In this document: piece after piece, positions 1-64,000 of the stretch
How the letters are laid out: the number at the start of each line of letters is the position of its first letter
Position numbering within the stretch: position 1 is the first letter of the stretch
Source of the DNA: Thermobaculum terrenum ATCC BAA-798
Lineage (GTDB): Bacteria; Chloroflexota; Chloroflexia; Thermobaculales; Thermobaculaceae
Reading direction: 5' to 3'
DNA: 64,000 bases
Assembly (NCBI RefSeq): GCF_000025005.1
Contig: NC_013526.1
Span: 868,001 to 932,000 of the forward strand
Notes under the pieces: generated by a model
Databases searched by the model: none
The model's input: the letters and a program-made list of their open reading frames with translations, nothing else
Told to the model about the DNA's origin: nothing
Position numbers and translations under genes: made by a program

Positions 1-73
1 GACTAAGTACACCTGGTACATGCTGCTGGATGTCTAGCGTGAGGACCTTGCCACAAGATGGGCAGATGTACAC
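1..73 (-). CDS. Partial zinc-ribbon ORF running off the left edge
   Basis: A reading frame on the minus strand can start at GTG 73-71 and runs open to the window edge. Its first residues contain a CPSCGK knuckle, typical of one half of a zinc ribbon. No ribosome-binding site is evident and only 24 codons are visible, so neither the start nor the reality of the gene can be proven. The remaining sequence up to the next gene (74-173) shows nothing recognisable. Confidence 0.2.
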   Translation of the reverse strand, partial: MYICPSCGKVLTLDIQQHVPGVLS

Positions 74-173
74 AGCTAGACGCCAAGGTCACACCTGGTA
101 GAAGGCATTATGCGGGGAGATCCACAAGATACTTAGCAAGCAATTATATGTCTCGGCAGTCCTCACAGGGCTC

Positions 174-830
174 TCACCAGCACCTATCCTCTGCCAGGAT
201 GCGTACGGCACGCGTAAGCGCCGTGTGCCTAGGTGATGTCCGTTCCACATGGTCAAGTAGTGTGCGCAGCGCAGGGCCCAAGTCCGCCTCCTGGGGAGGG
301 GTCAGGCCCACCTTCTGAAATCCATTGGCCAATAGATGGGCTGCCTCGGAATGTCTACCTCTCAGCTCTGCCTTTATAGCCGCCACAGCGTTGGCTAGTG
401 CACTCTCGACATAGTCCCAGTCTTCTCCCCTAGCCTCGGGGTTTCCCAGGTCGTAACTCTCATCGCCCGCAACAGAGGTCGCTCGCACCTCGAGGTCCAG
501 CCTCCAGAAGAGCGGCAAGCCTGCAAAGCGAACGAATACTAACCGGCGCTTGCGCGAGCGCTGCAAGTCAGGATCATATCTCAGGGATTCGACCGGATGA
601 ACGCGCCACAGGATAGATGGGAGCATAGCCAAGCATTGATCGAATCTTTCATCAGGCACCACCCACAGTAGGTCTATGTCGCTATACGCATCGGCCACGC
701 CCTGGGCAAGAGAGCCACGTAGTCTTACTTCGGAGCCTTTGCAAGCATGCAGCAGCAATGCCTCGACATCACCCCGTACCCTGTCACGCTCCATAAGATC
801 TATTGGTGCCTGACGAGGATATTTACTCAT
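174..830 (-). CDS. Minimal nucleotidyltransferase-domain protein
   Basis: A 218-residue protein of the polymerase-beta-like nucleotidyltransferase fold. The signature GS at residues 39-40 is followed by D51 and D53 (SDIDLLWVV), and D112 in LDLEV fits the third carboxylate, so the metal-binding triad looks intact. The C-terminal 100 residues are helical and unassigned. The substrate is unknown: members modify RNA, antibiotics or toxin-antitoxin partners. Its ATG overlaps the stop of the upstream HTH gene by 8 bp, so the two are almost certainly co-transcribed and translationally coupled. An antitoxin-type MNT pair is possible, but no HEPN partner is visible. Confidence 0.75.
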   Translation of the reverse strand: MSKYPRQAPIDLMERDRVRGDVEALLLHACKGSEVRLRGSLAQGVADAYSDIDLLWVVPDERFDQCLAMLPSILWRVHPVESLRYDPDLQRSRKRRLVFVRFAGLPLFWRLDLEVRATSVAGDESYDLGNPEARGEDWDYVESALANAVAAIKAELRGRHSEAAHLLANGFQKVGLTPPQEADLGPALRTLLDHVERTSPRHTALTRAVRILAEDRCW

Positions 831-1569
831 GGGGTAGGGGCACTATGCGCGTGAGGTGGACATGATCATCGGTGGCCCATATCACCCCGTCGAAAGCCTC
901 CTCCATGCGCAGCCTGTCCCGAGCCGGCCAGGACTCCACCACCTCCGACAGCACGGCGGTCTTGAGCACCAGCTCCCTGTTGCCGGTGGACCTGGACAGG
1001 TCCTCCTGCTGCCTGAGGGCGGTGTCGAGGTCCACATCCTCCGTCCAGTCAAAGCTGCCCCAGATGGGCATGCCCAGCTCGCTCTTCTCGTCTATCACGC
1101 GCTTGAGCGTGCTGGCCCGTCCGTGCAGCGGGTCGAGCTCCCGCACGAAGATCATCCTGCCCTCATGCTCGAGCCGACGGACGTCCAGGCCGAAGCGCGT
1201 ATAGGCGGCACGGAGCTGGTCGGCGTTGATGTCCTCACCTACGTAGAACTTGGCTAGGAACGCCCCCCGAGCCTCCCCCACCTGGAAGAAGGCAGCGTCG
1301 ACCCTGTGCATCAGCTCCTGGCTGCCCACCACCGCGACCAGCCTATCGGGGGTGCGGATGAAGGAGTTGAGGAATCCCGTGAGCGTGCGCGCCTGCTCCC
1401 TGCCGCGGATGAACTCCTCGAGGGAGGAGCGGCGTATGCGCCACACCTTCCCCAGCTTCACGCACGGCAGCCGCCCCTCCCTGCACCACCGGTAGATGGT
1501 CACAGGGCGCACCCCCAGGTACTGGGCCACCTCTTCTACCCCTAGCAGATCCTTCTCCGGACTCTCCAT
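823..1569 (-). CDS. Excisionase-type HTH regulator with MEDS-like C-terminal domain
   Basis: 248 residues. Residues 8-60 form a MerR/excisionase-type winged helix (GVEEVAQYLGVRPVTIYRW, then KLGKVWRIRRSSLEEFI). The C-terminal 180 residues resemble the MEDS/DcmR sensory domain (around 115-140: a Y-x-R-x-G-L-D-V segment, later WGSFDW), though degenerate, so ligand sensing is inference. It lies upstream of and overlaps the nucleotidyltransferase gene and is divergent from a response-regulator gene. A 12-bp palindrome within the promoter of that divergent gene is a plausible binding site. Start ATG 1569 is preceded by GGAAGTGAG. Confidence 0.75.
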   Translation of the reverse strand: MESPEKDLLGVEEVAQYLGVRPVTIYRWCREGRLPCVKLGKVWRIRRSSLEEFIRGREQARTLTGFLNSFIRTPDRLVAVVGSQELMHRVDAAFFQVGEARGAFLAKFYVGEDINADQLRAAYTRFGLDVRRLEHEGRMIFVRELDPLHGRASTLKRVIDEKSELGMPIWGSFDWTEDVDLDTALRQQEDLSRSTGNRELVLKTAVLSEVVESWPARDRLRMEEAFDGVIWATDDHVHLTRIVPLPHE

Positions 1570-1603
1570 CAGCTCACTTCCAACTAATCGTGACCAAAGC
1601 GTA

Positions 1604-1632
1604 TTGACAGGCCGCGGCCTTTCCTGTACTAT
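1604..1632 (+). promoter_or_regulatory. Sigma-70 promoter with palindrome in spacer
   Basis: TTGACA (1604-1609), a 17-bp spacer and TACTAT (1627-1632) read rightward toward the receiver gene at 1795. The perfect palindrome AGGCCGCGGCCT (1609-1620) fills most of the spacer, a location used by MerR-type regulators. The predicted leader would be about 155 nt. A weaker second promoter (TTGTTG, 18 bp, TATAGG near 1727-1756) could give a shorter one. Confidence 0.75.
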
Positions 1633-1794
1633 TTAGAACTAGAGTGTACTTTTTTATACATTGAGTATCTCTAATACCAGGCTACTCGAGATTACACAGC
1701 AAGAACATAGCCATCAAGCTGTGTTTGTTGGTGTTGCTTTCTCCATGATATAGGATTTGCTGTTTTTCCGCGAGGGCCGTGCTGGGGGAAGGTT

Positions 1795-2190
1795 TTGTCC
1801 GCGAAGATAGTGCTGTTTGAGGACAACCCCGATATTCGGGAGTTCGTGAGCATGGTGCTCCGGGAGGAGGGCTACGAGGTCGTGGTCCCGGAGAGCCTAA
1901 CCGAGGCGCTGGAGCACATCGAGCTCCACGGCGCCGACCTCTTCCTGCTGGATTCCGAGGGAGACGACCCCCAGGCGGCGATCGACAGCCTGCGCCTGGG
2001 ATGTGAGCGCGCGGGGCCGAGGGTCACCACCGTAGTGTTCACCGCCTACACGGTCAGCAAGGAGCAGGCTCTGGAGATGGGCTGCGCCGGCGTGATCCCC
2101 AAGCCCTTCGACCTGGACTCGCTGCTCTCCCAGATACAGAAGTACCTGCAGCTCTCCAGGGGCCAGGAGGCAGCTAGCTCTCAGGAGTGA
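1795..2190 (+). CDS. Stand-alone response-regulator receiver protein
   Basis: 131 residues consisting of one CheY-like receiver domain with no output domain. The acidic pair E9/D10, phospho-acceptor D53, T83 and K103 (IPKPFD) are all present, so it should be phosphorylatable. The start is TTG 1795, chosen because GGGGGAAGG lies immediately upstream and the domain begins at once (KIVLFED). No histidine kinase is in the window; the partner is unknown. The last 17 bp overlap the 3' end of the convergent MFS gene. A second lone receiver lies at 34440-34829. Confidence 0.88.
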   Translation: MSAKIVLFEDNPDIREFVSMVLREEGYEVVVPESLTEALEHIELHGADLFLLDSEGDDPQAAIDSLRLGCERAGPRVTTVVFTAYTVSKEQALEMGCAGVIPKPFDLDSLLSQIQKYLQLSRGQEAASSQE

Positions 2191-3535
2191 ACACCTGAGG
2201 GCGCATCATAGAAGGCTCCCACCGGACGGCAAGGAGCGTCAGGATCACCGTGACTATCGCCCCGAGCACGAGCGCGATGGTGGGGGTGAGCCACGCCGCC
2301 AGCGCTCCGGCTAGCAGGTTCCCCACCGGCATCATCCCCAGGCCCGCCAGCACCCAGATGCTCATCACCCTGCCCCGCATGTCGTCGGTGACTATCGCCT
2401 GCAGCAGGGTGTTGCCCGTGGCCATGTAGGTCACCATGCCCCAGCCAGCGAAGGGCAGCGCCAGCATCGAGAGCGGTAGCCACCTGGAGACAGCAAACAC
2501 CGTCACCGCGGCGGCGAACACCAGCTGCGCCGTGATCATCAACCTGCCCTTGTGGGGGGTGTCCCCGATGCTGGCCAGCATCAGCGCGGCGATGAACGCC
2601 CCCACCCCCATCGCCGTCAGGAACATGCTGTAGCCCATCGCACCCGCGTGCAGCACCTCCTTGGCGAACACCGGCAGCAGCGTGGTGTATGGGAAGAGGA
2701 ATACGGTCTGCACCACAGCCAGCAGCACCACCACGCGCATCAGCCCGTGGGACCACACGTACCTCCACGCAGCCAGGAGGGAGTTGACGATCCCATCGGA
2801 GTACGCCGCCCGGTGCTGCGGTGGGTACTTCGGGCGGATGACGTACATGGCCAGGGCGAACACAAAGTAGCTGAGGGCGTTGGCGAAGTACATCGCGGCC
2901 GTGCCCAGCAGGTTCAGAAGGGCTCCCCCTATAGTGGGGCCCAGGATCCTCGTGAGGTTGAACTGCGCCGAGTTCAAGGCTATGGCGTTCATCAGGTACC
3001 GCTTGCCCACGATCTCGGGCACTATCGCCTGAAATGCGGGATTGGTCAGCGCCCCCACCACCCCCGACAGGAAGGACAGCAGCATCAGGTGCCATAGCTG
3101 GATGCGCCCCACGAATATCAGCAGGCCCAACGCCCCCGCAATCACCCCCAACAGCACCTGGCTAACGATCAGCAGCCAGCGCTTGTCCACCCTGTCCGCC
3201 AGCACACCCCCAAGCAGCGACAGGAAGAGGTTGGGTACCGTGGCGCAGAAGCCCACCAGGCCCACGTAGAACTCGGACCTCGAGAGCGTCACCACCAGCC
3301 AGCCCTGGGCCACCGACTGCATCCACATCCCCGAGTTGCTGATGAGCGCGGCGAAGAAGAACAAGCGATATTCGGGCAGATGCAGCGAAGCAAAAGTCCC
3401 CTGCGGGGCCTGTACCGTGCTGCGCTCCTCGAGCGAGGGGGAGGCAATCGCGGGCTCCGCGTAGGGAGCCTGCTCCAGGGCCGCTAAGTCCCCATCGCTG
3501 CCGGCGCGGCTGGATCGTTGACTGTGCGCAGACAT
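2174..3535 (-). CDS. MFS transporter, EntS/MFS_3-like
   Basis: 453 residues with about 12 hydrophobic segments after a charged N-terminal 50 residues. The pattern NSGMWMQSVAQGWLVVTLS followed by GGVLADRVDKRWLL is characteristic of the MFS_3 (enterobactin exporter EntS-like) group, which exports siderophores or drugs; the substrate cannot be read from sequence. ATG 3535 is preferred to the in-frame ATG at 3553, because a TATAAT box sits at 3547-3542, only 6 nt upstream, which would place the transcript start on or next to the ATG. The 3' end overlaps the receiver gene. Confidence 0.85.
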   Translation of the reverse strand: MSAHSQRSSRAGSDGDLAALEQAPYAEPAIASPSLEERSTVQAPQGTFASLHLPEYRLFFFAALISNSGMWMQSVAQGWLVVTLSRSEFYVGLVGFCATVPNLFLSLLGGVLADRVDKRWLLIVSQVLLGVIAGALGLLIFVGRIQLWHLMLLSFLSGVVGALTNPAFQAIVPEIVGKRYLMNAIALNSAQFNLTRILGPTIGGALLNLLGTAAMYFANALSYFVFALAMYVIRPKYPPQHRAAYSDGIVNSLLAAWRYVWSHGLMRVVVLLAVVQTVFLFPYTTLLPVFAKEVLHAGAMGYSMFLTAMGVGAFIAALMLASIGDTPHKGRLMITAQLVFAAAVTVFAVSRWLPLSMLALPFAGWGMVTYMATGNTLLQAIVTDDMRGRVMSIWVLAGLGMMPVGNLLAGALAAWLTPTIALVLGAIVTVILTLLAVRWEPSMMRPQVFTPES

Positions 3536-3541
3536 AGCACC

Positions 3542-3547
3542 ATTATA
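3542..3547 (-). promoter_or_regulatory. -10 box TATAAT, leaderless start for MFS gene
   Basis: TATAAT on the minus strand separated by 6 nt from the ATG at 3535. No Shine-Dalgarno sequence fits between. A TTGAGC further upstream, 19 bp from the -10, is a possible -35. The geometry implies a leaderless mRNA. Confidence 0.6.
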
Positions 3548-3743
3548 TCCCAACGCCTGAGCGGGAGCTCAACACCCTACGACAGCATTAACATTCCTTC
3601 ATCCTTCGATACGAGATATTAAGTCAAGTTTCATGATGTTTACGTATAGTAGTTATGTGCAGTTTGTGCGATAATGCGATATATAAGTTTTTATTTGTGC
3701 CTCGATGCACCTAAGAGGCTCGTTATACATGGAGGGATGTCTG

Positions 3744-4997
3744 ATGATCAACAGGGTATATCTGTGCTTGTCGCTCTGCCTGGCGCTCCTGGCTCTCCTG
3801 GCACCCCGCGCCGCCCTCGCCGGGGTATCGATAGCTGACGAGCAGGCTCGGGCTGTGAGCGAGGTCAACCGCTACAGGCAATCCGTGGGGTTGCCAGCAG
3901 TCACCGCCACTACCGCCCTCAACACCGCCGCCCGCAAGCACGCGGTGTACATGCTGGAGACCGGCGAGATGGACCACTACGAGACCCAAAAGAACAGCCC
4001 TTACTACGTGGCCTACAGCCCTTACGGCCGAGCCAGGCTGTTCGGCTACAGCAACTCGTCCATCTCCGAGAACATCCGCTGGAGCTCCGAGGGAGCTGTG
4101 GGCACGCGCACGTACGTGGGGGTGGACAACGCCGTACAGTGGTGGATGGCAGCGATCTACCACCGCTTCGCGATCATCAGCCCCCGCACGGAGAACATAG
4201 GCTACGGCGTGTACTACAAGGCTGGCGAATCCGCGCAGGTGATGGACTTCGGCACCGACTACTCGCGGACGGGACCAATGGTGCGATGGCCAAGGCCCAA
4301 CCAGCGGGGGGTGGGCACCTACTTGAACGGCGAGTCCCCCAACCCGGTGGCACAGTTTGGGGGAGATTTCCCCACCGGCTACCCCGTGTCGATCACCTGG
4401 TACAGGGGCACGGTGCGCTACACCTCCATCCAGATGGTGCGCGTCAGCGACGGCAAGGCCATCCCAGGCTACAGGCTGAGCCCGCAGAACGACGACTTCC
4501 ACAGGTGGTCTACCAGCCTGAGCTTCATCCCCAAGGACCCGCTCGACCACAGCACCACCTACCGCGTGACCTTCAGAGGCTTCTACTCGCCCACCGGCAG
4601 CACCAGCGACGAGCGCAGCTTCAGCTACACCTGGTCGTTCACCACCCAGCCCCCTCAGGGCAACCTGAGGAGCAGCTCCCCAGCCAACGGCAGCACTGGT
4701 GTGGCGCTCACCCCCACCATCAAGCTCTACTTCGAGAGGGGGCTGCGGAGCTACACCCTGGTCCCCAACAGCGCCGTTGGCAGCTACTGGCAGGCCGTGG
4801 GGCTCGGCCTGAGGAGATCCGACGGCACCAACGTGGCGATAGACGTGGTGGAGCCCACCGATCCCTACACCACCAGCGTCTCGTTGCGACCGGTCAACGC
4901 TCTTAGCCCCAACACCTGGTACACCCTGTACTACCAGGTGTACGATCGGTGGGGCAGGCCCGTCAGGGGGCAGGTGCGCTTCACCACCGGTAGGTGA
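3744..4997 (+). CDS. Secreted CAP/SCP-domain protein with Ig-like C-terminal domain
   Basis: 417 residues. Residues 1-25 form a signal peptide (MINRVYLCLSLCL..ALAG). A CAP (SCP/PR-1) domain follows to about residue 170: helix with EVNRYRQSVGLPAV, then HAVYMLETGEMDHYE, SENIRW and YHRFAII with ENIGYG. The CAP histidines and glutamate are recognisable. Two beta-rich modules follow; the last resembles a Big_5 Ig-like fold (SSSPANGSTGVALTPTI at its start, PNTWYTLYY, RFTTGR end). Bacterial CAP proteins are extracellular and poorly understood. The start is ATG 3744 rather than 3705 because GGAGGG (3731-3736) is 7 nt upstream and the signal peptide then begins cleanly. Confidence 0.85.
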   Translation: MINRVYLCLSLCLALLALLAPRAALAGVSIADEQARAVSEVNRYRQSVGLPAVTATTALNTAARKHAVYMLETGEMDHYETQKNSPYYVAYSPYGRARLFGYSNSSISENIRWSSEGAVGTRTYVGVDNAVQWWMAAIYHRFAIISPRTENIGYGVYYKAGESAQVMDFGTDYSRTGPMVRWPRPNQRGVGTYLNGESPNPVAQFGGDFPTGYPVSITWYRGTVRYTSIQMVRVSDGKAIPGYRLSPQNDDFHRWSTSLSFIPKDPLDHSTTYRVTFRGFYSPTGSTSDERSFSYTWSFTTQPPQGNLRSSSPANGSTGVALTPTIKLYFERGLRSYTLVPNSAVGSYWQAVGLGLRRSDGTNVAIDVVEPTDPYTTSVSLRPVNALSPNTWYTLYYQVYDRWGRPVRGQVRFTTGR

Positions 4998-5003
4998 GGT
5001 GTT

Positions 5004-5369
5004 TTACATTGCAGCGTACAGGCTGATCAGGTTGCCGTCCGGGTCCCGGAGCACGGCGTACCTCTGGCCCCAGAAGGCATCCCATGGCTCCCTGTGACCC
5101 TCATAGCCGCCGGAGACGACGCGCTCGTAGAGCTGATCGACCTCGTCCGGGGAGGAGCACTCGAAGGCCAACTCTATCCTGTGGCCTCGAGGCTCCTCCC
5201 AGCCCTGGTAGACCTCCCGCAGGAGCTCGATCGAGTCCCAGCAGAGGTATACACCCCCTAGGTCCAGCTCCACGTGCGGCTCCAGGGGCTGCCCCTCGGG
5301 CAGGGGTAGCCCCAGCAAGCGGTAGAAAGCCAGAGAAGCAGCCATATCCCGGGTGGCTATCCCCACCAC
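5004..5369 (-). CDS. VOC (glyoxalase/bleomycin-resistance-like) protein, 5' end frameshifted
   Basis: About 121 residues covering a VOC domain (VGIATRDMAASLAFYRLLGL at the start, RDPDGNLISLYAAM at the end). The metal or ligand-binding edge strands H-V-E-L-D-L and H-R-I-E-L-A are visible. The domain frame has only a GTG at 5369 without an SD. A good GGGAGG (5398-5393) with ATG 5386-5384 lies just upstream in another frame and encodes MPIKLG, the expected N-terminus of this family, before hitting TAG. A -1 shift in the G-rich CTGGGGTGGTGGGG restores a continuous protein. The function (dioxygenase, lyase or drug binding) is unassigned. Confidence 0.75.
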   Translation of the reverse strand: MVGIATRDMAASLAFYRLLGLPLPEGQPLEPHVELDLGGVYLCWDSIELLREVYQGWEEPRGHRIELAFECSSPDEVDQLYERVVSGGYEGHREPWDAFWGQRYAVLRDPDGNLISLYAAM

Positions 5370-5427
5370 CCCAGCTTGATCGGCATATCGTACCTCCCGT
5401 CAGATTGAGATGCCATTATACCAGCCC

Positions 5428-7098
5428 TCAGCGTGCGCGAGAGGCGGCGAAACGGTTGAGGATGTTGGCCGTCATGCGCTCGATGCGGGGATCGGCCACC
5501 CCGGGCTTGTCCAGTCCCCAACCCCACCATATGGAGCCGGCATCGAACACCCACGCACCGCTGGGCGCCTGGTAGATGCTGGTGTTGCCGTGCCCCACCA
5601 CCTTCCCATCTTTGACTATGGGAGAGTCCGCCAGCAGGGTGTACGAGCGATGAGGCGGCATGGGCGCATGGGGGTCGAAGGTGTCGTACTCGTAGCCCAC
5701 GAGGCCGCGCACCCTGTCCCCGTCGTGCAAGCCGGTGCCGGCGTAAACCCAGTCGTCAGCATGAGTTACCACGTAGTCCGCTCCCCCTTTGTCCATACCA
5801 CCGTAGTTGAGCCCTATGAGCGTCTGCTCGGGCTCGCTGACCGGCGGGTTGGGCCAGTTGACCGTGCTGCCCTTGCCCTTGACGGGATCTAGCCTGGCGC
5901 TCTTGTAGCACACGATTATCCTGTCGAGCACGCCGGAGCTGGAGGGAGCAAAGCGGATGTGCCTGAAGACGTCGTTGCCTCCGAAGAACGCCAGGTTCAC
6001 GCCCGCATCCCTGGCCCTCTGCACGTTCTCCCGCATCCGGCGGGACCAGTACTCGTCGTGCCCTATGCTGATGAAGGCTTTGTGGTGCTCCAGCAGGTCG
6101 CCCCTCTCCTGGGTGTCCACGTCTGTGGAGTAGGTGACGTCGTATCCCATCCTCTCGACCCAGGTGATGAAGTACACGTCCCACTGCAGGAAGTGGTCGG
6201 CGCCCGTGGAATCGAACGGCCTGTCGAAAGACACCTCCACGGCCCTGGTGGTGCCGGAGATGGTGTTGGGGCCGTAGCTGTTGAACTCGTAGAGGCTCTT
6301 GCCGGTGCGATGGTCGCGAGGGTAGTCGTTGTACGCCTCGTAAGTGGTGAAGGGCGCCTGCACCAGCAGATCGGAGTGGCTGGCGTCATCCCGCACCACG
6401 AACGGTACGTAGTTATCGTAGCCCTGGGAGTTGGTGAGCTTGGCCAGGTAGTAGCCGCTCACCCAGCTGGTGGGCACGTGAAGCCTCCACGAAGGCTGCC
6501 AGTGGCACTCGATCAGCCCGGTGCGAGCATCCAAGGGGCACTCAGGCTGTGACCTCCCCTGCAGCTTGCCCGAGTGAGCTACCAACCTGCCCCCCTTGCC
6601 GTCGTACCAGCCGATCCTGTACACCGTGATGGTGAAGGGCTGCGGCGGGTTGGTGGTGACGTAGAAGGTGATGTCCTGTCCCAGGTTGACGCTGGTGGCG
6701 GAGGCGTAGCCCTTGATCTGCTTGTGGACGTCGTCGGCCACCTTGGCACTCACGGAGGGACCTATACCCAGCTCGCGCTCGCTGACGGCGTCCAGGTGCG
6801 AGAGCTTCCAGCTCTGAGTGCCGGGCAGCCTGTTCTCCCGCACTATGGGATTACTGGGGGCAGAAGCCACGGCGGTGGGAGGCTGCTCGGTGGGACGCGC
6901 GAATACCGGCTCCCTCTTCAGCTTACCTCTCCTGCCCGACCCCGCGGCTATGCCGGTGGAGATAGCCTGGGGCTCCTCCTGCTCGACCTCGCCCTCCTTC
7001 CGGGACCTGCCGTTGTTGCGGCTGACGTGGTGCCAGGGACCGCTGCAGCCGGTGATGAGCATCGAGACGACCAACAACAGCAAAACCATTCGCCGCAT
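5428..7098 (-). CDS. Lipoprotein with N,N-dimethylformamidase beta-subunit-like domain
   Basis: 556 residues. The lipobox LITGC places the lipidated cysteine at residue 18, followed by a low-complexity charged linker to about residue 110. The rest matches the large-subunit-like domain of N,N-dimethylformamidase family proteins: ITVYRIGWYDGKGGR, then FVVRDD, the FTTYEAYNDYP segment and the SIGHDEYWSRRMRENVQRA core, FFGGND and a C-terminal WVFDAGSIWWGWGLD. Homologues are usually annotated only by domain; amidase activity on DMF is not implied. ATG 7098 has GGAGG 8 nt upstream. It stands alone, divergent from the CPBP protease gene. Confidence 0.8.
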   Translation of the reverse strand: MRRMVLLLLVVSMLITGCSGPWHHVSRNNGRSRKEGEVEQEEPQAISTGIAAGSGRRGKLKREPVFARPTEQPPTAVASAPSNPIVRENRLPGTQSWKLSHLDAVSERELGIGPSVSAKVADDVHKQIKGYASATSVNLGQDITFYVTTNPPQPFTITVYRIGWYDGKGGRLVAHSGKLQGRSQPECPLDARTGLIECHWQPSWRLHVPTSWVSGYYLAKLTNSQGYDNYVPFVVRDDASHSDLLVQAPFTTYEAYNDYPRDHRTGKSLYEFNSYGPNTISGTTRAVEVSFDRPFDSTGADHFLQWDVYFITWVERMGYDVTYSTDVDTQERGDLLEHHKAFISIGHDEYWSRRMRENVQRARDAGVNLAFFGGNDVFRHIRFAPSSSGVLDRIIVCYKSARLDPVKGKGSTVNWPNPPVSEPEQTLIGLNYGGMDKGGADYVVTHADDWVYAGTGLHDGDRVRGLVGYEYDTFDPHAPMPPHRSYTLLADSPIVKDGKVVGHGNTSIYQAPSGAWVFDAGSIWWGWGLDKPGVADPRIERMTANILNRFAASRAR

Positions 7099-7235
7099 GC
7101 ATACAACCTCCAGCGAAAAATGTCACCGATAGATACGACTCGAAACGAGGCTGAAGGTTCCATCCTAGAAGGTAAGAATTCCGTTAGAAACAGGCTTCTG
7201 CTATCATGCAATGAATCCTGCTGGGAGGTGCTTGC

Positions 7236-8093
7236 ATGGCGAGAGGAGGGGAGAGGTGGTTGGCCACCGCCGAGGTGGCCCTGCTCTTCGCCCTGGTGGT
7301 GGCGCTAGCGTGGCTTATGAGGCGCTGGGAGGGGATCAACCTTTGGCAGGTACGCACGCTGGGATATCCGGTACTGCCGCAGCTCCTGCTGCTGGTGCTC
7401 CTGCCGGGGTTGGCGGGCGTGCTCATGGGGAGGGGTTTCCGGGTCCCTGGCGTCTCGCTCTCCCGGCCGATGCCTCAGTTGGACCTGGGGCTCACCTCGC
7501 TGCTCATCTTTGGCCCAGCCTACGGGGTGGCCTTCCCGATCATCATACTCCTGGGATCATCACCCCAGGCGTTGCTCGGATCGCTGATCCTATGCGTCAC
7601 GTACGCGGTCAGCGCCCCGCTCCTGTGGCTGCTTCTGAGGGTATACAGTCCCCAGCCTCCGCTGGCAGGGAGCGCTCGGGCCCTGCTGCTCGTGGTCGGC
7701 GTCATGCTGACCTCAGCAGGGGTCATGGCGCTGGCGTGGCGCTTCACCCCCCTGGCAGGAGCGGTGCTCTACCCCCTGGCGTTCGTGGGGATCGGCGAGG
7801 AGGTGTTCTTCAGGGGCTACGTCCAGGGCAGGTTGAACGAGATCTGGGGCAGGCCCTGGTGCCTGGGGAAGGTCAGCTTTGGCCCGGGGCTGCTCGCCGC
7901 CGCGCTGCTGTTTGGGCTAGCTCACCCCCTGGTCGCCGCGGACCCATCGCGATGGGCCTGGGCGCTCTGGACCTTCGCGGCGGGGCTGCTGCTGGGGTAC
8001 CTGCGCGAGCTCTCCGGCGGAGTGCTCGCGCCCATCATAGCCCACGGCGTGCCCGAGGTAGTGCCCTACGTGATCGGCGCGATCTACTCCTAG
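7236..8093 (+). CDS. CPBP (CAAX-type) intramembrane glutamic protease
   Basis: 285 residues with about eight membrane segments. The three conserved CPBP motifs are present: motif 1 GEEVFFRG (E188, E189, R193), motif 2 FGLAH (H230), motif 3 HG (H270). This family covers Abi/CAAX protease-like membrane proteins involved in prenyl-protein processing, bacteriocin immunity or regulated proteolysis. The substrate is unknown. ATG 7236 follows GGGAGGTG at a good distance. The stop overlaps the convergent LLM oxidoreductase gene by 4 bp. Confidence 0.85.
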
Positions 8094-9157
8094 CCCTCCC
8101 CTGGGACGCCGGAGGGCTGGGCAGGGCTCTTCCCCGCCAGCTCACGGCGCACCACCGGAGCCACCTCGGTGCCCAGCAGCTCGATCGCCCGCAGCACCTG
8201 CCTGTGAGGCAGGGTGCCCACCGTGAGCTGCAGGAGAAAGCGATCGTGCCCGAAGATCTCGTGCTGGAAGAGGATCTTCTCGGCCACCTCCTGGGGGCTC
8301 CCCACGAAGTCCGCCCCGCGCAGGGACCGCGAGAACTCGAACTGCTCGCGGGTCATCGGCGGCCATCCCCTCTCACGGCCTATGCGGTCCATCTGGGCCT
8401 TGAAGGCGGGGAAGGCTATCTCCGCCGCGGCCTGCGAGCTATCCGCCAGGAAGCCGTGGGAGTTGATGCTGAGCCTGGGCGTCGGGTGCCCAGCGCGCCT
8501 GGCGGCCATCCTGTGCAGCTCCACCAGGGGCGCGAACCTCTCCGGCATGCCCCCGATGATCCCCAGCGCCATCGGCAGCCCCAGCATGCCCGCCCTCACG
8601 GCCGATTGGGGGGTGCCACCCACCGCGACCCACACGGGGATAGGATCCTGCACCGGCCTCGGGTACACCCCCAGGTCCTCCAGGGGTGGCCTGAACTTCC
8701 CGCGCCAGGTGACCCTCTCGGAGCTCCGAAGGCGCAGCAGCAGGTCCAGCTTCTCCTCAAACAGGGCATCGTAGTCCCGCAGGTCGTACCCAAACAGGGG
8801 GAAGGACTCCACGAACGAACCCCTACCCACCATGATCTCGGCCCTGCCTCCAGACACCAGGTCAAGCGTCGCGAACTGCTCGAACACCCTCACCGGATCG
8901 TCCGAGCTCAGGACGTTCACGGCGCTGGTCAGCCGGATGCGCCGGGTGCGGGCCGCCGCGGCCGCCAGCACCACCGCGGGCGCGGAGACGATGTAGTCCG
9001 GCCGATGGTGCTCCCCCACCCCGAACACGTCCAAACCCACCTGGTCAGCCAGCTCCACCTCCTCCAGCAGGCGCCGCATGCGCTCCTGGGGAGATATAAG
9101 CTGGCCCGTCTCGGGGTCAACGGTCCGCTCGCCAAAAGTGTATATCCCTATCTCCAT
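8090..9157 (-). CDS. Luciferase-like (LLM) flavin-dependent oxidoreductase
   Basis: 355 residues of the bacterial luciferase superfamily (TIM barrel, F420 or FMN dependent): [12 protein letters not shown] at the start, [15 protein letters not shown] near residue 40, a [11 protein letters not shown] turn, and [11 protein letters not shown] in the cofactor-binding half. No dedicated F420 marker could be identified, so the cofactor is open. ATG 9157 is chosen over GTG 9169 because family members start MEIG. The promoter region carries a TATATA box and two tandem palindromes, suggesting repression by a small dimeric regulator not encoded next door. Confidence 0.85.
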
Positions 9158-9178
9158 GCCAACACTCACTTCTTATAT

Positions 9179-9204
9179 ATTAGTCACTAATTTATAGTTA
9201 CTAT
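9179..9204. promoter_or_regulatory. Two tandem palindromic operator-like sites
   Basis: ATTAGTCACTAAT (9179-9191) and ATAGTTACTAT (9194-9204) are both perfect odd-length palindromes sharing the core TAGTNACTA, with centres 14 bp apart. They lie directly upstream of the LLM oxidoreductase gene and overlap its likely promoter. Similar cores bind MarR/HxlR-type winged helices, but the regulator is not identifiable here. Confidence 0.6.
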
Positions 9205-9270
9205 TCCATGATACCTCAAAAAGCACGCCTGTAGTATCATGAAGCTGTAACAGCTACATGGAGCAAGAAG

Positions 9271-9474
9271 ATGGCCAGAGACCAACTGCCCGAGCTATGG
9301 GAGCTCGCCGACACCTTAGAGTTCGCCGTGAGGGCCATCCGCCAGGGAGCGCTGCACTCCGGGGAGGTGAGCACGGACGACGGCGGCACCGCGCGCTTCG
9401 ACCCCCTGGGAGCCATAGAGGAGGTGATCTTCTACCTGCGCGAGCTGGAGATGCGATCCCGCCAGCAGGGCTGA
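9271..9474 (+). CDS. Small acidic helical protein of unknown function
   Basis: 67 residues (ARDQLPELWELADTLEFAV near the start, LGAIEEVIFYLRELEMR near the end). It is predicted to be two amphipathic helices separated by a short strand-like GEVSTDDGGTARFD. No signal peptide, cysteine or metal motif. A TATCAT box lies about 30 nt upstream; the SD is weak (GCAAGAAG). Not recognised. It ends exactly where the convergent SIS-domain gene ends, leaving no space for a terminator. Confidence 0.5.
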   Translation: MARDQLPELWELADTLEFAVRAIRQGALHSGEVSTDDGGTARFDPLGAIEEVIFYLRELEMRSRQQG

Positions 9475-10515
9475 TCACCTGGTGCGCGTGACCTTGGTCA
9501 GGCCCCTTGGGGAGTCCGGGTCCAGACCCTTCACCTGTGCCAGGTGCAGCGACAGCAGCTGCCCCGGCAGGATGGAGACTATCGGGCTCAGCCACTCGGG
9601 CACGCCTTCGGGCAGCGGGCAGTACACGTTGGCCAACCCCTTGGCGTCCTTCGAGTCCGAGATCACCAGCAGCTCGGCGCCGTAGGAGTGCAGGTCCCGC
9701 GCCAGCTCCAGCACATCGCCGAACGCCCGGCCAGAGGGCATGATCATTATCACCGGCAGACCCTGGTGGACGGTCGCTATCGGGCCGTGGCGGAAGTCTG
9801 CCGAGGAGTAAGCCGTGGCCATCACGTAGGTCAGCTCCTTGAGCTTGAGGGCGAGCTCGAACGCCGTAGCGTAGTTGAAGCCCCTGCCGATCACCACGCA
9901 CTGCTCCATGAACCTGTAGCGCTCGGCACGGCGCGACACCTCGTCGGAGATCTCCAGCGCTCTCGCCACAGCGGCCGGTATCTGCTTGACCTCCTCCAGG
10001 TGCGTCCGGCTGCCGCTCCAGAGCGCCCCCAGCAGCGCCATCACCAGCAGTTGGGCCGTGTAGGTCTTGGTCGCCGCCACGCTCCTCTCGGGTCCGGCGT
10101 GGATGGGGATCACCCAGTCGGCAGTGTTCGCCAGCGGCGAGTCCGGGGCGTTGGTGATCGCCAGCGTGGGGCGGCCCTGCCGCCTGCCCTCCTCGAGCAC
10201 CGCCACTATGTCAGGCGACTGCCCGGATTGCGACACCCCCACCACCAGCGCGCCGTCCAGCCTGGGGGGCGTCTGGTACAGCGTGTACAGGGATGGGGTG
10301 GCCAGGGCCACGGGGAAGCCCGCGAGCGAGCTCCACACGTACTGTGCGTACGTGGCGGCGTGGTCGGACGATCCCCTGGCGGCTATGACCACGTAGTTGA
10401 ACTCGGGTATCTCGCCCGTGATCCCCTCGACCCTCTCCAGCTCCCACTCCAGCAGTGAGGAGAGCACCTTGGGCTGGCTGTAGATCTCCTCCTCCAGGAA
10501 GGTGTTGGTGGGCAT
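9475..10515 (-). CDS. Two-SIS-domain sugar-phosphate isomerase/deaminase (GlmS C-terminal half-like)
   Basis: 346 residues from ATG 10515 (GGAGG 10 nt upstream); an upstream TTG-type extension is unlikely. It contains two SIS domains as in the isomerase half of GlmS but lacks the glutaminase domain: ARGSSDHAA, GVSQSGQSPDI and ERSVAATKTYTAQL in the first, GRGFNYATAFELALKLKE, SSADFRHGP and a KVTRTR tail in the second. Such stand-alone proteins are glucosamine-6-phosphate deaminases or FrlB/AgaS-like enzymes. nagB and nagA lie 9 kb away, so a role in amino-sugar catabolism is likely. Divergent from the MBL gene with overlapping -10 regions near 10540-10555. Confidence 0.85.
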   Translation of the reverse strand: MPTNTFLEEEIYSQPKVLSSLLEWELERVEGITGEIPEFNYVVIAARGSSDHAATYAQYVWSSLAGFPVALATPSLYTLYQTPPRLDGALVVGVSQSGQSPDIVAVLEEGRRQGRPTLAITNAPDSPLANTADWVIPIHAGPERSVAATKTYTAQLLVMALLGALWSGSRTHLEEVKQIPAAVARALEISDEVSRRAERYRFMEQCVVIGRGFNYATAFELALKLKELTYVMATAYSSADFRHGPIATVHQGLPVIMIMPSGRAFGDVLELARDLHSYGAELLVISDSKDAKGLANVYCPLPEGVPEWLSPIVSILPGQLLSLHLAQVKGLDPDSPRGLTKVTRTR

Positions 10516-10581
10516 GACTCTTGCACCTCCGACAAAGAGATAATCTATACTACACACAAACACGCACTGAGAGGAACCTGT

Positions 10582-11169
10582 ATGCCGGAGATCGACGTGA
10601 GGTGCATCCGCCTAGGACCGCTGGACAACAACGTGTACATCGTGGTGGACCGGGAGACGCGCAGGGGCGTCGTAGTGGACGCCTCGGACGACGCCTCCCG
10701 CATAGCCCGGGAGGCTACCGGCGTACAGGTGTCCTCCATCCTCATCACCCACGGCGACCAGGACCACGTGGACGCGCTCGAGGACCTGGCTCGCCTGCTG
10801 GGCGTGCCCGTGGCCGCGCACCCCTTGGACGCCTCCCGGCTGCCGGTGAAGCCGGACATCGAGCTGCAGGACGGCATGGAGATCGAGGTGGGGGCGCTCT
10901 CGCTCAGGGTGATCCACACCCCGGGGCACACCCCGGGCAGCGTCTGCTTCTACGCGCCGGGCTACCTGCTCTCCGGCGACACCCTATTCCCCGGAGGTCC
11001 CGGCAACACCTACGGGGACAGGCGCAGGTTCGACCAGATCATCGCTTCCATCCAGGACAAGCTGTTCGTGCTGCCCGACGATACGCAGGTGCTGCCTGGC
11101 CACGGCGACCCCACCACCATAGGCAACGAGCGCCCCTACCTGGAGGAATGGATCGCGAGAGGATGGTGA
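10582..11169 (+). CDS. MBL-fold hydrolase (glyoxalase II-like) with altered metal motif
   Basis: 195 residues of metallo-beta-lactamase fold. The HxHxDH motif reads H-G-D-Q-D-H (in LITHGDQDHVDAL), so the second histidine is Asp. The remaining ligands are present: HTPGHTPGS, SGDTLF and LPGHGD. Standard glyoxalase II and hydrolases have His there; Asp or Glu at this position is known from other metal chemistries such as flavodiiron proteins, so activity may differ. SD GAGAGGAACC precedes ATG 10582. The nitrilase-family gene begins 7 nt downstream, so they form an operon. Confidence 0.85.
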   Translation: MPEIDVRCIRLGPLDNNVYIVVDRETRRGVVVDASDDASRIAREATGVQVSSILITHGDQDHVDALEDLARLLGVPVAAHPLDASRLPVKPDIELQDGMEIEVGALSLRVIHTPGHTPGSVCFYAPGYLLSGDTLFPGGPGNTYGDRRRFDQIIASIQDKLFVLPDDTQVLPGHGDPTTIGNERPYLEEWIARGW

Positions 11170-11176
11170 AGAAGCT

Positions 11177-12181
11177 ATGTACCTGAGAGTAGCGCTGCTG
11201 CAGATGGCATCCTGCGGGGAGGACCAGGAGGGCAACCTGCGCAAGGGCGAGGATTTCTGCCGACGGGCCGCGGCCATGGGAGCAGACCTGGCCCTCTTCC
11301 CCGAGATGTGGAACATCGGCTACACCTTCAGCCGTCCCCCGCTGCCCCAAGGCCAGCAGCAGGTCAACGTCATGCACGACGTGTGGAGGGCACCCCGCTA
11401 TTGGACGGCGGGCAGCCAGGATCCCGAGGAGGCGCTGGCGGAGCACATAAGGCGCTGGCAGTCGCTGGCGGTGACGGAGGACTCCCCCTTCGTGCGGCAC
11501 TTCAGGCAGTTGGCCAAGGAGCTCGACATGGCGATAGCGCTCACCTACCTGCAGGCATGGGAGCCCGCCCCCCGCAACGTCGTGTCGATCATAGACCGAC
11601 GAGGCGAGATCCTGATGACCTACGCGAAGGTGCACACCTGCGACTTCGGGCTCCCCGAGTGGTGCACCACCCCTGGCGAGGGCTTCTACGCATGCGACCT
11701 CGAGACGAGGGAGGGTGAGGTCAGGCTGGGAGCCATGATCTGCTACGACCGGGAGTTTCCCGAGAGCGCGCGCATCCTGATGATCGAGGGCGCCGAGGTG
11801 ATCCTCACCCCCAACGCCTGCGACCTGGAGGAGCACAGGCTGTCACAGTTCAAGGTGAGGGCGTTCGAGAACTCGGTCGCCGTGGCGATGGCCAACTACG
11901 CGGCCCCGCAGATGAACGGGCACTCGTGTGCCTACCATCCTGTGGCCTTCGATGCGCATGGGCGATCCCAGGACACGACGGTGGTCCTGGCGGGCGAGGC
12001 CGAGGGGGTGTACCTGGCGCAGTTCGACCTGGACGAGATCCGGGAGTATCGGGAGCGCGAGGTGTGGAACAACGCCTTCCGCCGCCCCCACAGGTACGGC
12101 AAGCTGGTGGAGCAGGGGGTCGAGCCCCCGTTCGTGAGGGTCAACGCCCGCGGCGAGAGGTACGACCCCAGCAAGAGGTAG
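11177..12181 (+). CDS. Carbon-nitrogen hydrolase (nitrilase superfamily amidase)
   Basis: 334 residues. The Glu-Lys-Cys triad is visible: E in LFPEMWNIGY (about 43), K in YAKVHTCDFG (about 152), C in GAMICYDREFPESAR (about 189). The CYDREFPE context fits aliphatic amidase or carbamoylase-type members rather than true nitrilases. It carries an extra insertion after residue 60 (YTFSRPPLPQG to AGSQDPEEA). Substrate unknown. It is the second gene of an operon with the MBL hydrolase. Confidence 0.88.
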   Translation: MYLRVALLQMASCGEDQEGNLRKGEDFCRRAAAMGADLALFPEMWNIGYTFSRPPLPQGQQQVNVMHDVWRAPRYWTAGSQDPEEALAEHIRRWQSLAVTEDSPFVRHFRQLAKELDMAIALTYLQAWEPAPRNVVSIIDRRGEILMTYAKVHTCDFGLPEWCTTPGEGFYACDLETREGEVRLGAMICYDREFPESARILMIEGAEVILTPNACDLEEHRLSQFKVRAFENSVAVAMANYAAPQMNGHSCAYHPVAFDAHGRSQDTTVVLAGEAEGVYLAQFDLDEIREYREREVWNNAFRRPHRYGKLVEQGVEPPFVRVNARGERYDPSKR

Positions 12182-12201
12182 GGCGGGAGCTACTCCCGCC
12201 C
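12181..12201. terminator. Bidirectional hairpin between amidase and bioY
   Basis: GGGCGGGAG / CTA / CTCCCGCCC: a perfect 9-bp GC stem with a 3-nt loop. The loop contains the bioY stop codon, and the plus-strand gene stops directly before it. No U-tract follows on either strand, so it is either a non-canonical terminator or an mRNA 3' end stabiliser. Confidence 0.55.
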
Positions 12202-12783
12202 CCAGAGACCAAGCAGCTTCCAGCCCGCTGGCAGGGTCAGCGCCGCCAACAGGGTCTTGATGACATCGCCCGGGATGAACGGGTAGAGCCCCAGCGGCAG
12301 GGCCTTATCCCAGCCCACGAAGTGCGCCAGCCAGGACACACCGCAGGCGAAGATGATCACCTCGCCGACCAACATCGGCACCAGCGCGGTCCACATCCTG
12401 CGGTCCATCCCACGCTCGGCCATCCAGCCGATGACGTAGGCCGCCAGGACGAAGCCCACCAGGTAGCCCCCGGTCGGCCCCAGCAGCTTCGCCCAGCCCG
12501 AAGCCCCCTGAGCAAAGAAGGGCAGGCCCATGCCTCCCTCTATTATGTAGAGCAGCATGCTCAGGGCTCCCCTGCGGCTGCCCAGCAGCGTACCTATCAA
12601 CAGCACGCCGTACGTCTGCCCCGTTATGGGCACGGGCGTGAAGGGCAGCGGGATCGAGACCTGCGCGAGCGCCGCCATCAACAGGCTGCCGGCCACCACC
12701 ACCAACAGGTGATAGAGGAGGCTGCTGCCCTGGAGCAGGGCGTCCACGAGGGTCCTTCTGGGTGCTATAGCTTGAGACAACAT
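12190..12783 (-). CDS. bioY: Biotin transporter S-component BioY
   Basis: 197 residues with six membrane segments. It shows the BioY signature: PLPFTPVPITGQTYGVLLIGTLLG, GGMGLPFFAQG and GPTGGYLVGF. As the substrate-capture subunit of an energy-coupling-factor transporter it takes up biotin. No EcfA/T genes are adjacent, so it would share a module or act alone. ATG 12783 follows GGAGGTGTGC and is preferred to GTG 12789. Confidence 0.93.
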   Translation of the reverse strand: MLSQAIAPRRTLVDALLQGSSLLYHLLVVVAGSLLMAALAQVSIPLPFTPVPITGQTYGVLLIGTLLGSRRGALSMLLYIIEGGMGLPFFAQGASGWAKLLGPTGGYLVGFVLAAYVIGWMAERGMDRRMWTALVPMLVGEVIIFACGVSWLAHFVGWDKALPLGLYPFIPGDVIKTLLAALTLPAGWKLLGLWGRE

Positions 12784-12895
12784 GCACACCTCCTAGAGAT
12801 TGATGATGAGAGACGATGAATCCCTCCAAAAGTATGGATCAAAGGGGCGGGTTTTTGCAACGGCTACCCCTGGGAAGGTACAGACGCTACGGCTA

Positions 12896-12923
12896 TTGAC
12901 AATATCCCGTGAGGTGTTATCAT
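12896..12923 (+). promoter_or_regulatory. Sigma-70 promoter of the ribose-type ABC operon
   Basis: TTGACA (12896-12901), a 16-bp spacer and TATCAT (12918-12923), 47 nt upstream of the TTG start at 12971. It drives the SBP-permease-ATPase operon. Confidence 0.75.
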
Positions 12924-12970
12924 ACCCGCCGCGAGGGGTTATAACTTCGGACGCAGAGGGAGGTAAGGCA

Positions 12971-13996
12971 TTGAAGAAGCGCAAGCTATACGGCATCCTA
13001 TGTCTGATCGCCATGCTCGTGCTGGCCGGCTGCGGAGGAGGGGTGAGCGGGACACCATCCGCGATCTCGACCACGATCACCTCCAGCACCAACACCCCGG
13101 CCAGCCAACCCAGCACGGGGAAGAGCCGCAGCAACATACGCATAGTGGTGGTCACACACGGCACGGCCGCGGACCCGTTTTGGTCGGTGGTGAAGCGAGG
13201 AGTGGACGACGCCGCCAAGGAGATGGGCGTGAAGGTGGAGTACAGGGCTCCCGAGACCTTCGACATGGTCAAGATGAGCCAGCTCATAGACGCCGTGGTG
13301 GCTTCCAAGCCCGACGGGCTGGTGGTGTCCATCCCCGACGCTGACGCGCTGCGGGACTCCATCACCAAGGCCGTCCAGGCCGGCATACCCGTGGTGTCCA
13401 TCAACTCCGGAGCCGACGTCAGCAAACAGTTCGGAGCGCTGGTGCATATAGGGCAGTCGGAGTTCGAGGCGGGGGTAGGCGCCGGCGAGCAGATGAAGAA
13501 GGCAGGGGTTACATCCGCGCTCTGCATCAACCACGAGGTAGGCAACGTGGGCCTTGACCAGCGCTGCGACGGCTTCAAGAAAGGGCTCGGAGGCAACGTC
13601 AAGGTCGTCGGGGTGGAGGTGTCCAACCCCACCGATGCCCAGAACAAGATCAAGACCGCCATAGCCCAGAACCCGGGCATCAACGGCATCCTGACGCTGG
13701 GACCGCTGGGATCCACGCCCACCCTGGCCGCGCTGGGCTCCGGCGGGCCCAACGACAAGATCAAGCTGGCCACCTTCGACCTGTCACCGGATGTGCTGCA
13801 AGCGATAGCCGACGGCAAGATGCTGTTCGCGATAGATCAGCAGCAGTACCTGCAGGGGTACCTGCCGATCGTGTTCCTTACCAAGTACGCCGAGTACCAG
13901 GTAATCCCCACGGGGCAGGTGATGACCGGCCCGGCGTTCGTCACGAAGGAGAACGCCGCAAGAGTCATCGAGCTCAGCAAGCAGGGCATAAGGTAG
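12971..13996 (+). CDS. Sugar ABC transporter substrate-binding lipoprotein (RbsB-like)
   Basis: 341 residues. TTG 12971 is the start: GGGAGGT lies 6 nt upstream and the lipoprotein signal ([20 protein letters not shown]) then begins at once, with lipid Cys at about residue 21. A Ser/Thr-rich linker follows, then a periplasmic-binding-protein-4 fold ([56 protein letters not shown]). The specificity is probably a pentose, hexose or polyol. First gene of a three-gene operon; the permease starts 4 nt after the stop. Confidence 0.9.
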
Positions 13997-14000
13997 GGGC

Positions 14001-15035
14001 ATGGAGGCAACCACCAAGCAGGTCGAGAGATACGCTCACGGGCTACGCATCGCTCGCAGGGTCATGGCCAGGCCGGAGCTGGGAGCGGTGGCCGGCCTCG
14101 TGCTCGTGTTCGCCATCTTCTCGCTGGTGGCGGGCAACAGGGGGTTCCTCACCAGAGAGGGCACCCTCAACTACCTGGAGGTGGCAGCACAACTGGGGCT
14201 GGTGACCGTGCCCGTGGCGCTGCTGATGATCGCAGGGGAGTTCGACCTGTCCGTGGGGGCTATGGTGGGCGCATCCGGCGTGCTGCTGGCCATCCTCGTC
14301 ACCAAGTACGGCTGGCCTCTGTGGGCGGCGCTGCTCGTCACCCTGGGAGTGGCCATGCTCCTCGGCTACATCAACGGCTACCTGGTGATCAGGACCGGCC
14401 TGCCGTCCTTCATCATAACCCTGGGCACCATGTTCGTGCTGAGGGGAGCTACCCTGGGCTTCACCAGGCTGCTGACGGGCGTGACCGTCGTCTCCGGCGT
14501 GTCTGCGGAGGTGGGAAGCAACTCCCTGGTCAAAGCTTTCACCGGCACGCCCTGGGGTGTACCCGCCTCGATCTTCTGGTGGCTGATCGTGACCCTCGCC
14601 GCCACCTGGGTGCTACAACGCACCCCCTTCGGTAACTGGATATTCGGCTCCGGTGGCGACCCCGTGGCTGCCCGCAACGTGGGCGTGCCCGTGGCCAGGG
14701 TCAAGATCGCTCTGTTCATGGCCACCTCGACGTCCGCGGCGCTGCTGGCTATTATCCAGGTGCTGAGGTACGGGTCGGCCGACGTCCTACGGGGCACCAG
14801 CCTGGAGTTCCAGGCGATAGCCGCCAGCGTGATAGGAGGTACCCTCCTGACGGGGGGTTATGGATCCGCGGTGGGAGCGGCGCTGGGAGCCCTCATCTTC
14901 GGGATGGTCAGCCAGGGGATATTCTTCACCGGCATCAACACCGACTGGTTCCAGGTGTTCCTAGGGGCCATGCTCGTTGGGGCCGTGCTGTTCAACCGGT
15001 TCGTGCGCAGATGGGCAGCTTCGGAGGCACACTGA
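14001..15035 (+). CDS. Sugar ABC transporter permease (RbsC/FrcC-like)
   Basis: 344 residues with about ten hydrophobic segments of the BPD_transp_2 family. [16 protein letters not shown] and the later [17 protein letters not shown] are the characteristic motifs. ATG 14001 starts 4 nt after the substrate-binding gene, and its TGA overlaps the ATPase ATG (TGATG). It is the single homodimeric permease of the system. Confidence 0.92.
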
Positions 15036-15829
15036 TGAGCTCGCAAGCCATCATGGAGGTCGACAGGGTATCCAAGTACTTCGGATCCGTGACGGCACTG
15101 CAGGAGGTCTCGATGCAGGTCGCGGCTGGAGAGGTGATGTGCCTACTGGGAGACAACGGCGCAGGCAAGTCCACCCTGATCAAGATCCTCTCGGGAGTGC
15201 ACCAACCCGACGAGGGCAGGCTGCTGCTCGACGGGCAGGAAGTGCGCCTGGGCTCGCCCCGAGATGCCCTGTCCAAGGGCATAGCCACCGTGTACCAGGA
15301 CCTCGCGGTGGTGCCCCTGATGAGCATCACGCGCAACTTCTTCCTGGGTAGGGAGCCCACCAAGGGCTTCGGGCCGATCAGATGGTTCGACTTCAGGTAC
15401 GCCGACAGGGTCGCCCGGGAGGAGCTGGAGAAGATAGGCATAAGCATCAGAGACCCGTCCCAGCCGGTGGGCACGCTCTCTGGCGGAGAGCGGCAATCAC
15501 TTGCGATAGCCCGAGCCATACACTTCGGAGCTCGGGTGCTCCTGCTGGACGAGCCCACCTCGGCGCTGGGCGTGCGCGAGGCGGAGATCGTGCTCCGCTA
15601 CATAGTCCAGGCCAGGCAACGAGGGGTGGGGATAGTGTTCATCACCCACAACGTGCACCACGCCTACGCGGTTGGGGACCGCTTCACCATCCTCAACCGG
15701 GGTCGGAGCATGGGGACGTACACACGGCGAGAGGTAGACCCAGCACAGCTCGAGGCCATGATGTCCGGCGGCGAGGAGATGGCGCGCGTGAGCGCTGAGC
15801 TGGAGCGCCTCAGGAGCTTGCAGCAGTAG
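15035..15829 (+). CDS. Sugar ABC transporter ATP-binding protein, single-domain (FrcA-like)
   Basis: 264 residues: Walker [11 protein letters not shown]-loop VYQDLAV, signature [14 protein letters not shown], Walker [14 protein letters not shown]-loop FITHN. RbsA-type ATPases usually have two tandem cassettes (about 500 residues); this one has a single cassette, as in the fructose FrcA group, and must dimerise. Its start ATG overlaps the permease stop by 1 bp, so it is coupled. No kinase or isomerase gene follows, so the sugar cannot be inferred. Confidence 0.92.
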
Positions 15830-15858
15830 GCGGGCATTTGCTATCCTGAGCCGGCTCG

Positions 15859-15864
15859 TATAAC
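15859..15864 (+). promoter_or_regulatory. -10 box TATAAC, near-leaderless photolyase start
   Basis: TATAAC at 15859-15864 lies 9 nt before GTG 15874 with no SD sequence between. This is consistent with a leaderless transcript for the photolyase. Confidence 0.45.
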
Positions 15865-15873
15865 CTCTAGGTA

Positions 15874-17289
15874 GTGGATGACGCAACACTTGCTACCAGG
15901 TGCATGACGCTCGCTCAAAAGCCCAGGAAGGGCTCTTGCATGGTCTACGTGATGAGCCGCGACCAGAGGGTGGATGACAACTTCGCGCTCCTGCTGGCGC
16001 AGCGGGAGGCCCTGGAGCGCAGGCTACCGCTCGTGGTGCTGTTCGTCCTGCGGGAACGCCCCGGTGGCAGGTCTCGCGAGCACTTCCTGTTCATGCTGGA
16101 CGGGCTGGAGGAGGTATCTCGCAGGCTGCAGGAGCTGGGCATAGCTTGGGTACTGCGGCAGGGTTCGCCCTCCAGAACCACCCTGGCAACTCTGCGAGAG
16201 CTGGATGCCGCCAGCGTCTACCTGGACTTCAGCCCCCTGCGCGGGGCACGCGCCCGTGCCGAGCTGCTGGCAAGGGAGTTCGAGGGGTCCACACACGTCG
16301 TAGACGCCCACAACGTGATCCCCGCCTGGGAGGTGTCCGACAAGCAGGAGGTGGCCGCCCACACCATGAGGTCCAAGGTGCACAAGCTGCTGGGGCGATA
16401 CCTAGAGGCTCCTCCCCGAATCGTCCGCCACCCCTACAGCCTCGCCGATCACCTGGAGACGCTGAGCTTCGAGCAGGCTAGGGACATAGTGCACGGCTTG
16501 CCGGCCTGCGGCATCCGGATAGCACACCCCCCTGGAGAGAAGGCCGCCCGGCGACACCTGCAGAAGTTCATCGACGAGAAGCTGGAGTACTACGCGCTGC
16601 TGCGCAACGACGTCGGGCGGGATTTCCAGAGCGACCTCAGTCCCTGGCTGCACCTCGGGCATATCTCCAGCCTACGGGTGGCGCTGCAGGTGATCGAGGC
16701 CGTTGGACGGCCACCCCTGTTGCTGGAGAGGGCCAAGCTGGCCGAGCACTCGGGCCAGCCCTCGGCCTACGATGGCATGAACGCGCTGCTGGAAGAGATG
16801 ATAGTCCGCAAGGAGCTCTCGGACAACTTCTGCCTGCACAACCCCCACTACAAGAGCCTGCAAGGGGCTCCGGAATGGGGGCGGCAGACGCTGGAGGCGC
16901 ATAGGGAAGATCCCAGAGAGTTCACCTACAGCCTCCAGGAATGGGAGGAGGCCAGGACACACGATCGGGCATGGAACGCAGCCCAGACGCAGCTTCGAAG
17001 GGTCGGCAAGATCCACGGCTACATGCGCATGTACTGGGCGAAGAAGATGCTAGAGTGGTCCCGCTCCCCTGAGGAGGCGGTGGAGATGTGCGTGTACCTC
17101 AACGATAAGTACTCCGTGGACGGCGGGGACCCCAACGGCTACGCGGGCATACTCTGGTCCATCGGCGGCCTGCACGACCACCCATGGAAGGAGCGTCCGG
17201 TCTTTGGGAAGATACGCTACATGAGCGCCGAGGGTATACGCAGGAAGTACGACCTGGATAGCTACTGTAAGCGTTGGTTGGGGTCGTGA
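15874..17289 (+). CDS. Class II CPD photolyase
   Basis: About 471 residues. It is a class II deoxyribodipyrimidine photolyase, which repairs cyclobutane dimers using FAD and light. Class II features: RDQRVDDNFALLLAQ near the start, EEMIVRKELSDNFC, and the C-terminal GKIHGYMRMYWAKKMLEW, NDKYSVDGGDPNGYAGILWSIGG and FGKIRYMS. GTG 15874 is the longest start consistent with the promoter; ATG 15904 is an alternative that still includes the KPRKG lead-in. The N-terminal antenna domain (residues 25-160) is intact. Downstream kinase-like gene is 36 nt away. Confidence 0.92.
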   Translation: MDDATLATRCMTLAQKPRKGSCMVYVMSRDQRVDDNFALLLAQREALERRLPLVVLFVLRERPGGRSREHFLFMLDGLEEVSRRLQELGIAWVLRQGSPSRTTLATLRELDAASVYLDFSPLRGARARAELLAREFEGSTHVVDAHNVIPAWEVSDKQEVAAHTMRSKVHKLLGRYLEAPPRIVRHPYSLADHLETLSFEQARDIVHGLPACGIRIAHPPGEKAARRHLQKFIDEKLEYYALLRNDVGRDFQSDLSPWLHLGHISSLRVALQVIEAVGRPPLLLERAKLAEHSGQPSAYDGMNALLEEMIVRKELSDNFCLHNPHYKSLQGAPEWGRQTLEAHREDPREFTYSLQEWEEARTHDRAWNAAQTQLRRVGKIHGYMRMYWAKKMLEWSRSPEEAVEMCVYLNDKYSVDGGDPNGYAGILWSIGGLHDHPWKERPVFGKIRYMSAEGIRRKYDLDSYCKRWLGS

Positions 17290-17312
17290 TGCGCCGCATC
17301 CCCGCAGGCTGC

Positions 17313-17318
17313 TACAAT
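17313..17318 (+). promoter_or_regulatory. -10 box TACAAT, leaderless start
   Basis: TACAAT 7 nt before ATG 17326 and no SD. It implies a leaderless transcript for the phosphotransferase gene, unless it is read through from the photolyase. Confidence 0.5.
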
Positions 17319-17325
17319 GCTACAT

Positions 17326-18249
17326 ATGCAGCTAGGCAGGGCGCAGGATCTCACCATATCTAGAGAGGACATCACCCCGGAGCTGGCTCAGAAGCTGGTG
17401 CGCTCACAGTTCCCGCAGTGGGCGGAGCTACCGGTGCGGCCGGTGAGGCAGAGTGGCTGGGACAACCGCACGTTCCGGCTGGGAGATGACCTACTCATCC
17501 GCATGCCCAGCGGCGAGGGCTACGCACCCCAGGTGCCCAAGGAGCAGGAGTGGTTGCCCAAGCTGGCACCCCAGCTGCCGCTGGAGATACCTCAGCCCGT
17601 GGCCATGGGCGCGCCCGGCGAGGGCTACCCCTGGCACTGGTCAATCTACCGCTGGATAGCGGGCGAGCCCGCCACCACTGGGAAGGTAGCGAGCATGGCG
17701 CAGCTCGCGCTCGACCTGGCCGGTTTCCTCCGAGCGCTGCAGGCGGCGGACACCACCGGCGGCCCGCTGGCCGGACCCCATAGCTGGTATCGGGGCGGAC
17801 ACCTGGAGGTGTACGGTCACGAGACACGGCGGGCAGTAGCCGCCCTGGGCAACTTGGTGGAGGGCCAACTAGTGACCGAGATCTGGGAGGCAGCGGTCGC
17901 TACCCGCTGGCCACACGAGCCGGTATGGGTGCACGGCGACGTGACGGCCCAGAACCTGATCGTCAGGCACGGCGTGCTGCACGCCGTCATAGACTTCGGC
18001 TGCTCAGCGGTAGGGGATCCGGCCTGCGACCTGGCCGTAGCCTGGACCTTATTCTCCGGGGACAGCCGGGAGGCCTTTGTCTCCGCCATGGGGTTGGACG
18101 ACGGCACCTGGCTAAGGGGCATGGGATGGACGCTGTGGAAGGCCCTCATCACCATAGAGGGCAGCCCCAGCCCACGGCACCCGTGGGCCACCGAGTCGAT
18201 GAGGGTCATTGGGGAGGTTGTGAGGGACTACCTCGTCTGGCGCTCCTAG
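17326..18249 (+). CDS. Aminoglycoside phosphotransferase-family kinase
   Basis: 307 residues of the APH/choline-kinase fold. The catalytic loop WVHGDVTAQNLIV supplies the Brenner motif HGDxxxxN, and IDFGCSAVGDPACDLA supplies the metal-binding D. A nucleotide-loop-like QSGWDNRTFRLG lies near residue 47. The family includes antibiotic kinases and small-metabolite kinases; close relatives are commonly annotated as aminoglycoside phosphotransferases without proof. The 3' end overlaps the convergent methyltransferase gene by 4 bp. Confidence 0.85.
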   Translation: MQLGRAQDLTISREDITPELAQKLVRSQFPQWAELPVRPVRQSGWDNRTFRLGDDLLIRMPSGEGYAPQVPKEQEWLPKLAPQLPLEIPQPVAMGAPGEGYPWHWSIYRWIAGEPATTGKVASMAQLALDLAGFLRALQAADTTGGPLAGPHSWYRGGHLEVYGHETRRAVAALGNLVEGQLVTEIWEAAVATRWPHEPVWVHGDVTAQNLIVRHGVLHAVIDFGCSAVGDPACDLAVAWTLFSGDSREAFVSAMGLDDGTWLRGMGWTLWKALITIEGSPSPRHPWATESMRVIGEVVRDYLVWRS

Positions 18250-19223
18250 GCCCCCCGAGCTGGCAGGTTCGACCTCACCTTCCTGATCCTGGCTACGAAG
18301 AATCCCTCCATGAGGCGCGAGGGCAATATCCTGGCGGTGAGAGACACCCTGGGATCGAAGCTTCTCCCCTGCCAACTCGCCAGCCCCGGCCACAGCTCCA
18401 GCCCCGGCAGCTCCACGGGCTCCAGCTCGACCGCGTCTCCCTCCTTGTGGAGCAGCCAATCCACTACCCCCTCGTTCTCCTCCGGGGAGAGGGTGCAGGT
18501 GGAGTAGACTATCACCCCTCCCACCCTGGTGGCAGAGACGGCGGACCTGAGCAGGTGCGCCTGCCTTCGGGCCAGCACCTTGACCTTGCGGGGCGACCAG
18601 TGCTCGTAGGTGGCAGGATCCGAGCAATTGAACATCCCCTCCATGCTGCAGGGAGCATCGAGCAGCGTGCGATCGAACTCCTCGGGATACGACCGCCACA
18701 GCACCTCCCCCCGGATGGCTGTCACCCTGGCTATGCTCACGCCCTGTTGCCGCAGGTTGGCCACCAGCTTGAACCTCCGAGCGGGGCTCACGTCGTTGGC
18801 CACGATCTCCCCAGAGTTGCCCATCAGCGCGGCCATCTGGGTGGTCTTGCTCCCGGGAGCCGCAGCCAGATCCAGCACCCTTTCCCCTGGCCTGGGAGCG
18901 AGCACCAGCACGGGCACCATGCTCGCGAGGTCCTGCAGGTAGATCTTCCCCTCGGCGTAGGCCGCGGTGGCCATCAGCTCGCGCTTAGTCCCGGTCCTGA
19001 GGATGAAGGCGTCCGCGTACCAGCTCACCGGCTCGAGGGCGAATCCCTCGGCCTCAAGCTCCGCCACCACTTCCCGTCGATCCGCCCTGAGAGGATTGAC
19101 TCGCAGGGCAACCACCCTGGGCTCGCACAGGGCCTCCAGCACCTCCGGGTATCGGTGGTCGGGCACTATCCGCTCGAGCCTGCGCAGGAACTCAGCTGGC
19201 AGGGATTTGCAGGGGTCTTCCAT
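18246..19223 (-). CDS. RsmB/NOP2/Sun-family rRNA m5C methyltransferase
   Basis: 325 residues. SAM-binding LDLAAAPGSKTTQMA, the DAPCSMEG motif IV with a catalytic-cycle cysteine and the STCTLSPEENE motif VI with the nucleophilic cysteine are all present. It lacks the NusB-like N-terminal domain of RsmB and the long PUA tail of RsmF, so it is a compact RsmF/NSUN-type enzyme. ATG 19223 is chosen over GTG 19244, because TATAAT (19238-19233) lies 9 nt upstream of that ATG, placing the GTG inside the promoter. Confidence 0.9.
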   Translation of the reverse strand: MEDPCKSLPAEFLRRLERIVPDHRYPEVLEALCEPRVVALRVNPLRADRREVVAELEAEGFALEPVSWYADAFILRTGTKRELMATAAYAEGKIYLQDLASMVPVLVLAPRPGERVLDLAAAPGSKTTQMAALMGNSGEIVANDVSPARRFKLVANLRQQGVSIARVTAIRGEVLWRSYPEEFDRTLLDAPCSMEGMFNCSDPATYEHWSPRKVKVLARRQAHLLRSAVSATRVGGVIVYSTCTLSPEENEGVVDWLLHKEGDAVELEPVELPGLELWPGLASWQGRSFDPRVSLTARILPSRLMEGFFVARIRKVRSNLPARGA

Positions 19224-19232
19224 GGTCCCTCC

Positions 19233-19238
19233 ATTATA
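19233..19238 (-). promoter_or_regulatory. -10 box TATAAT of the methyltransferase gene
   Basis: Minus-strand TATAAT 9 nt before ATG 19223; a GGAGGG lies only 3 nt from the ATG, too close for a normal SD. It implies a leaderless or ultra-short leader. The divergent nagB promoter (TATACT, 19259-19264) is 21 bp away. Confidence 0.55.
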
Positions 19239-19293
19239 CGTCACGCCGTCGGTGGGGTTATACTAAGGGCGTACGAGGCGAGCTGGAGGTCTT

Positions 19294-20073
19294 ATGGTCA
19301 TCGGTGAGGATCCCAGGCCCATCAGGTCGCTGACCGTGGACGCCCTGCGGGTCCTGGTGTACAAGGACGAGAGGCAGCTGGGGATAGCGGCCGGCAGGGC
19401 GGTGGCGAGCGAGCTGAGAGCGCTGCTCGCCCGCCAGGCCAGGGCGAGGGTGGTGTTCGCGTCCGCCCCGTCGCAGCGGGAGATGTGGAGGGAGCTCTCG
19501 CGGGCCCAGGGGATAGACTGGGACAGGGTGGTGGCCTTCCACATGGACGAGTACGTGGGGCTGTCCGCGGGATCGCCGGGCAGCCTCGGAGGGCTGCTGT
19601 GCCGGGAGCTGCTGGCGATCGTGCGGCCCGGCGAGGTCCACCTGATAGACGGCTCAGCTCACCCCGCGGAGGAATGCCGCCGCTACTCCCAGCTCATCGC
19701 CGAGTCCCCCATAGATATAGCCTGCATGGGGATAGGGGAGAACGGGCACATCGCCTTCAACGAGCCGGGCGAGGCCGACTTCCAGGACTCGCGGCTGATG
19801 AAGGTGGTGCGTCTCGACCCCGAGAGCAGGCAGCAGCAGGTCAACGACGGCACGTTCGCCAGCCTCCCGGAGGTCCCCGAGAGGGCGCTCACGCTCACGG
19901 TACCGGCGCTGATGGCCGCCCGCAGGATCTTCTGCGTGGTGCCGGGCCACAGGAAGAGGCAAGCGGTCCAGAGGGCGCTGTGGGGGGAGGTGTCTCCCAG
20001 CTGCCCCGCATCGATCCTGCGGCGGCATCCGAACAGCATCCTGTACCTGGACACAGGCTCGTGGGGAGGCTGA
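19294..20073 (+). CDS. nagB: Glucosamine-6-phosphate deaminase
   Basis: 259 residues. It converts GlcN6P to fructose-6-phosphate and ammonia. NagB-family signatures: VVAFHMDEYVGL, CMGIGENGHIAFNEPGE and PGHRKRQAVQRAL near the C-terminus. ATG 19294 is preceded by GGAGGTCTT and a TATACT box at 19259. The product gene nagA begins 4 nt after its stop, so nagBA is an operon for N-acetylglucosamine use. Confidence 0.93.
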   Translation: MVIGEDPRPIRSLTVDALRVLVYKDERQLGIAAGRAVASELRALLARQARARVVFASAPSQREMWRELSRAQGIDWDRVVAFHMDEYVGLSAGSPGSLGGLLCRELLAIVRPGEVHLIDGSAHPAEECRRYSQLIAESPIDIACMGIGENGHIAFNEPGEADFQDSRLMKVVRLDPESRQQQVNDGTFASLPEVPERALTLTVPALMAARRIFCVVPGHRKRQAVQRALWGEVSPSCPASILRRHPNSILYLDTGSWGG

Positions 20074-20077
20074 GGGG

Positions 20078-21253
20078 ATGCGGGTAGACAGGCTGCGCGG
20101 TGTGCACCTGCTGTGGGGACGGGGAGTGGAGCTCGAGATCGCGCATGGCAGGATCGTTGCCCTCTCCCCCACGGAGGGGGCGCCCGAGGAGCTGCTCATC
20201 GCGCCCGGGCTGGTGGACCTGCAGGTCAACGGCTACGGGGGGATCGACCTCAACTCCCCCGACCTCACCCCCGACGACCTGCACGCCCTGGCTGGGCAGC
20301 TGGCGGCTTGGGGCGTAACGTCCTTCCTGCCCACGGTCATCACGAACTCGGACGACGCGCTGGAGCAACTGCTGGCGGTGATAGCCAGGGCCAGGGCGAC
20401 TCCCGGGCCGTTCGCGGGAGCCCTCATCGGGGTGCACCTGGAGGGCCCGTTCATATCTCCCGAGGAGGGACCAAGGGGGGCCCACGACCCTCGCTGGGTC
20501 CGCCCTCCCGACTGGGAGGCGTTCGCCCGCTGGCAGCGGGCCGCCGAGGGAGCCATCAGGCTCCACACCCTCTCCCCGGAGTGGCCGGGCTCCCAGGAGT
20601 TCATAGCCAGGTGCGCCGCTGATGGGGTAATCGTGGCCATAGGGCACACCTCGGCCTCCCCCGAGCAGATCCAGCGGGCGGTCGCGGCTGGCGCTCGCCT
20701 GTCGACCCACCTGGGCAACGGCGCTCACCCGATGCTCCCTAGGCACCCGAACTACATCTGGGAGCAGCTGGCCTGCGACGAGCTGTGGGCCAGCTTCATA
20801 GCAGATGGCCTCCACCTGCCGGACGCCTTCATCAAGGTGTTGCTGAGGGCGAAGGGCCGCAGGGCCGTGCTCGTGAGCGACCTCGCCCCGCTGGCCGGCC
20901 TGCCGCCCGGCAGGTACACGAGCAGCGTGGGAGGAGATGTGCTCCTGACGCCCGACGGGAGGCTGCAGCTGGCGAGCAACCCCTCGCTCCTGGCGGGGGC
21001 GACCCGCACGCAGCTGCAGGCGATCAACCACCTGGTGGCCGTCGGCCTGTGCGCCCGTGCGGACGCCTGGCGCAGGGCCTCCACCCTGCCCGCCGAGCTG
21101 CTCGGCCTCTGGCCCCTGGGCACGCTGCGCCCGGGAGCTCCTGCCGACCTGGTGGTGCTGCGCGAGGGGAGCGAAGGCCTCCGGGTGTTGGCCACGATCA
21201 AGGGTGGAGAGCTCGTGCACGGCGACCCCAAGATAATTGCCTGCAACAGATAG
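20078..21253 (+). CDS. nagA: N-acetylglucosamine-6-phosphate deacetylase
   Basis: 391 residues of the amidohydrolase superfamily. Landmarks: APGLVDLQVNGYGGIDLN, HLEGPFISPEEG with the metal-binding E, AIGHTSASPEQI, STHLGNGAHPM, IADGLHLPDAF and VSDLAP with the catalytic Asp. The first HxH is reduced to Q-x-N, as in single-metal NagA such as the E. coli enzyme. It is cotranscribed with nagB. Confidence 0.93.
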   Translation: MRVDRLRGVHLLWGRGVELEIAHGRIVALSPTEGAPEELLIAPGLVDLQVNGYGGIDLNSPDLTPDDLHALAGQLAAWGVTSFLPTVITNSDDALEQLLAVIARARATPGPFAGALIGVHLEGPFISPEEGPRGAHDPRWVRPPDWEAFARWQRAAEGAIRLHTLSPEWPGSQEFIARCAADGVIVAIGHTSASPEQIQRAVAAGARLSTHLGNGAHPMLPRHPNYIWEQLACDELWASFIADGLHLPDAFIKVLLRAKGRRAVLVSDLAPLAGLPPGRYTSSVGGDVLLTPDGRLQLASNPSLLAGATRTQLQAINHLVAVGLCARADAWRRASTLPAELLGLWPLGTLRPGAPADLVVLREGSEGLRVLATIKGGELVHGDPKIIACNR

Positions 21254-21320
21254 GAGCAGCGAGCAGACGTTGGCGCGATAATTGCTGCCAGTCAACCGCG
21301 AACCCAAGGGAGGCAAGGCG

Positions 21321-22493
21321 ATGATGAACAGGAAGATCGGCAGGAGAGAGTTCATCGCGGGAGCTGCGTTCCTGGGAGCCGGCGCGCTGCTCCCGGTCGG
21401 GAGCGGCCGGGCCAGGCGAGGCCACCAACTGGGTAGGGGTAGAGGCTTCGTGCGGGTGGTTGGCGACCGCTTCTTCCTTGGAGGCAGGCCCTTCTACTTC
21501 GCCGGCACCAACAACTACTACATGCATTACAAGAGCCACCGGATGATAGACGACGTCCTGCACGATGCCGCCGCCATGGGGCTCAGCTTGCTGAGGTGCT
21601 GGGGGTTCATCGACGGCCAGCCCGCGGACGGCTTCGTCCTGCAACCCGAGCCCTACACCTACCCGGAGGAAGGCTACGAGCGCATAGACTACACGGTGTG
21701 GCGGGCGCGGCGCTATGGCCTCAAGCTGGTGATAGCCCTCACCAACAACTGGCCCGACTTCGGGGGCATGGAGCAGTACGTACGATGGTTCGGTGGCTCC
21801 AGCCACGACGAGTTCTACACCAACCCAGAGATCAGGATAGCCTACAAGGCCTACGTCGAGCACTTCCTGCGGAGGCGCAACCGCTACACGGGCGTGCGCT
21901 ACATGGACGACCCTACGATCATGGCCTGGGAGCTGGCCAACGAGCCGCGCTGCCAGTCCGACGTCTCAGGGCTGACTCTCCGCAAGTGGGTCGATGAGAT
22001 GAGCACCTTCATCAAGCGCCTGGACAGGCACCACCTAGTGGCGGTAGGCGATGAGGGCTTCTACCGGCAGACCGGCAGGACGGACTGGACGCGCAACGGC
22101 TCCCAGGGAGTAGACTGGGAGTCCCTCCTGGAGCTGCCGAACGTGGACTACGCCACGTTCCACCTCTACCCCGACCACTGGGGGAAGGACCTAGACTGGT
22201 GCTCCGACTGGATACGCGACCACATCAGGGACGCGCGCGGCAGGAAGCCGGTGGTGCTGGAGGAGTTCGGCTACCGCGACAAGGCCACGCGCGACGAGGT
22301 GTACCGCACATGGACCCAGATAGTGTACGAGGAAGCGGGCAGCGGCGATCAGTTCTGGCTGCTCACGGGCATCCAGGACGACGGCACCCTGTACCCCGAC
22401 TACGACGGCTTCAGGGTGGTCTACCCCAGCAGCACCGCGGCGGTCCTGTCCGAGCACGCCCGGGCGATGCGGGCGAGGGGACGCCTCCCTTAG
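21321..22493 (+). CDS. TAT-exported GH5 glycoside hydrolase (endo-beta-mannanase-like)
   Basis: 390 residues. The N-terminus IGRREFIAGAAFLGAGALL is a twin-arginine signal. The barrel follows: FYFAGTNNYYMHYKSHRMI, AAAMGLSLLRCWGF, general acid in MAWELANEPRC, VDYATFHLYPDHWG, nucleophile in VVLEEFGYRDKATRDEVY. The NNYYMHY and EEFG contexts match GH5_7 mannan endo-1,4-beta-mannosidases. ATG 21321 follows AAGGGAGG by 7 nt (ATG 21324 is equally plausible). It converges on, and overlaps by 4 bp, the LacI gene of the transporter operon, so it probably feeds that system with mannan oligosaccharides. Confidence 0.88.
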   Translation: MMNRKIGRREFIAGAAFLGAGALLPVGSGRARRGHQLGRGRGFVRVVGDRFFLGGRPFYFAGTNNYYMHYKSHRMIDDVLHDAAAMGLSLLRCWGFIDGQPADGFVLQPEPYTYPEEGYERIDYTVWRARRYGLKLVIALTNNWPDFGGMEQYVRWFGGSSHDEFYTNPEIRIAYKAYVEHFLRRRNRYTGVRYMDDPTIMAWELANEPRCQSDVSGLTLRKWVDEMSTFIKRLDRHHLVAVGDEGFYRQTGRTDWTRNGSQGVDWESLLELPNVDYATFHLYPDHWGKDLDWCSDWIRDHIRDARGRKPVVLEEFGYRDKATRDEVYRTWTQIVYEEAGSGDQFWLLTGIQDDGTLYPDYDGFRVVYPSSTAAVLSEHARAMRARGRLP

Positions 22494-23500
22494 TCGAGCC
22501 GCCGGCAGCTCTCGCGCTCCACCAGCTCGGTGGGTAGCAGGACCTGGCGAGGCTCCATCTCCGGATGCTCTATCCTCTCCAGCAACAGGCGCACGCATTC
22601 GTGTCCTATCCGAGCTATGGGCTGGGCTACCGTCGTGATGGCCGGGGTGGTGGCCTCCGAGTACACGATGTTGTCGAAGCCCACCACCGATACATCCCCA
22701 GGAACCGACAGCCCCCTGGCCTGCAGCTCCTTGATCACCCCCATCGCCATCAGGTCGTCGAACACGAACACCGCGGTCATCTGCACTCCCCTGCCCAGGA
22801 GCTCCGCCGCCGCAGCCCTGCCGTCCTGGTACCTGCCCCTGCCGTAGGCGATGCGCGAGGAGGCCAGCTCGATCCCCGCCTCCGACAGGGCACGCATGAA
22901 CCCCTGAGCCCTCGCGGTGTGCCCCCTTACCTGCTCGGAGAAGAACCCTATGTAAGCTATCGACCTGTGACCAAGATCCAGCAGGTACCTGCCGGCGGTG
23001 TAGCCGCCCTCGTGGAAGGCGACCTGCACCTCATCCACTCCCAGGTCGGGCACCTCGTTGTTGGCGATCACCAGGGGGATGTCGGCGTGGGAGATGCGCT
23101 CCACCAGCGCCTTCACGTCGGAACCGGGAGCCGACATCAGCACTATGCCGTCCACCCGCCTGGAGATCAGCACGTCTATGTACCTCTCCTGCTTCTCGGT
23201 TGACAGGTCGGAGTTACACAGGATCACGCTGTAGCCCGCCTCGTAGCCCGCATCCTCCACGGCGCGGGCGACCTCGGCGAAGAACGGGTTGGAGTTGTCC
23301 GACACGATGAGGCCGAGGCTGCGGGTGCTCCTCCTCCGCAGGCCCCGCGCCACGTAGTTCGGGTGGTAGTCCAGCTCCTCGATCGCTGCCCTCACCCTCT
23401 GTGCCGTCTCGGGATCTATCGGCTGCACATTATTGATGACCCTGGAGACGGTAGCTATCGATACTCCTGCCCTTCGGGCGACGTCGTGAATCGTAGTCAA
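22490..23500 (-). CDS. LacI-family transcriptional repressor
   Basis: 336 residues: HTH TTIHDVARRAGVSIATVSRV with hinge helix YVARGLRRRSTRSLGLIV, then the two-lobed sugar-binding core (SDNSNPFFAEVARAV, RRVDGIVLMS, VSVVGFDN). TTG 23500 gives the usual MTTIHDVA start; GTG 23509 is an alternative. It is the last gene of the transporter operon (transporter-dehydrogenase-lacI). The 28-bp palindrome at 27846-27873 has LacI-like half-sites and is its likely operator, giving autoregulation through the operon promoter. Confidence 0.9.
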   Translation of the reverse strand: MTTIHDVARRAGVSIATVSRVINNVQPIDPETAQRVRAAIEELDYHPNYVARGLRRRSTRSLGLIVSDNSNPFFAEVARAVEDAGYEAGYSVILCNSDLSTEKQERYIDVLISRRVDGIVLMSAPGSDVKALVERISHADIPLVIANNEVPDLGVDEVQVAFHEGGYTAGRYLLDLGHRSIAYIGFFSEQVRGHTARAQGFMRALSEAGIELASSRIAYGRGRYQDGRAAAAELLGRGVQMTAVFVFDDLMAMGVIKELQARGLSVPGDVSVVGFDNIVYSEATTPAITTVAQPIARIGHECVRLLLERIEHPEMEPRQVLLPTELVERESCRRLD

Positions 23501-23549
23501 AGCCCACACCCCGCATATATGATCTCTAGCAAATATACAGGATGTGGAG

Positions 23550-24632
23550 CTAGCAAGCGCCTCCCTGCCTTATGGCCTGGATGATCTGCTGGAAGAGTTG
23601 CAGGTCCTGGCAGAAGTCCTCTGGAGAGGTCTTGGGGGTCTCGTTGCGCCTGACCACCTCATAGAAGTACTCCATCTCACAGGTGTAAGGGTCCTTGAAG
23701 GTGGGCCTTACCACCTCCTCCCTGTACTCATCCCCCTCCGTCTTGCAGAGGATCAGCCTGGTGGGCAGGTGACGGATGTAGGGCGTGTCGTACTGCACCC
23801 TGATGCTCTCCCTTGGCCCGTACACCTCGAGGTGGGCGTCGAACCTCCTCTGCTCGTCCACCATGGTCTCGAACATGCCCACGTAGCCCTCGAACTCCAG
23901 CGTCGCCACTATCCTCCGGCCGCCTCTCCAGCTGGCGGCGCCAACGACCCTCTTGGGCATCCCCACCAGCTCCCTCATCGCCGAGAGATCGTGGCTGGAC
24001 AGCCCGCAGAGCAGCCTGTAGGTGCCGTACAGCTCCCGCCAGCCCTCGCCCACGGCCTCGCTCACCATCTCCTCGCCCCTGCGTCTCCGATCCTCCACCA
24101 GCTCGCGGGGCACGTCATCGTACCTGAGGACCCTGGAGGACTGCTCGATGATCAACCTGTTCTCACCTATGATGTCCCTCACCCGTACGTACTCTATGCT
24201 ATCCAGCTGCCTCACCCTCTGGCAGCCCTCCAGGAAGGCCGGGGCGTACCTGCGCATGTACCCCACCATGACCTGCCTGCTGCTGCGGTCCCTCTCCTGG
24301 ATGATCTGCTCAGCCTCCCGCAGCGTCAGGCACATCGGCTTCTCCACGAACACGTGCTTGCCCTCGCGCAGCGCCGCGAGCACCGCATCCGTGTGGTACT
24401 CATCGCTGCTGAGCACCATCACCGCATCCAGGTCATCCCGCCGCACCAGCTCTCTGTAGTCGGTGTACCTCCCCTCCACGCCGTACCTGTCTCCCATAGC
24501 CTTCACCAAGCCCTGGGACACATCGCAGATCGCCCGCACCTCGTACCTGTCCGCCAGGCTCTCCAGCACGGGCAGGTGGATGATCTGGGCCACCTCCCCC
24601 AGGCCTATCAAACCAACCCTCACCTTGCTCAT
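23550..24632 (-). CDS. Gfo/Idh/MocA-family oxidoreductase
   Basis: 360 residues. Rossmann start KVRVGLIGLGEVAQIIHLPV binds NAD(P); the EKP motif (GKHVFVEKPMCLT) is intact. The C-terminal half is the alpha/beta substrate domain, with GLSSHDLSAMRELVG supplying the usual catalytic His and Asp. Such enzymes oxidise sugars or inositols or act as glycosidase-like oxidoreductases. It is placed between the transporter and the LacI gene, so it likely processes the imported oligosaccharide. ATG 24632 or TTG 24638 can both be served by AAGGAG. Confidence 0.88.
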   Translation of the reverse strand: MSKVRVGLIGLGEVAQIIHLPVLESLADRYEVRAICDVSQGLVKAMGDRYGVEGRYTDYRELVRRDDLDAVMVLSSDEYHTDAVLAALREGKHVFVEKPMCLTLREAEQIIQERDRSSRQVMVGYMRRYAPAFLEGCQRVRQLDSIEYVRVRDIIGENRLIIEQSSRVLRYDDVPRELVEDRRRRGEEMVSEAVGEGWRELYGTYRLLCGLSSHDLSAMRELVGMPKRVVGAASWRGGRRIVATLEFEGYVGMFETMVDEQRRFDAHLEVYGPRESIRVQYDTPYIRHLPTRLILCKTEGDEYREEVVRPTFKDPYTCEMEYFYEVVRRNETPKTSPEDFCQDLQLFQQIIQAIRQGGAC

Positions 24633-24666
24633 ACCCAACTCATCTCCTTTCTACGTAGACTTCGGA

Positions 24667-25497
24667 TCACCCCTTCACGGAGCCAGCCACCGCCCCGTAT
24701 ATCATATACCTCTGCACGAACGGGAAGAGCACGAGGGTGGGCAGCATGGCCAGGGTGGCCGACGCCATCAGGCTCCCCCAGTCAGAAGTATACTGCTGCT
24801 GGAACAGCTGGATGCCGACCGGGATGGTCATCTTCGACGTGTCCCGGAGGAATATACTGGCTATAAGGTACTCGTTATAAGAGAACAGGAACGTGAATAT
24901 AGCCACCGCAGCCGTCCCAGGTCCCGAGAGCGGCAGCACCACCCTGGTAAACACCCCCATCCTCGAGCAGCCGTCCACCTGTGCGGCTTCCTCGAGCTCC
25001 CTAGGAATCGAATCAAAGAACGCTCTGAACATCCAAGTAGCGAACGGCAGGTTGGCTGTAGTATACAACAGAATCACCGACCAGTAGGTATCTACCAACC
25101 CCAGGTTTCGAAACAGTATGAAGAGGGGGATAAGGGCCATAATGAGGGGAAACATCTGGGCCATCAGCAACAAGCGAGAATACCCCCGGAGGATGGGAGA
25201 GCGAAACCTGGACAGGGCGTAGCCGGCCATGGAGGCCAAAATGATGCTCAGCACGGTCTGCACGCCCGCCACAATCAGGCTGTTCCGGAAGAACGTCCAG
25301 TAACTGGTACGGGAGTTCAGGTTGATGTAGTTCTGTAGCGTTACGTGCTCCGGTATTATGCTGCTTGAGGACAGGATCTCGTCCGTTGTTCGCAGCGAGT
25401 TCAGCACCATAGTGATGATCGGATAGTTCACCACGAACGTTATCAACACCAGCAAGGCTACCGTAAGCCACCTGCTGCGGTTCTTGTGCCTCATCAT
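24667..25497 (-). CDS. Carbohydrate ABC transporter permease (MalG-like)
   Basis: 276 residues with six membrane segments. The EAA loop ELEEAAQVDGCSRMGVFTRVVLP lies near residue 190; the N-terminal TVALLVLITFVVNYPIITMV helix and GSLMASATLAMLPTLVLF C-terminal region are typical of CUT1 MalG-type subunits. ATG 25497 overlaps the stop of the partner permease by 1 bp (TGATG). Much longer open frame upstream overlaps the partner gene and is not coding. Confidence 0.92.
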   Translation of the reverse strand: MMRHKNRSRWLTVALLVLITFVVNYPIITMVLNSLRTTDEILSSSSIIPEHVTLQNYINLNSRTSYWTFFRNSLIVAGVQTVLSIILASMAGYALSRFRSPILRGYSRLLLMAQMFPLIMALIPLFILFRNLGLVDTYWSVILLYTTANLPFATWMFRAFFDSIPRELEEAAQVDGCSRMGVFTRVVLPLSGPGTAAVAIFTFLFSYNEYLIASIFLRDTSKMTIPVGIQLFQQQYTSDWGSLMASATLAMLPTLVLFPFVQRYMIYGAVAGSVKG

Positions 25498-26408
25498 CAA
25501 TCCTCCCTCTCCTGATATCTCAGTATCAGGATGGATAGTACAGCCAATATCACCAGCATGGTGAACGCTATCGCTGTGCCTATACCCACCATATTGCCCG
25601 CGAACGTATAGCGATAGGCCAGGACTATCAAGTTCTCTGTCGCGTTGGAAGGACCTCCCTGAGTGAGCAGCCAGGGGGTATCGAAGTCGTTCACGCTCCA
25701 GATGGTCATGAGGATCCACATCACGACGGATATGGTCTTGATGTGCGGCAGAGTGACGTACCTGAAGGTGGCCCACCTACCTGCACCGTCTATCGCCGCG
25801 GCCTCGTACAGAGATTGATCTATCGTCTGCAGAGCAGCTATCAGTGACACCATCATGAAAGGAAAGCTCCGCCAGATCTTGATGACGATCACCGAGAGCA
25901 TCGCCAGGTGCTCAGAGCTCAGGAAGTAGTAGGGGCCCAGACCAAACCACAACAAGAAGACGTTCACGGACCCATGCTGGTCCTGTATTAGCCAGCGCCA
26001 GCTCGTGATCGATACTATCGATGGGATGATCCATGGTATGAGCAAGGCCACCCTGAAGAAGCCCTTACCGGGCACGTCGCGAGCAAGCACCAGCGCCAGG
26101 CCCAGGCCCACCAGGTAGCTACCGAAGACCGCAAAGAAAGCAAACAGGGCGCTGAAGTACAAAGCGTGTATGAAGTCGGGCATGGACCACAGCCTGATGT
26201 AGTTTCCTAGCCCAACGAACTCACCGGTGTTCAACAAAGAGCCGCTCTTCAAGCTGTAGTAGAACCCGGTGACGAACGGGTATAGCTCTATAAGGCAGAT
26301 CAGAGCTAACGAAGGCAACACCAGCAGGTAGGGCAAAGACTCCAACCTGCCTCGCCTTCTGGAAGATAGGAGGGTGGAAACCTCCTGCTTGGTAACTGAG
26401 GTACTCAT
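25497..26408 (-). CDS. Carbohydrate ABC transporter permease (MalF/UgpA-like)
   Basis: 303 residues, about six membrane segments (ESLPYLLVLPSLALICLIE as the first). EAA loop SLYEAAAIDGAGRWATFRYV. ATG 26408 follows GGGGAG by 8 nt and is preferred to GTG 26417. Forms the heterodimeric channel with the downstream MalG-like protein. Between it and the upstream binding-protein gene lies an 11-bp hairpin. Confidence 0.92.
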   Translation of the reverse strand: MSTSVTKQEVSTLLSSRRRGRLESLPYLLVLPSLALICLIELYPFVTGFYYSLKSGSLLNTGEFVGLGNYIRLWSMPDFIHALYFSALFAFFAVFGSYLVGLGLALVLARDVPGKGFFRVALLIPWIIPSIVSITSWRWLIQDQHGSVNVFLLWFGLGPYYFLSSEHLAMLSVIVIKIWRSFPFMMVSLIAALQTIDQSLYEAAAIDGAGRWATFRYVTLPHIKTISVVMWILMTIWSVNDFDTPWLLTQGGPSNATENLIVLAYRYTFAGNMVGIGTAIAFTMLVILAVLSILILRYQERED

Positions 26409-26442
26409 AGCCTGCACTCCCCTGAAGCTCTAGTAACCTGTA

Positions 26443-26466
26443 GGGAGGGGCAAGGTTGCCCCTCCC
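26443..26466 (-). terminator. Intercistronic hairpin after the binding-protein gene
   Basis: GGGAGGGGCAA / GG / TTGCCCCTCCC, an 11-bp stem between the SBP stop (26475) and the permease start (26408). No U-tract. In ABC operons such hairpins attenuate or protect the upstream message so that binding protein exceeds permease. A comparable stem separates pstS and pstC. Confidence 0.6.
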
Positions 26467-26474
26467 CTGCTGAG

Positions 26475-27827
26475 CTAGGACTCTCCCATTATCGCCTTGA
26501 GCTGAGGCTCGGCTTTCTGCATGGACTCGACGGGGTCCTTCCCCTGCAAGATGTCCTGTATCAGCGTCTGCATGACCCCCTGACCCTCCACAGCGTTGAG
26601 CTGGGGGAAGATGGAAGGAGCATGGGTGGCGACGGTCTTGCCGACCGGCACCCATTTATCGTTGATGAAGCTAAGCCTGGGATCGTTCTTGAAGTAGGGA
26701 TCCGAGGCAAACGACTTGCGGGCCGGCAGCTGTCCGTTGTGGCCCTTAGTCCACAGCGGCTTCTGATTCTTGGACCACCACTTGAGGAACTCCATGGTGG
26801 CCTCTGGATCCTTAGTTTGCTTGTACAGCATGATGTTGTTGATCCAGTAAACCGTACCCAGGTCACCGTGAGGACCCTTGATAGGAGGTAGGATGGCCAT
26901 CTTCTTAGCGGTGTCGGCTGGGAACCCCTGGTCAAAGCCCGGACCATCGATCTTGAGAGCGGCCTCCCCCCTACCGAACGCCTTACTGGCATCGTCTCCG
27001 GAGTAGCCCGCACTCGCAGGCGACACCGAGCCATCCTTGACAAGCGATGACAGATACTTGATCGCCTCCACGTTGCGGGGGTTCATCCAGTCTAGCTTCC
27101 TGTCCTTCGTGAATATCCCACCCCCATTGTTCAGGATGAAGAAGTACAGGTAATGCGTGCCGCCTGTATCGTTGGATGCCACCATGCCGTACTTGCCGTT
27201 ACCGGTAAGCTGCTTGAGAGCGGCGCGGAGCTCATCCCAGTTAGTGGGCTCCTTCACGCCAGCTTTCTCAAACATATCCGTGCGGTACCAAGGGATACGG
27301 ATATCGATCGCCCAAGGCAACGCCACGTAGTGGCCATCGTACTTGAGGATATCCACGGAGCCGGGAACGAAGTCCTCAAGCTCACCGCTCTTGCGCCACT
27401 CCTCGATCACCTCATCCACGGGGAGAATAGCTCCCGAGTCATAGAACTGCACTGCCTGATAACCAGCGCCGGTGCTGATATCCGGGGCTGTGCCAGCACC
27501 GATGGCAGTGGTAAAGGTCTGATACCAGTTGTTCCAGGGGATCGAGCGGTAATTTACCTGGATGCTCTTGTGTTCATCGTTGAACTGCTTGACGAGATCC
27601 TTCGCCGTCTGGATGTACTCGGGCGGTCCCCAGACCATGTCCCAGAAGTCGAGCCTGACGGGGCTGGATCCACCCGAGGTAGCCCCTCCACCCACCTGTG
27701 TGGCGCTGGGAGTGGGCGCGCTCGGAGATCCACAGGCTGACAACCCACCGCCCAAGGCGATCGCCAACCCTACGGCCGAGGACATCTTGAGAAACTTCCT
27801 GCGCGAGACACCATTGTACGTCGACAT
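26475..27827 (-). CDS. ABC transporter sugar-binding lipoprotein (CUT1, family 1)
   Basis: 450 residues. The N-terminus combines a twin-arginine motif (SRRKFLKMSSAVG) with a lipobox (GGLSAC, Cys at about 32), then a Ser/Pro/Thr linker and a solute-binding family-1 fold (VKQFNDEHKSIQVNYRSIPW, YMFEK-type region, EAALKIDGPGF, MEFLKWWSKNQ). It recognises an oligosaccharide; the neighbouring GH5 enzyme suggests mannan or glucomannan fragments. ATG 27827 follows GGAGGAAAGGTAG. First gene of the operon. Confidence 0.92.
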   Translation of the reverse strand: MSTYNGVSRRKFLKMSSAVGLAIALGGGLSACGSPSAPTPSATQVGGGATSGGSSPVRLDFWDMVWGPPEYIQTAKDLVKQFNDEHKSIQVNYRSIPWNNWYQTFTTAIGAGTAPDISTGAGYQAVQFYDSGAILPVDEVIEEWRKSGELEDFVPGSVDILKYDGHYVALPWAIDIRIPWYRTDMFEKAGVKEPTNWDELRAALKQLTGNGKYGMVASNDTGGTHYLYFFILNNGGGIFTKDRKLDWMNPRNVEAIKYLSSLVKDGSVSPASAGYSGDDASKAFGRGEAALKIDGPGFDQGFPADTAKKMAILPPIKGPHGDLGTVYWINNIMLYKQTKDPEATMEFLKWWSKNQKPLWTKGHNGQLPARKSFASDPYFKNDPRLSFINDKWVPVGKTVATHAPSIFPQLNAVEGQGVMQTLIQDILQGKDPVESMQKAEPQLKAIMGES

Positions 27828-27845
27828 CTACCTTTCCTCCTGCAC

Positions 27846-27873
27846 TGTAAACGTTTTCATGAAAAGGTTTACA
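27846..27873. promoter_or_regulatory. 28-bp LacI-type operator palindrome
   Basis: TGTAAAC-N-TTTTCATGAAAA-N-GTTTACA: both 13-nt arms match except for one pair of positions. It begins 3 nt downstream of the -10 box, so a bound repressor would cover the transcription start of the sugar operon. The half-sites (AAACGTTTTC and AAACCTTTTC) resemble those of LacI-family regulators. Confidence 0.85.
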
Positions 27874-27876
27874 CAG

Positions 27877-27905
27877 ATAATAACCACTCTGCTCGCCCTT
27901 GTCAA
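27877..27905 (-). promoter_or_regulatory. Consensus promoter of the sugar ABC/lacI operon
   Basis: Minus-strand TTGACA (27905-27900), exactly 17 bp, then TATTAT (27882-27877). This is one of the strongest promoters in the window, as expected for a gene set kept off by a repressor. Confidence 0.88.
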
Positions 27906-27923
27906 TACCTTTTTGCTGCGATC

Positions 27924-27953
27924 TTGACGCTGCCTTGCGGGCGCGGATAAACT
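27924..27953 (+). promoter_or_regulatory. Promoter of RlmD-like gene, leaderless geometry
   Basis: TTGACG (27924-27929), 18 bp, TAAACT (27948-27953); ATG 27962 follows 8 nt after the -10 box. There is no room for an SD sequence. Confidence 0.55.
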
Positions 27954-27961
27954 TGAAGGCC

Positions 27962-29155
27962 ATGGTATCGGAGCAAGCACGACAAGACCTGTTGCAGCTG
28001 ACGCTGACGGATATGGGCGCCGAGGGGTCCGCGGTGGGCCACCAGGACTCCCGCACGTGGTTCGTGGACTTCGGCATCCCCGGCGAGGAGGTGCTGGTCC
28101 AGCCGGAGCAGAAGAAGCGCAGGTACTCCACCGGCAGCGTGCGGGAGGTGCTCACGGCCTCCCCCAACAGGGTGGACCCTCCATGCCCCTACTTCGGCAC
28201 CTGCGGTGGATGCCAATGGCAGCATATAGCTTACGAGCACCAGCTGGAGCTCAAGAGGAAGTTGGTCATCGACCAGCTCGCCAAGCGCGGTGGGTTCGAA
28301 TCTCCCCCAGTGACGGCCACATTGCCCTCGCCCCAGCCCTACGGCTACAGGAACCACGCGCGCTTCTCGATCGATGAGGAGGGCAGGCTGGGCTATGTGT
28401 CCAGGCCCGGTAGCGGTCGAAGGTTCATGCAGATAGAGCGGTGCCTCATCCTGCACCCCTGGATCAACGAGGCGCTCCGAACCTTCCAGGGCAAGGCGGC
28501 GGGGCACCATCAGGTGCAGGTGCGCTACGGAGTCCACACGGGCGAATACCTGGTGTTCCCCGACCTCAACGCCGTGGAGCCCTCCATCCCCTCCGGCCAG
28601 CGGTTCTACCACGAGGAGCTGCTGGGGCACAGGTTCCGCATATCCGACTCCTCCTTCTTCCAGACCAACACGCTGCAGGCGGAGAGGATGGCCCAGCTAG
28701 TGATCGAGAGGTGCCAGCTGAGGGGAGAAGAGGTCGTGGTGGATGCCTATGCCGGCGTGGGCACGTTCGCCGTGCTGCTCGCACCCAGGGCGCGCCGGGT
28801 GATCGCCATAGAGGAGTCGGCCGCGGCCGTGGCGGACGCCATGGTCAACATCGAGGGCGTGCCCAACATAGAGTACGTCCGGGGCAAGACCGAGGAGGTG
28901 CTCGGGGAGATGGCCGAGCAGCCGGAGGTGCTGATCCTGGACCCCCCCAGAGTGGGGTGCCACCCCAAGGCTCTCCAGGCCGTGGTGTCGCTGGCCCCAG
29001 CTAGGGTGGTCTACGTCTCCTGCGATCCGGGCAGCCTGGCGCGCGACCTGCGCAAGCTGTGCGATGGTGGCTACCAGCTGGTAGAGGTCACCCCGGTGGA
29101 CATGTTCCCCCAGACCCACCACATCGAGTGCGTGGCGACCCTGGTCCACAGCTAA
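27962..29155 (+). CDS. 23S rRNA (uracil-5-)-methyltransferase, RlmD/TrmA family
   Basis: 397 residues. A short TRAM-like beta domain (residues 10-55) is followed by the 4Fe-4S motif CPYFGTCGGC (Cys spaced 5 and 2), with a fourth Cys in IERCLIL. The SAM-dependent domain has VVDAYAGVGTFA, LDPPRVGCHP and the catalytic VSCDPGSLARDL. It methylates U to m5U in rRNA or tRNA; RlmD versus RlmCD cannot be separated here. Promoter geometry puts the start at ATG 27962. Confidence 0.92.
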   Translation: MVSEQARQDLLQLTLTDMGAEGSAVGHQDSRTWFVDFGIPGEEVLVQPEQKKRRYSTGSVREVLTASPNRVDPPCPYFGTCGGCQWQHIAYEHQLELKRKLVIDQLAKRGGFESPPVTATLPSPQPYGYRNHARFSIDEEGRLGYVSRPGSGRRFMQIERCLILHPWINEALRTFQGKAAGHHQVQVRYGVHTGEYLVFPDLNAVEPSIPSGQRFYHEELLGHRFRISDSSFFQTNTLQAERMAQLVIERCQLRGEEVVVDAYAGVGTFAVLLAPRARRVIAIEESAAAVADAMVNIEGVPNIEYVRGKTEEVLGEMAEQPEVLILDPPRVGCHPKALQAVVSLAPARVVYVSCDPGSLARDLRKLCDGGYQLVEVTPVDMFPQTHHIECVATLVHS

Positions 29156-29167
29156 CATAAGCTGGTT

Positions 29168-29173
29168 TATAAT
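29168..29173 (+). promoter_or_regulatory. -10 box TATAAT of the ImmA-like gene
   Basis: TATAAT with an ordinary leader of about 20 nt before the start codon; the -35 is poor. Confidence 0.5.
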
Positions 29174-29203
29174 ATGGAGTAAACCTGTCTACAGGCGGTG
29201 AAC

Positions 29204-29764
29204 ATGAGGCTATTGGGGGCTTCGCCCCGTTCCTGGCAAGAGATAGAGGGGATAGCCACGCAGATCCTGCGCGAGTGTTGCCCAGAGAGGCTCGTCGTCC
29301 CGGGCAGGGTGAACGTGCTCAAGATAGCGCAGGAGTACCTGCCCCGAGCTCAGGGCGTGCTCTTCGCCGTGGGGGACACCCCTCCCGGGATCGAGGCCTA
29401 CGTGCTGTTCGACACCCCCCTGTCTCCGCCCAGGCTGGTGCTCTCCCCCAAGACGTACGCCAGCCTGTTGGAGGAGGGCCCGAGGGCGCGATTCACCACC
29501 GCCCACGAGATAGGTCACGCTGTGATGCACCTGGCGGACTACCGACGGCTCGGCAACGTGCTGACCAGGAGGATGCGGCTGGAGCCCTATCGGTCGGCCG
29601 AGAGGCAGGCGGACGTGTTCGCCTCCAGACTGCTCATGCCCACGCGCGCCTTCCTGCTTGCCGTGAGGGAGCACGGCCCAGATCTCGGGGTGCTGACCGA
29701 CATCTTCGGGACATCCCTGTCCACGACGCGCATACGCCTGCGGGAGCTGGGAGTGCTCAGCTAG
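29204..29764 (+). CDS. ImmA/IrrE-family metallopeptidase
   Basis: 186 residues (188 if GTG 29198 is used). The zinc motif HEIGH sits in TTAHEIGHAVMH near residue 103 and the third ligand region in AERQADVFASRLLMPTRAF. The family cleaves HTH repressors (ImmA on ImmR, IrrE/PprI on DdrO). No XRE-type repressor gene adjoins it, unlike the mobile-element ImmRA pairs, so its target is elsewhere. TATAAT lies at 29168-29173, 30 nt upstream. Confidence 0.85.
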   Translation: MRLLGASPRSWQEIEGIATQILRECCPERLVVPGRVNVLKIAQEYLPRAQGVLFAVGDTPPGIEAYVLFDTPLSPPRLVLSPKTYASLLEEGPRARFTTAHEIGHAVMHLADYRRLGNVLTRRMRLEPYRSAERQADVFASRLLMPTRAFLLAVREHGPDLGVLTDIFGTSLSTTRIRLRELGVLS

Positions 29765-29768
29765 CCTC

Positions 29769-30038
29769 CTACGTGTGCAGGTGCTGATACGCCGCCGGGT
29801 AGTAGTCGATGGTGGGGTCGGGGTCGCTCGCAAGCAGCTCCTGTAGCTCCCGGTAAGCTAGCACCTGGCGCTGCGGGGAGAAGTACACCCAGTGCCAGCA
29901 GGTCACCAGCTTCTCCAGGTCCACGTAGCGGGCTGCCAGCTCCTCCGGGATCTCCCTCTGCTCGGGCCCTGGCGCCCACTCGTCCGGATGCACCCGCAGG
30001 ATTATCGCCTCGCCGCTGGATTCTATAGAGTACCTCAT
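29769..30038 (-). CDS. Unknown 89-residue protein
   Basis: Not recognised. It is acidic and soluble with no signal peptide (AIILRVHPDEWAPGPEQ near residue 11; VTCWHWVYFSPQRQVLAYRE mid-protein). The single cysteine and three tryptophans are notable. ATG 30038 has GGAGGG 4 nt upstream, and TATACT lies at 30075-30070. It ends 4 nt from the convergent ImmA-like gene. Confidence 0.6.
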   Translation of the reverse strand: MRYSIESSGEAIILRVHPDEWAPGPEQREIPEELAARYVDLEKLVTCWHWVYFSPQRQVLAYRELQELLASDPDPTIDYYPAAYQHLHT

Positions 30039-30147
30039 AGGGCCCTCCGTAGCTTTAGGGGACAGTTCGAGTATACCACCCCCGCCAGGCCGCTACCATA
30101 CTCGGCTATCACGAATTCTCATAAACCTCGGGACATGTATAAGGCAA

Positions 30148-30195
30148 AGCACGGCAGAAGCCGTTGCTTCGGCTACGAGGCGGGTGCTAACCTGC
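30148..30195 (+). ncRNA. Structured leader upstream of the YeiH-type exporter
   Basis: Three GC-rich hairpins in 48 nt: AGCACGGC/AGAA/GCCG-T-TGCT (30148-30168), AGCCG/TTGCTT/CGGCT (30159-30174) and GCGGGT/GCTA/ACCTGC (30180-30195). The first two share residues 30159-30168 and cannot form together, so the leader can switch conformation. A TATAAG box (30138-30143) puts the transcript start just before the first stem. A CTACTTTTTTAGTAG element follows at about 30201-30215. No known riboswitch consensus was recognised. Confidence 0.35.
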
Positions 30196-30257
30196 GATTG
30201 TCTACTTTTTTAGTAGTAATTATCTAATCTCTAGTGTATTTGACAAGGAGGCACGGC

Positions 30258-31529
30258 ATGTCAACTCTGGCGCGTAAGGGGCTTTCCGAGGACTGGTGGT
30301 CCGTTATCCTGGGGTTATTCCTGGTGGTGATCGTGTGGCTAGCGTACGTCTTAGGCCGGCCACTGGACTTCCTGCAGCACGCTATCCCACAGCCTTGGCC
30401 ACAAAACCCGCTGCTGTCGAACCTGGCAAGCCACTGGGGGGAGTACCTGCTGCTGTGGGCGTCATTATTAGTGCTTACCGGGATAGCTGTGCACAGCTTG
30501 GGAGGGGATCTAGGTCGCTACATCGCTGGCTTCACGCTGCTGTTCCTGCTGGCCCTCATCGTGCTGGTGGTGGGCAGCCAGCAAGCGCTCAAGAAATATG
30601 GGCTCGAGTATCCATTCTGGGCGCTCGTGATAGGACTTGTCCTGGGCAACGTCCTGCAGCTGCCGGGCTGGCTGCGGGCGGCATCGGGGCGCACCGAGCT
30701 GTTCATCAAGACCTCGATCGTGCTGCTCGGCGCCAACCTGCCCTTCTCGATCGTCGCCAAGAGCGGGCCCAAGGCTTTCCTGGAGGCGCTGCTGATAGTA
30801 GCTGCCGGCTTCCTGGTGACCTTCCTGGTGGGGTCGCGCCTGGGGGTCGATCCCATATACTTGTCGGTGATCGGCGCGGGGGCATCCGTGTGCGGGGTTT
30901 CCGCGGCGATAGCGGTGGGCAACACCGTGCGGGCGAAATCACGACAGGTGGGATATGTGGTGTCGCTCGTGGTGCTGTACGGCCTGGTGCTGATCTTCGT
31001 GCTGCCCCTGCTGGTGCACTTCTTGGGGCTCTCGCAGACCGTGGGCGGCGCGTGGATAGGGGGCTCGGAGCTGGCTGATGCTTCGGGCGCAGCCGCGGCA
31101 GCGATCCTGGGCGAGGAGGCCGTGAAGGCTTTCTCCCTGGTGAAGCTCAGCAGGGATGTGCTCATCAGCGTGGTCTGCCTCCTGCTGGGCGGGATAGCTG
31201 TGACCCGCTGGAGCGCCGAGGAGCAGGGAGGCTCGGCTTTCTCCAGGCTGTGGGCCAGGTTCCCCAAGTTCGTGCTGGCGTTCCTGGTGGCCTCCCTGCT
31301 GTCCACTTGGTGGCAGGGCAGGTACGGGCAGGAGTTCGCCGCCGACTTCACAGGCAACCTCAACGCCGCCCGTACCTGGCTATTCACCTTGACGTTCCTG
31401 GGTATAGGGCTGGGCACCCGCTTCCAGGAGATGCGAGAGGTGGGTGGGCCCGCCATCCGCATCTTCACGGTCACCGTACTGGCCAACGTGCTGATTGGGG
31501 GGCTGCTTGCGGTCTGGCTGTTCTCCTAG
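30258..31529 (+). CDS. YeiH-type putative sulfate exporter membrane protein
   Basis: 423 residues, about ten to twelve hydrophobic segments. Family motifs: FIKTSIVLLGANLPFSIV, SVIGAGASVCGVSAAIAVGN, ELADASGAAAAAILGEEA and LTFLGIGLGTRF. The UPF0324/YeiH family is annotated as sulfate exporters, largely by analogy; transport substrate is inference. ATG 30258 follows GACAAGGAGG. An unusually long leader (about 110 nt) carries the hairpins described separately. Confidence 0.88.
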   Translation: MSTLARKGLSEDWWSVILGLFLVVIVWLAYVLGRPLDFLQHAIPQPWPQNPLLSNLASHWGEYLLLWASLLVLTGIAVHSLGGDLGRYIAGFTLLFLLALIVLVVGSQQALKKYGLEYPFWALVIGLVLGNVLQLPGWLRAASGRTELFIKTSIVLLGANLPFSIVAKSGPKAFLEALLIVAAGFLVTFLVGSRLGVDPIYLSVIGAGASVCGVSAAIAVGNTVRAKSRQVGYVVSLVVLYGLVLIFVLPLLVHFLGLSQTVGGAWIGGSELADASGAAAAAILGEEAVKAFSLVKLSRDVLISVVCLLLGGIAVTRWSAEEQGGSAFSRLWARFPKFVLAFLVASLLSTWWQGRYGQEFAADFTGNLNAARTWLFTLTFLGIGLGTRFQEMREVGGPAIRIFTVTVLANVLIGGLLAVWLFS

Positions 31530-31538
31530 GCAGCCCCT

Positions 31539-34337
31539 CTAGTAGCCGCGCTCGCTGTTGAGCCTGGCCAGCTCCCTCTCCAGGCGCTGGAGCCTGTCGC
31601 CGAACGCCAGGGCACTGGCCAGCAAGTCCCTCAAGCTCCCCATCCTCTCCAGCCTCCTGGCGGGCATCGACAGCAGCTCGGGCAGGTATCGAGTGACCAC
31701 CTCCCAGGCCTCCTCGTCCTCCCTCACCTCCCTCACAGCACTGTCCAGCGTCACCCTGGGCCCACGAGGCAACCGGTAGCTGTACCTCCACACATGCTCC
31801 CCGCTGCCCACCTCCTGCTCCCCTCCCCCGGGCAGGCTCACCCTCGCCCTGCACCCGGCAGGCACCACCACCCTCACCTCCAGCTCCTCCCCCTCCAACT
31901 TCCACCCGCTCTCCGCCAGCCCGTACGGCGTCATGTGCCGGGCCCACGCGTACTCCAAGCCCCTCCACACCACCGGCCTCACCTCCAGCACACGGTACCC
32001 AGCCTCCCCAGCCGCCAGCCCACACACCCGCCTGTGCAGCCAGTCCGCCACCGCACCCAACGCGTAGTGGTTGAACGACGTCATCTCCCCAGGATTGACA
32101 CTCCCATCAGGCCTCAGGCTGTCCCACCTCTCCCAGATCGTCGTCGCACCCATCGTCACAGGATACAGCCACGACGGACACTCCCGACTCAGCAGCAGCC
32201 TGTACGCCTCCTCCACGTGCCCACTCTCACACAACGCATCGCAGATCAGCGGCGTGCCCACAAAACCAGTCCCTATCCTGTACCCCTCCCTTCTCACCAG
32301 CTCCGCCAGCCTCTCCCCAGCTCGCCGCCGCTGCTCGGCCTCCGGCAACAGCCCAAAGCAGATCGCCAGCGAGTACGCCGTCTGCGCATCGCTCATCACA
32401 CGCCCATGCGGCGTCACGTACTCCCCAGCAAACGCCTCCCTCACCTCCTGCGCCAAACCCAGATACCTCCGGCTCTCCTCCCACTTGCCCAGCACCTCCC
32501 CAGCTCGCCCCACCAGCTCCGCCGACCGCGCAAAGTACGCCGTCGCCACGATCTCCGCCGCCGTCCTGGCCGCCGCCGGATCCTCCGGGGGAGCCGCAGG
32601 ATCCAGCCAGTCCCCAAACTGGAAGCCCCTATCCCACAGCCTCTTTTCCCCAGCCAACCTCTCCACACAGTCCACCCACCCACGCATGCTCTCCCACTGC
32701 GCCTCCAACACCCCCACGTCCCCGTACCGCTGGTACAGCACCCACGGCACCACCACCGCCGCATCCCCCCACGCGGCAGCGGGTATCACCTGCCCCCCAA
32801 GCGCATTCGGCACCACAAACGGCACCGCCCCGCTCTCGTCCTGATCCAACGCCACGTCCCTCAGCCACGACGCCAGAAAACCAGCCGTGTCGTACAGAAA
32901 ACACGCCGTCGGCGAGAACACCTGGATGTCCCCTGTCCACCCCAGCCGCTCGTCCCTCTGTGGACAGTCCGTCGGGATGTGCAGGAAGTTGCCCCGCATG
33001 CTCCACACCACGTTCTCGTGCAGCCGCTCCACCAGCGGATCCGAGCACCCAAACCACCCTATCCGCTCCATGTCCGAGTGGCACACCACCGCCACCAGAT
33101 CCTCAGCCCTCAGCTCCCCAGGCCACCCCTCCACCTCCACATACCGAAAACCGTGAAAGGTGAACCGCGGCTCCCACTCCTCCTCCCCCTCCCCACGCAG
33201 CACGTACTCGTCCGTGGCACGGGCCGTCCGCAGCGTCCGCGTGCACAGCTCCCCTCCCTCCAACACCTCCGCATGCCTCAACCTCACCCTCTGCCCCCTG
33301 GGCCCTCTCACCCTCAGCCTCACCCGCCCCACCAGGTTCTGCCCAAAGTCCACGATCGTCTTGCCTGAGGGCGACCGCATTATCTCCCGCGAGCCCACCT
33401 CCTGCGTCCGCCGCACGGGCACCTCCAAAGGCTCCAAAACCTCCGTCGGCCACGCCAGCTCCCTCGTGCCGGCCCACCCGGAGTCATCGTACTCCGCGGT
33501 CGACCACCCATCCATCTCCAACCGGGCATCGTACACCTCCCCATCGTAGATGCCGGACTCCAGGATGGGCCCCCTGCTGGCACGCCACGAACCATCCGTG
33601 ACCACCACCTGCCTGCTCCCATCCCCATACTCCACCTCCAGCTGCGCCAACAACCCCAACCTCTCCCCATACAGGTTCCGCCTGCCTCCCCCAAAACCCA
33701 GCCTGCCTCGGTACCAGCCATCCCCCAATATCGCTCCCATGCAGTTGGCACCCTCGCGCAACAGCCCCGTGACGTCGAACGTCTCGTACAGCATCCTGTG
33801 CCTGTAGCTCGTCCATCCAGGAGACAGCACGTGATCCCCCACACGCCGCCCGTTGAGCTCCACCTCGTACACCCCAAGCCCCGTCACGTACAGCCTGGCT
33901 CGCCTGACATCCCCTGCCACCTGGAAGGTCTTGCGCAGGTAGGGACAGGGATTGGCCACGCTCGTGTCCTCCTCCCAGTCGGGAGTGATGAACACCCCCT
34001 GCCAATCCTCACGGGCAAGCAGCCCCACCTCCAGCCACGCCAGCTCGCTCCAGTCCGACTCCGAACCATCCTCTCCCCACACCCTGACCCTCACCCCGGC
34101 CCTCTGCCTGGACTCCAGGGGCTCAAAAGGCCAAGCCACCCACACCGACTCCCCAGACTCCACCCTGCCGGTGCTCCCCACCAGCTCCCCATCCCCATCG
34201 TACAGCTCCACCTCATACCCCGCCTGCATCCAGTCCCTGAGATCCGTCTCCACCCTCCACGACAACCTGGGCCTACTGCTCCCAAGCCCAAAACCTCCCA
34301 GACTCCTCTCAAACCTTACCCTCTCTATCCTCAACAC
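31539..34337 (-). CDS. GH78 alpha-L-rhamnosidase
   Basis: 932 residues. N-terminal Ig-like and jelly-roll domains (SRPRLSWRVE; VTGLGVYEVELNGRRVGDHVLSPGWTSYRHRM), then the (alpha/alpha)6 barrel with the GH78 catalytic run CPQRDERLGWTGDIQVF supplying the general acid Glu, and a C-terminal beta domain. It removes terminal rhamnose from glycosides or polysaccharides. There is no signal peptide, so it acts inside the cell or leaks. The last 45 residues add a coiled-coil-like extension (DRLQRLERELARLNSERGY). GTG 34337 has GGAGG 7 nt upstream; a TTGTAC-18-TAGAAT promoter precedes it. Codons end in G far more than in neighbouring genes, suggesting transfer. Confidence 0.9.
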   Translation of the reverse strand: MLRIERVRFERSLGGFGLGSSRPRLSWRVETDLRDWMQAGYEVELYDGDGELVGSTGRVESGESVWVAWPFEPLESRQRAGVRVRVWGEDGSESDWSELAWLEVGLLAREDWQGVFITPDWEEDTSVANPCPYLRKTFQVAGDVRRARLYVTGLGVYEVELNGRRVGDHVLSPGWTSYRHRMLYETFDVTGLLREGANCMGAILGDGWYRGRLGFGGGRRNLYGERLGLLAQLEVEYGDGSRQVVVTDGSWRASRGPILESGIYDGEVYDARLEMDGWSTAEYDDSGWAGTRELAWPTEVLEPLEVPVRRTQEVGSREIMRSPSGKTIVDFGQNLVGRVRLRVRGPRGQRVRLRHAEVLEGGELCTRTLRTARATDEYVLRGEGEEEWEPRFTFHGFRYVEVEGWPGELRAEDLVAVVCHSDMERIGWFGCSDPLVERLHENVVWSMRGNFLHIPTDCPQRDERLGWTGDIQVFSPTACFLYDTAGFLASWLRDVALDQDESGAVPFVVPNALGGQVIPAAAWGDAAVVVPWVLYQRYGDVGVLEAQWESMRGWVDCVERLAGEKRLWDRGFQFGDWLDPAAPPEDPAAARTAAEIVATAYFARSAELVGRAGEVLGKWEESRRYLGLAQEVREAFAGEYVTPHGRVMSDAQTAYSLAICFGLLPEAEQRRRAGERLAELVRREGYRIGTGFVGTPLICDALCESGHVEEAYRLLLSRECPSWLYPVTMGATTIWERWDSLRPDGSVNPGEMTSFNHYALGAVADWLHRRVCGLAAGEAGYRVLEVRPVVWRGLEYAWARHMTPYGLAESGWKLEGEELEVRVVVPAGCRARVSLPGGGEQEVGSGEHVWRYSYRLPRGPRVTLDSAVREVREDEEAWEVVTRYLPELLSMPARRLERMGSLRDLLASALAFGDRLQRLERELARLNSERGY

Positions 34338-34439
34338 CTCTCTCCCTCCTGTGCAAAAGCCTGTGACTTTTTGTCCAATATTCTAACCTAATACCATAAA
34401 TGCGTACAATAGCATGCACACAATTGAGGGGTTGAGGAA

Positions 34440-34829
34440 CTACCTGGTGGTTTGCCTGCGCAGGTACCTCTGCACGGCCTCGAGCAGCAGGGACCTGGGC
34501 ACGGGCTTCTGCAGGTAGCCGGCGCAGCCTGCCTCCATGGCACGGCCCATATCCTCCACGCTCAGCCGCGAGGCCGTCAGGGCCACCACCGGGATATCGC
34601 GGGTGCGGGCGTCGGCTTTGAGGCGGCGGGTGACCTCGTAGCCGTCCATCTTGGGCATCTGCAGGTCCATCAGCACTAGATCTGGAAGTTGCTCTCGACA
34701 GAGCTGCAGGACCTCTCGCGGGTCGCTCGTCGTGAGCACCTCGTAGGACTCCTCGAGCTCCAGCGTGTCCCGCATCAGGCTCAGGGCGACGGGGTTGTCG
34801 TCCACGATGAGGATCTTGGGCCTGCTCAT
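34440..34829 (-). CDS. Stand-alone response-regulator receiver protein
   Basis: 129 residues, one CheY-like domain: acidic pair in LIVDDNP, phospho-acceptor in LVLMDLQMPKMDGYEV, T in VALTAS and K in LQKPVPRS. It resembles the DivK/hybrid-kinase receiver class. ATG 34829 gives MSRPKILIVDD; an upstream TTG extension is unlikely. No kinase nearby. It shares no operon with the rhamnosidase. Confidence 0.88.
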   Translation of the reverse strand: MSRPKILIVDDNPVALSLMRDTLELEESYEVLTTSDPREVLQLCREQLPDLVLMDLQMPKMDGYEVTRRLKADARTRDIPVVALTASRLSVEDMGRAMEAGCAGYLQKPVPRSLLLEAVQRYLRRQTTR

Positions 34830-34887
34830 CCGCCAGCTCCCACTAACAGCCGCCAACTACATTATTATGCACATCTCTCGAAGCTTG

Positions 34888-35991
34888 TCACCCCAGGATG
34901 TAGATCACCCGGTAGATGTGCCACCACAGCTTGCCGCCCTCCCACACCAGCCTGAGGGGATTGCCTCCCTGGGGCTCCACGTGCCTGAAGATGTCCAGGA
35001 TGGTCAGGTGCTTGCCCCGAGCGGGGCGGGCCGCCTCCCAGAACTCCAGGGTCTCCGTCCAGGGGATGATGTTGTCTCGGCGGTCGTGCATCAGGAAGAG
35101 TTCGGCCCTCAGGCCGCCCACGTAGGTGGAGGGAGAGATCCGTCTCAGATAATCCCGCATGGCAGGGGGGAGGGCGGCTATCCTGTTGGGCATCCTGGAG
35201 GGGTCCCGCTCCAGCAACATGAGCGCGGTAGCCCTGCCCTCGGGACTTAGCCCGGGCGGCACCGTGCGCACCTTGCCGTCCAGCAGAGGCTGGATGGCCC
35301 GTCTGTCCCCCTCCGAGAGGTAGGACAGCAGCTCGGTCCTCAGCACCTGCAGCGGCACCGGCGAGGGCTGCCACTCACGCCACTGGCCGCCGACCTCGAT
35401 CCTGTGGGTGACCAGCGCCGCGAGCAGCGTGCGGGCGTCGTAGTAGGCCCCGAACAGATCGATCAGGCGCACGTCCCGGGAGATGCGCGGGTCGGAGGCC
35501 GCTATGGCCGTCATCGAGCCCCCTACGCTGATGCCGAAGAACCCTACCCTGTCGGGGTCGACGTAGGGCCGCTTCCTGAGCCATTCGAAGGCCGCCACCG
35601 CTCCCTCCTCCTCGCCCGGGCGGACCCTGAACGCGGAGAGGTTGGGCGACACCGGCACCATCACCACCACGCCTGCCCGCGCCAGCGCCCTGGATAGGCG
35701 CACCACATGTGGGTTCTGGTGCTCCGGCCCGATGCCTATATAGAATACCAGCGCCCCGAAGCGACCGTGTCCAGCCGGGCGGTATACCCAGGCGTCCCAG
35801 GAGGCGCTGCCCACAGGGAACTTCGTCCGCACCACGGTAGGGGGCCGAGTGAAGGTGCGCATGGGGTACACGGGCGAGTTGGGGAAGACCTCGAAGGCTA
35901 TGCCGGTGGTTTTGAGCGCCACCCGGCCGGGGCGAGTCCACAGCGCCAGCACCAGGATCACCAGCAGGGCTGGGAGCAACTTCTTGACCAT
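34888..35991 (-). CDS. Membrane-anchored alpha/beta hydrolase
   Basis: 367 residues. Residues 3-20 form an uncleaved signal anchor. The nucleophile elbow GFFGISVGGSMTAIAAS, an acid in LMHDRRDNIIPW and a His in RHVEPQG form a plausible Ser-Asp-His triad, so it is probably an esterase or peptidase of the dienelactone-hydrolase type. Substrate unknown. The uracil-DNA glycosylase-like gene ends 9 nt upstream, so the two can be cotranscribed. Confidence 0.8.
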   Translation of the reverse strand: MVKKLLPALLVILVLALWTRPGRVALKTTGIAFEVFPNSPVYPMRTFTRPPTVVRTKFPVGSASWDAWVYRPAGHGRFGALVFYIGIGPEHQNPHVVRLSRALARAGVVVMVPVSPNLSAFRVRPGEEEGAVAAFEWLRKRPYVDPDRVGFFGISVGGSMTAIAASDPRISRDVRLIDLFGAYYDARTLLAALVTHRIEVGGQWREWQPSPVPLQVLRTELLSYLSEGDRRAIQPLLDGKVRTVPPGLSPEGRATALMLLERDPSRMPNRIAALPPAMRDYLRRISPSTYVGGLRAELFLMHDRRDNIIPWTETLEFWEAARPARGKHLTILDIFRHVEPQGGNPLRLVWEGGKLWWHIYRVIYILG

Positions 35992-36000
35992 GGGTCGCCC

Positions 36001-36597
36001 CTACAGCCCGAGGGAGGACAGCAGCTCCCTCATCCTCTCCAGAGCTTCCTCCACCAGCGCGCGATGCTCGGGATGGTTCAGCCACCTGCTGACGCCCGAG
36101 GGATGTGGCAGCGGGAGCCACCACCTGCCGTCTCGGGAGAACAGCTGCCCCACGGCCTCCGCCAGAGGCATCCTGCCCAGGAAGCGCTCTATCGCCATCG
36201 AGCCCACCAGCAGGACCAACACGGGGTCTATCAGCTCGATCTCCCTTTGGAGGAACGGTGAGCACAGCTCCACCTCCCGAGCCGAGGGCTTCCTGTCGCC
36301 CTTGCCTTTGGGGGCCTTCCCGGGGTAGCAGCGAGTAAGGGAGGTGAAGTACACCCGCCTGTCCTGCTCCTCCAGCGGTATGCCGGCCCTGGCTATCCAG
36401 CCGCGCAGTAGCTTACCCCCAGGGCCGGAGAACGGCCTCCCGGCGATCATCGTGCGCACCCCCGGGGCCTGCCCTATGACCATCACGCGTGCTCCCATGT
36501 GGCCATAAGCCACCGGCCGAGGGTGGGGCAGCAGCCCCTCGAGCTCGCAGCGCCTGCAGGCCAGGATCTCGGAGTGCAGCCGAGCCAGTGCATCCAT
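36001..36597 (-). CDS. Uracil-DNA glycosylase family 4/5-like protein
   Basis: 198 residues. Four cysteines (CRRC at 14-17, TRCYPG, ELCSPF) fit the iron-sulfur cluster of thermophile UDG families 4 and 5. Motif 1 reads GQAPGVRT instead of GEAPG..E (family 4) or GLAPA..G (family 5), and motif 3 is LPHPSGVSRW. It probably excises uracil or deaminated bases, but the altered motif 1 could change specificity. ATG 36597 lies 9 nt after TATACT, giving a leaderless start. Divergent from the DinB gene. Confidence 0.82.
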   Translation of the reverse strand: MDALARLHSEILACRRCELEGLLPHPRPVAYGHMGARVMVIGQAPGVRTMIAGRPFSGPGGKLLRGWIARAGIPLEEQDRRVYFTSLTRCYPGKAPKGKGDRKPSAREVELCSPFLQREIELIDPVLVLLVGSMAIERFLGRMPLAEAVGQLFSRDGRWWLPLPHPSGVSRWLNHPEHRALVEEALERMRELLSSLGL

Positions 36598-36605
36598 AGT
36601 AATAT

Positions 36606-36617
36606 AAGTATATACTT
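36606..36617. promoter_or_regulatory. Palindromic shared -10 region AAGTATATACTT
   Basis: The 12-bp perfect palindrome contains TATACT on both strands (plus 36611-36616, minus 36612-36607). It can serve as -10 for both the UDG-like gene (minus; -35 TTGTGG 16 bp upstream) and the DinB gene (plus). Only one of the two could be engaged at a time. Confidence 0.6.
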
Positions 36618-36658
36618 GTTGCCGGCGCCCACAACACCGGCGACCGAAGGAGGGACCG

Positions 36659-37141
36659 ATGGGTCGTAAGGAGATCATCCTGGAGCAAGTACAGGTGGGC
36701 TGGGAGTCCCTGCACAAGCTGGTGGACAGCCTGCCTTACGAGAGCTTGGTGATGCCCCCAGCCTACGGCGCATGGAGCATCAAGGACCACATCGCGCACA
36801 TCTGCGCCTGGGAGAAGAGCCTCATCGCCCTGATCGAGGGCGCGCCCCGGCACCAAGCCATGGGAATAGACGAGCAGGACTACGAGAGCGGTACGGACGC
36901 CGCCAACAGGGCCATCTACGCCGCCAACAAGGATCGCCCGCTGGCGGAGGTCCTGCAGGACTTCCGGCACACCCACGCCCGGCTGATGGACAGACTGAGC
37001 GAGCTCACGGAGGAGGATCTGTTCGAGTATCGCCCGTACGAGGACAGCGACGCCTGCCTGGCGGAGTACGTACTGGGCAACACCTGCGACCACTACGCCG
37101 AGCACCTGGAGGCCATAAGGGCGCTGGCGGCGCTCTCCTAG
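36659..37141 (+). CDS. DinB/DfsB-family four-helix protein
   Basis: 160 residues. The metal-binding histidines of the DinB-like fold are visible: WSIKDHIAHI (near 42), and DHYAEHLEAI (near 144). The family includes thiol-dependent transferases and damage-inducible proteins; activity here is unassigned. ATG 36659 follows AAGGAGGGACCG. The stop overlaps the convergent unknown gene by 4 bp. Confidence 0.85.
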   Translation: MGRKEIILEQVQVGWESLHKLVDSLPYESLVMPPAYGAWSIKDHIAHICAWEKSLIALIEGAPRHQAMGIDEQDYESGTDAANRAIYAANKDRPLAEVLQDFRHTHARLMDRLSELTEEDLFEYRPYEDSDACLAEYVLGNTCDHYAEHLEAIRALAALS

Positions 37142-37761
37142 TACGCACCATCCGATAGGTACTCTCCCCCCAGCGTCATCAGCTCGTCGCCCCAGACGAC
37201 GACCTCCGGATGCTCCCCCACCACGGCGTACACCTCGGCCAGGATGCCCTCCAGCTCCCTCCGAGCAGGCGGAGACTCGTCGTACCTGCGCGCCCCCAGC
37301 TCCTCGACGGTCCTGAGGGCCAGCCCCCTGTTGTGGGACTCCGTGAGCGCGGCCCTCAGCTGCGCCTCCTCGCCTGGGGAGAGGGGCCTGTAGACGTGCA
37401 AAGTCTTCGTGAGCAGGCTGTACTCCGCGTAGCGGGATCTAAAGCGACCGCGACCCGACAGCAACAGCAGGTAGGCGGACTCCGGCTCGGGCAGGTCACG
37501 AGGGTCGCCCCTGCAGGCTGGATGGGCGCCCAGCTCCCTCAGGTACTTGCGGACCTCGATGGCGATCCTGGCCAGGAAGACCGGTCGCTCCAGCCTCGGG
37601 GCACCGAAACCCTCCACCTCCACCCGCCAGCTGTAGGGGTCGCAACGCACCTCCACCCGGCAGGGGATGCCCCCGAGCATGGGTCGCAGGCGCGCCACCA
37701 GCTCGGATCGCTGTGCCGGCTCCAGCGCGGCCGGCACCCCAACGGTAAGGACGGCCCCCAT
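37138..37761 (-). CDS. Unknown 207-residue soluble protein
   Basis: Not recognised. MGAVLTVGVP at the start and a C-terminal VVVWGDELMTLGGEYL are the most distinctive segments. No signal peptide or membrane segment; mixed alpha/beta composition rich in Arg and Glu. ATG 37761 follows GGAGGTCGTT, so the longer frame to 37791 is rejected. Confidence 0.65.
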   Translation of the reverse strand: MGAVLTVGVPAALEPAQRSELVARLRPMLGGIPCRVEVRCDPYSWRVEVEGFGAPRLERPVFLARIAIEVRKYLRELGAHPACRGDPRDLPEPESAYLLLLSGRGRFRSRYAEYSLLTKTLHVYRPLSPGEEAQLRAALTESHNRGLALRTVEELGARRYDESPPARRELEGILAEVYAVVGEHPEVVVWGDELMTLGGEYLSDGAY

Positions 37762-37829
37762 AACGACCTCCTTTCCAAGATCTCTCATCACCCTACCAGA
37801 GGTTTGTGACAGCTAGTCTGTCACAACGG

Positions 37830-39083
37830 CTACTCCACGGTGCTCGCCACATCGACCCTGACCTTGCCAAGGGAGCGAGCGTACAGCGCGACCAATGGAG
37901 CGAGGAAGCAGCTCGACAGCGCCAGCCCAACCCGCAGGGAGAGCAGCGTCGCCAGACCGCCCACCAGCGGCCCCAGCACGAACTGCCCCAGAGAGTCCAC
38001 CTGCCCGCTGACCGAGATCACCGTGGCCCTCACCCTGCCCTCGATGCCCTGGTTGATCCACGCAAGGTACAGTGGCTGATGCACCCTCCTGGCAACGGTC
38101 ATCACCCAGTAGGCCAACAGCCCCACCGTGAAGTTCGGCGCCAGCGCGAAGGCCAGAGCGCCCAGCATGACCACGACATCGGTGCCCATGAGCAGCCCTA
38201 TGATGGTCCTGGGCGATGTATCCGAGAGGCTCGAGCGCACGCTGCGGAGCACCAGGGAGGCCAGCAGCGGGTTGACGGCCATCGCCAGCCCCAGCCACAC
38301 CAGCCTATCGAGGCCTCCCACGGAGGGCAGCCCTATGTCCTGGATGAAGTGTGGCTGCCATAACCGATCGAAGCCCTCGCTGAAGCCCCCCATCATGGCC
38401 GCCACCAGCAGTATAGTGCCCGCCAGCGCCCGGGTGCGCACCACCCTCATGCCGCCGTGCAGCGTATCCGACATATCTCGAAGCCCCGCCCCTAGATAGC
38501 CTTGGAGCCCTACCTGTGCCCGCCTGGTGCTGTAGGGAGGCGAGCTCTCACGCATCAGCCAGACCAAGGCCACCCCCAGCGATAGCAAGAGCGCGCCCCC
38601 GAGCAGGAACGGCAGGCGCAGCTCCAGGCTCGATAGCCCCACGCCCAGCAGTATGCCCACGAAGGACGCGGCAGCCTCCACCTGGCCGGCGTGCAGGAAG
38701 GCGTGTCCGGACATCTCCTCACCCACCTCGTCCGTCACCCAGGACTCGAGCGCGCCCTCTATGAAGGTGTAGGCGGCACCCTGTACCACCTGGCAGACGA
38801 TGATCCACCCGAACACGGGCAGCAGCCCCTCCAGGACCGCACCCACGCCGAACAGGCAGGGGCCCAGGATGACCGATAGCTTCCGGCTGTAGGTGTCGGC
38901 AATCACGCCGGTGGGGAGATTGAGGGCGAAGTAGGTGCCCTCCAGGGCGGTGCCCACTAGCACGAGCTGGAGCGGGTTCAGGTGCGCCACCTCTAGCCTG
39001 TACACGTTGGACAGCGAGTAGATCCCCGTAATCAGCAGGGCGAGAGCGCCGCTGTAGATTAGGTACAACCTGTAAGCAGACAA
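37830..39083 (-). CDS. MFS transporter
   Basis: 417 residues and twelve hydrophobic segments. GVIADTYSRKLSVILG after segment 2 is the MFS signature loop; ALESWVTDEVG lies before segment 5. Substrate unknown; drug/proton antiporters of this type are common. TTG 39083 has GGAGGGG at 6 nt, so the TTG start is well supported. Separated from the unknown gene downstream by about 70 nt. Confidence 0.85.
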   Translation of the reverse strand: MSAYRLYLIYSGALALLITGIYSLSNVYRLEVAHLNPLQLVLVGTALEGTYFALNLPTGVIADTYSRKLSVILGPCLFGVGAVLEGLLPVFGWIIVCQVVQGAAYTFIEGALESWVTDEVGEEMSGHAFLHAGQVEAAASFVGILLGVGLSSLELRLPFLLGGALLLSLGVALVWLMRESSPPYSTRRAQVGLQGYLGAGLRDMSDTLHGGMRVVRTRALAGTILLVAAMMGGFSEGFDRLWQPHFIQDIGLPSVGGLDRLVWLGLAMAVNPLLASLVLRSVRSSLSDTSPRTIIGLLMGTDVVVMLGALAFALAPNFTVGLLAYWVMTVARRVHQPLYLAWINQGIEGRVRATVISVSGQVDSLGQFVLGPLVGGLATLLSLRVGLALSSCFLAPLVALYARSLGKVRVDVASTVE

Positions 39084-39266
39084 CGATCCCCTCCATCAGA
39101 CATCGTATTTAGAGCTAGCAATCTAGGATGGATAGAAACGCGCAGGACGAAGCCTGCCCCCGGAAGGACATGGAGGGTGCAACCTGAAGTATCTTCTCAT
39201 GCAGAGCAAGTGCCGCATTGTACGCCAGCCCTTCACCATCTGTCAAGGCCAAAGGCGAGGACGCGG

Positions 39267-39272
39267 TATAAT
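39267..39272 (+). promoter_or_regulatory. -10 box TATAAT of membrane protein gene
   Basis: TATAAT 14 nt before ATG 39287, giving a leader of about 7 nt with CCGGAG just before the ATG. The flanking 39116-39266 contains nothing else recognisable. Confidence 0.5.
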
Positions 39273-39286
39273 TGCGGCATCCGGAG

Positions 39287-40132
39287 ATGAGCTTGAAGCA
39301 GGCACACAAGCTGTTGCTGCCGATGCTGATCCTCGTGGAGCTCGCGCTCGTGAGCCTCGACGTGCTGCAGCTCGAGCAGGCCGTAGCCGTGGTGGTGGCT
39401 GTGGAGCTTGCGGCGAGCCTACTGGCTCTGTATGGGTTATGGGCCGGGATACGCAGGTTCCGCAGCAGGGCCTTGGGCACCCCCTGGTGGGTAGCCCTGG
39501 AGGAGACCCTGGGGATAGCTATGCCGGACCTCGCGGCCAGAGCGATCGTGCTGGAGATCAGGATGTGGGCCCACCTGCTGGGCTGGCTGCTGGGCCGACG
39601 CCCCAGGGGACCTCAGTACTTCAGCTACCATCGCAGGTCCTTCATCCCATGGTTGCTCCTCCTGGTCGTGATCGAGCTGCCGGTGGAGGTGGTGTTAGCC
39701 GAGCTATTCGTACCCCGGGGGTGGCTGCGCTGGACGCTCCTGTTGCTGAGCATCTACGGCCTGATATGGGTGCTGGGCTTGCACGCCTCCCTCGTGATGC
39801 TGCCTCATGTGCTCGAGGACGACCGACTCCTCGTCAGGTCCGGCATCTTCCTCGAGGGCGCCGTGCGGTACGACGACGTGGCGCAGTTGGAGGTCGGCAG
39901 GTTCGAGGTCAAGGGGAGGCGAGAGGGCCTCTACGTGGACCCCTCCGGGCGCTCCGCCTGGCAGCTGCTGGGGGGCAGGGCGGACGTCAGGCTGAGGCTA
40001 GCCTCCCCGACCAGCTTCCGACGAGCCCTGCGCCGGACTCCCCCGGTCGAGACGCTCCACCTCAGCGTGGACGAGCCCGAGAGGTTCGCCCAGGCACTGA
40101 GGGGCAAGTTGAGAGAATTTGCAGATAACTAA
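39287..40132 (+). CDS. Membrane protein with C-terminal PH-like domain
   Basis: 281 residues. Four hydrophobic segments in the first 170 residues (LLLPMLILVELALVSLDVL first; RWTLLLLSIYGLIWVLGLH last), then about 100 soluble residues with DDRLLVRSGIFLEGAVRYDDV, typical of a bacterial PH-like domain. Function unknown. A track of charged residues GRRPRGPQ connects segments 2 and 3. Confidence 0.6.
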   Translation: MSLKQAHKLLLPMLILVELALVSLDVLQLEQAVAVVVAVELAASLLALYGLWAGIRRFRSRALGTPWWVALEETLGIAMPDLAARAIVLEIRMWAHLLGWLLGRRPRGPQYFSYHRRSFIPWLLLLVVIELPVEVVLAELFVPRGWLRWTLLLLSIYGLIWVLGLHASLVMLPHVLEDDRLLVRSGIFLEGAVRYDDVAQLEVGRFEVKGRREGLYVDPSGRSAWQLLGGRADVRLRLASPTSFRRALRRTPPVETLHLSVDEPERFAQALRGKLREFADN

Positions 40133-40231
40133 ATCTGCGCTCCCACCTTGTGCGTATAGCTAGTGTCGAGGGAAAGGGCCCAATCCCCACAACGACGCAA
40201 CCTACACATCATCGGGAAAGGAGAACAGACC

Positions 40232-40882
40232 ATGGGCAACATGGAGACCGAGCGCAGAGGTTTCTCGCGACGCGACTTCCTCAAGACCAGCGGCGCCGTG
40301 GCCGCGGGGCTGGTGGCCGTCATGGCTGCGGGTGGCAGCCCGATCGCCAACGGCAGAGCTTACGCGATGAACCTGCTGCAGGGCGCGAGCGACCTGGACA
40401 TACTCAACTTCGCACTTACCCTCGAGCACCTCGAGGCGACCTTCTACAAGTGGGTGGTCAGCGGCAAGTACGCCCGCCTGTCCGGGGACTCCCTGGTGGT
40501 GGCCACGGCCGTACGCGACCACGAGATAGCACACGTGGACTTCCTCACCAAGGCGATCAAAGCTGCGGGCGGCAAGCCGGTGGGGCCGCTGTCCAACTAC
40601 AAGTTCGAGGCGGTGGGCGATACCAGCAGCGCAGCCGGCATCCTCAAGATCGCCGAGACCCTCGAGGGAGTCGGCGTGGGGGCCTACACAGGGGCGGCTC
40701 ACCTGATCAAGAACGCCGACTACCTGTTCGCGGCCGCCCAGATAGAGCAGGTGGAGGCTCGCCACCACGGTGCGTTCCGCTGGTTCAACGACACCAACCC
40801 CGCGGGAGGCTATCAGGACTTCCTGGGTCCGTCCTACGACGTGCCCACAGTCAAGAAGCAGATAGCCCCCATTATCAGCTAG
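40232..40882 (+). CDS. TAT-exported ferritin-like-domain protein
   Basis: 216 residues. Twin-arginine signal RRGFSRRDFLKTSGAVAAG, then a ferritin_2-like four-helix bundle (LNFALTLEHLEATFYKWV, DHEIAHVDFLTKAI, EGVGVGAYTGAAHLI, IEQVEARHHGAF). The E-H pairs (E in EHLEA, ExxH in DHEIAH, E and H in VEARHH) fit a diiron site. Iron-binding oxidase or storage outside the membrane is inference. AAGGAG precedes ATG 40232. The second ferritin-like gene begins 10 nt after its stop. Confidence 0.85.
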   Translation: MGNMETERRGFSRRDFLKTSGAVAAGLVAVMAAGGSPIANGRAYAMNLLQGASDLDILNFALTLEHLEATFYKWVVSGKYARLSGDSLVVATAVRDHEIAHVDFLTKAIKAAGGKPVGPLSNYKFEAVGDTSSAAGILKIAETLEGVGVGAYTGAAHLIKNADYLFAAAQIEQVEARHHGAFRWFNDTNPAGGYQDFLGPSYDVPTVKKQIAPIIS

Positions 40883-40892
40883 GAGGAAGAAG

Positions 40893-41549
40893 ATGAGCGA
40901 CAAGTACCTGGACGTACTCAACTACGCACTCACCCTCGAGCACCTGGAGGACGCGCTCTACCACGACATAGTCAAGGCCGGCATCCTCACCGGTCAGGCG
41001 CAGGCCTACGCCGAGGAGTACGCCTACCATGAGCACCAACACGTGGTGCTGCTGGAGAAAGTGATCATGGACGCGGGCGGCACGCCGGTCAAGAGGCAGC
41101 CCAGCTACAACTGGCCCAAGTTCAAGAGCGAGGCCGAGGCCATATCCTTCCTGCGCACCGTGGAGGACGTAGGAGTATCGGCCTACATCGGCCAGGTGAC
41201 CAACCTGCAGGGTAGCCCCTACCTCACCGCCGCGGTGCAGATCCACTCCGTGGAGGCCTACCATGCCACCGCCTGGCGGTTGGTGGAGCTCAAGATGGGC
41301 ATAGAGAGCGAATCCTATGAATACGCCGTGCCCTTCGCCTTCGCCACCTACGATAACGGCGGCGTGCGCACGAAGGAGCAGGTGCTCAAGGTCGTGTCAC
41401 CGCTGCTGTCGGGCATGCCCAACACCGGTGCCGGCGGCATGGCAGGCGATGAATCCAGGGGACTGCTGAGCGCGCTGGGCGTGGGCACTGCCGCGGCGGC
41501 CGTGGCCCTCGCGACCAAAAAGCTCACCGAACGTAGGCAAGAGAGCTAG
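40893..41549 (+). CDS. Ferritin-like protein with C-terminal MPNTGAGG sorting-type tail
   Basis: 218 residues, a paralogue of the preceding protein (LNYALTLEHLEDALYHDIV; HEHQHVVLLEKVI; VEAYHATAWRLVE). It lacks any N-terminal signal. The C-terminus reads MPNTGAGGMAG, then a hydrophobic GLLSALGVGTAAAAVALATKK and an Arg-rich end, i.e. motif, helix and basic tail as in sortase-type anchors. How it would reach the membrane without a signal is unclear; it may ride with its TAT partner as a complex. AGGAGGAAG precedes ATG 40893. Confidence 0.82.
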   Translation: MSDKYLDVLNYALTLEHLEDALYHDIVKAGILTGQAQAYAEEYAYHEHQHVVLLEKVIMDAGGTPVKRQPSYNWPKFKSEAEAISFLRTVEDVGVSAYIGQVTNLQGSPYLTAAVQIHSVEAYHATAWRLVELKMGIESESYEYAVPFAFATYDNGGVRTKEQVLKVVSPLLSGMPNTGAGGMAGDESRGLLSALGVGTAAAAVALATKKLTERRQES

Positions 41550-41570
41550 AGACATACCCCCTCCCTACAG

Positions 41571-41604
41571 CTGAGGGGAGAGACCTCACGGTCTCTCCCC
41601 TCAG
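41571..41604. terminator. Bidirectional 15-bp hairpin
   Basis: CTGAGGGGAGAGACC / TCAC / GGTCTCTCCCCTCAG, a perfect 15-bp stem and tetraloop, between the ferritin gene and the convergent SnoaL gene. There is no U-tract on either side. Confidence 0.7.
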
Positions 41605-41620
41605 CGCGCGTCCACCCTTG

Positions 41621-42004
41621 CTAAGGATCCAGGGTCACCGACTCCCAGTGCTCAACTATCCTGCCGCTGCTTATCCTGTCGACCGCGTACCCCCGCAGCT
41701 GCACCCTCCTGCCAGCTGGCGTCACAGCCCGGATCAGCGTCCTGTAGGACACGGTGTCCCCGTCCTCCAGCAGATCCACGACCTCCACCCTCAGCACGGG
41801 GAAGGATCTGAAGGCGCGGGTGATAGCCTCCCTCACGCCCTCCAGGCCCTCGGGCTGCCCGGGCGGCAGGTCCCTCTGCACTACATCGGGCGAGAAGTAG
41901 CGCTCGAGCCGATCTATGCGCCTGCGGTTGAGGACCTCATCCACCAGCCCCAGGATCAGCGTCTTGCCGTTCTCCACCATGCTGCGTGCCTCCAGGGGCA
42001 GCAT
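41621..42004 (-). CDS. SnoaL/ester-cyclase-like protein
   Basis: 127 residues (ATG 42004) or 119 (ATG 41980, with GGAGG 10 nt upstream). SnoaL-like cone fold: LVDEVLNRRRIDRLERYFSP, GLEGVREAITRAFRSFP, DGDTVSYRTLIRA and IVEHWE at the end. Most members have unknown substrates; limonene-hydroxylase or polyketide cyclase activity is not implied. Convergent to the ferritin pair. Confidence 0.78.
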   Translation of the reverse strand: MLPLEARSMVENGKTLILGLVDEVLNRRRIDRLERYFSPDVVQRDLPPGQPEGLEGVREAITRAFRSFPVLRVEVVDLLEDGDTVSYRTLIRAVTPAGRRVQLRGYAVDRISSGRIVEHWESVTLDP

Positions 42005-42058
42005 ACCAGCATGACTTAAGGGCCCGATTAGCCCTGCATTAACGGGAGCTAAAGAAAA

Positions 42059-42088
42059 GTTGGGCCTCGCGCTAGCGCGAGGCCCAAC
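42059..42088 (-). terminator. Rho-independent terminator of the VIT/CCC1 gene
   Basis: GTTGGGCCTCGCG / CTAG / CGCGAGGCCCAAC, a perfect 13-bp stem, followed on the minus strand by TTTTCTTT. It sits immediately after the stop at 42091. The most conventional terminator in the window. Confidence 0.9.
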
Positions 42089-42090
42089 CG

Positions 42091-42618
42091 CTACGAGCTG
42101 CCTATGAGCACGCCGGAGGCGAACACCAGAGCTCCGCCCAACACCACCTGCAGCACCGACTTCCAGAAGCTCATCTGGAAGTATCGGTAGCGGATGTAGG
42201 CGATAGCAATCAGCTCCAGGCCTACCACCAAGAACGCCAGATAAAGTGCCGCCCATACGTGGGGTATAAGGAACGGTAGCGTATGCAGGATACCCCCCAG
42301 GAAGGTGGCCACACCCGTTATCAAGCCCCTTACGAAGGGGTGCCCCCTGCCGGTGAGCGTACCATCATCAGACAAACCTTCAGAGAAGCCCATGCTGATG
42401 CCGGCACCCACCGCCGCCGCGGCTCCCACGAGGAACGTGACGTGCGGGCTGCGGGTCGCGAAGGCGGTGGCGAAGATGGGTGCGAGCGTCGAGACGGCGC
42501 CGTCCATCAACCCCACGAGGCTGGGCTGCACCACCTTCAGCACGAAGTCCTTGCTGTAGCCCGAGTGGGTGACCTCGGTGCCGCTCAGCCCAAGCTTGCT
42601 TAGTACTCCAGTTGCCAA
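42091..42618 (-). CDS. VIT1/CCC1-family iron/manganese transporter
   Basis: 175 residues, five membrane segments. The VIT core [18 protein letters not shown] (first segment), [14 protein letters not shown] loop and [21 protein letters not shown] are evident. Members move Fe2+ or Mn2+ into vacuoles or out of the cytosol. TTG 42618 is the best start (GGAGG 6 nt upstream); ATGs at 42636 and 42633 precede the SD. Closeness to the two ferritin-like genes supports an iron role. Confidence 0.85.
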
Positions 42619-42721
42619 CCTTTCCCTCCTCATCATATCTCACGCTTCTAATTTAGCATTATTCTAAACTAATTACAACTATAATTTACTATTTTTTACA
42701 ATCCAATAATCGCTAAAGAAT

Positions 42722-42749
42722 TTGCAATATTCGTATATTCGTATATACT
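42722..42749 (+). promoter_or_regulatory. Promoter and operator of the reactive-sulfur operon
   Basis: TTGCAA (42722-42727), 16 bp, TATACT (42744-42749). The spacer is a period-8 tandem repeat (ATATTCGT twice at 42727-42742, continuing ATATAC), an AT-rich site of the kind bound by ArsR/BigR/SqrR repressors. Binding would exclude RNA polymerase. The AT-rich 42637-42779 stretch otherwise holds no gene. Confidence 0.6.
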
Positions 42750-42779
42750 GATAATAGTCATATCTGATAGGAGGTGCCT

Positions 42780-43121
42780 ATGCCCTGGCAGTGGTGGAGA
42801 TCGAATGTAGATGAGGTAGAGGCAAGTGAGGCCGCGGTCAAGCTGAGGGTCGGAGAGGCGCAGGTCGTGGATGTGAGGGAGCCCCACGAATGGCTGCAGG
42901 AGCACGTGCCGGGGTCAAGGCACATCCCGCTGGGAGAGCTCGCCAGCCGAGCTCACGAGCTCTCCCCAAAGCTGCCGGTGTTCACCCTTTGCGCCAGCGG
43001 CCGCAGGAGCAAGGTAGCTGCTGAGATCTTGCAGCGAGCAGGCTATGAGCAAGTAGCGAGCATCAGGGGAGGAATCAAGGCTTGGAAAGCGAATGGCTAC
43101 AGCGTGGTCTCAGGGAGGTAG
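42780..43121 (+). CDS. Single-domain rhodanese (sulfurtransferase)
   Basis: 113 residues. The sulfur-carrying Cys71 lies in TLCASGRRSK, the loop type used by persulfide-relay rhodaneses; D31-V-R-E and GIKAWKANGY end the domain. An AGGAGGTG site precedes ATG 42780. First gene of the sulfur operon, it can pass persulfide sulfur to sulfite (thiosulfate) or to the neighbouring dioxygenase. The TSUP gene starts 3 nt after its stop. Confidence 0.9.
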   Translation: MPWQWWRSNVDEVEASEAAVKLRVGEAQVVDVREPHEWLQEHVPGSRHIPLGELASRAHELSPKLPVFTLCASGRRSKVAAEILQRAGYEQVASIRGGIKAWKANGYSVVSGR

Positions 43122-43124
43122 GCC

Positions 43125-43889
43125 GTGCATACCACCCTGCTGGCGATAGTTTTGGGAGGCGGCGTCGGATTGATGCTTGGCGCTATGGGCGGGGGAGGCT
43201 CCATCTTGGCCGTACCGCTGTTGGTCTACGTGCTTGGGGAGGACCCGCACAGTGCCACCACCACTTCCCTGCTGGTAGTGGGATGGACGGCAGCGGTAGC
43301 AGCCGTCCAGCAGTTGCGCATGGGCAGGACGAGCCCCTGTGCGGGGCTGATCTTCGGCGGCATCGGAGGGGCCAGCGCCCTCCTAGGGGCCTGGCTCAAC
43401 AGGCTGGTATCGGGTCAGGCTTTGATGTGCCTGTTCGCGCTGCTGATGCTGGCGGCCGCCTTCGGCATGTCCCGCAAGCGGCTGCCAGTAGACAAAGAGA
43501 ACGAATTCAAGTGCCAGGATCGAGCTGTGAGGCTGGGCGTGACCGGTGGGGCTGTGGGGGTGCTAACCGGGTTCTTTGGGGTGGGCGGAGGTTTCGTGAT
43601 CCTGCCAGCAATGGTGCTCGCCGCGGATCTGCCGATGAAGCTCGCCGTGGGGACATCCCTCCTGGCGATAGCGTTGCAGGCTGCTTGGGGCGTGGTGGGG
43701 CACCTGGGCTTGGGTACGGTGGCCTGGGGAGTGACATTACCTTTCCTTGTGGGCAGCATCGCCGGAGGATTGGTCGGGGGCAGGCTCGCAGCACTCATAC
43801 CCCCGAGACTCGCCACAAGGGGATTTGCGCTGCTGCTAGCACTGCTGGCTGTGTACCTGCTGTACCGAAACTGCGCAGCATTTATATGA
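43125..43889 (+). CDS. TSUP-family (TauE/SafE) sulfite/organosulfur exporter
   Basis: 254 residues with about eight membrane segments in two pseudo-repeats: LGAMGGGGSILAVPLLVYVLG in the first, GVLTGFFGVGGGFVILPAMVL in the second. In sulfur operons this family exports sulfite or thiosulfate. GTG 43125, 3 nt after the rhodanese stop and without an SD of its own, suggests coupled translation. Two cysteines (in TSPCAG and FKCQDR) sit in loops. Confidence 0.9.
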   Translation: MHTTLLAIVLGGGVGLMLGAMGGGGSILAVPLLVYVLGEDPHSATTTSLLVVGWTAAVAAVQQLRMGRTSPCAGLIFGGIGGASALLGAWLNRLVSGQALMCLFALLMLAAAFGMSRKRLPVDKENEFKCQDRAVRLGVTGGAVGVLTGFFGVGGGFVILPAMVLAADLPMKLAVGTSLLAIALQAAWGVVGHLGLGTVAWGVTLPFLVGSIAGGLVGGRLAALIPPRLATRGFALLLALLAVYLLYRNCAAFI

Positions 43890-43908
43890 TTCCCTGGAAG
43901 GAGGTCTT

Positions 43909-44334
43909 ATGGAGATAGAAGGAGAAGAGCTTAGAAAGCTCCTGCTGCAGATGCAGGCACAGATCTGTCAGACGCTGGCCGATCCCACGCGCCTTGAGCT
44001 GCTCTACCTATTGGGCGAGGGTGAGCGCAGCGTGAAGGACCTCGTGGAGCTGACGGGGCTGCGCCAGAGCAACATCTCCCAGCACCTGGCGCTCATGCGG
44101 GAACGGGGGTTAGTGGTCGCCCGGCGTAGCGGCAACAGCGTCTACTACTCGCTGGCGAACCGCAAGATCCTGGAAGCCTGCAAGCTGACGCGGGAGATCC
44201 TGTTGGAGAGGCTCCGCCGTGAGAGGGTACTGTCCACCCTCTCGGGAACAGGGTGGCCCTCTCAAGAGCCGACGAAAGCAGTATCATTTACCCACAACGA
44301 CGGGGATATGGGGACAAGAGGAGGTAGATCATGA
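43909..44334 (+). CDS. ArsR-family repressor, BigR/SqrR-like persulfide sensor
   Basis: 141 residues. Winged helix (LADPTRLELLYLL, LVELTGLRQSNISQHLALMRE recognition helix, VARRSGNSVYYSL wing). C20 (QICQTLAD) and C91 (LEACKLTREIL) fall in the two helices that hold the persulfide-sensing cysteines of BigR and SqrR; arsenic-type ELCVCDL motif is absent. ATG 43909 follows GGAGG. Its TGA overlaps the next ATG (ATGA). Inferred to repress the operon until reactive sulfur forms a C20-C91 tetrasulfide. Confidence 0.85.
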   Translation: MEIEGEELRKLLLQMQAQICQTLADPTRLELLYLLGEGERSVKDLVELTGLRQSNISQHLALMRERGLVVARRSGNSVYYSLANRKILEACKLTREILLERLRRERVLSTLSGTGWPSQEPTKAVSFTHNDGDMGTRGGRS

Positions 44335-45761
44335 TCCTGAGAATGCTATACAACGACCAGCTGGCGCAGGCCAGCTACCTGGTGGGGTGCCCCGAGTCTG
44401 GAGAGGCGCTCATCGTGGACCCCAACAGGCACGTGGAGCAATACCTAGAGCTGGCCGAGAGGCTGGGGCTGCGCATCACCGCCGTCACCGAGACGCACAT
44501 CCACGCGGACTTTGTGTCGGGCTCACGAGAGCTGGCCGAGGTCACGGGGGCACGTCTGTATCTCTCGGATGAGGGGCCCAGCGAGTGGAAATACCCCTAC
44601 GCCGCGGAGGCGGGCGCGGTGCTGGTGCGCGAGGGCGACGCCTTTGAGCTGGGCAGCGTGCGAGTCGAGGTGATGCATACGCCGGGGCACACCCCCGAGC
44701 ATATCAGCTTCATCGTTACGGACAAGGCACGCGGGAGCGAGCCGCTGGGTGCGTTCACTGGGGACTTCCTATTCGTGGGGGACGTCGGCAGGCCCGACCT
44801 GCTGGAGAAGGCAGCCGGCATAACCGGCACCATGGAGCAGGGCGCTAGGCAGCTTTTCGACTCCATCCAGCGCTTCAGGACCCTGCCCGACCACCTGCAG
44901 ATATGGCCTGCGCACGGTGCGGGCAGCGCCTGTGGTAGGGCACTGGGGGGAGTGCCCCAGAGCACGCTGGGCTACGAGAAGCTGTACAACTGGGCTTTCA
45001 GCACCCAAGACCCTGAGGAGTTCATCCGCCGGGTGCTCGAGGGGCAGCCCGATCCGCCGCGCTACTTCGCGCAGATGAAGCGGGTCAACAAGGAAGGCCC
45101 GGCGATAGCCAGCAAGCTACCAGCGCCTGCGCCTCTGGCCTACGGCGACATCGAGGTAATGCTCCGTCAGGGATTGGTTGTGGACACCCGGCCGGCAGAC
45201 GTCTACAGTCAGGGGTTCATCCCCGGCACGATCAACATCCCCCTGGGGGCATCTTTCCTCACCTGGGCGGGGTGGCTTCTCCCATACGATCGGCCCATAG
45301 CGCTCGTGATCGACAGGGAGAAGCTGGAGCACGCCACGCAGCTCCTGAGGCTGATCGGACTGGACAACCTGCGGGGCTACTGGACTCCAGCCGTGATAGA
45401 CCGTTGGGCAGGCGAGGGTAGGAAGTTGGCCACCTACAGGCGTCTCACGCCCGAGGAGGCTGGGCAGCTCCTCGGGGACGGCGTGTGCGTGGTCGACGTG
45501 CGCTGGGACAGCGAGCGAGAGAAGGGGTACGTGCCGGGCAGCATCCACTTACCGCTGGGCTACCTGGAGGAGCATCTCGAAGAGATACCCACGGACAAAC
45601 CCCTCCTCGTGTACTGTGCCAGCGGTACCCGCTCGGCGATAGCGTCCAGCATCCTCGCTGGGAGGACGCGCGCGCCCGTGATGGACATCAAAGGGGGTTT
45701 CGATGCCTGGAAGGCCACGGGCAATCCCGTGGAGGAGCCCAAGAGCACTACGACCGTGTAA
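44331..45761 (+). CDS. Persulfide dioxygenase-rhodanese fusion (CstB-like)
   Basis: 476 residues. Residues 1-250: ETHE1-type MBL domain with ETHIHADFVSG (the last His of HxHxDH is Phe, as is usual in mononuclear-iron members), HTPGHTPEH and FTGDFLFVGDVGRPDL. Residues 260-350: a rhodanese-like domain without active-site Cys (ALVIDRE in its place). Residues 370-465: an active rhodanese with C429 in VYCASGTRS. It oxidises GSSH-type or protein persulfides to sulfite and the rhodanese can form thiosulfate. ATG 44331 overlaps the repressor stop by 4 bp. Confidence 0.92.
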   Translation: MILRMLYNDQLAQASYLVGCPESGEALIVDPNRHVEQYLELAERLGLRITAVTETHIHADFVSGSRELAEVTGARLYLSDEGPSEWKYPYAAEAGAVLVREGDAFELGSVRVEVMHTPGHTPEHISFIVTDKARGSEPLGAFTGDFLFVGDVGRPDLLEKAAGITGTMEQGARQLFDSIQRFRTLPDHLQIWPAHGAGSACGRALGGVPQSTLGYEKLYNWAFSTQDPEEFIRRVLEGQPDPPRYFAQMKRVNKEGPAIASKLPAPAPLAYGDIEVMLRQGLVVDTRPADVYSQGFIPGTINIPLGASFLTWAGWLLPYDRPIALVIDREKLEHATQLLRLIGLDNLRGYWTPAVIDRWAGEGRKLATYRRLTPEEAGQLLGDGVCVVDVRWDSEREKGYVPGSIHLPLGYLEEHLEEIPTDKPLLVYCASGTRSAIASSILAGRTRAPVMDIKGGFDAWKATGNPVEEPKSTTTV

Positions 45762-45774
45762 GGAGGTGTGCAAG

Positions 45775-46170
45775 ATGGAGAGGACACTGAGCTATGGCTT
45801 CGGACGCAAGTTGGATATGCCCTACGAAGAGGCCGTCGCCAGGACGAGGGAGGCCCTCAAGGAACAGGGCTTCGGCGTGATCAGCGAGATAGACGTGCGA
45901 CAGACGATGAAGGAGAAGCGAGGTGTGGACTTCCGACCCTACGTCATCCTGGGAGCCTGCAACCCCGAGATGGCGGAGAGGGCGCTCGAGGCCGAGATCG
46001 ATCTGGGACTGCTGCTGCCCTGCAACGTCGTCGTCTACCAGAGCGACGGCGGGAGCGTGGTGGAGGCCATGGACCCAGAGGCTGTCCTGGGCTTGGTCCA
46101 CAACCCCAGCCTCGAGGCCATAGCCAGCGAGGTGAGGGAGAGACTGCAGCGGGCGCTGGAGGCGATCTAG
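45775..46170 (+). CDS. DUF302-family protein
   Basis: 131 residues. Single DUF302 domain: PYEEAVARTREALKEQGFGV, then the conserved LGACNPEMAERAL and LLPCNVVVYQSDGG. The family forms small dimers and often sits in redox or metal operons; biochemical role unknown. The two cysteines (C59-type in GACNPE, in LLPCNV) are shared across the family. ATG 45775 follows AGGAGGTG. Continuous with the sulfur operon. Confidence 0.88.
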   Translation: MERTLSYGFGRKLDMPYEEAVARTREALKEQGFGVISEIDVRQTMKEKRGVDFRPYVILGACNPEMAERALEAEIDLGLLLPCNVVVYQSDGGSVVEAMDPEAVLGLVHNPSLEAIASEVRERLQRALEAI

Positions 46171-46230
46171 CGGGCCGTCGTGGCCCGAGCTTTGCTGGAG
46201 ATGCTCCCAGGAACGTTCGGAGGAAGCGGA

Positions 46231-46614
46231 ATGAACGAGACCGTTAGGGCCGTACTTATAGCCGCCATGATAGGTTTGCTCCTGTTGGTGCTGCTCTTCC
46301 TGCTGCCCATGCTCACTATGGCAGGTATGATGTGGGGGACCGGCATGCCCGCGACTGCCCCCGGGGGCAGGTTCTCTCCCTGGGTGATGTTGCTGTACGC
46401 GGTGATCTTGGTACTGGTGATCTTGGGAGCGTTCCTCCTAGTGATATGGCTGGGGAGGTCGCTGGGCAGCAGGCCCGAGCATCAGGAGGACGAGGCGCTG
46501 CGCATCCTCCGCCTCAGGTACGCTCGCGGGGAGATCAGCCGCGAGGAATATGAGCGCATGCTCAAGGACCTACAGCCCTGGCACGATCAGGACACTACAG
46601 TACGTTTACAGTAG
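46231..46614 (+). CDS. SHOCT-domain membrane protein
   Basis: 127 residues. Two membrane segments (VLIAAMIGLLLLVLLFLLPM; MLLYAVILVLVILGAFLLVIW) and a C-terminal SHOCT domain (LRILRLRYARGEISREEYERM). Function unknown; SHOCT often ends short membrane proteins. Start at ATG 46231 because GGAGG lies 12 nt upstream and the frame 5' of it is not conserved-looking. Confidence 0.75.
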   Translation: MNETVRAVLIAAMIGLLLLVLLFLLPMLTMAGMMWGTGMPATAPGGRFSPWVMLLYAVILVLVILGAFLLVIWLGRSLGSRPEHQEDEALRILRLRYARGEISREEYERMLKDLQPWHDQDTTVRLQ

Positions 46615-46630
46615 AGAGTGGAGGTGACCG

Positions 46631-47035
46631 ATGCACTCTGATGAGCACTACGTGGTCAACTTGTGGTACCCATCGGCTGGGGCTAGGGGACTGTACTTCG
46701 CCCGCGGCAGATTCAGGGCTCAAGACCTCTACCTCGGTGGAACTCTCGCAATAGTAGTGCACTCTCCACCAGAAGTCCTCACTGTCGAGATGTTCACCGA
46801 CTCAGGTAAGCTCGTAGCGCGAGGGCAGGATCTACCGGCTACCGACGACTCCCCCATGGCGCGCCTCACGATCCAGGGCCAGGACGTCCGCAGGGAAGAC
46901 GTATGGCCCAGCGAAGAGGACCTTGGCAGGCTGGTGATCCTTCCTGGGGGAGAGATCGGCAAGCTGGTCAGTTGGTGGCACGCCGATGACCGTTCGGAAT
47001 GGCGCTGGCAGCTGGAGTTCTACAACCATCGTTAG
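46631..47035 (+). CDS. Unknown 134-residue protein in the sulfur operon
   Basis: Not recognised. Soluble, beta-rich (HYVVNLWYPSAGARGLYFAR, LRLVILPGG-type segment, WHADDRSEWRWQLEFY at the end), tryptophan rich, no cysteine and no signal peptide. ATG 46631 has GGAGGTGACC upstream; the Sec-containing gene starts 9 nt after its stop. The operon position implies a link to reactive-sulfur chemistry. Confidence 0.6.
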   Translation: MHSDEHYVVNLWYPSAGARGLYFARGRFRAQDLYLGGTLAIVVHSPPEVLTVEMFTDSGKLVARGQDLPATDDSPMARLTIQGQDVRREDVWPSEEDLGRLVILPGGEIGKLVSWWHADDRSEWRWQLEFYNHR

Positions 47036-47044
47036 GAGGTACCT

Positions 47045-47731
47045 ATGGCAGTGCTATCGGACAGAGACAAGGAGAAGGTGCGCAAGACCTTCGAGGAGAG
47101 GCTCAAGGAGCCAGTCAGCATACAGCTCTTCACCCAGCACGAGTCGCCTCTCGTGCTGCCGGGACACGAATGCGCCACCTGCCGGGAGACACGTGAGCTC
47201 CTAGAAGAGGTGGCCAGCCTCAGCGACAAGATCTCGCTGGAGGTCAAGGACTTCCTGACCGACAGGCAGGAGGCCGAGAGCATGGGGATCGAGCGCATCC
47301 CGGCGATCCTGCTGGACGGCAAAGTAAAGGGGAGGGTGCGGTTCTTTGGTGCGCCATCCGGCTATGAGTTCTCGGTCCTCCTGCAGGATATCGTGGACGC
47401 CTCCAGCGGCGAGCTAGGGCTCTCCGAGGACACCCTGCGGAAGCTGGGGGAGCTGCAGGAAGACCTGCACATACAGGTGTTCACCACCCCCACTTGACCC
47501 TACTGTCCAAGAGCGGCCAGTTTGGCCCACAGGTTGGCGATGGCGAGCGAGCGCATCACCGCCGATGCCGTGGAGGTGAGCGAATACCCAGAGCTCATCA
47601 ACAAGTACAACATTCGCGGTGTACCCAAGATAGTGATCAACGACCAGGTGGAGTTCGAGGGAGCCCTGCCTGAGAAGCAGTTCGTGGAGCGGGTGCTGAG
47701 CGCCGTGCAGCAGGAGGAACAGCAGGGTTGA
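47045..47731 (+). CDS. Protein disulfide oxidoreductase with in-frame TGA (probable selenocysteine, UPYC)
   Basis: 228 codons with one internal TGA (47495-47497, codon 151). Both sides are the same frame and one PDO protein: two thioredoxin folds as in archaeal and thermophile PDO. The N-terminal fold has C43-ATC-C46. The C-terminal fold has FTTPT-[TGA]-PYCPRAA, where relatives have CPYC, then KYNIRGVPKIVIND and FEGALPE. A TTG at 47522 has no SD, so the C-terminal half cannot start independently. Selenocysteine at the nucleophilic position is favoured by the position of the codon and by the hairpin just 3'. A nonsense mutation is the main alternative. AGGAGGT precedes ATG 47045. Confidence 0.82.
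47503..47532 (+). promoter_or_regulatory. Candidate bacterial SECIS hairpin
   Basis: Lower stem CTGT (47503-47506) with ACAG (47529-47532), 8/1-nt internal asymmetry, upper stem GGCCA (47515-47519) with TGGCC (47523-47527), loop GTT (47520-47522) beginning with G. The loop starts 22 nt after the TGA. Distance, short apical stem and G in the first loop position fall within the described bacterial SECIS range. The pairing was found by eye. Confidence 0.5.
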
Positions 47732-47783
47732 AAGCTGCCCTCTGGTTCTGGCATCCTGTAAGCACAGCACCAAGGAGCCATCG

Positions 47784-48887
47784 TTGGCCAATAGGAAGCT
47801 ATCGACCCGCGAACTCAACCGCACGCTGCTCGCCAGGCAGCTCCTGCTCGCACGCTCGAGCGACTCGGTGGATAGAGTTCTCCGGAGGTTGGTGGCCCTC
47901 CAATCGCAGGTGCCCCAATCTCCCCACCTAGCGCTCTGGAGCAGGGTCGCGGACTATACTCCAGATAGTCTCAACTCCCTGGCGAAGAACCACAGGGTGG
48001 TCCGGGCCACGGCGATGAGGGCCACCCTGCACACGCTGCTGTCGGAGGACTACCTACGGTTCCGTTCTGCCCTCCAGCCGGCCATGAGTAAAGCATTACG
48101 AGGGTTCTTCAGCAGTAGCTGGAAGGAGATAAATCTCGAAGGTATCCGTCTACTCGGCGAGGAGTTCATGGCTGTCCCACACACCTTCGCCGAGCTCAAG
48201 GCCCACTTCGGCCAACACCCCCTCTCCTGCTCACCCGAAGCTGCTACCTACGCAGCCCGCACTCACCTACCACTGGTGCAGATCCCCGAGGACAAGCTCT
48301 GGGGCTATTCCAATAACCCCAAGTACGTATTGGCCTCCGAGTGGTTGGGCAGGTCCCCCCAGGAAGATGACGGGGCCTTGGCCTCCCTAGCGAGGCGCTA
48401 CCTGCAGGCGTACGGACCGGCCTCACGGCAGGATCTCGAGTACTGGACGGGCATGACAGGTATGAGGGGGGTGCTGGAGAAGCTTCGGCCCGAACTGGTT
48501 GAGTACGTGGACAAATCAGGCAAAAAGCTGATGGATCTTGAGGAGGCGGAGATCTTGCCTGGCGACGTCCCTGCCCCGTTGCGGCTGCTACCGGAGTGGG
48601 ACAGCGCCCTGCTAGGGCATGTCGACCGGAGCAGGATACTGCCTGAGAGCTACAGGAAGGCGATAGTGCGGACCGTGGGCAGGATTATGCCTAGCGTGCT
48701 GGTGGATGGCTTCGTCGCGGGCACGTGGCAGATCACAGCCAGCAGCAAGCGCGTTCGCCTCGAGGTCACCCTGTTTGCCCCTGTGCCCGAAGGGACGCAT
48801 CTCGAGCTCGAAGCCGAGGCCTGGCGGCTACTGCAGGACCTTTATCCCGAGGCACGACACACGGAGGTGCTTATCAAAAGGGGCTAG
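47784..48887 (+). CDS. AlkZ-like winged-helix DNA glycosylase (HTH_42)
   Basis: 367 residues. The catalytic QxQ motif is present as Q40 and Q42 in LVALQSQVPQSP; other landmarks are ATAMRATLHTLLSEDY, LRLLPEWDSALLGHVDRSRI and LVDGFVAGTW. AlkZ-type enzymes unhook interstrand crosslinks and excise bulky adducts; many relatives are only annotated as winged-helix proteins. TTG 47784 is the start of the conserved domain; the gene is 53 nt after the sulfur operon and may have its own promoter. Confidence 0.85.
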   Translation: MANRKLSTRELNRTLLARQLLLARSSDSVDRVLRRLVALQSQVPQSPHLALWSRVADYTPDSLNSLAKNHRVVRATAMRATLHTLLSEDYLRFRSALQPAMSKALRGFFSSSWKEINLEGIRLLGEEFMAVPHTFAELKAHFGQHPLSCSPEAATYAARTHLPLVQIPEDKLWGYSNNPKYVLASEWLGRSPQEDDGALASLARRYLQAYGPASRQDLEYWTGMTGMRGVLEKLRPELVEYVDKSGKKLMDLEEAEILPGDVPAPLRLLPEWDSALLGHVDRSRILPESYRKAIVRTVGRIMPSVLVDGFVAGTWQITASSKRVRLEVTLFAPVPEGTHLELEAEAWRLLQDLYPEARHTEVLIKRG

Positions 48888-48941
48888 CTTATTTTCCCCG
48901 CAGCATCCATAATAAAGGTAGTACGAGCTGGAGAGATCACG

Positions 48942-49775
48942 ATGTACCTATGGAATCCCGGCAGCTGGTGGGAGAGGGGCTTTGTAGTAGGGCAGGAGCA
49001 GGAGCTCACCCTCTCCAGCACGATGGCCATCGCCCACAGGGGTGCGTCGGCGCTGGCCCCGGAGAACACGTTGGCGGCCTTCATCACCGCCGTCGAGATC
49101 GGTGTGGATGCCATCGAGCTGGACGTGCAGCGCACGAAGGACGGCCAGCTGGTATGCATCCACGACGCCCATTTGGAGAGGACCACAGATGGCGAAGGCA
49201 TGGTGGGCGACCGTACTCTCAGGCAGATCAAGCTGTTGGACGCCGGTTCATGGTTCTACTCACCGGAGGTGCGCCCAACCTGGCCTAGGTACTACTTCGA
49301 GGTGCCCACCCTGGAGGAGGCGATCGAGATCACCCGCGAGAGATGCAGGCTGATCATCGAACTCAAGAACCCCGAGCTCTACCCGGGCATAGAGGAGCAG
49401 GTGGCCAAGGTGGCGCCCGAAGACGCGATCTTTCAGTCCTTCGACGTCGGCTGCGTGCGCCGCATGGCCTCCCTGGTGGGCAGGCAGCGCTGCTTCCAAC
49501 TGTGGGGACCCCGAGCTCCCCTCTGGAGGCGCAGGTTCGAGGAGGTCACGGAGTACGCTGGGGGAATCTGCATGCACCATGTCACCGTAAGCCGGAGGAT
49601 AGTAGCTATCGCCCACTCGCTGGGGCTAGCAGTTACCACCTACACCGTCAACTCCGAGCGCGAGATGTCCCGCATGGTGAGCCGCGAGGTGGATGGCATC
49701 ATCAGCGATAACCCAGTCCTGCTCTGCAGGCGCATCAGGGAGCGCCTACCTCAGGCCGAGGAGGAGGCCTCGTGA
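48942..49775 (+). CDS. Glycerophosphodiester phosphodiesterase
   Basis: 277 residues with GDPD barrel: AIAHRGASALAPENTLAAF (catalytic His and Glu), IELDVQRTKDGQLVCIHDAHLERTTDG (metal ligands), LIIELKNPE and VDGIISDNP. It hydrolyses glycerophosphodiesters to glycerol-3-phosphate. About 25 N-terminal residues (YLWNPGSWWERGF) precede the domain, with no clear signal peptide. GGAGAG precedes ATG 48942. The aldolase gene overlaps its stop by 4 bp. Confidence 0.92.
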   Translation: MYLWNPGSWWERGFVVGQEQELTLSSTMAIAHRGASALAPENTLAAFITAVEIGVDAIELDVQRTKDGQLVCIHDAHLERTTDGEGMVGDRTLRQIKLLDAGSWFYSPEVRPTWPRYYFEVPTLEEAIEITRERCRLIIELKNPELYPGIEEQVAKVAPEDAIFQSFDVGCVRRMASLVGRQRCFQLWGPRAPLWRRRFEEVTEYAGGICMHHVTVSRRIVAIAHSLGLAVTTYTVNSEREMSRMVSREVDGIISDNPVLLCRRIRERLPQAEEEAS

Positions 49776-50389
49776 CGCTCATACCTCCCAGGGAGCCCAT
49801 AGCGATCGTCAGGCTGGACGATCTCTCCGCGAGCGTCGAGCTGAGCAGGGCGCTGCTCGCGGGAGGCGTTGGGATCGTCGAGTTCACCCTCACCAACCGC
49901 AAGGCGCTCGATGCCGTGGAGAATGTGCGGGAGCACCTAGGCGACCACATGATCGTGGGTGCCGGCACCGTGCTCGACGCCGAGAGCGCCCGCAGCGCCA
50001 TCCTTGCAGGCGCGCAGTTCCTCGTCACGCCCGTGCTTGCACCGGAGGTAATCGACTGTGGCCGCAGGTACGGCGTGCCGGTGATGTGCGGCGCGCTCAC
50101 TCCTACCGAGATCCTCTCAGCCTGGCAGGCGGGAGCGGACTTCATCAAGGTCTTCCCGGCACGCACCTTCGGCCCCGCCTACATCAAGGATGTGCTCGCC
50201 CCACTGCCGATGCTGCGATTGGTACCCACGGGCGGCGTAGACGCCCACAACTGCCGGCAGTACCTGGAGGCCGGCGCTTACACCGTCGCGCTCGGTAGCA
50301 ACCTAGTGAACCCTAGGAAGGTCTCCGAGGGCGATTGGGAGGGTATAACCAGGGCGGCGTCCCAAGTGGTATCCGCCTGCAGGGACTAA
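49772..50389 (+). CDS. KDPG/KHG aldolase (2-keto-3-deoxygluconate-6-P aldolase family)
   Basis: 205 residues. Catalytic residues: E37 (VEFTL), R43 (TNRKAL) and Schiff-base K126 (FIKVFPA). It splits KDPG to pyruvate and glyceraldehyde-3-phosphate, or KHG. GTG 49772 overlaps the GDPD stop (GTGA), so the pair is coupled. No Edd or KDG kinase is in the window, so the physiological substrate (KDPG, KDPGal, KHG) is open. Confidence 0.9.
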   Translation: MTLIPPREPIAIVRLDDLSASVELSRALLAGGVGIVEFTLTNRKALDAVENVREHLGDHMIVGAGTVLDAESARSAILAGAQFLVTPVLAPEVIDCGRRYGVPVMCGALTPTEILSAWQAGADFIKVFPARTFGPAYIKDVLAPLPMLRLVPTGGVDAHNCRQYLEAGAYTVALGSNLVNPRKVSEGDWEGITRAASQVVSACRD

Positions 50390-50490
50390 GGACCCCTTCC
50401 CATAGCGGCAACCTGCAAACTCCTACCGCTCATTCCCAACGCTCGCTATCCCGAACACAATGCTAGCCATATTCAATGCACACATAGCTA

Positions 50491-50519
50491 TTGTAATCGT
50501 AGGACGCGATGTGTATAAT
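50491..50519 (+). promoter_or_regulatory. Promoter of the secreted metzincin cassette
   Basis: TTGTAA (50491-50496), 17 bp, TATAAT (50514-50519), in an AT-rich 165-bp intergenic stretch; the ATG is 35 nt downstream with AAGGGGGGAG. Confidence 0.8.
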
Positions 50520-50554
50520 AAGCTCATATATCAATCGCTTCCTAAGGGGGGAGT

Positions 50555-51370
50555 ATGAGCGAGCACTTGCCTGGATTATGGGGGGGGGTATACTTAGGGC
50601 TTATATTGCTAGCGTGCGCAGGACTTTGGATAGCACTAGACCGCCCAGCCCAAGCCAACCATGCTTTTGATCCCTGGAAACACGTGGAGTCCATTCACAG
50701 ACCAGTTGGTGTCCTGGAATACGCTTGTGCCGGAGATACGACCGAACTAGATGACACCGCCGTGCGCAGAAGGATAATCAACGCTCTCAAGTACGACAAT
50801 CCAGACCTAGATTGGCATCTCCCTAAGGACGATACATGGTTTCCCCAAGGCAACGATTTGATCTCGTTTTACATGTGGCCGCAGAGCTGCAGTTGGTTAG
50901 CTACCAACGATCCTATTGCTTACGAAAATACCCCCTTTAGATATCGCAGCCGCAGCCTGGATGATGTTAGGGACGCATGTCGTTCTGTTGGATCAGTCTA
51001 CGCATGTGCTTTGTGGAGAGATCCGGTCTGGGTCTACAACAACCAGACGCCCGGCACCGCCCACACCGACTACCGCTACTTCGATATCTGGATGTGGAGC
51101 GAGCTCCTGGACGATGCCAATGATGCTCCATACTACGGCAGCCCAGACGGCGTAACCGTCCGCAGAGCATTCGTTAACCACGAGACCGGTCACGCCCTTG
51201 GCCTCGCCGACCCGCTCAGGCAGCCTGACGGTAGCTACGCTCCCTGTTCAAACGATAGCATCATGCACTTCCCGGCCCCGTATTGCCCCAACAATTCATG
51301 GTTTCGCCAGCCCCAGGAGGCCGACCGCAGGAAGGTCAACTGGATATCGATCAACGACAGCACGCCGTAA
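50555..51370 (+). CDS. Exported metzincin-type zinc metalloprotease
   Basis: 271 residues. N-terminal membrane/signal segment at residues 9-30. The zinc site is HETGHALGLAD (H209, E210, H213, D219), i.e. HExxHxxGxxD with Asp as third ligand, as in snapalysins; M237 in DSIMHFP forms the Met-turn. Six or more Cys between residues 58 and 245 suggest disulfides. The N-terminal 170 residues are unlike known propeptides. First gene of a three-gene cassette of lower GC content than its surroundings. Confidence 0.85.
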   Translation: MSEHLPGLWGGVYLGLILLACAGLWIALDRPAQANHAFDPWKHVESIHRPVGVLEYACAGDTTELDDTAVRRRIINALKYDNPDLDWHLPKDDTWFPQGNDLISFYMWPQSCSWLATNDPIAYENTPFRYRSRSLDDVRDACRSVGSVYACALWRDPVWVYNNQTPGTAHTDYRYFDIWMWSELLDDANDAPYYGSPDGVTVRRAFVNHETGHALGLADPLRQPDGSYAPCSNDSIMHFPAPYCPNNSWFRQPQEADRRKVNWISINDSTP

Positions 51371-51382
51371 AGGAGATAGGTG

Positions 51383-52009
51383 ATGCGCTCCATAAGTAGC
51401 TTCAAGATGAGATCGCTGATAGCCCTGGTACTGGGCGTGCTGGCCGCAGCTTCTTGGGGTCTTGCAGTCCATAGGATAAGTCAGGGGGCTTCTCCCACGA
51501 GCGTGGATTCGTTGCTCTTGAGCTCTAATCGGTCGGGTCTAGCGATATGTGTAGATTCAAAGACCGCGGCTATAAGCGATGATGACCTTAGGCGCGACAT
51601 CCAGGATGCCATGATGCAGTTGAAGGCCCATCCACACTTCGTTAGCGCTGGATTGGCAGTAGCCGAACCCAGAATCGATATCAGCTGCCCGGGGCCGGCC
51701 AGAATGCTTGATCCCAACTTCGACCTGGAGACCGGCATGATACCAGGTCAGTCCGATGTGGTGACAGATCCCAGTCAATATAGGGTGTTCGTGTTCCTGG
51801 TTGAAAAGGAGGTGGTAGCAAAGGCCAATGGATATCGAGAATATCCACAGGAGACGTGGTGCCCACAGGGAGGCGATGCCTGTGGGGAGGTCACTACAGC
51901 TCTATACCTGACACCGGAGGATCTTACCTTGCCAGCGCGTCTGGAGAGATTGTTGACTCTAGCTGTGGGGTTGGATCCTGATCCCAGCACGCCCAATCCT
52001 TTCAAGTAG
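51383..52009 (+). CDS. Exported protein of unknown function
   Basis: 208 residues. Residues 8-32 form a signal anchor (SLIALVLGVLAAASWGLAVH). The mature region has four cysteines (AICVDSK, DISCPGP, ETWCPQGGDACG) and no recognised domain. ATG 51383 is preceded by AAGGAGATAG, 12 nt after the metzincin stop. Length, signal and position suggest a secreted partner or inhibitor of the metzincin. Confidence 0.65.
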   Translation: MRSISSFKMRSLIALVLGVLAAASWGLAVHRISQGASPTSVDSLLLSSNRSGLAICVDSKTAAISDDDLRRDIQDAMMQLKAHPHFVSAGLAVAEPRIDISCPGPARMLDPNFDLETGMIPGQSDVVTDPSQYRVFVFLVEKEVVAKANGYREYPQETWCPQGGDACGEVTTALYLTPEDLTLPARLERLLTLAVGLDPDPSTPNPFK

Positions 52010-52020
52010 GAGGTATAGTC

Positions 52021-52500
52021 ATGAAGGCGCTTAGAATCTGGACAGCATTGCTACTGGTGCTAGTCATGGCAGTGCCAGCACAGGCCAAAGAGCATAAAGA
52101 CAACTACGTAAACATCACCTTCGAGCTTACCATCTACGGCGATGCCCAGAAAGATTCAGCCTTCTGGATAGGATGGGACTACGTGCGCCCACTAGGTATT
52201 ACTCCCTGGCCCTACGGCCTGTGTGGCGATAATGTACAATCTTTCCCAGTCCGACCCTGTAAGGGACATGGGACCACCTATCGATACAAGACCGAAATCC
52301 CAAGGGGCAGAACGATAATTTTCGGCTTCTGGAGGGCTCGAAAAGGTAATTTGAACGATAGCTTTGGAGCTTTCTTCAGCAAGACGATGCGATTAACGCA
52401 TGATACCAGGGTCAGGGCCTGGTACAGGTTCCCCGAGGCGCATGAAGAGTTCATGCCCAAGATGCCCCAAACAGGCGCCGGAGGCATGGCAGGCAGGTAG
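52021..52500 (+). CDS. Exported protein ending in MPQTGAGGMAGR
   Basis: 159 residues. Signal peptide LRIWTALLLVLVMAVPAQAK (residues 4-23). The mature domain is short and beta-rich (YVNITFELTIYGD, FWIGWDYVRPLG, PRGRTIIFGFWRAR), function unknown. It ends 9 residues before a stop with the motif MPQTGAGGMAG, the same as the ferritin-like protein at 40893, but without any following membrane helix. ATG 52021 follows AGGAGGTATAGTC. Last gene of the cassette. Confidence 0.75.
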   Translation: MKALRIWTALLLVLVMAVPAQAKEHKDNYVNITFELTIYGDAQKDSAFWIGWDYVRPLGITPWPYGLCGDNVQSFPVRPCKGHGTTYRYKTEIPRGRTIIFGFWRARKGNLNDSFGAFFSKTMRLTHDTRVRAWYRFPEAHEEFMPKMPQTGAGGMAGR

Positions 52501-52740
52501 TTGAGCTTGCAGGGTGCAGCACAAGAGGTAGGGTGTTGTCCCTGTACCATGATACCTACGGGGGGATATCCTGCTGCAGGATCCTCAAACATTTCTACAT
52601 CTTCTCACATCCTCAAACACATACGGAAGTATTACCCTGTGGTAGTGTCGTGGGGTGCGACACGAGGAGTAAGAGCCGTGGCTGAACATAGCGCTACCAT
52701 AAGAGGAGCCGCACCGCCTAGTGCGGTGTAGGGCTTCCTG
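52501..52740. other. Intergenic region with repeats and two hairpins
   Basis: No gene is supported. ATCCTCAAACA occurs twice, 29 bp apart (near 52580 and 52609), possibly regulator half-sites. Two hairpins follow: GTGTCG/TGGGGTG/CGACAC near 52647 and CCGCAC/CGCCTA/GTGCGG near 52709. They lie between the secreted cassette and the LuxR-type gene and may be terminator or leader structures. Confidence 0.4.
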
Positions 52741-53151
52741 ATGGCCCTCACACGCAGACAGAGACAAGTGCTGAGCCTGGTGGCCCAGGGGCTGACGGAC
52801 AAAGAGATCGCCAAGCGCTTAGGGATAAGTACCCATACCGTCTACAACCACATGAGCTCCATCCGCAGAACCCTAGGTGGAGGCACCAGGGTGGAGCTGG
52901 TCCAGGCCGCGGGCGAGGCTCTGCCAGTGGCTGAGATCAGGGTGGAAGGGATTACGCCCATCGCGCTAGTGCGCCAGCAACCAGACGGAGAGGAGACCAT
53001 AGTGGCTTTGGGGGTAGTGCTGCCCTCCGGCAGGGTGGTCATCGAGTGGGAGGAGCATCCCAAGGGGCTGAGCATCTACGACTCTCTCCAGGCCATGCTA
53101 GAGGTACACGGCAGGCGTGAGCATACCAGGGTGGCCATCGGATCTAGTTAG
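52741..53151 (+). CDS. LuxR-type HTH regulator, short
   Basis: 136 residues. An N-terminal GerE/LuxR HTH (LTRRQRQVLSLVAQGLTDKE, LGISTHTVYNHMSSIRR) is followed by about 75 residues of beta-rich unknown domain (VRQQPDGEETIVALGVVLPSG). Unusually the HTH is at the N-terminus and there is no receiver domain. ATG 52741. Its 3' end overlaps the convergent SNase-like gene by 8 bp. Confidence 0.82.
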   Translation: MALTRRQRQVLSLVAQGLTDKEIAKRLGISTHTVYNHMSSIRRTLGGGTRVELVQAAGEALPVAEIRVEGITPIALVRQQPDGEETIVALGVVLPSGRVVIEWEEHPKGLSIYDSLQAMLEVHGRREHTRVAIGSS

Positions 53152-54295
53152 GGGGCGGAAGCAGGAGGTCGGATCTTACCCATCCAGTAAATCGCCCATA
53201 GCGCACGCCGTACCAGTAGTAGCCGTCTATGCCCAGCACCGTTCTCGGCGAGGCCAACACGAGCTTCCTGTTCGGTATCAGGGTGATCACCGGCGCCTGC
53301 ATCGAGGGCTTCGCCCGCAGATTGGCCCCAGCGTACCCCTGCGGAGAGGCATCCACCAGCATCCGCCTGGAGGGGGGCCCTCCTGGGACGTCCCGCACCA
53401 ACAGGTCGCTCCTTATCCAGCCCTTCAGATTGCCGTAGCGCACCTTGTACCACCTATCGCCATCGGGGCCAGGGATCTTGTTGCTGAGTACCGAGACCGC
53501 CTCACCGTTGGGGATCAGCATCAGCAGCTTGGACCTGGTCGTAGGCTCCAGCCTGAGGTTCGCTCCCACGTAGCCCCCAGAGGTCCCGTCCACGTACATC
53601 ATAGTCGCTGGCACGGGCCTGCTCTGCACGTTCTCTCCAGAGTAGTCGTACGGCAGGCGTGCTCCTGGAGTGGGACAGGCTCCTTTGTCCCATATACCCA
53701 CCCTGTTCTCGCGCGCCCCATCCATGGCGGCTTGCAGCTCCTGACCAAAGGTCAGCATGCTGCTGCCCTCATCCTTGACACGCGCGTAGCCATGGCTGAG
53801 CATCCACACGTTCACCATCTCCCCCCTAGAGTTCCACACGTAGGCCATCATCTCTCCTAAGCTGTCGCGCACTCCCAGGGACGAGTCGGTCTCAAGCTTG
53901 ACCTCCTCGCCTGCTGCGCTCCGGAGGGCCTCCTGCGCCTTGTCGCCATAGCACTGGTCGGGAGATGGCGCCTGCACCCCTATCAGATGCACCACTTCCA
54001 CCCGGCCATCAACCCGCACACGGAGGGCATCTCCCTTCAGCACATCGACCACTGGATAGTACTTCCCGCTGGGTGCTGGCGTCTGCGTGGCAAGCGCAGA
54101 GGCCTCGATCAGGCCAGCACTCGCTGTGGCAGCCCTCTGAGGTCGATCCCTTGAAGCCTGCTCCCCACGGCCTATGGAGCAGGCCACCAGTAGGATCGAG
54201 AGGCACAGCCACCACACCCACCAGCACTTGCCGGGGGCGCATCCACGATCACTGTGAACAGTGTGATACGGTTGTTGGCGTCGATCTAAGTTCAT
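53144..54295 (-). CDS. Lipoprotein with degenerate SNase domain and two SH3-type repeats
   Basis: 383 residues. A lipobox LLVAC places Cys at 39. Residues 80-190 are homologous to thermonuclease but every catalytic position is changed: H103 for Arg35, Q108 for Asp40, S111 for Glu43, E148 for Arg87 (numbers of the staphylococcal enzyme). Two bacterial SH3 repeats follow (GGYVGANLRLEP, YAGANLRAKPS). Likely a non-catalytic cell-wall-binding protein. Divergent from the intact SNase gene. A TACAAT box near 54321 precedes it. Confidence 0.85.
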   Translation of the reverse strand: MNLDRRQQPYHTVHSDRGCAPGKCWWVWWLCLSILLVACSIGRGEQASRDRPQRAATASAGLIEASALATQTPAPSGKYYPVVDVLKGDALRVRVDGRVEVVHLIGVQAPSPDQCYGDKAQEALRSAAGEEVKLETDSSLGVRDSLGEMMAYVWNSRGEMVNVWMLSHGYARVKDEGSSMLTFGQELQAAMDGARENRVGIWDKGACPTPGARLPYDYSGENVQSRPVPATMMYVDGTSGGYVGANLRLEPTTRSKLLMLIPNGEAVSVLSNKIPGPDGDRWYKVRYGNLKGWIRSDLLVRDVPGGPPSRRMLVDASPQGYAGANLRAKPSMQAPVITLIPNRKLVLASPRTVLGIDGYYWYGVRYGRFTGWVRSDLLLPPPN

Positions 54296-54405
54296 GCTAC
54301 ACTTCTACTGTTGTTGCTATTGTACACGCACAAAGCGCCAACAGACACATTTTATGTAGACTGACCACATTGCTATGCGATAAGTTCCCATAAGGAAGGA
54401 GGGCC

Positions 54406-55182
54406 ATGGACAGACGCTTCTTGCTCGCCGGCGGCGCTATCCTCCTGTTCTCATGCCTCTGCCTACTGGTAGGCATTGTGATAGGCTTAATGCTGACACC
54501 GACATCTGAACAGGCTAAACAGGTCACAAGCAGGACAGCGGTCGTTGGCGTAGCAACGCACTCAACACCCTCGTTTTCCCCCATGCAAACTAGCACACCA
54601 TTCAAGAATCTGGAAGGCCCATATAAGGTCGCTAGGGTCGTGGACGGCGACACCATCCGGGTAATCATCAACGGGGAGGAGGAGACCGTCCGCCTGATCG
54701 GTATCGATACGCCGGAGACGGTGGACCCCAGGAAACCAGTGGAGTGCTTCGGGCGCGAGGCCAGCGCTGCTGCCAAGAGGATGCTCGAGGGCAAGCAGGT
54801 GTACCTAGAAGAAGACCCCACGCAGGGCAAGCGCGATCGCTACGGCAGGCTGCTGGCCTACGTGTGGGTCGACCACACCCTCTTCAACCTCTGGATGATC
54901 CGCCAAGGGTACGCCCACGAGTACACCTACGACGAGCCCTACAAATACAGGGATGAGTTCCGCGCCGCCGAGCGGTACGCTCGCACCCACGACGTGGGGC
55001 TGTGGTCTCCACACACCTGCAACGGCGACACCGATCGCCCGGCCTCCGGGACCAGCGGCCATGTGGCCCCAACGCCGGCGCCCCTCTGGCCGCTCGACGA
55101 CCACCTCGCCCTCTATGGAAGCGGGCTTGTGGGACATGCTCTGAGATCAAGCCCCAACCTGCCCTCACCTGTCAGCGCATGA
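54406..55182 (+). CDS. Exported thermonuclease (SNase domain)
   Basis: 258 residues. Residues 6-30 form a signal or membrane anchor. The SNase domain has the complete active site: ARVVDGDTIRV (D80, D82), VRLIGIDTPE (R96, D101, E104) and RDRYGRLLAYVW (R148). The C-terminal 50 residues are low-complexity (Pro/Thr). It degrades extracellular DNA or RNA using calcium. Preceded by AAGGAAGGAGGGCC and divergent from a dead paralogue. Confidence 0.9.
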   Translation: MDRRFLLAGGAILLFSCLCLLVGIVIGLMLTPTSEQAKQVTSRTAVVGVATHSTPSFSPMQTSTPFKNLEGPYKVARVVDGDTIRVIINGEEETVRLIGIDTPETVDPRKPVECFGREASAAAKRMLEGKQVYLEEDPTQGKRDRYGRLLAYVWVDHTLFNLWMIRQGYAHEYTYDEPYKYRDEFRAAERYARTHDVGLWSPHTCNGDTDRPASGTSGHVAPTPAPLWPLDDHLALYGSGLVGHALRSSPNLPSPVSA

Positions 55183-55351
55183 GATCCGCAGAGCAGATCC
55201 CCACGCTCTCGGAAGCACCTAGCCGAGCCTATGAACAAAGATCGATACGAGACGCAGCATCAGAGGGACCACACAGCTGGTGCTCAACTAACGGGGCATC
55301 TAACCAGACATAGAACCCACGCTGTAGGTGGGGCTGGGCTTGGCCTCCGAG

Positions 55352-56527
55352 CTATGACAGCGCCTGCTCCAGGTCCTCGATGATGTCCTCCACGTCCTCC
55401 AGCCCCACAGAGAGGCGCACGAGGCCGGGCGATATGCCGGCTGCTCTGAGCTCCGCCTCGGAGTTGTGGGCGTAGACCATCGAGGCTGGATGGGTGATCA
55501 GCGTCTCTACACCACCCAGGCTGACTCCCAAAGCGCACACCCTGGTGCGCCCAATAGCTCTGTAAGCGGCATCGTAGCCCCCCTTGAGCTCGAAGGAGAG
55601 CATGCCGCCGAACCCGCCAGGCATCTGCCTGCGAGCCAGCTCGTGCTGCGGGTGTGAGGGCAGCCCCGGGTAGTAGACCCTCTCCACTGCAGGATGCCCC
55701 TCCAGGAAGCGCGCCACCTCCATGGCGTTGCGGTTGTGCTCGCGCATGCGCAGGCCGTACGTGCGCAGCCCCCTGAGCAGCAGCCAAGCCTCGAAGGGAT
55801 GCAGCACGGGGCCGTACACCCTCAGGTACTCCCAGGCTCGCTCCACCAGATCCCTCCTGCCGGCCACCACCCCAGCCGTGACGTCGGAGTGTCCTCCCAG
55901 GTACTTCGTAGCGGAGTGCACCACCAGGTCGTACCCCAAGGCTATCGGTTGCTGGTTGTAAGAAGACGCGAACGTGTTGTCGGTGATCGCTATCGCACCG
56001 TGGGCGTGCGCCAGCTCGGCAGCGAACCGCAGGTCCGTTACATCCAGCGTGGGATTGGTCGGGCTCTCGGTGTATACCACGCGAGTGTTATGGCGTATCG
56101 CCCGCTCGAACTCCTCCGGGCGGCGCTGGTCCACCTGTGTAACCTCCACCCCGTACCGAGGCAGCACCTCCGCCAGGAGGGTGATCGTAGCTGTGTAGTG
56201 TGTGCGCTGGGCAACGACGTGATCGCCAGCCTGCAGGTTGGACATTAGGGCCACGGTGATGGCGGCCATCCCGCTGCCCGTCGCTAGCGCGGCCTCGGCC
56301 CCCTCTAGATCGGCAAGTACCCTCTCCACCTGCTTGGTGTTTGGGGAGCCGTAGCGGGTGTAGAACTTGGCGGGAGCGATCTCTGCCCCCAACCTTGCGC
56401 CCTCCTCAGGCGACGAGAGTCTATAGGTGCTGGTCTGGTAGATGGGCGGGGAGATGGCGGAGCTGTCGTTCAACTCCTCATCAGCGTGTATCAGGCGGGT
56501 CTGCAGCCCTCTGCGCTCTCTGGTCAA
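55352..56527 (-). CDS. Cystathionine gamma-synthase/lyase family PLP enzyme
   Basis: 391 residues, Cys/Met-metabolism PLP family (YQTSTYRLSSPEEG, YTRYGSPNTKQVE, LATGSGMAAI, VVYTESPTNP, catalytic Lys in HSATKYLGGHSDV, SLGGVETLITHP). It uses or makes cystathionine; the synthase, beta-lyase, gamma-lyase and O-acetylhomoserine activities cannot be told apart. TTG 56527 follows AGGAGGTAGTCC. Being a sulfur amino-acid enzyme it may supply substrate for the operon 8 kb away, but this is inference. Confidence 0.9.
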   Translation of the reverse strand: MTRERRGLQTRLIHADEELNDSSAISPPIYQTSTYRLSSPEEGARLGAEIAPAKFYTRYGSPNTKQVERVLADLEGAEAALATGSGMAAITVALMSNLQAGDHVVAQRTHYTATITLLAEVLPRYGVEVTQVDQRRPEEFERAIRHNTRVVYTESPTNPTLDVTDLRFAAELAHAHGAIAITDNTFASSYNQQPIALGYDLVVHSATKYLGGHSDVTAGVVAGRRDLVERAWEYLRVYGPVLHPFEAWLLLRGLRTYGLRMREHNRNAMEVARFLEGHPAVERVYYPGLPSHPQHELARRQMPGGFGGMLSFELKGGYDAAYRAIGRTRVCALGVSLGGVETLITHPASMVYAHNSEAELRAAGISPGLVRLSVGLEDVEDIIEDLEQALS

Positions 56528-56604
56528 CGGACTACCTCCTGACTGGAAAGAACTTAGGGTAGTCGCAGGATACCACTATGAGGGCTACGGGTCAAAGGTG
56601 AAAC

Positions 56605-56973
56605 CTACAGCAGGCCGTCGATGATCAACTCGTACGCCAGGTGGGCCTTGTCCGCGCCCCTGAACTCGAACTCGTAGCACTCACTGCCCACGCACACCGT
56701 CAGCCGGCTGCTCACAAAAAGCTTGGGCGACAGGAACGTGCCCCTGTCGTCCTCGGATGCCACTCGAGTAACCTTGGAGAGGGGGATCGTGACCACGGCC
56801 TTGCGTCTGCCAAGGAAAGCCTTGTCGTAGAATATCAGCCTCTTGTCGGTGATGGCGAGGAAGCCTGTGCCTCCCCCCTTCATGTCAAACACCGCCCGCA
56901 GCTGCTCCTGGGGACGCACGAAGGGCGATATCTTCTCCAGCTGCTCTCGCTTGTCGTACACTACTTCTTCCAT
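56605..56973 (-). CDS. Bacterial PH-domain protein
   Basis: 122 residues. PH-like domain of the type AVFDMKGGGTGFLAITDKRLIFYD, followed by SLSKVTRVASEDD-like strands and YEFEFRGADKAHLAYELI helix. Cytosolic. The ATG 56973 (GGAGG 8 nt upstream) is preferred to a longer frame to 57057. Function unknown. Confidence 0.78.
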   Translation of the reverse strand: MEEVVYDKREQLEKISPFVRPQEQLRAVFDMKGGGTGFLAITDKRLIFYDKAFLGRRKAVVTIPLSKVTRVASEDDRGTFLSPKLFVSSRLTVCVGSECYEFEFRGADKAHLAYELIIDGLL

Positions 56974-57139
56974 GCCGAAGCCTCCTTGCTGCTCGCAGTC
57001 GCGCCCTGACTTATTGGCTAAAGGATACACCGCCAGCACATCGAGAGCAAGCACCATCCACGGCGAGGCAGCCGCCCAGGGACCGAAGAAGCAGGCAGGT
57101 CGGCGCCTGCGTGGTGACTTCGCAGGTTACCCGGTCATA

Positions 57140-57164
57140 GCAGGACCGGCACACCCGGTCCTGC
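57140..57164. terminator. Hairpin downstream of the PF03640-type gene
   Basis: GCAGGACCGG / CACAC / CCGGTCCTGC, 10-bp stem. It lies 3' of the gene ending at 57201 and 5' of the PH gene; no U-tract. Confidence 0.5.
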
Positions 57165-57200
57165 CACCCCTTGGATCTCAACGGAGTCTAAGATACATGC

Positions 57201-57776
57201 TCAGCGGGCCCAGCGGCGAGCCCTATACGCCAGCCCGACAGTTGCGAGCCCCAGGAGCGCCAGGGCCGCCATCGGAGCCTTGGACGTCGAGCCGTAACCG
57301 GACATCCCACCGCCACCCGCGGCAGGAGCCTGGCTCGGAGCCTGTTCTTCAGCCTTGATCGGCTGGCCCGAGGCGGACAGGACCCACCACACGTTGTTCA
57401 GGCCCTGGCCGTTGGCATCGCCGGGCTTCTTGTCACCGGCGAAGTAGTACAGCGGCATACCGTTGACAGTCACCTGCCTGCTACCATCCCTGCGGGTGGT
57501 TATGCCTAGCCTGGCGATGACCCCCTCGCCCGCAACCGGCTGGCCGGACTCCAGGATCAACGGCGGCCAGGCCTGGGCGCACGAGCCGTAGCAGACGCTC
57601 TCGTTGGGCTTGTCGGGCACGAACATATAGAGGGTCATGCCCTTGGAGTCCGCCAGGATATCACCGTACTCCTCGTTGTGCACGACCTTCACCGTCACCC
57701 CGGATTGCGCCCCAGCGTACGTCGAGAAAACCAGCACCAAGCATAGACCAAGCAGCATCGCTAAAGACCGTAACAT
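57201..57776 (-). CDS. PF03640-family secreted protein (YxFxxD repeats) with C-terminal anchor
   Basis: 191 residues. Signal peptide at residues 1-23; two YxxxxD units (GMTLYMFVPDKP, GMPLYYFAGDKKP). This family is annotated only as conserved lipoproteins. The C-terminus has GGGGMSGYGST, then a hydrophobic APMAALALLGLATVGLAY and RARRWAR, so it is anchored. The GGGGMSG resembles GAGGMAG of the proteins at 40893 and 52021. No Cys at the cleavage site, so not a lipoprotein. Confidence 0.82.
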   Translation of the reverse strand: MLRSLAMLLGLCLVLVFSTYAGAQSGVTVKVVHNEEYGDILADSKGMTLYMFVPDKPNESVCYGSCAQAWPPLILESGQPVAGEGVIARLGITTRRDGSRQVTVNGMPLYYFAGDKKPGDANGQGLNNVWWVLSASGQPIKAEEQAPSQAPAAGGGGMSGYGSTSKAPMAALALLGLATVGLAYRARRWAR

Positions 57777-57916
57777 AGGATAACCTCCTCCCTAATTCTT
57801 CACCCTAGCATACGAGCTCAGGAGGCAAAACGGATGCATGCCATCCCGAAGATTGCCAGGAGATGGCAATGCCCATTAGGTACGTCACGGCGATGGGTGC
57901 AGGGCCTGGAATATAA

Positions 57917-58762
57917 TCACCCGAAACGGCCGGTTATGTAGCTCTCGGTCTCGGGACGGGAGGGCATCGAGAACAGCTTCTCGGTGGGGGCCATCTCCCA
58001 CAGCTCGCCAGGATCCCCCTGTCTGCGGATCAGGAACAGCCCCGTGTAGTCCGAGATGCGGGCCGCCTGCTGAAGGTTGTGCGTGACTATCACGATGGTG
58101 TAGTGCTCCTTGAGCTCCGTTATGGTGTCCTCGATCTTCTGGGTAGATATGGGGTCCAGAGAGCTCGTGGGCTCGTCCATCAGGATCACGTCGGGTTCGA
58201 CGGCAAGCGCCCGGGCGATGCAGAGCCTTTGCTGCTGACCGCCGGAGAGGGCCGTGGCTGGCTTGCGCAGGCTGTCCTTCACCTCCTCCCACAGCGCCGC
58301 CTGCCGCAGGCTGTTCTCCACGCGCTCCTCTAGGATCGCCCTGTTCCTTAAGCCCGTCAACCTGAGGCCAGCGGCCACGTTGTCGAAGATCGACATCGTG
58401 GGAAATGGATTGGGCCGCTGGAACACCATGCCGACCCGGCGCCGCAGCGCCACCGGGTCCACATCCGGGTCGTAGATGTCCTGGTCGCCGAATAGTATCC
58501 GCCCCTCGACGCGCGCGCCCGGCAGGAGCTCATGCATCCTGTTAAGGGTGCGCAGGAAGGTGCTCTTCCCACAGCCGCTGGGGCCTATGAAGGCCGTCAC
58601 CCGGTGCTTCCATATGGTCAGTGTCACGTCCTTGATAGCTAGCCGGGAGCCGTACCACGCGGAGACCTTCTCGGCGACCATCACCGCCTGAGTGGGCTCC
58701 TCGGTCACGCCCGCTTCCCTGTGCCATAAGCTCATCGTCCTACTGCGTGCTTGCTCTTCCAA
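57917..58762 (-). CDS. pstB: Phosphate ABC transporter ATP-binding protein PstB
   Basis: 281 residues. Walker [10 protein letters not shown], signature [17 protein letters not shown], Walker [15 protein letters not shown]-loop [33 protein letters not shown] is typical of PstB. TTG 58762 is preceded by GGAGGAAAGAG. Last gene of pstSCAB; phoU is not adjacent. Confidence 0.95.
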
Positions 58763-58772
58763 CTCTTTCCTC

Positions 58773-59618
58773 CTACAGAGACCTTGACTTTGCTGAGATC
58801 ACCCTGGCTAACACGTTCAGGATCAACACGATCGTCACCAGCGTCAGCGCTGCCGCCCACGCCAGGTTCCAGTTCACCTCGTAGGGCGAGGTGGCGTACA
58901 CGTATATCTGGAGGGGGAGCGCGCTCATCGGCTGAGAGGGATCGAAGGTGAGGAACGGGGTACCGAAGGCCGTAAAGAGCAGCGGCGCCGTCTCGCCGCT
59001 GGCCCTGGCTATCCCCAGCAGCGCGCCGGTCACGATCGGTGCCCTGGCGGCCGGCAAGACGATCCTCAGAGTGCTCCGCCAGCGGGTTATCCCCAAGGCG
59101 TACGCCGCCTCCCTGATATCCCCCGGCACCATCCGCAGCGCATCCTCGGTCGTCCTGATCACCACCGGCAGGATGAGTATGGCCAGGGCGACGCTACCGG
59201 CCAGGGCCGAGAAGTGCCCCATGGCCGTGACGATGAATGAGTAAGCAAATATGCCAGCGGCTATAGATGGGATGCCCGCCAGGCTGTCACTTAGGAAACG
59301 CACGGTGCGCGCGAAGGTGCCCACACCGTACTCCCCAAGGTACATCCCGGTAAGCACCCCAAGGGGCACGGACATTAGCGATGCCAGTCCGACTATGATC
59401 AAAGTCCCGACGATCGCGTTTAGCATGCCCCCTCCGGGGGATCCCAGGGGCATAGGGTTGCGAGCGAAGAACTCCCAGCTCAACGCCGGCACACCCCTGA
59501 CCGCCAGGTACGCTAGGATGAGCACCAGCGGCAGGACGGCCACAAACGCCGAGATACATATCAGACCCCGCGCAGCGGTGTCCGTGAGCTTGCGCCTGAG
59601 AGGTACCCTGAAGACCAT
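58773..59618 (-). CDS. pstA: Phosphate ABC transporter permease PstA
   Basis: 281 residues, six membrane segments. [20 protein letters not shown] and the EAA-type [21 protein letters not shown] are characteristic. ATG 59618 starts 1 nt after the pstC stop. The partner permease is pstC. Confidence 0.95.
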
Positions 59619-59619
59619 C

Positions 59620-60579
59620 CTACACCTCCCTGGCCTTGTTCATCCTGTGGATCAGCAGCTGCGCCCCCATGTTCACCAGAAGAGTGAGGGCAAACAGCAG
59701 CAGGGCTATGGCGACCAGCGCCGCTCGCAGGGCCCCGGTGGACTCGTTGAACTGGCTGGCTATTATCGAGGCCATGGTGGACGCGGGCGCGAACAGGGAG
59801 CCCCGTATCTGCGGGTTGTTGCCTATGAGCATAGTGGTAGCTATCGTCTCCCCGAAAGCCCTGCCAAGGCCCAGGATGAGGGCACCCGTGATACCGGCTC
59901 GGGCGTAGGGCAGCACCACCCGGCTGATCGTCTCCCACCTGGTCGCCCCGAGGGCCAGCATACCCTCTCGCTGGGACTGCGGCACGGCAGAGATCACGTC
60001 CTTGGAGACCGCCGCCACGGTGGGCAGTATCATGACCCCGAGCACGAGCCCGGCGGTCAACATCCCTACTCCGTAGGGAGCGCCCTCGAAGAGCGGGATG
60101 AAGCCGAGCGATTCCTGCAGCCTGGGCTGCACCGTGTGGGCCATCCAGGGCACCACCACCTGGAGCCCCCAGAAGCCATACACCACGCTGGGGATGGCCG
60201 CCAGGAGCTCTGCCATGTACGACAGCGGCGCACGCAGCCACCTCGGCGCGAGCTCTGTTAGAAATATAGCCATCCCCAGGCCCACTAGCCCTCCCACCGC
60301 CAAAGCTATGGCCGAGCTGACCACCGTGCCGTAGATGAACGGCAGGGCACCGAACTCCCGCCTCCCACGGCTCCACTCGGTGCCAAACAGGAAACCCCAG
60401 CCGTAGGTGGCGAAAGCAGGATACGCCTGGCGGGCGAGCTCCAACAGGAAGAGCATGGTGATCACCAGGATGGTCATCGCTGCCGCGAGCACCAGTGCCT
60501 GGAAACAGGCGTCTCCCGAGGGCCTCCAGCTCCTGGTCCTGGTTATACTTCTTGCCTCTTTACGAACTCCTACAGCCAC
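59620..60579 (-). CDS. pstC: Phosphate ABC transporter permease PstC
   Basis: 319 residues from GTG 60579, which has GGAGGT 7 nt upstream; the longer frame is an overlap with pstS. Six membrane segments; GMAIFLTELAPRWLRAPLSYMAELLAAIPS near residue 105 and the EAA region SQREGMLALGATRWETISRV. Confidence 0.95.
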   Translation of the reverse strand: MAVGVRKEARSITRTRSWRPSGDACFQALVLAAAMTILVITMLFLLELARQAYPAFATYGWGFLFGTEWSRGRREFGALPFIYGTVVSSAIALAVGGLVGLGMAIFLTELAPRWLRAPLSYMAELLAAIPSVVYGFWGLQVVVPWMAHTVQPRLQESLGFIPLFEGAPYGVGMLTAGLVLGVMILPTVAAVSKDVISAVPQSQREGMLALGATRWETISRVVLPYARAGITGALILGLGRAFGETIATTMLIGNNPQIRGSLFAPASTMASIIASQFNESTGALRAALVAIALLLFALTLLVNMGAQLLIHRMNKAREV

Positions 60580-60603
60580 TCCATTACCTCCACAAACACC
60601 GAG

Positions 60604-60632
60604 CGGGAAGTACGTCGGCGACGCACCTCCCG
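60604..60632 (-). terminator. pstS-pstC intercistronic hairpin
   Basis: On the minus strand a 14-bp imperfect stem (two G-U pairs) with a minimal loop, between the pstS stop (60656) and the pstC start. Likely sets a higher pstS than pstC mRNA level. Confidence 0.65.
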
Positions 60633-60655
60633 TCCTCGATATGCGTTTGCTTGCG

Positions 60656-61939
60656 CTACTTGACCTTGTCCAGGCTCTGCTGAGCCAGCTGCTGCGCGTT
60701 CTGAGGCAGCGGCGCATAGTTCAGCTTCTTGGCGACCGACTCCTGCGCGTCCGTCACCACCCAACCCATCAGCTCCTTGATAGCGGCGGCCTTGTTGGCA
60801 TCGGAGTACTGCTGCCAGACTATCGCCCAGGTGTAGCCCGCTATCGGGTAGCTCTTGGCGCCTGGAGCGTTCACTATGGAGAACTTCTCTGGACTCACCT
60901 GTGGGAACTGGCTGGCTGCGGCAGTCGTGGCCTCCAGAGTGGGCTCCACGAACTTTCCTGCCTTGTTCTGGATGTAAGCGTAGTCCATCTTGCTCTCCAG
61001 CACGTACGCTAGCTCAACATAGCCTATGGAGCCCGGCGTGTTGCGGATCTGCGAGGCCACACCCGAGTTGCCCTGAGCACCCAGACCCACTGGCCAGTCG
61101 ACCTCCTTGCTTGTGCCTGGCCCGTTCTTCCACTCGCTGCTGATGTGCGACAGGTAGTCGGTGAAGATGTACGTCGTGCCGCTGCTATCGGCCCTGTGTA
61201 CCACCACTATGTCCCTGTCGGGCAACTTGACACCAGGGTTGGCCTTAGCTATGGCCGGGTCGTTCCACTTGGTGATCTTGCCCAGGAAGATGCCGGCGAC
61301 CGCTTCGGGGGTGAGCTTGAGCCCCTTGTCCACGCCCGGGATGTTGTACGCCAGCGTGATCGCCCCCAGCGCGACCGGGAACTCTATCACCTCGCCGTTG
61401 GCCTGCTTGGCGGCGGCGAGCTCGTCCTCGTTCATAGGCACGTCGCTGGCGGCGAAGTCCACGGTCTGCGCCGTGAACTGTTCGATGCCCCCGCCGCTAC
61501 CGATCGCCTGGTAGTTCACCTTGATGTTGGGATGCTGCTTGGAATACTCCTGAAAGGCGTTCGAGAAGAACGGGGCTACGAAGGTTGAGCCCGCGCCGGT
61601 GAGCGACACATTCCCGCTGACGCCACCCGAGCCGGAGGTCTCCGTCGGCGTCGGCATCATCTCCGGGGTTGGGCTAGCGACAGGAGACGCTGACGGGCTG
61701 GCTGCGGTCGTGGGCGACGCCGATGGACTGGCAGCTGCCTGCGTGGGACTCGGACTTGGGCTACCCGCAGCGCTGGGTGACGGGCTAGGGCTGCTTGCGC
61801 CCGTACTGGGTGATGGGCTTGGGCTGCTCGTCCCCTGCGTCGGGGTGCTGTTCTGGGAGCCACAAGCCACGGTGAACAGCAGGATGAAGGTCAAAACCAC
61901 ACCAATGAAGGACAGACGCTTATAGAGACCAGCTAACAT
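60656..61939 (-). CDS. pstS: Phosphate-binding lipoprotein PstS
   Basis: 427 residues. Lipobox FTVAC near residue 26, then a 75-residue Ser-Pro-rich linker (PSPSPS repeats) that holds the domain off the membrane, then the PstS fold: LTGAGSTFVAPFFSNAF, GSGGGIEQF, DFAASDVPM and RADSSGTTYIFTDYL. ATG 61939 follows GGAGGTAAT. First gene of the pst operon; two Pho-box-like repeats lie upstream. Confidence 0.95.
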   Translation of the reverse strand: MLAGLYKRLSFIGVVLTFILLFTVACGSQNSTPTQGTSSPSPSPSTGASSPSPSPSAAGSPSPSPTQAAASPSASPTTAASPSASPVASPTPEMMPTPTETSGSGGVSGNVSLTGAGSTFVAPFFSNAFQEYSKQHPNIKVNYQAIGSGGGIEQFTAQTVDFAASDVPMNEDELAAAKQANGEVIEFPVALGAITLAYNIPGVDKGLKLTPEAVAGIFLGKITKWNDPAIAKANPGVKLPDRDIVVVHRADSSGTTYIFTDYLSHISSEWKNGPGTSKEVDWPVGLGAQGNSGVASQIRNTPGSIGYVELAYVLESKMDYAYIQNKAGKFVEPTLEATTAAASQFPQVSPEKFSIVNAPGAKSYPIAGYTWAIVWQQYSDANKAAAIKELMGWVVTDAQESVAKKLNYAPLPQNAQQLAQQSLDKVK

Positions 61940-62008
61940 ATTACCTCCACACATGTTTTCTGCTCGGGAGAATCACCTCCCTTTACCCACACCCAATGTA
62001 CAGGCCGA

Positions 62009-62027
62009 CGTTAATGGGAAGATTAAG
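62009..62027 (-). promoter_or_regulatory. Pho-box-like repeat, proximal
   Basis: Minus-strand CTTAATCT-TCC-CATTAACG, two 8-nt units separated by 3. It sits 8 nt before a TACATT box (62000-61995), as expected if it replaces the -35. Confidence 0.72.
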
Positions 62028-62092
62028 GAGATCTGAAGCAGCGCTAAACGGGATCTGAATTTGCCCACCAGCCCGGGCCCTTGCGTAGGCGA

Positions 62093-62111
62093 ACATTAAG
62101 GGGAGATTAAG
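62093..62111 (-). promoter_or_regulatory. Pho-box-like repeat, distal
   Basis: Minus-strand CTTAATCT-CCC-CTTAATGT, the best repeat of the two: units 8 nt long, 3 nt apart, 11-bp period. Closely resembles the cyanobacterial PhoB-type box. Lies 84 bp upstream of the proximal copy. Confidence 0.75.
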
Positions 62112-62145
62112 CTACTGGGCACAGGCCGTGGCCTGTGCCCAGTAG
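62112..62145. terminator. 16-bp perfect palindromic hairpin
   Basis: CTACTGGGCACAGGCC / GT / GGCCTGTGCCCAGTAG, directly 3' of the GxGYxYP gene (stop near 62164) and abutting the distal Pho box. Probably ends transcription from that gene; no U-tract. Confidence 0.65.
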
Positions 62146-62163
62146 AGATGCAGGAGGGGAGGT

Positions 62164-64000
62164 TTAGCCCCTTGACTGGTAGTACTGCCTGGCGAGCTCG
62201 AAGAAGTGGTCCGCTCGCACTATCTGGTACTCAGGACCAAGCGTCGAGAGCGTGTTCACCAGGTCCGTGGGTGTGACGTTCCATGCTAGCACGCCTATTG
62301 AGAGGAACAGGGGAGAGCTACCGTCCCAACCCTGAGACTCTTCCGTTATCGCCCGCAGCACGTCCGCTGCATTGCCCGTGCCGCGGACCGTGCCCTGGGG
62401 CGTCGTGCCATCGAGTAGCTGCATCGCCGTGCGCGCGTCCCAGTTGAGCATGATGCCCTCGGGCTTAACGTCCTCGATGTACGCCCGCCGCTCGGAGGCC
62501 GATAGCTCCACCGACCTGCCGTTCACTCTGTTGAGCACGTACACGGTGTTCATCCCCAGGCGATGCATGTACCGATAGGTCGCGTGGGTGTATATCCGGA
62601 AGGTATCATCTGGCCAAGGGGTGGGATTGATGTAGCCCGCACCAGAGGGTCCGGCCATGAGGAGATCGTTATCGGTGGCCGTGCGCAGGTAATAGCCGAT
62701 GATCGTCGGCGCGGCCTCGAACAGTATAGGGTTGACCGTCCAGTTGATGGGGATCTTACCCCTGTTGGGGTCATCCCATAGCTGGCGCATCCTGTGCTGG
62801 TCGTACTGGATATTGTCGCCCTCGGACATCACGAGCGCGACGTAGATCTTATTCTCCAGCGTGGGCTTGGTGGGCGGTCGGCGTGGGGGCATAGGGGCCC
62901 TCACGGCACCAAACACCGTGCCGTTGTCGAAGAAGTCGGCGGCGAGCACGTACACGCTGTGCTCCGAGCAGAGCTGGGTACCACTGAACTCGCCCGCGAC
63001 GTCCTGGGCGAACCACCCCATGTACGGGGTGTAGGGATCGACCTCGCTCATGATGCGCACGAACAGCTCGCGCTCCGCGTCCACGTTCGGATCGAGCCAG
63101 AACACCATGGTGCGTGCGGCCACGATGTAGTCCCTGAACCGCGGGAACGGCAGGAGCACATCCGAGGTGGGTGGAGTAGTGCTCGTGGCGGATACCTTGT
63201 ACTCGTTCCACATCTCCACGCGCGCGGTGAGCGATGTGGTGCCTTGCGGTGGCACGAATCGGTACACGAAGTAGCGGTTGCCGTCCGCGAAGCGGTGACT
63301 ACCGTCGCGTGAGGAGCCATCAGAGTCGTACAGGTACTGCGCCTCAGCATCGGTAAACGGCTGGAAGTCGGCTATCGTCTGGCCGTCGGCTATGACCGTG
63401 ACGTGCTGGACCGAGGGCCCCCAGCCATCGTCCGTGAAGGCGTCGTCGAAGCGCAGGTATACCGCTTCACCCCCCAGGAATGGGGTGAGATCAAACTCGT
63501 ACACCCCGCGGTTGGATGAGTCGTGGACGTGAGTCGTTACCTGCGCCAGGGTTGTGTAGTAGGGAGGTATCCCTGGCGGCAGGCTCCTTCTCTGGGACGG
63601 GCTTATACCCGTCAGCACGTCGTGGTTGCACCGTGGCCAAAGGTGGTCGTACTGCCATTGGTAGGCCTCGAGCTTGCTTGTGAACCTCCCCCTGAGGTCG
63701 TCGATGATCGGCAGGTTGTAGGGCTCACCGGAGAGCTCCTGAGCGATCTGGGGAGAAGCCACCACTGCACGCTGCAGGCCGGCGAGCGTAGTGGCCACGT
63801 TGATCGTGTCCATCAGCCCTGGATCGTAGACTATGACCCCTTTGACCTTCGAGCTGTGCTTGCGAATGACCTCCCAAGGATCCGTGTGTTCCGTATAGGG
63901 CACTCCCAAAGTGTCGATCCAAGCGTGATTGGGTTCGTTGGTGGGGAACCACACGTAGATAGCTGGCCTCTCCTGTGCGACCGCCCCCTGCATCGTCGTG
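62164..64000 (-). CDS. GxGYxYP-family protein (5' end outside the window)
   Basis: At least 611 codons; the frame stays open through the right edge (codons T-T before the ATG at 63993), so the true start and signal peptide lie outside. AVAQERP near the visible start looks like the end of a signal peptide. The family motif is GPSGAGYINPTPWP. A beta-sandwich-like region (residues 170-290) precedes the C-terminal GxGYxYP barrel-like domain, thought to be a glycoside hydrolase; activity unproven. Confidence 0.82.
   Translation of the reverse strand, partial: TTMQGAVAQERPAIYVWFPTNEPNHAWIDTLGVPYTEHTDPWEVIRKHSSKVKGVIVYDPGLMDTINVATTLAGLQRAVVASPQIAQELSGEPYNLPIIDDLRGRFTSKLEAYQWQYDHLWPRCNHDVLTGISPSQRRSLPPGIPPYYTTLAQVTTHVHDSSNRGVYEFDLTPFLGGEAVYLRFDDAFTDDGWGPSVQHVTVIADGQTIADFQPFTDAEAQYLYDSDGSSRDGSHRFADGNRYFVYRFVPPQGTTSLTARVEMWNEYKVSATSTTPPTSDVLLPFPRFRDYIVAARTMVFWLDPNVDAERELFVRIMSEVDPYTPYMGWFAQDVAGEFSGTQLCSEHSVYVLAADFFDNGTVFGAVRAPMPPRRPPTKPTLENKIYVALVMSEGDNIQYDQHRMRQLWDDPNRGKIPINWTVNPILFEAAPTIIGYYLRTATDNDLLMAGPSGAGYINPTPWPDDTFRIYTHATYRYMHRLGMNTVYVLNRVNGRSVELSASERRAYIEDVKPEGIMLNWDARTAMQLLDGTTPQGTVRGTGNAADVLRAITEESQGWDGSSPLFLSIGVLAWNVTPTDLVNTLSTLGPEYQIVRADHFFELARQYYQSRG

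What the first reader, a model, noticed from the sequence alone, without database searches (positions are those of the whole stretch)
47045..47731. Probable selenocysteine (UPYC) in a protein disulfide oxidoreductase
Seen: the two open stretches around TGA 47495-47497 are in the same frame, with no gap, and join into one two-fold thioredoxin protein. The TGA is exactly the first Cys codon of the C-terminal CPYC site (TPT-TGA-PYC-PRAA). Known: Sec normally replaces the nucleophilic Cys of UxxC redox sites. Inference: a Sec-PDO. The downstream half keeps conserved family motifs, arguing against decay.
Basis: partly seen in the sequence, partly recalled or inferred. Interest (0 to 1): 0.95.

Follow-up and report, generated by a model that had tools for sequence, protein, structure and literature searches.

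The report
Selenocysteine protein disulfide oxidoreductase (UPYC)
The gene really does appear to encode a selenium-containing version of a two-domain thioredoxin-like enzyme, with selenocysteine written as a TGA codon in its catalytic site; this type of selenoprotein was already recognised, so it is a well-supported new example rather than a new kind.

Summary
One frame runs from ATG 47045 to the stop at 47729-47731, broken only by TGA 47495-47497, which takes the place of the first Cys of the C-terminal CPYC site of a protein disulfide oxidoreductase (PDO; NCBIfam TIGR02187, 265 bits against a cut-off of 185). The selenocysteine reading is strongly supported. The same 3.10-Mb genome has tRNA-Sec(UCA), selA, selB and a selD that itself carries Sec. 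In Chloroflexota, 54 distinct PDO genes (this one included) carry a single in-frame TGA, all at this one alignment column; 51 others have TGC or TGT there. A bacterial SECIS-type hairpin follows the TGA (47515-47527, GGCC-AGTTT-GGCC). The published model is met by 54/54 TGA genes and 16/51 Cys genes, and the base of the stem covaries between two wobble positions. The tree needs at least 11 Sec/Cys switches. Decay, sequencing error and general stop-codon reassignment are disfavoured. However, Sec members of this family were reported in 2004-2006 ('homolog of AhpF N-terminal domain', UxxC), and NCBI names the model PDO_seleno_TRX: a new member of a known kind. Not shown: selenium incorporation, activity, redox partner. 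This gene's hairpin is not exceptional by folding energy alone; its support is comparative.

The parts
47045..47731 (+). Sec-containing protein disulfide oxidoreductase gene, 228 aa with residue 151 = Sec; stop TGA 47729-47731
   Evidence: TIGR02187 265 bits
47171..47182 (+). N-terminal redox site CATC (residues 43-46)
   Evidence: C43 and C46 invariant among the 25 homologues of alignment A2, though lost in some wider relatives
47495..47497 (+). TGA codon read as selenocysteine (U151), first residue of the C-terminal UPYC site
   Evidence: TGA in 54 distinct genes, TGC/TGT in 51, same column
47504..47506 (+). Resolving cysteine C154 of UPYC
   Evidence: invariant in alignment A2
47515..47527 (+). 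bSECIS-type hairpin GGCC-AGTTT-GGCC (an inner A-T pair may close a 3-nt GTT loop); loop begins 21-22 nt after the TGA
   Evidence: homologues show wobble-wobble covariation at 47515/47527
47035..47039 (+). Shine-Dalgarno-like GGAGG
   Evidence: seen directly in the sequence

Best explanation
The gene encodes a cytoplasmic PDO, two fused thioredoxin folds with a CATC site in the N-terminal fold and a UPYC site in the C-terminal fold. UGA 47495 is decoded as selenocysteine by SelB and Sec-tRNA(UCA), directed by the hairpin just downstream. The Sec would act as the attacking selenolate of the C-terminal site, with C154 resolving, in dithiol/disulfide exchange; electrons probably come from the genome's thioredoxin reductase. 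Shown here: the reading frame, family, column identity, Sec machinery, hairpin covariation and predicted fold. Inferred: actual Sec insertion, catalytic role, redox partner and direction (reductase rather than isomerase).
For: Frame and family. Own-genome machinery: tRNA-Sec (71.2 bits, anticodon UCA by ARAGORN), SelB (320.6 bits, 345.7 with its second stretch; cut-off 242), SelA (505.6 bits), SelD (365.7 bits) with its own in-frame TGA in CAGUAAKLGPG. Column: 54 distinct TGA genes, every TGA at this position and no other, against 51 Cys genes. RNA: the published bSECIS model is met by 54/54 TGA and 16/51 Cys genes (Fisher p 8e-16). In 36 genes of the window's hairpin type, pair 21-33, both wobble positions, is G-C, C-G, A-U, U-G or G-U in 35 of 36, against 20.4 expected (0/500 shuffles reach the covariation score). 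selA occurs in 27 of 27 good-quality Sec-PDO genomes against 224 of 284 across the sampled phylum. Structure: pLDDT 91.3 with two thioredoxin folds; nearest solved structures are PDOs (TM 0.86-0.90). In S. solfataricus PDO the C-terminal site has the fundamental role in thiol-transferase activity (PMC7465337), and that is the site holding Sec here. One strong thioredoxin reductase in the genome.
Against: No protein-level evidence. For this gene alone the local folding energy is not exceptional (z +0.45 against synonymous recoding; z -0.41 for 30 nt); hairpin support comes from the family. Related sequences inflate the covariation and Fisher statistics. Rfam reported no SECIS match.
Confidence: 0.96

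Rival explanations
1. Pseudogene: a cysteine codon mutated to TGA and the gene is decaying.
For: By standard rules the annotated product would be a 150-aa truncated protein.
Against: Only this one stop, no frameshift; the downstream half is conserved and scores on its own. 53 other genes carry TGA at the same column, with conserved protein around it.
Confidence: 0.01
2. Sequencing or assembly error (TGC or TGT read as TGA).
For: Nothing specific.
Against: The same TGA occurs in 53 other genes from many assemblies, together with a bSECIS-type hairpin met by far fewer Cys forms.
Confidence: 0.005
3. UGA is reassigned or read through generally (for example as Trp) instead of being recoded as Sec.
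For: The frame is open across the UGA.
Against: TGA is the terminator of this same gene. The aligned residue is Cys in the homologues without TGA, never Trp. Dedicated tRNA-Sec, SelA, SelB and SelD are present.
Confidence: 0.01
4. Dual product: UGA terminates much of the time, so a 150-aa N-terminal-fold protein and a full-length Sec protein are both functional.
For: Bacterial UGA recoding is usually less than fully efficient (general knowledge); the N-terminal fold has its own CATC site.
Against: No sign of selection for a separate short product. Some relatives with TGA have lost the N-terminal CxxC (L097, L101-L103, L106, L107), leaving the Sec site as the only obvious redox site.
Confidence: 0.05

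Closest known systems
Sec-containing 'homolog of AhpF N-terminal domain' / Grx-like protein, TIGR02187, UxxC (ABB15282.1; Carboxydothermus hydrogenoformans and Symbiobacterium thermophilum; PMC1794560, PMC9312934, PMC13188914)
   Same: Same family (TIGR02187), same UxxC motif type, Sec predicted by comparative genomics
   Different: Here in a Chloroflexota genome; 54 such genes in the sampled phylum, with the RNA element compared across them. The 2006 table listed only 2 members.
Pyrococcus furiosus and Aquifex PDO (1a8l, 1j08, 2ayt, 2ywm)
   Same: Two thioredoxin folds with end-to-end sequence and structure match
   Different: The C-terminal site is CPYC in the Pyrococcus proteins and UPYC here
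AhpF N-terminal domain (1hyu, 1zyn, 4o5q)
   Same: Same double thioredoxin-like fold
   Different: Not fused to a flavoprotein reductase here; far below the AhpF model cut-off
Sec-containing thioredoxin and glutaredoxin (UxxC)
   Same: Same chemical idea: Sec as the first residue of a thioredoxin-fold CxxC
   Different: Single-domain proteins, other families

Membership tests
Protein disulfide oxidoreductase (TIGR02187) | Score above the curated cut-off over the full model length | tested here: met
   265 bits against 185, model positions 2-208 of 209
Protein disulfide oxidoreductase (TIGR02187) | Two thioredoxin folds, each with a CxxC-type site | tested here: met
   CATC and UPYC; AF2 model pLDDT 91.3 with PDO structures as top matches
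Protein disulfide oxidoreductase (TIGR02187) | Disulfide reductase / isomerase activity | not testable with these tools
   Needs purified protein
Bacterial selenoprotein | In-frame TGA aligned with a catalytic Cys of homologues, with conserved sequence on both sides | tested here: met
Bacterial selenoprotein | Complete Sec machinery in the genome (selC, selA, selB, selD) | tested here: met
Bacterial selenoprotein | bSECIS: stem of 4 bp or more, 3-9 nt apical loop with G (then G/U) in the first two positions, 16-37 nt after UGA | tested here: met
   GGCC-AGTTT-GGCC at 47515-47527; covariation across the family. Own folding energy not exceptional; the model's free-energy criterion was not applied.
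Bacterial selenoprotein | Selenium in the protein (75Se labelling or mass spectrometry) | not testable with these tools
   Wet-lab experiment
AhpF (TIGR03140) | Full-length AhpF including the flavoprotein reductase part, over the cut-off | tested here: not met
   70.1 bits against 502.9

The most novel reading that the evidence does not exclude
In Chloroflexota the Sec form of PDO is about as common as the Cys form, and the two have interchanged at least 11 times. Since the hairpin lies inside the coding sequence, switching to Sec appears to have forced the eighth residue after Sec to Arg/Ser (codons AGG/AGT only) in the main hairpin type. The RNA signal would thus have shaped the protein's active-site helix, and gain and loss of Sec could be followed step by step in one family.
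Probability: 0.5. Interest if true: 0.5.

Novelty: new member of a known kind. Interest (0 to 1): 0.33.

Why it matters
Standard annotation would cut this enzyme to 150 aa and lose its main catalytic site. The case ties selenium to disulfide exchange in Chloroflexota. With many closely related Sec and Cys versions available (for example Cys in L055 against Sec in L056, L057 and L059, same genus), it offers a natural test of what selenium adds to a PDO.

Tried and rejected
Rfam with permissive thresholds gave no SECIS hit. Minimum folding energy of 48 nt after the codon does not separate Sec from Cys genes (means -15.1 and -14.8); synonymous recoding does at the family level (mean z -1.39 against -0.47, p 3e-7) but not for this gene (z +0.45). 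My strict coding of the bSECIS model (four or more contiguous pairs, three of them G-C) misses the bulged E. coli fdhF element, so it is not a general detector. The single genome-contig scan with one protein found only one distant relative.

Full report
Observation. The stretch 47045-47731 is a single open frame broken only by TGA 47495-47497. The TGA is codon 151, the first residue of a C-terminal xPYC site; the gene ends at its own TGA, 47729-47731. GGAGG lies five bases before the ATG. The downstream 69 residues match Thioredoxin_3 without help from the upstream part, and joining the halves raises the score. The joined protein is a full-length protein disulfide oxidoreductase by NCBIfam TIGR02187 (265 bits, cut-off 185), by sequence match to solved PDOs, and by predicted structure (pLDDT 91.3, two thioredoxin folds; top matches Aquifex and Pyrococcus PDOs with TM 0.86-0.90).

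Machinery. The window lies in a genome of 3,101,581 bases in two contigs. The size and two-replicon layout fit my memory of Thermobaculum terrenum, which NCBI places in Chloroflexota, but the identity was not verified. The genome has tRNA-Sec with anticodon UCA, SelA, SelB with its C-terminal region, and SelD, which itself contains an in-frame TGA at the usual Sec position (CAGUAAKLGPG). So at least one other selenoprotein is predicted in this genome.

Homologues. Of 400 Chloroflexota genomes, 115 have a PDO at E <= 1e-20, many with exactly one in-frame TGA. I fetched and aligned 107 loci. After removing a duplicate and one poor match, 54 distinct genes, the window's own included, have TGA at the column of codon 151 and nowhere else in the domain; 51 have TGC or TGT there. 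The neighbourhood VF.TPT[UC]P[YHW]CP is widely shared. A tree built without this column needs at least 11 changes between Sec and Cys. The window's gene groups with Sec forms from other Chloroflexota families (L078 and the f24 group) rather than with same-class genomes, which may mean transfer between lineages; this was not tested further. A Cys paralogue (CPQC/CPYC) sits at C2:179617-180249 of the same genome. All 27 good-quality Sec-PDO genomes have selA, against 224 of 284 in the sampled phylum. Because 54 of 61 good-quality Cys-PDO genomes also have selA, selA alone does not predict which form is used.

The RNA signal. [quoted passage not shown] The window has GGCC-AGTTT-GGCC at 47515-47527. 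With one coded version of the model applied to both sets, 54/54 TGA genes and 16/51 Cys genes pass. In the 36 genes of the window's hairpin type (defined by GCC-AG at positions 22-26 counted from the TGA), codon 25-27 is always AGG or AGT, never AGA or AGC. The base pair at the foot of the stem joins two wobble positions (21 and 33; in the window 47515 and 47527) and appears as G-C, C-G, A-U, U-G or G-U in 35 of 36, where independent choice predicts 20.4. Shuffled and slid controls do not reach the observed covariation score. In the Cys set the same two positions pair in 29 of 51, not clearly above the 24.2 expected for unlinked positions (p 0.09). This points to selection on the RNA rather than on the protein, with the caveat that the sequences are related to each other. 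The other 17 TGA genes use a different hairpin with a CGTG- or GTGC-type loop 17-18 nt after the TGA. The loop AGGTT of many homologues resembles AGGTC(T) of the E. coli fdhF element, whose sequence was confirmed in E. coli genomes. For the window's own sequence, folding energy alone is unremarkable, so its hairpin rests on comparison.

Mechanism. Shown: frame, family, column, machinery, covarying hairpin, predicted fold. From literature: in S. [quoted passage not shown] Inferred: here the selenolate of U151 attacks substrate disulfides and C154 resolves the selenylsulfide, with the one strong thioredoxin reductase of the genome as the likely electron donor. In several relatives the N-terminal CxxC is lost while Sec is kept, which fits the C-terminal site being the main one.

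Novelty. Sec in this family is not new. PMC1794560 lists two Sec 'homologs of AhpF, amino-terminal domain' (Carboxydothermus hydrogenoformans, Symbiobacterium thermophilum). PMC9312934 and PMC13188914 list it under TIGR02187 with motif UxxC, citing the 2004 prokaryotic selenoproteome paper, and NCBI's model name is PDO_seleno_TRX. I found no paper on Thermobaculum selenoproteins in the library searched. What is added is a well-documented member, the abundance of Sec-PDO in Chloroflexota, and evidence for its SECIS. Hence new member of a known kind, with moderate interest.

Noticed in passing
window 42774-45761: Sulfur-related gene run upstream: rhodanese, TauE/SafE sulfite exporter, ArsR-type regulator, metallo-beta-lactamase with C-terminal rhodanese (persulfide-dioxygenase-like), then DUF302. 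Whether the Sec-PDO is functionally linked to it is unknown.
   Followed up: partly
G000:C1:499779-500726 (L018): selD of the same genome has an in-frame TGA at its active-site position (CAGUAAKLGPG), so it is itself a predicted selenoprotein.
   Followed up: yes
G000:C2:179617-180249 (L092): A second, Cys-only PDO paralogue (CPQC/CPYC) in the same genome; long branch, uncertain position in the tree.
   Followed up: partly
L097, L101-L103, L106, L107: Sec-PDOs whose N-terminal CxxC has been lost (SQTA, TDNG/TDSG, SATG/STTG), leaving the Sec site as the only obvious redox site.
   Followed up: no
L105, L108, L111: Sec-PDOs with URYC instead of UP[YH]C at the active site.
   Followed up: no
window 46631-47035: DUF7712 protein of unknown function directly upstream of the Sec-PDO, ending 9 bases before its ATG; probably co-transcribed.
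   Followed up: no
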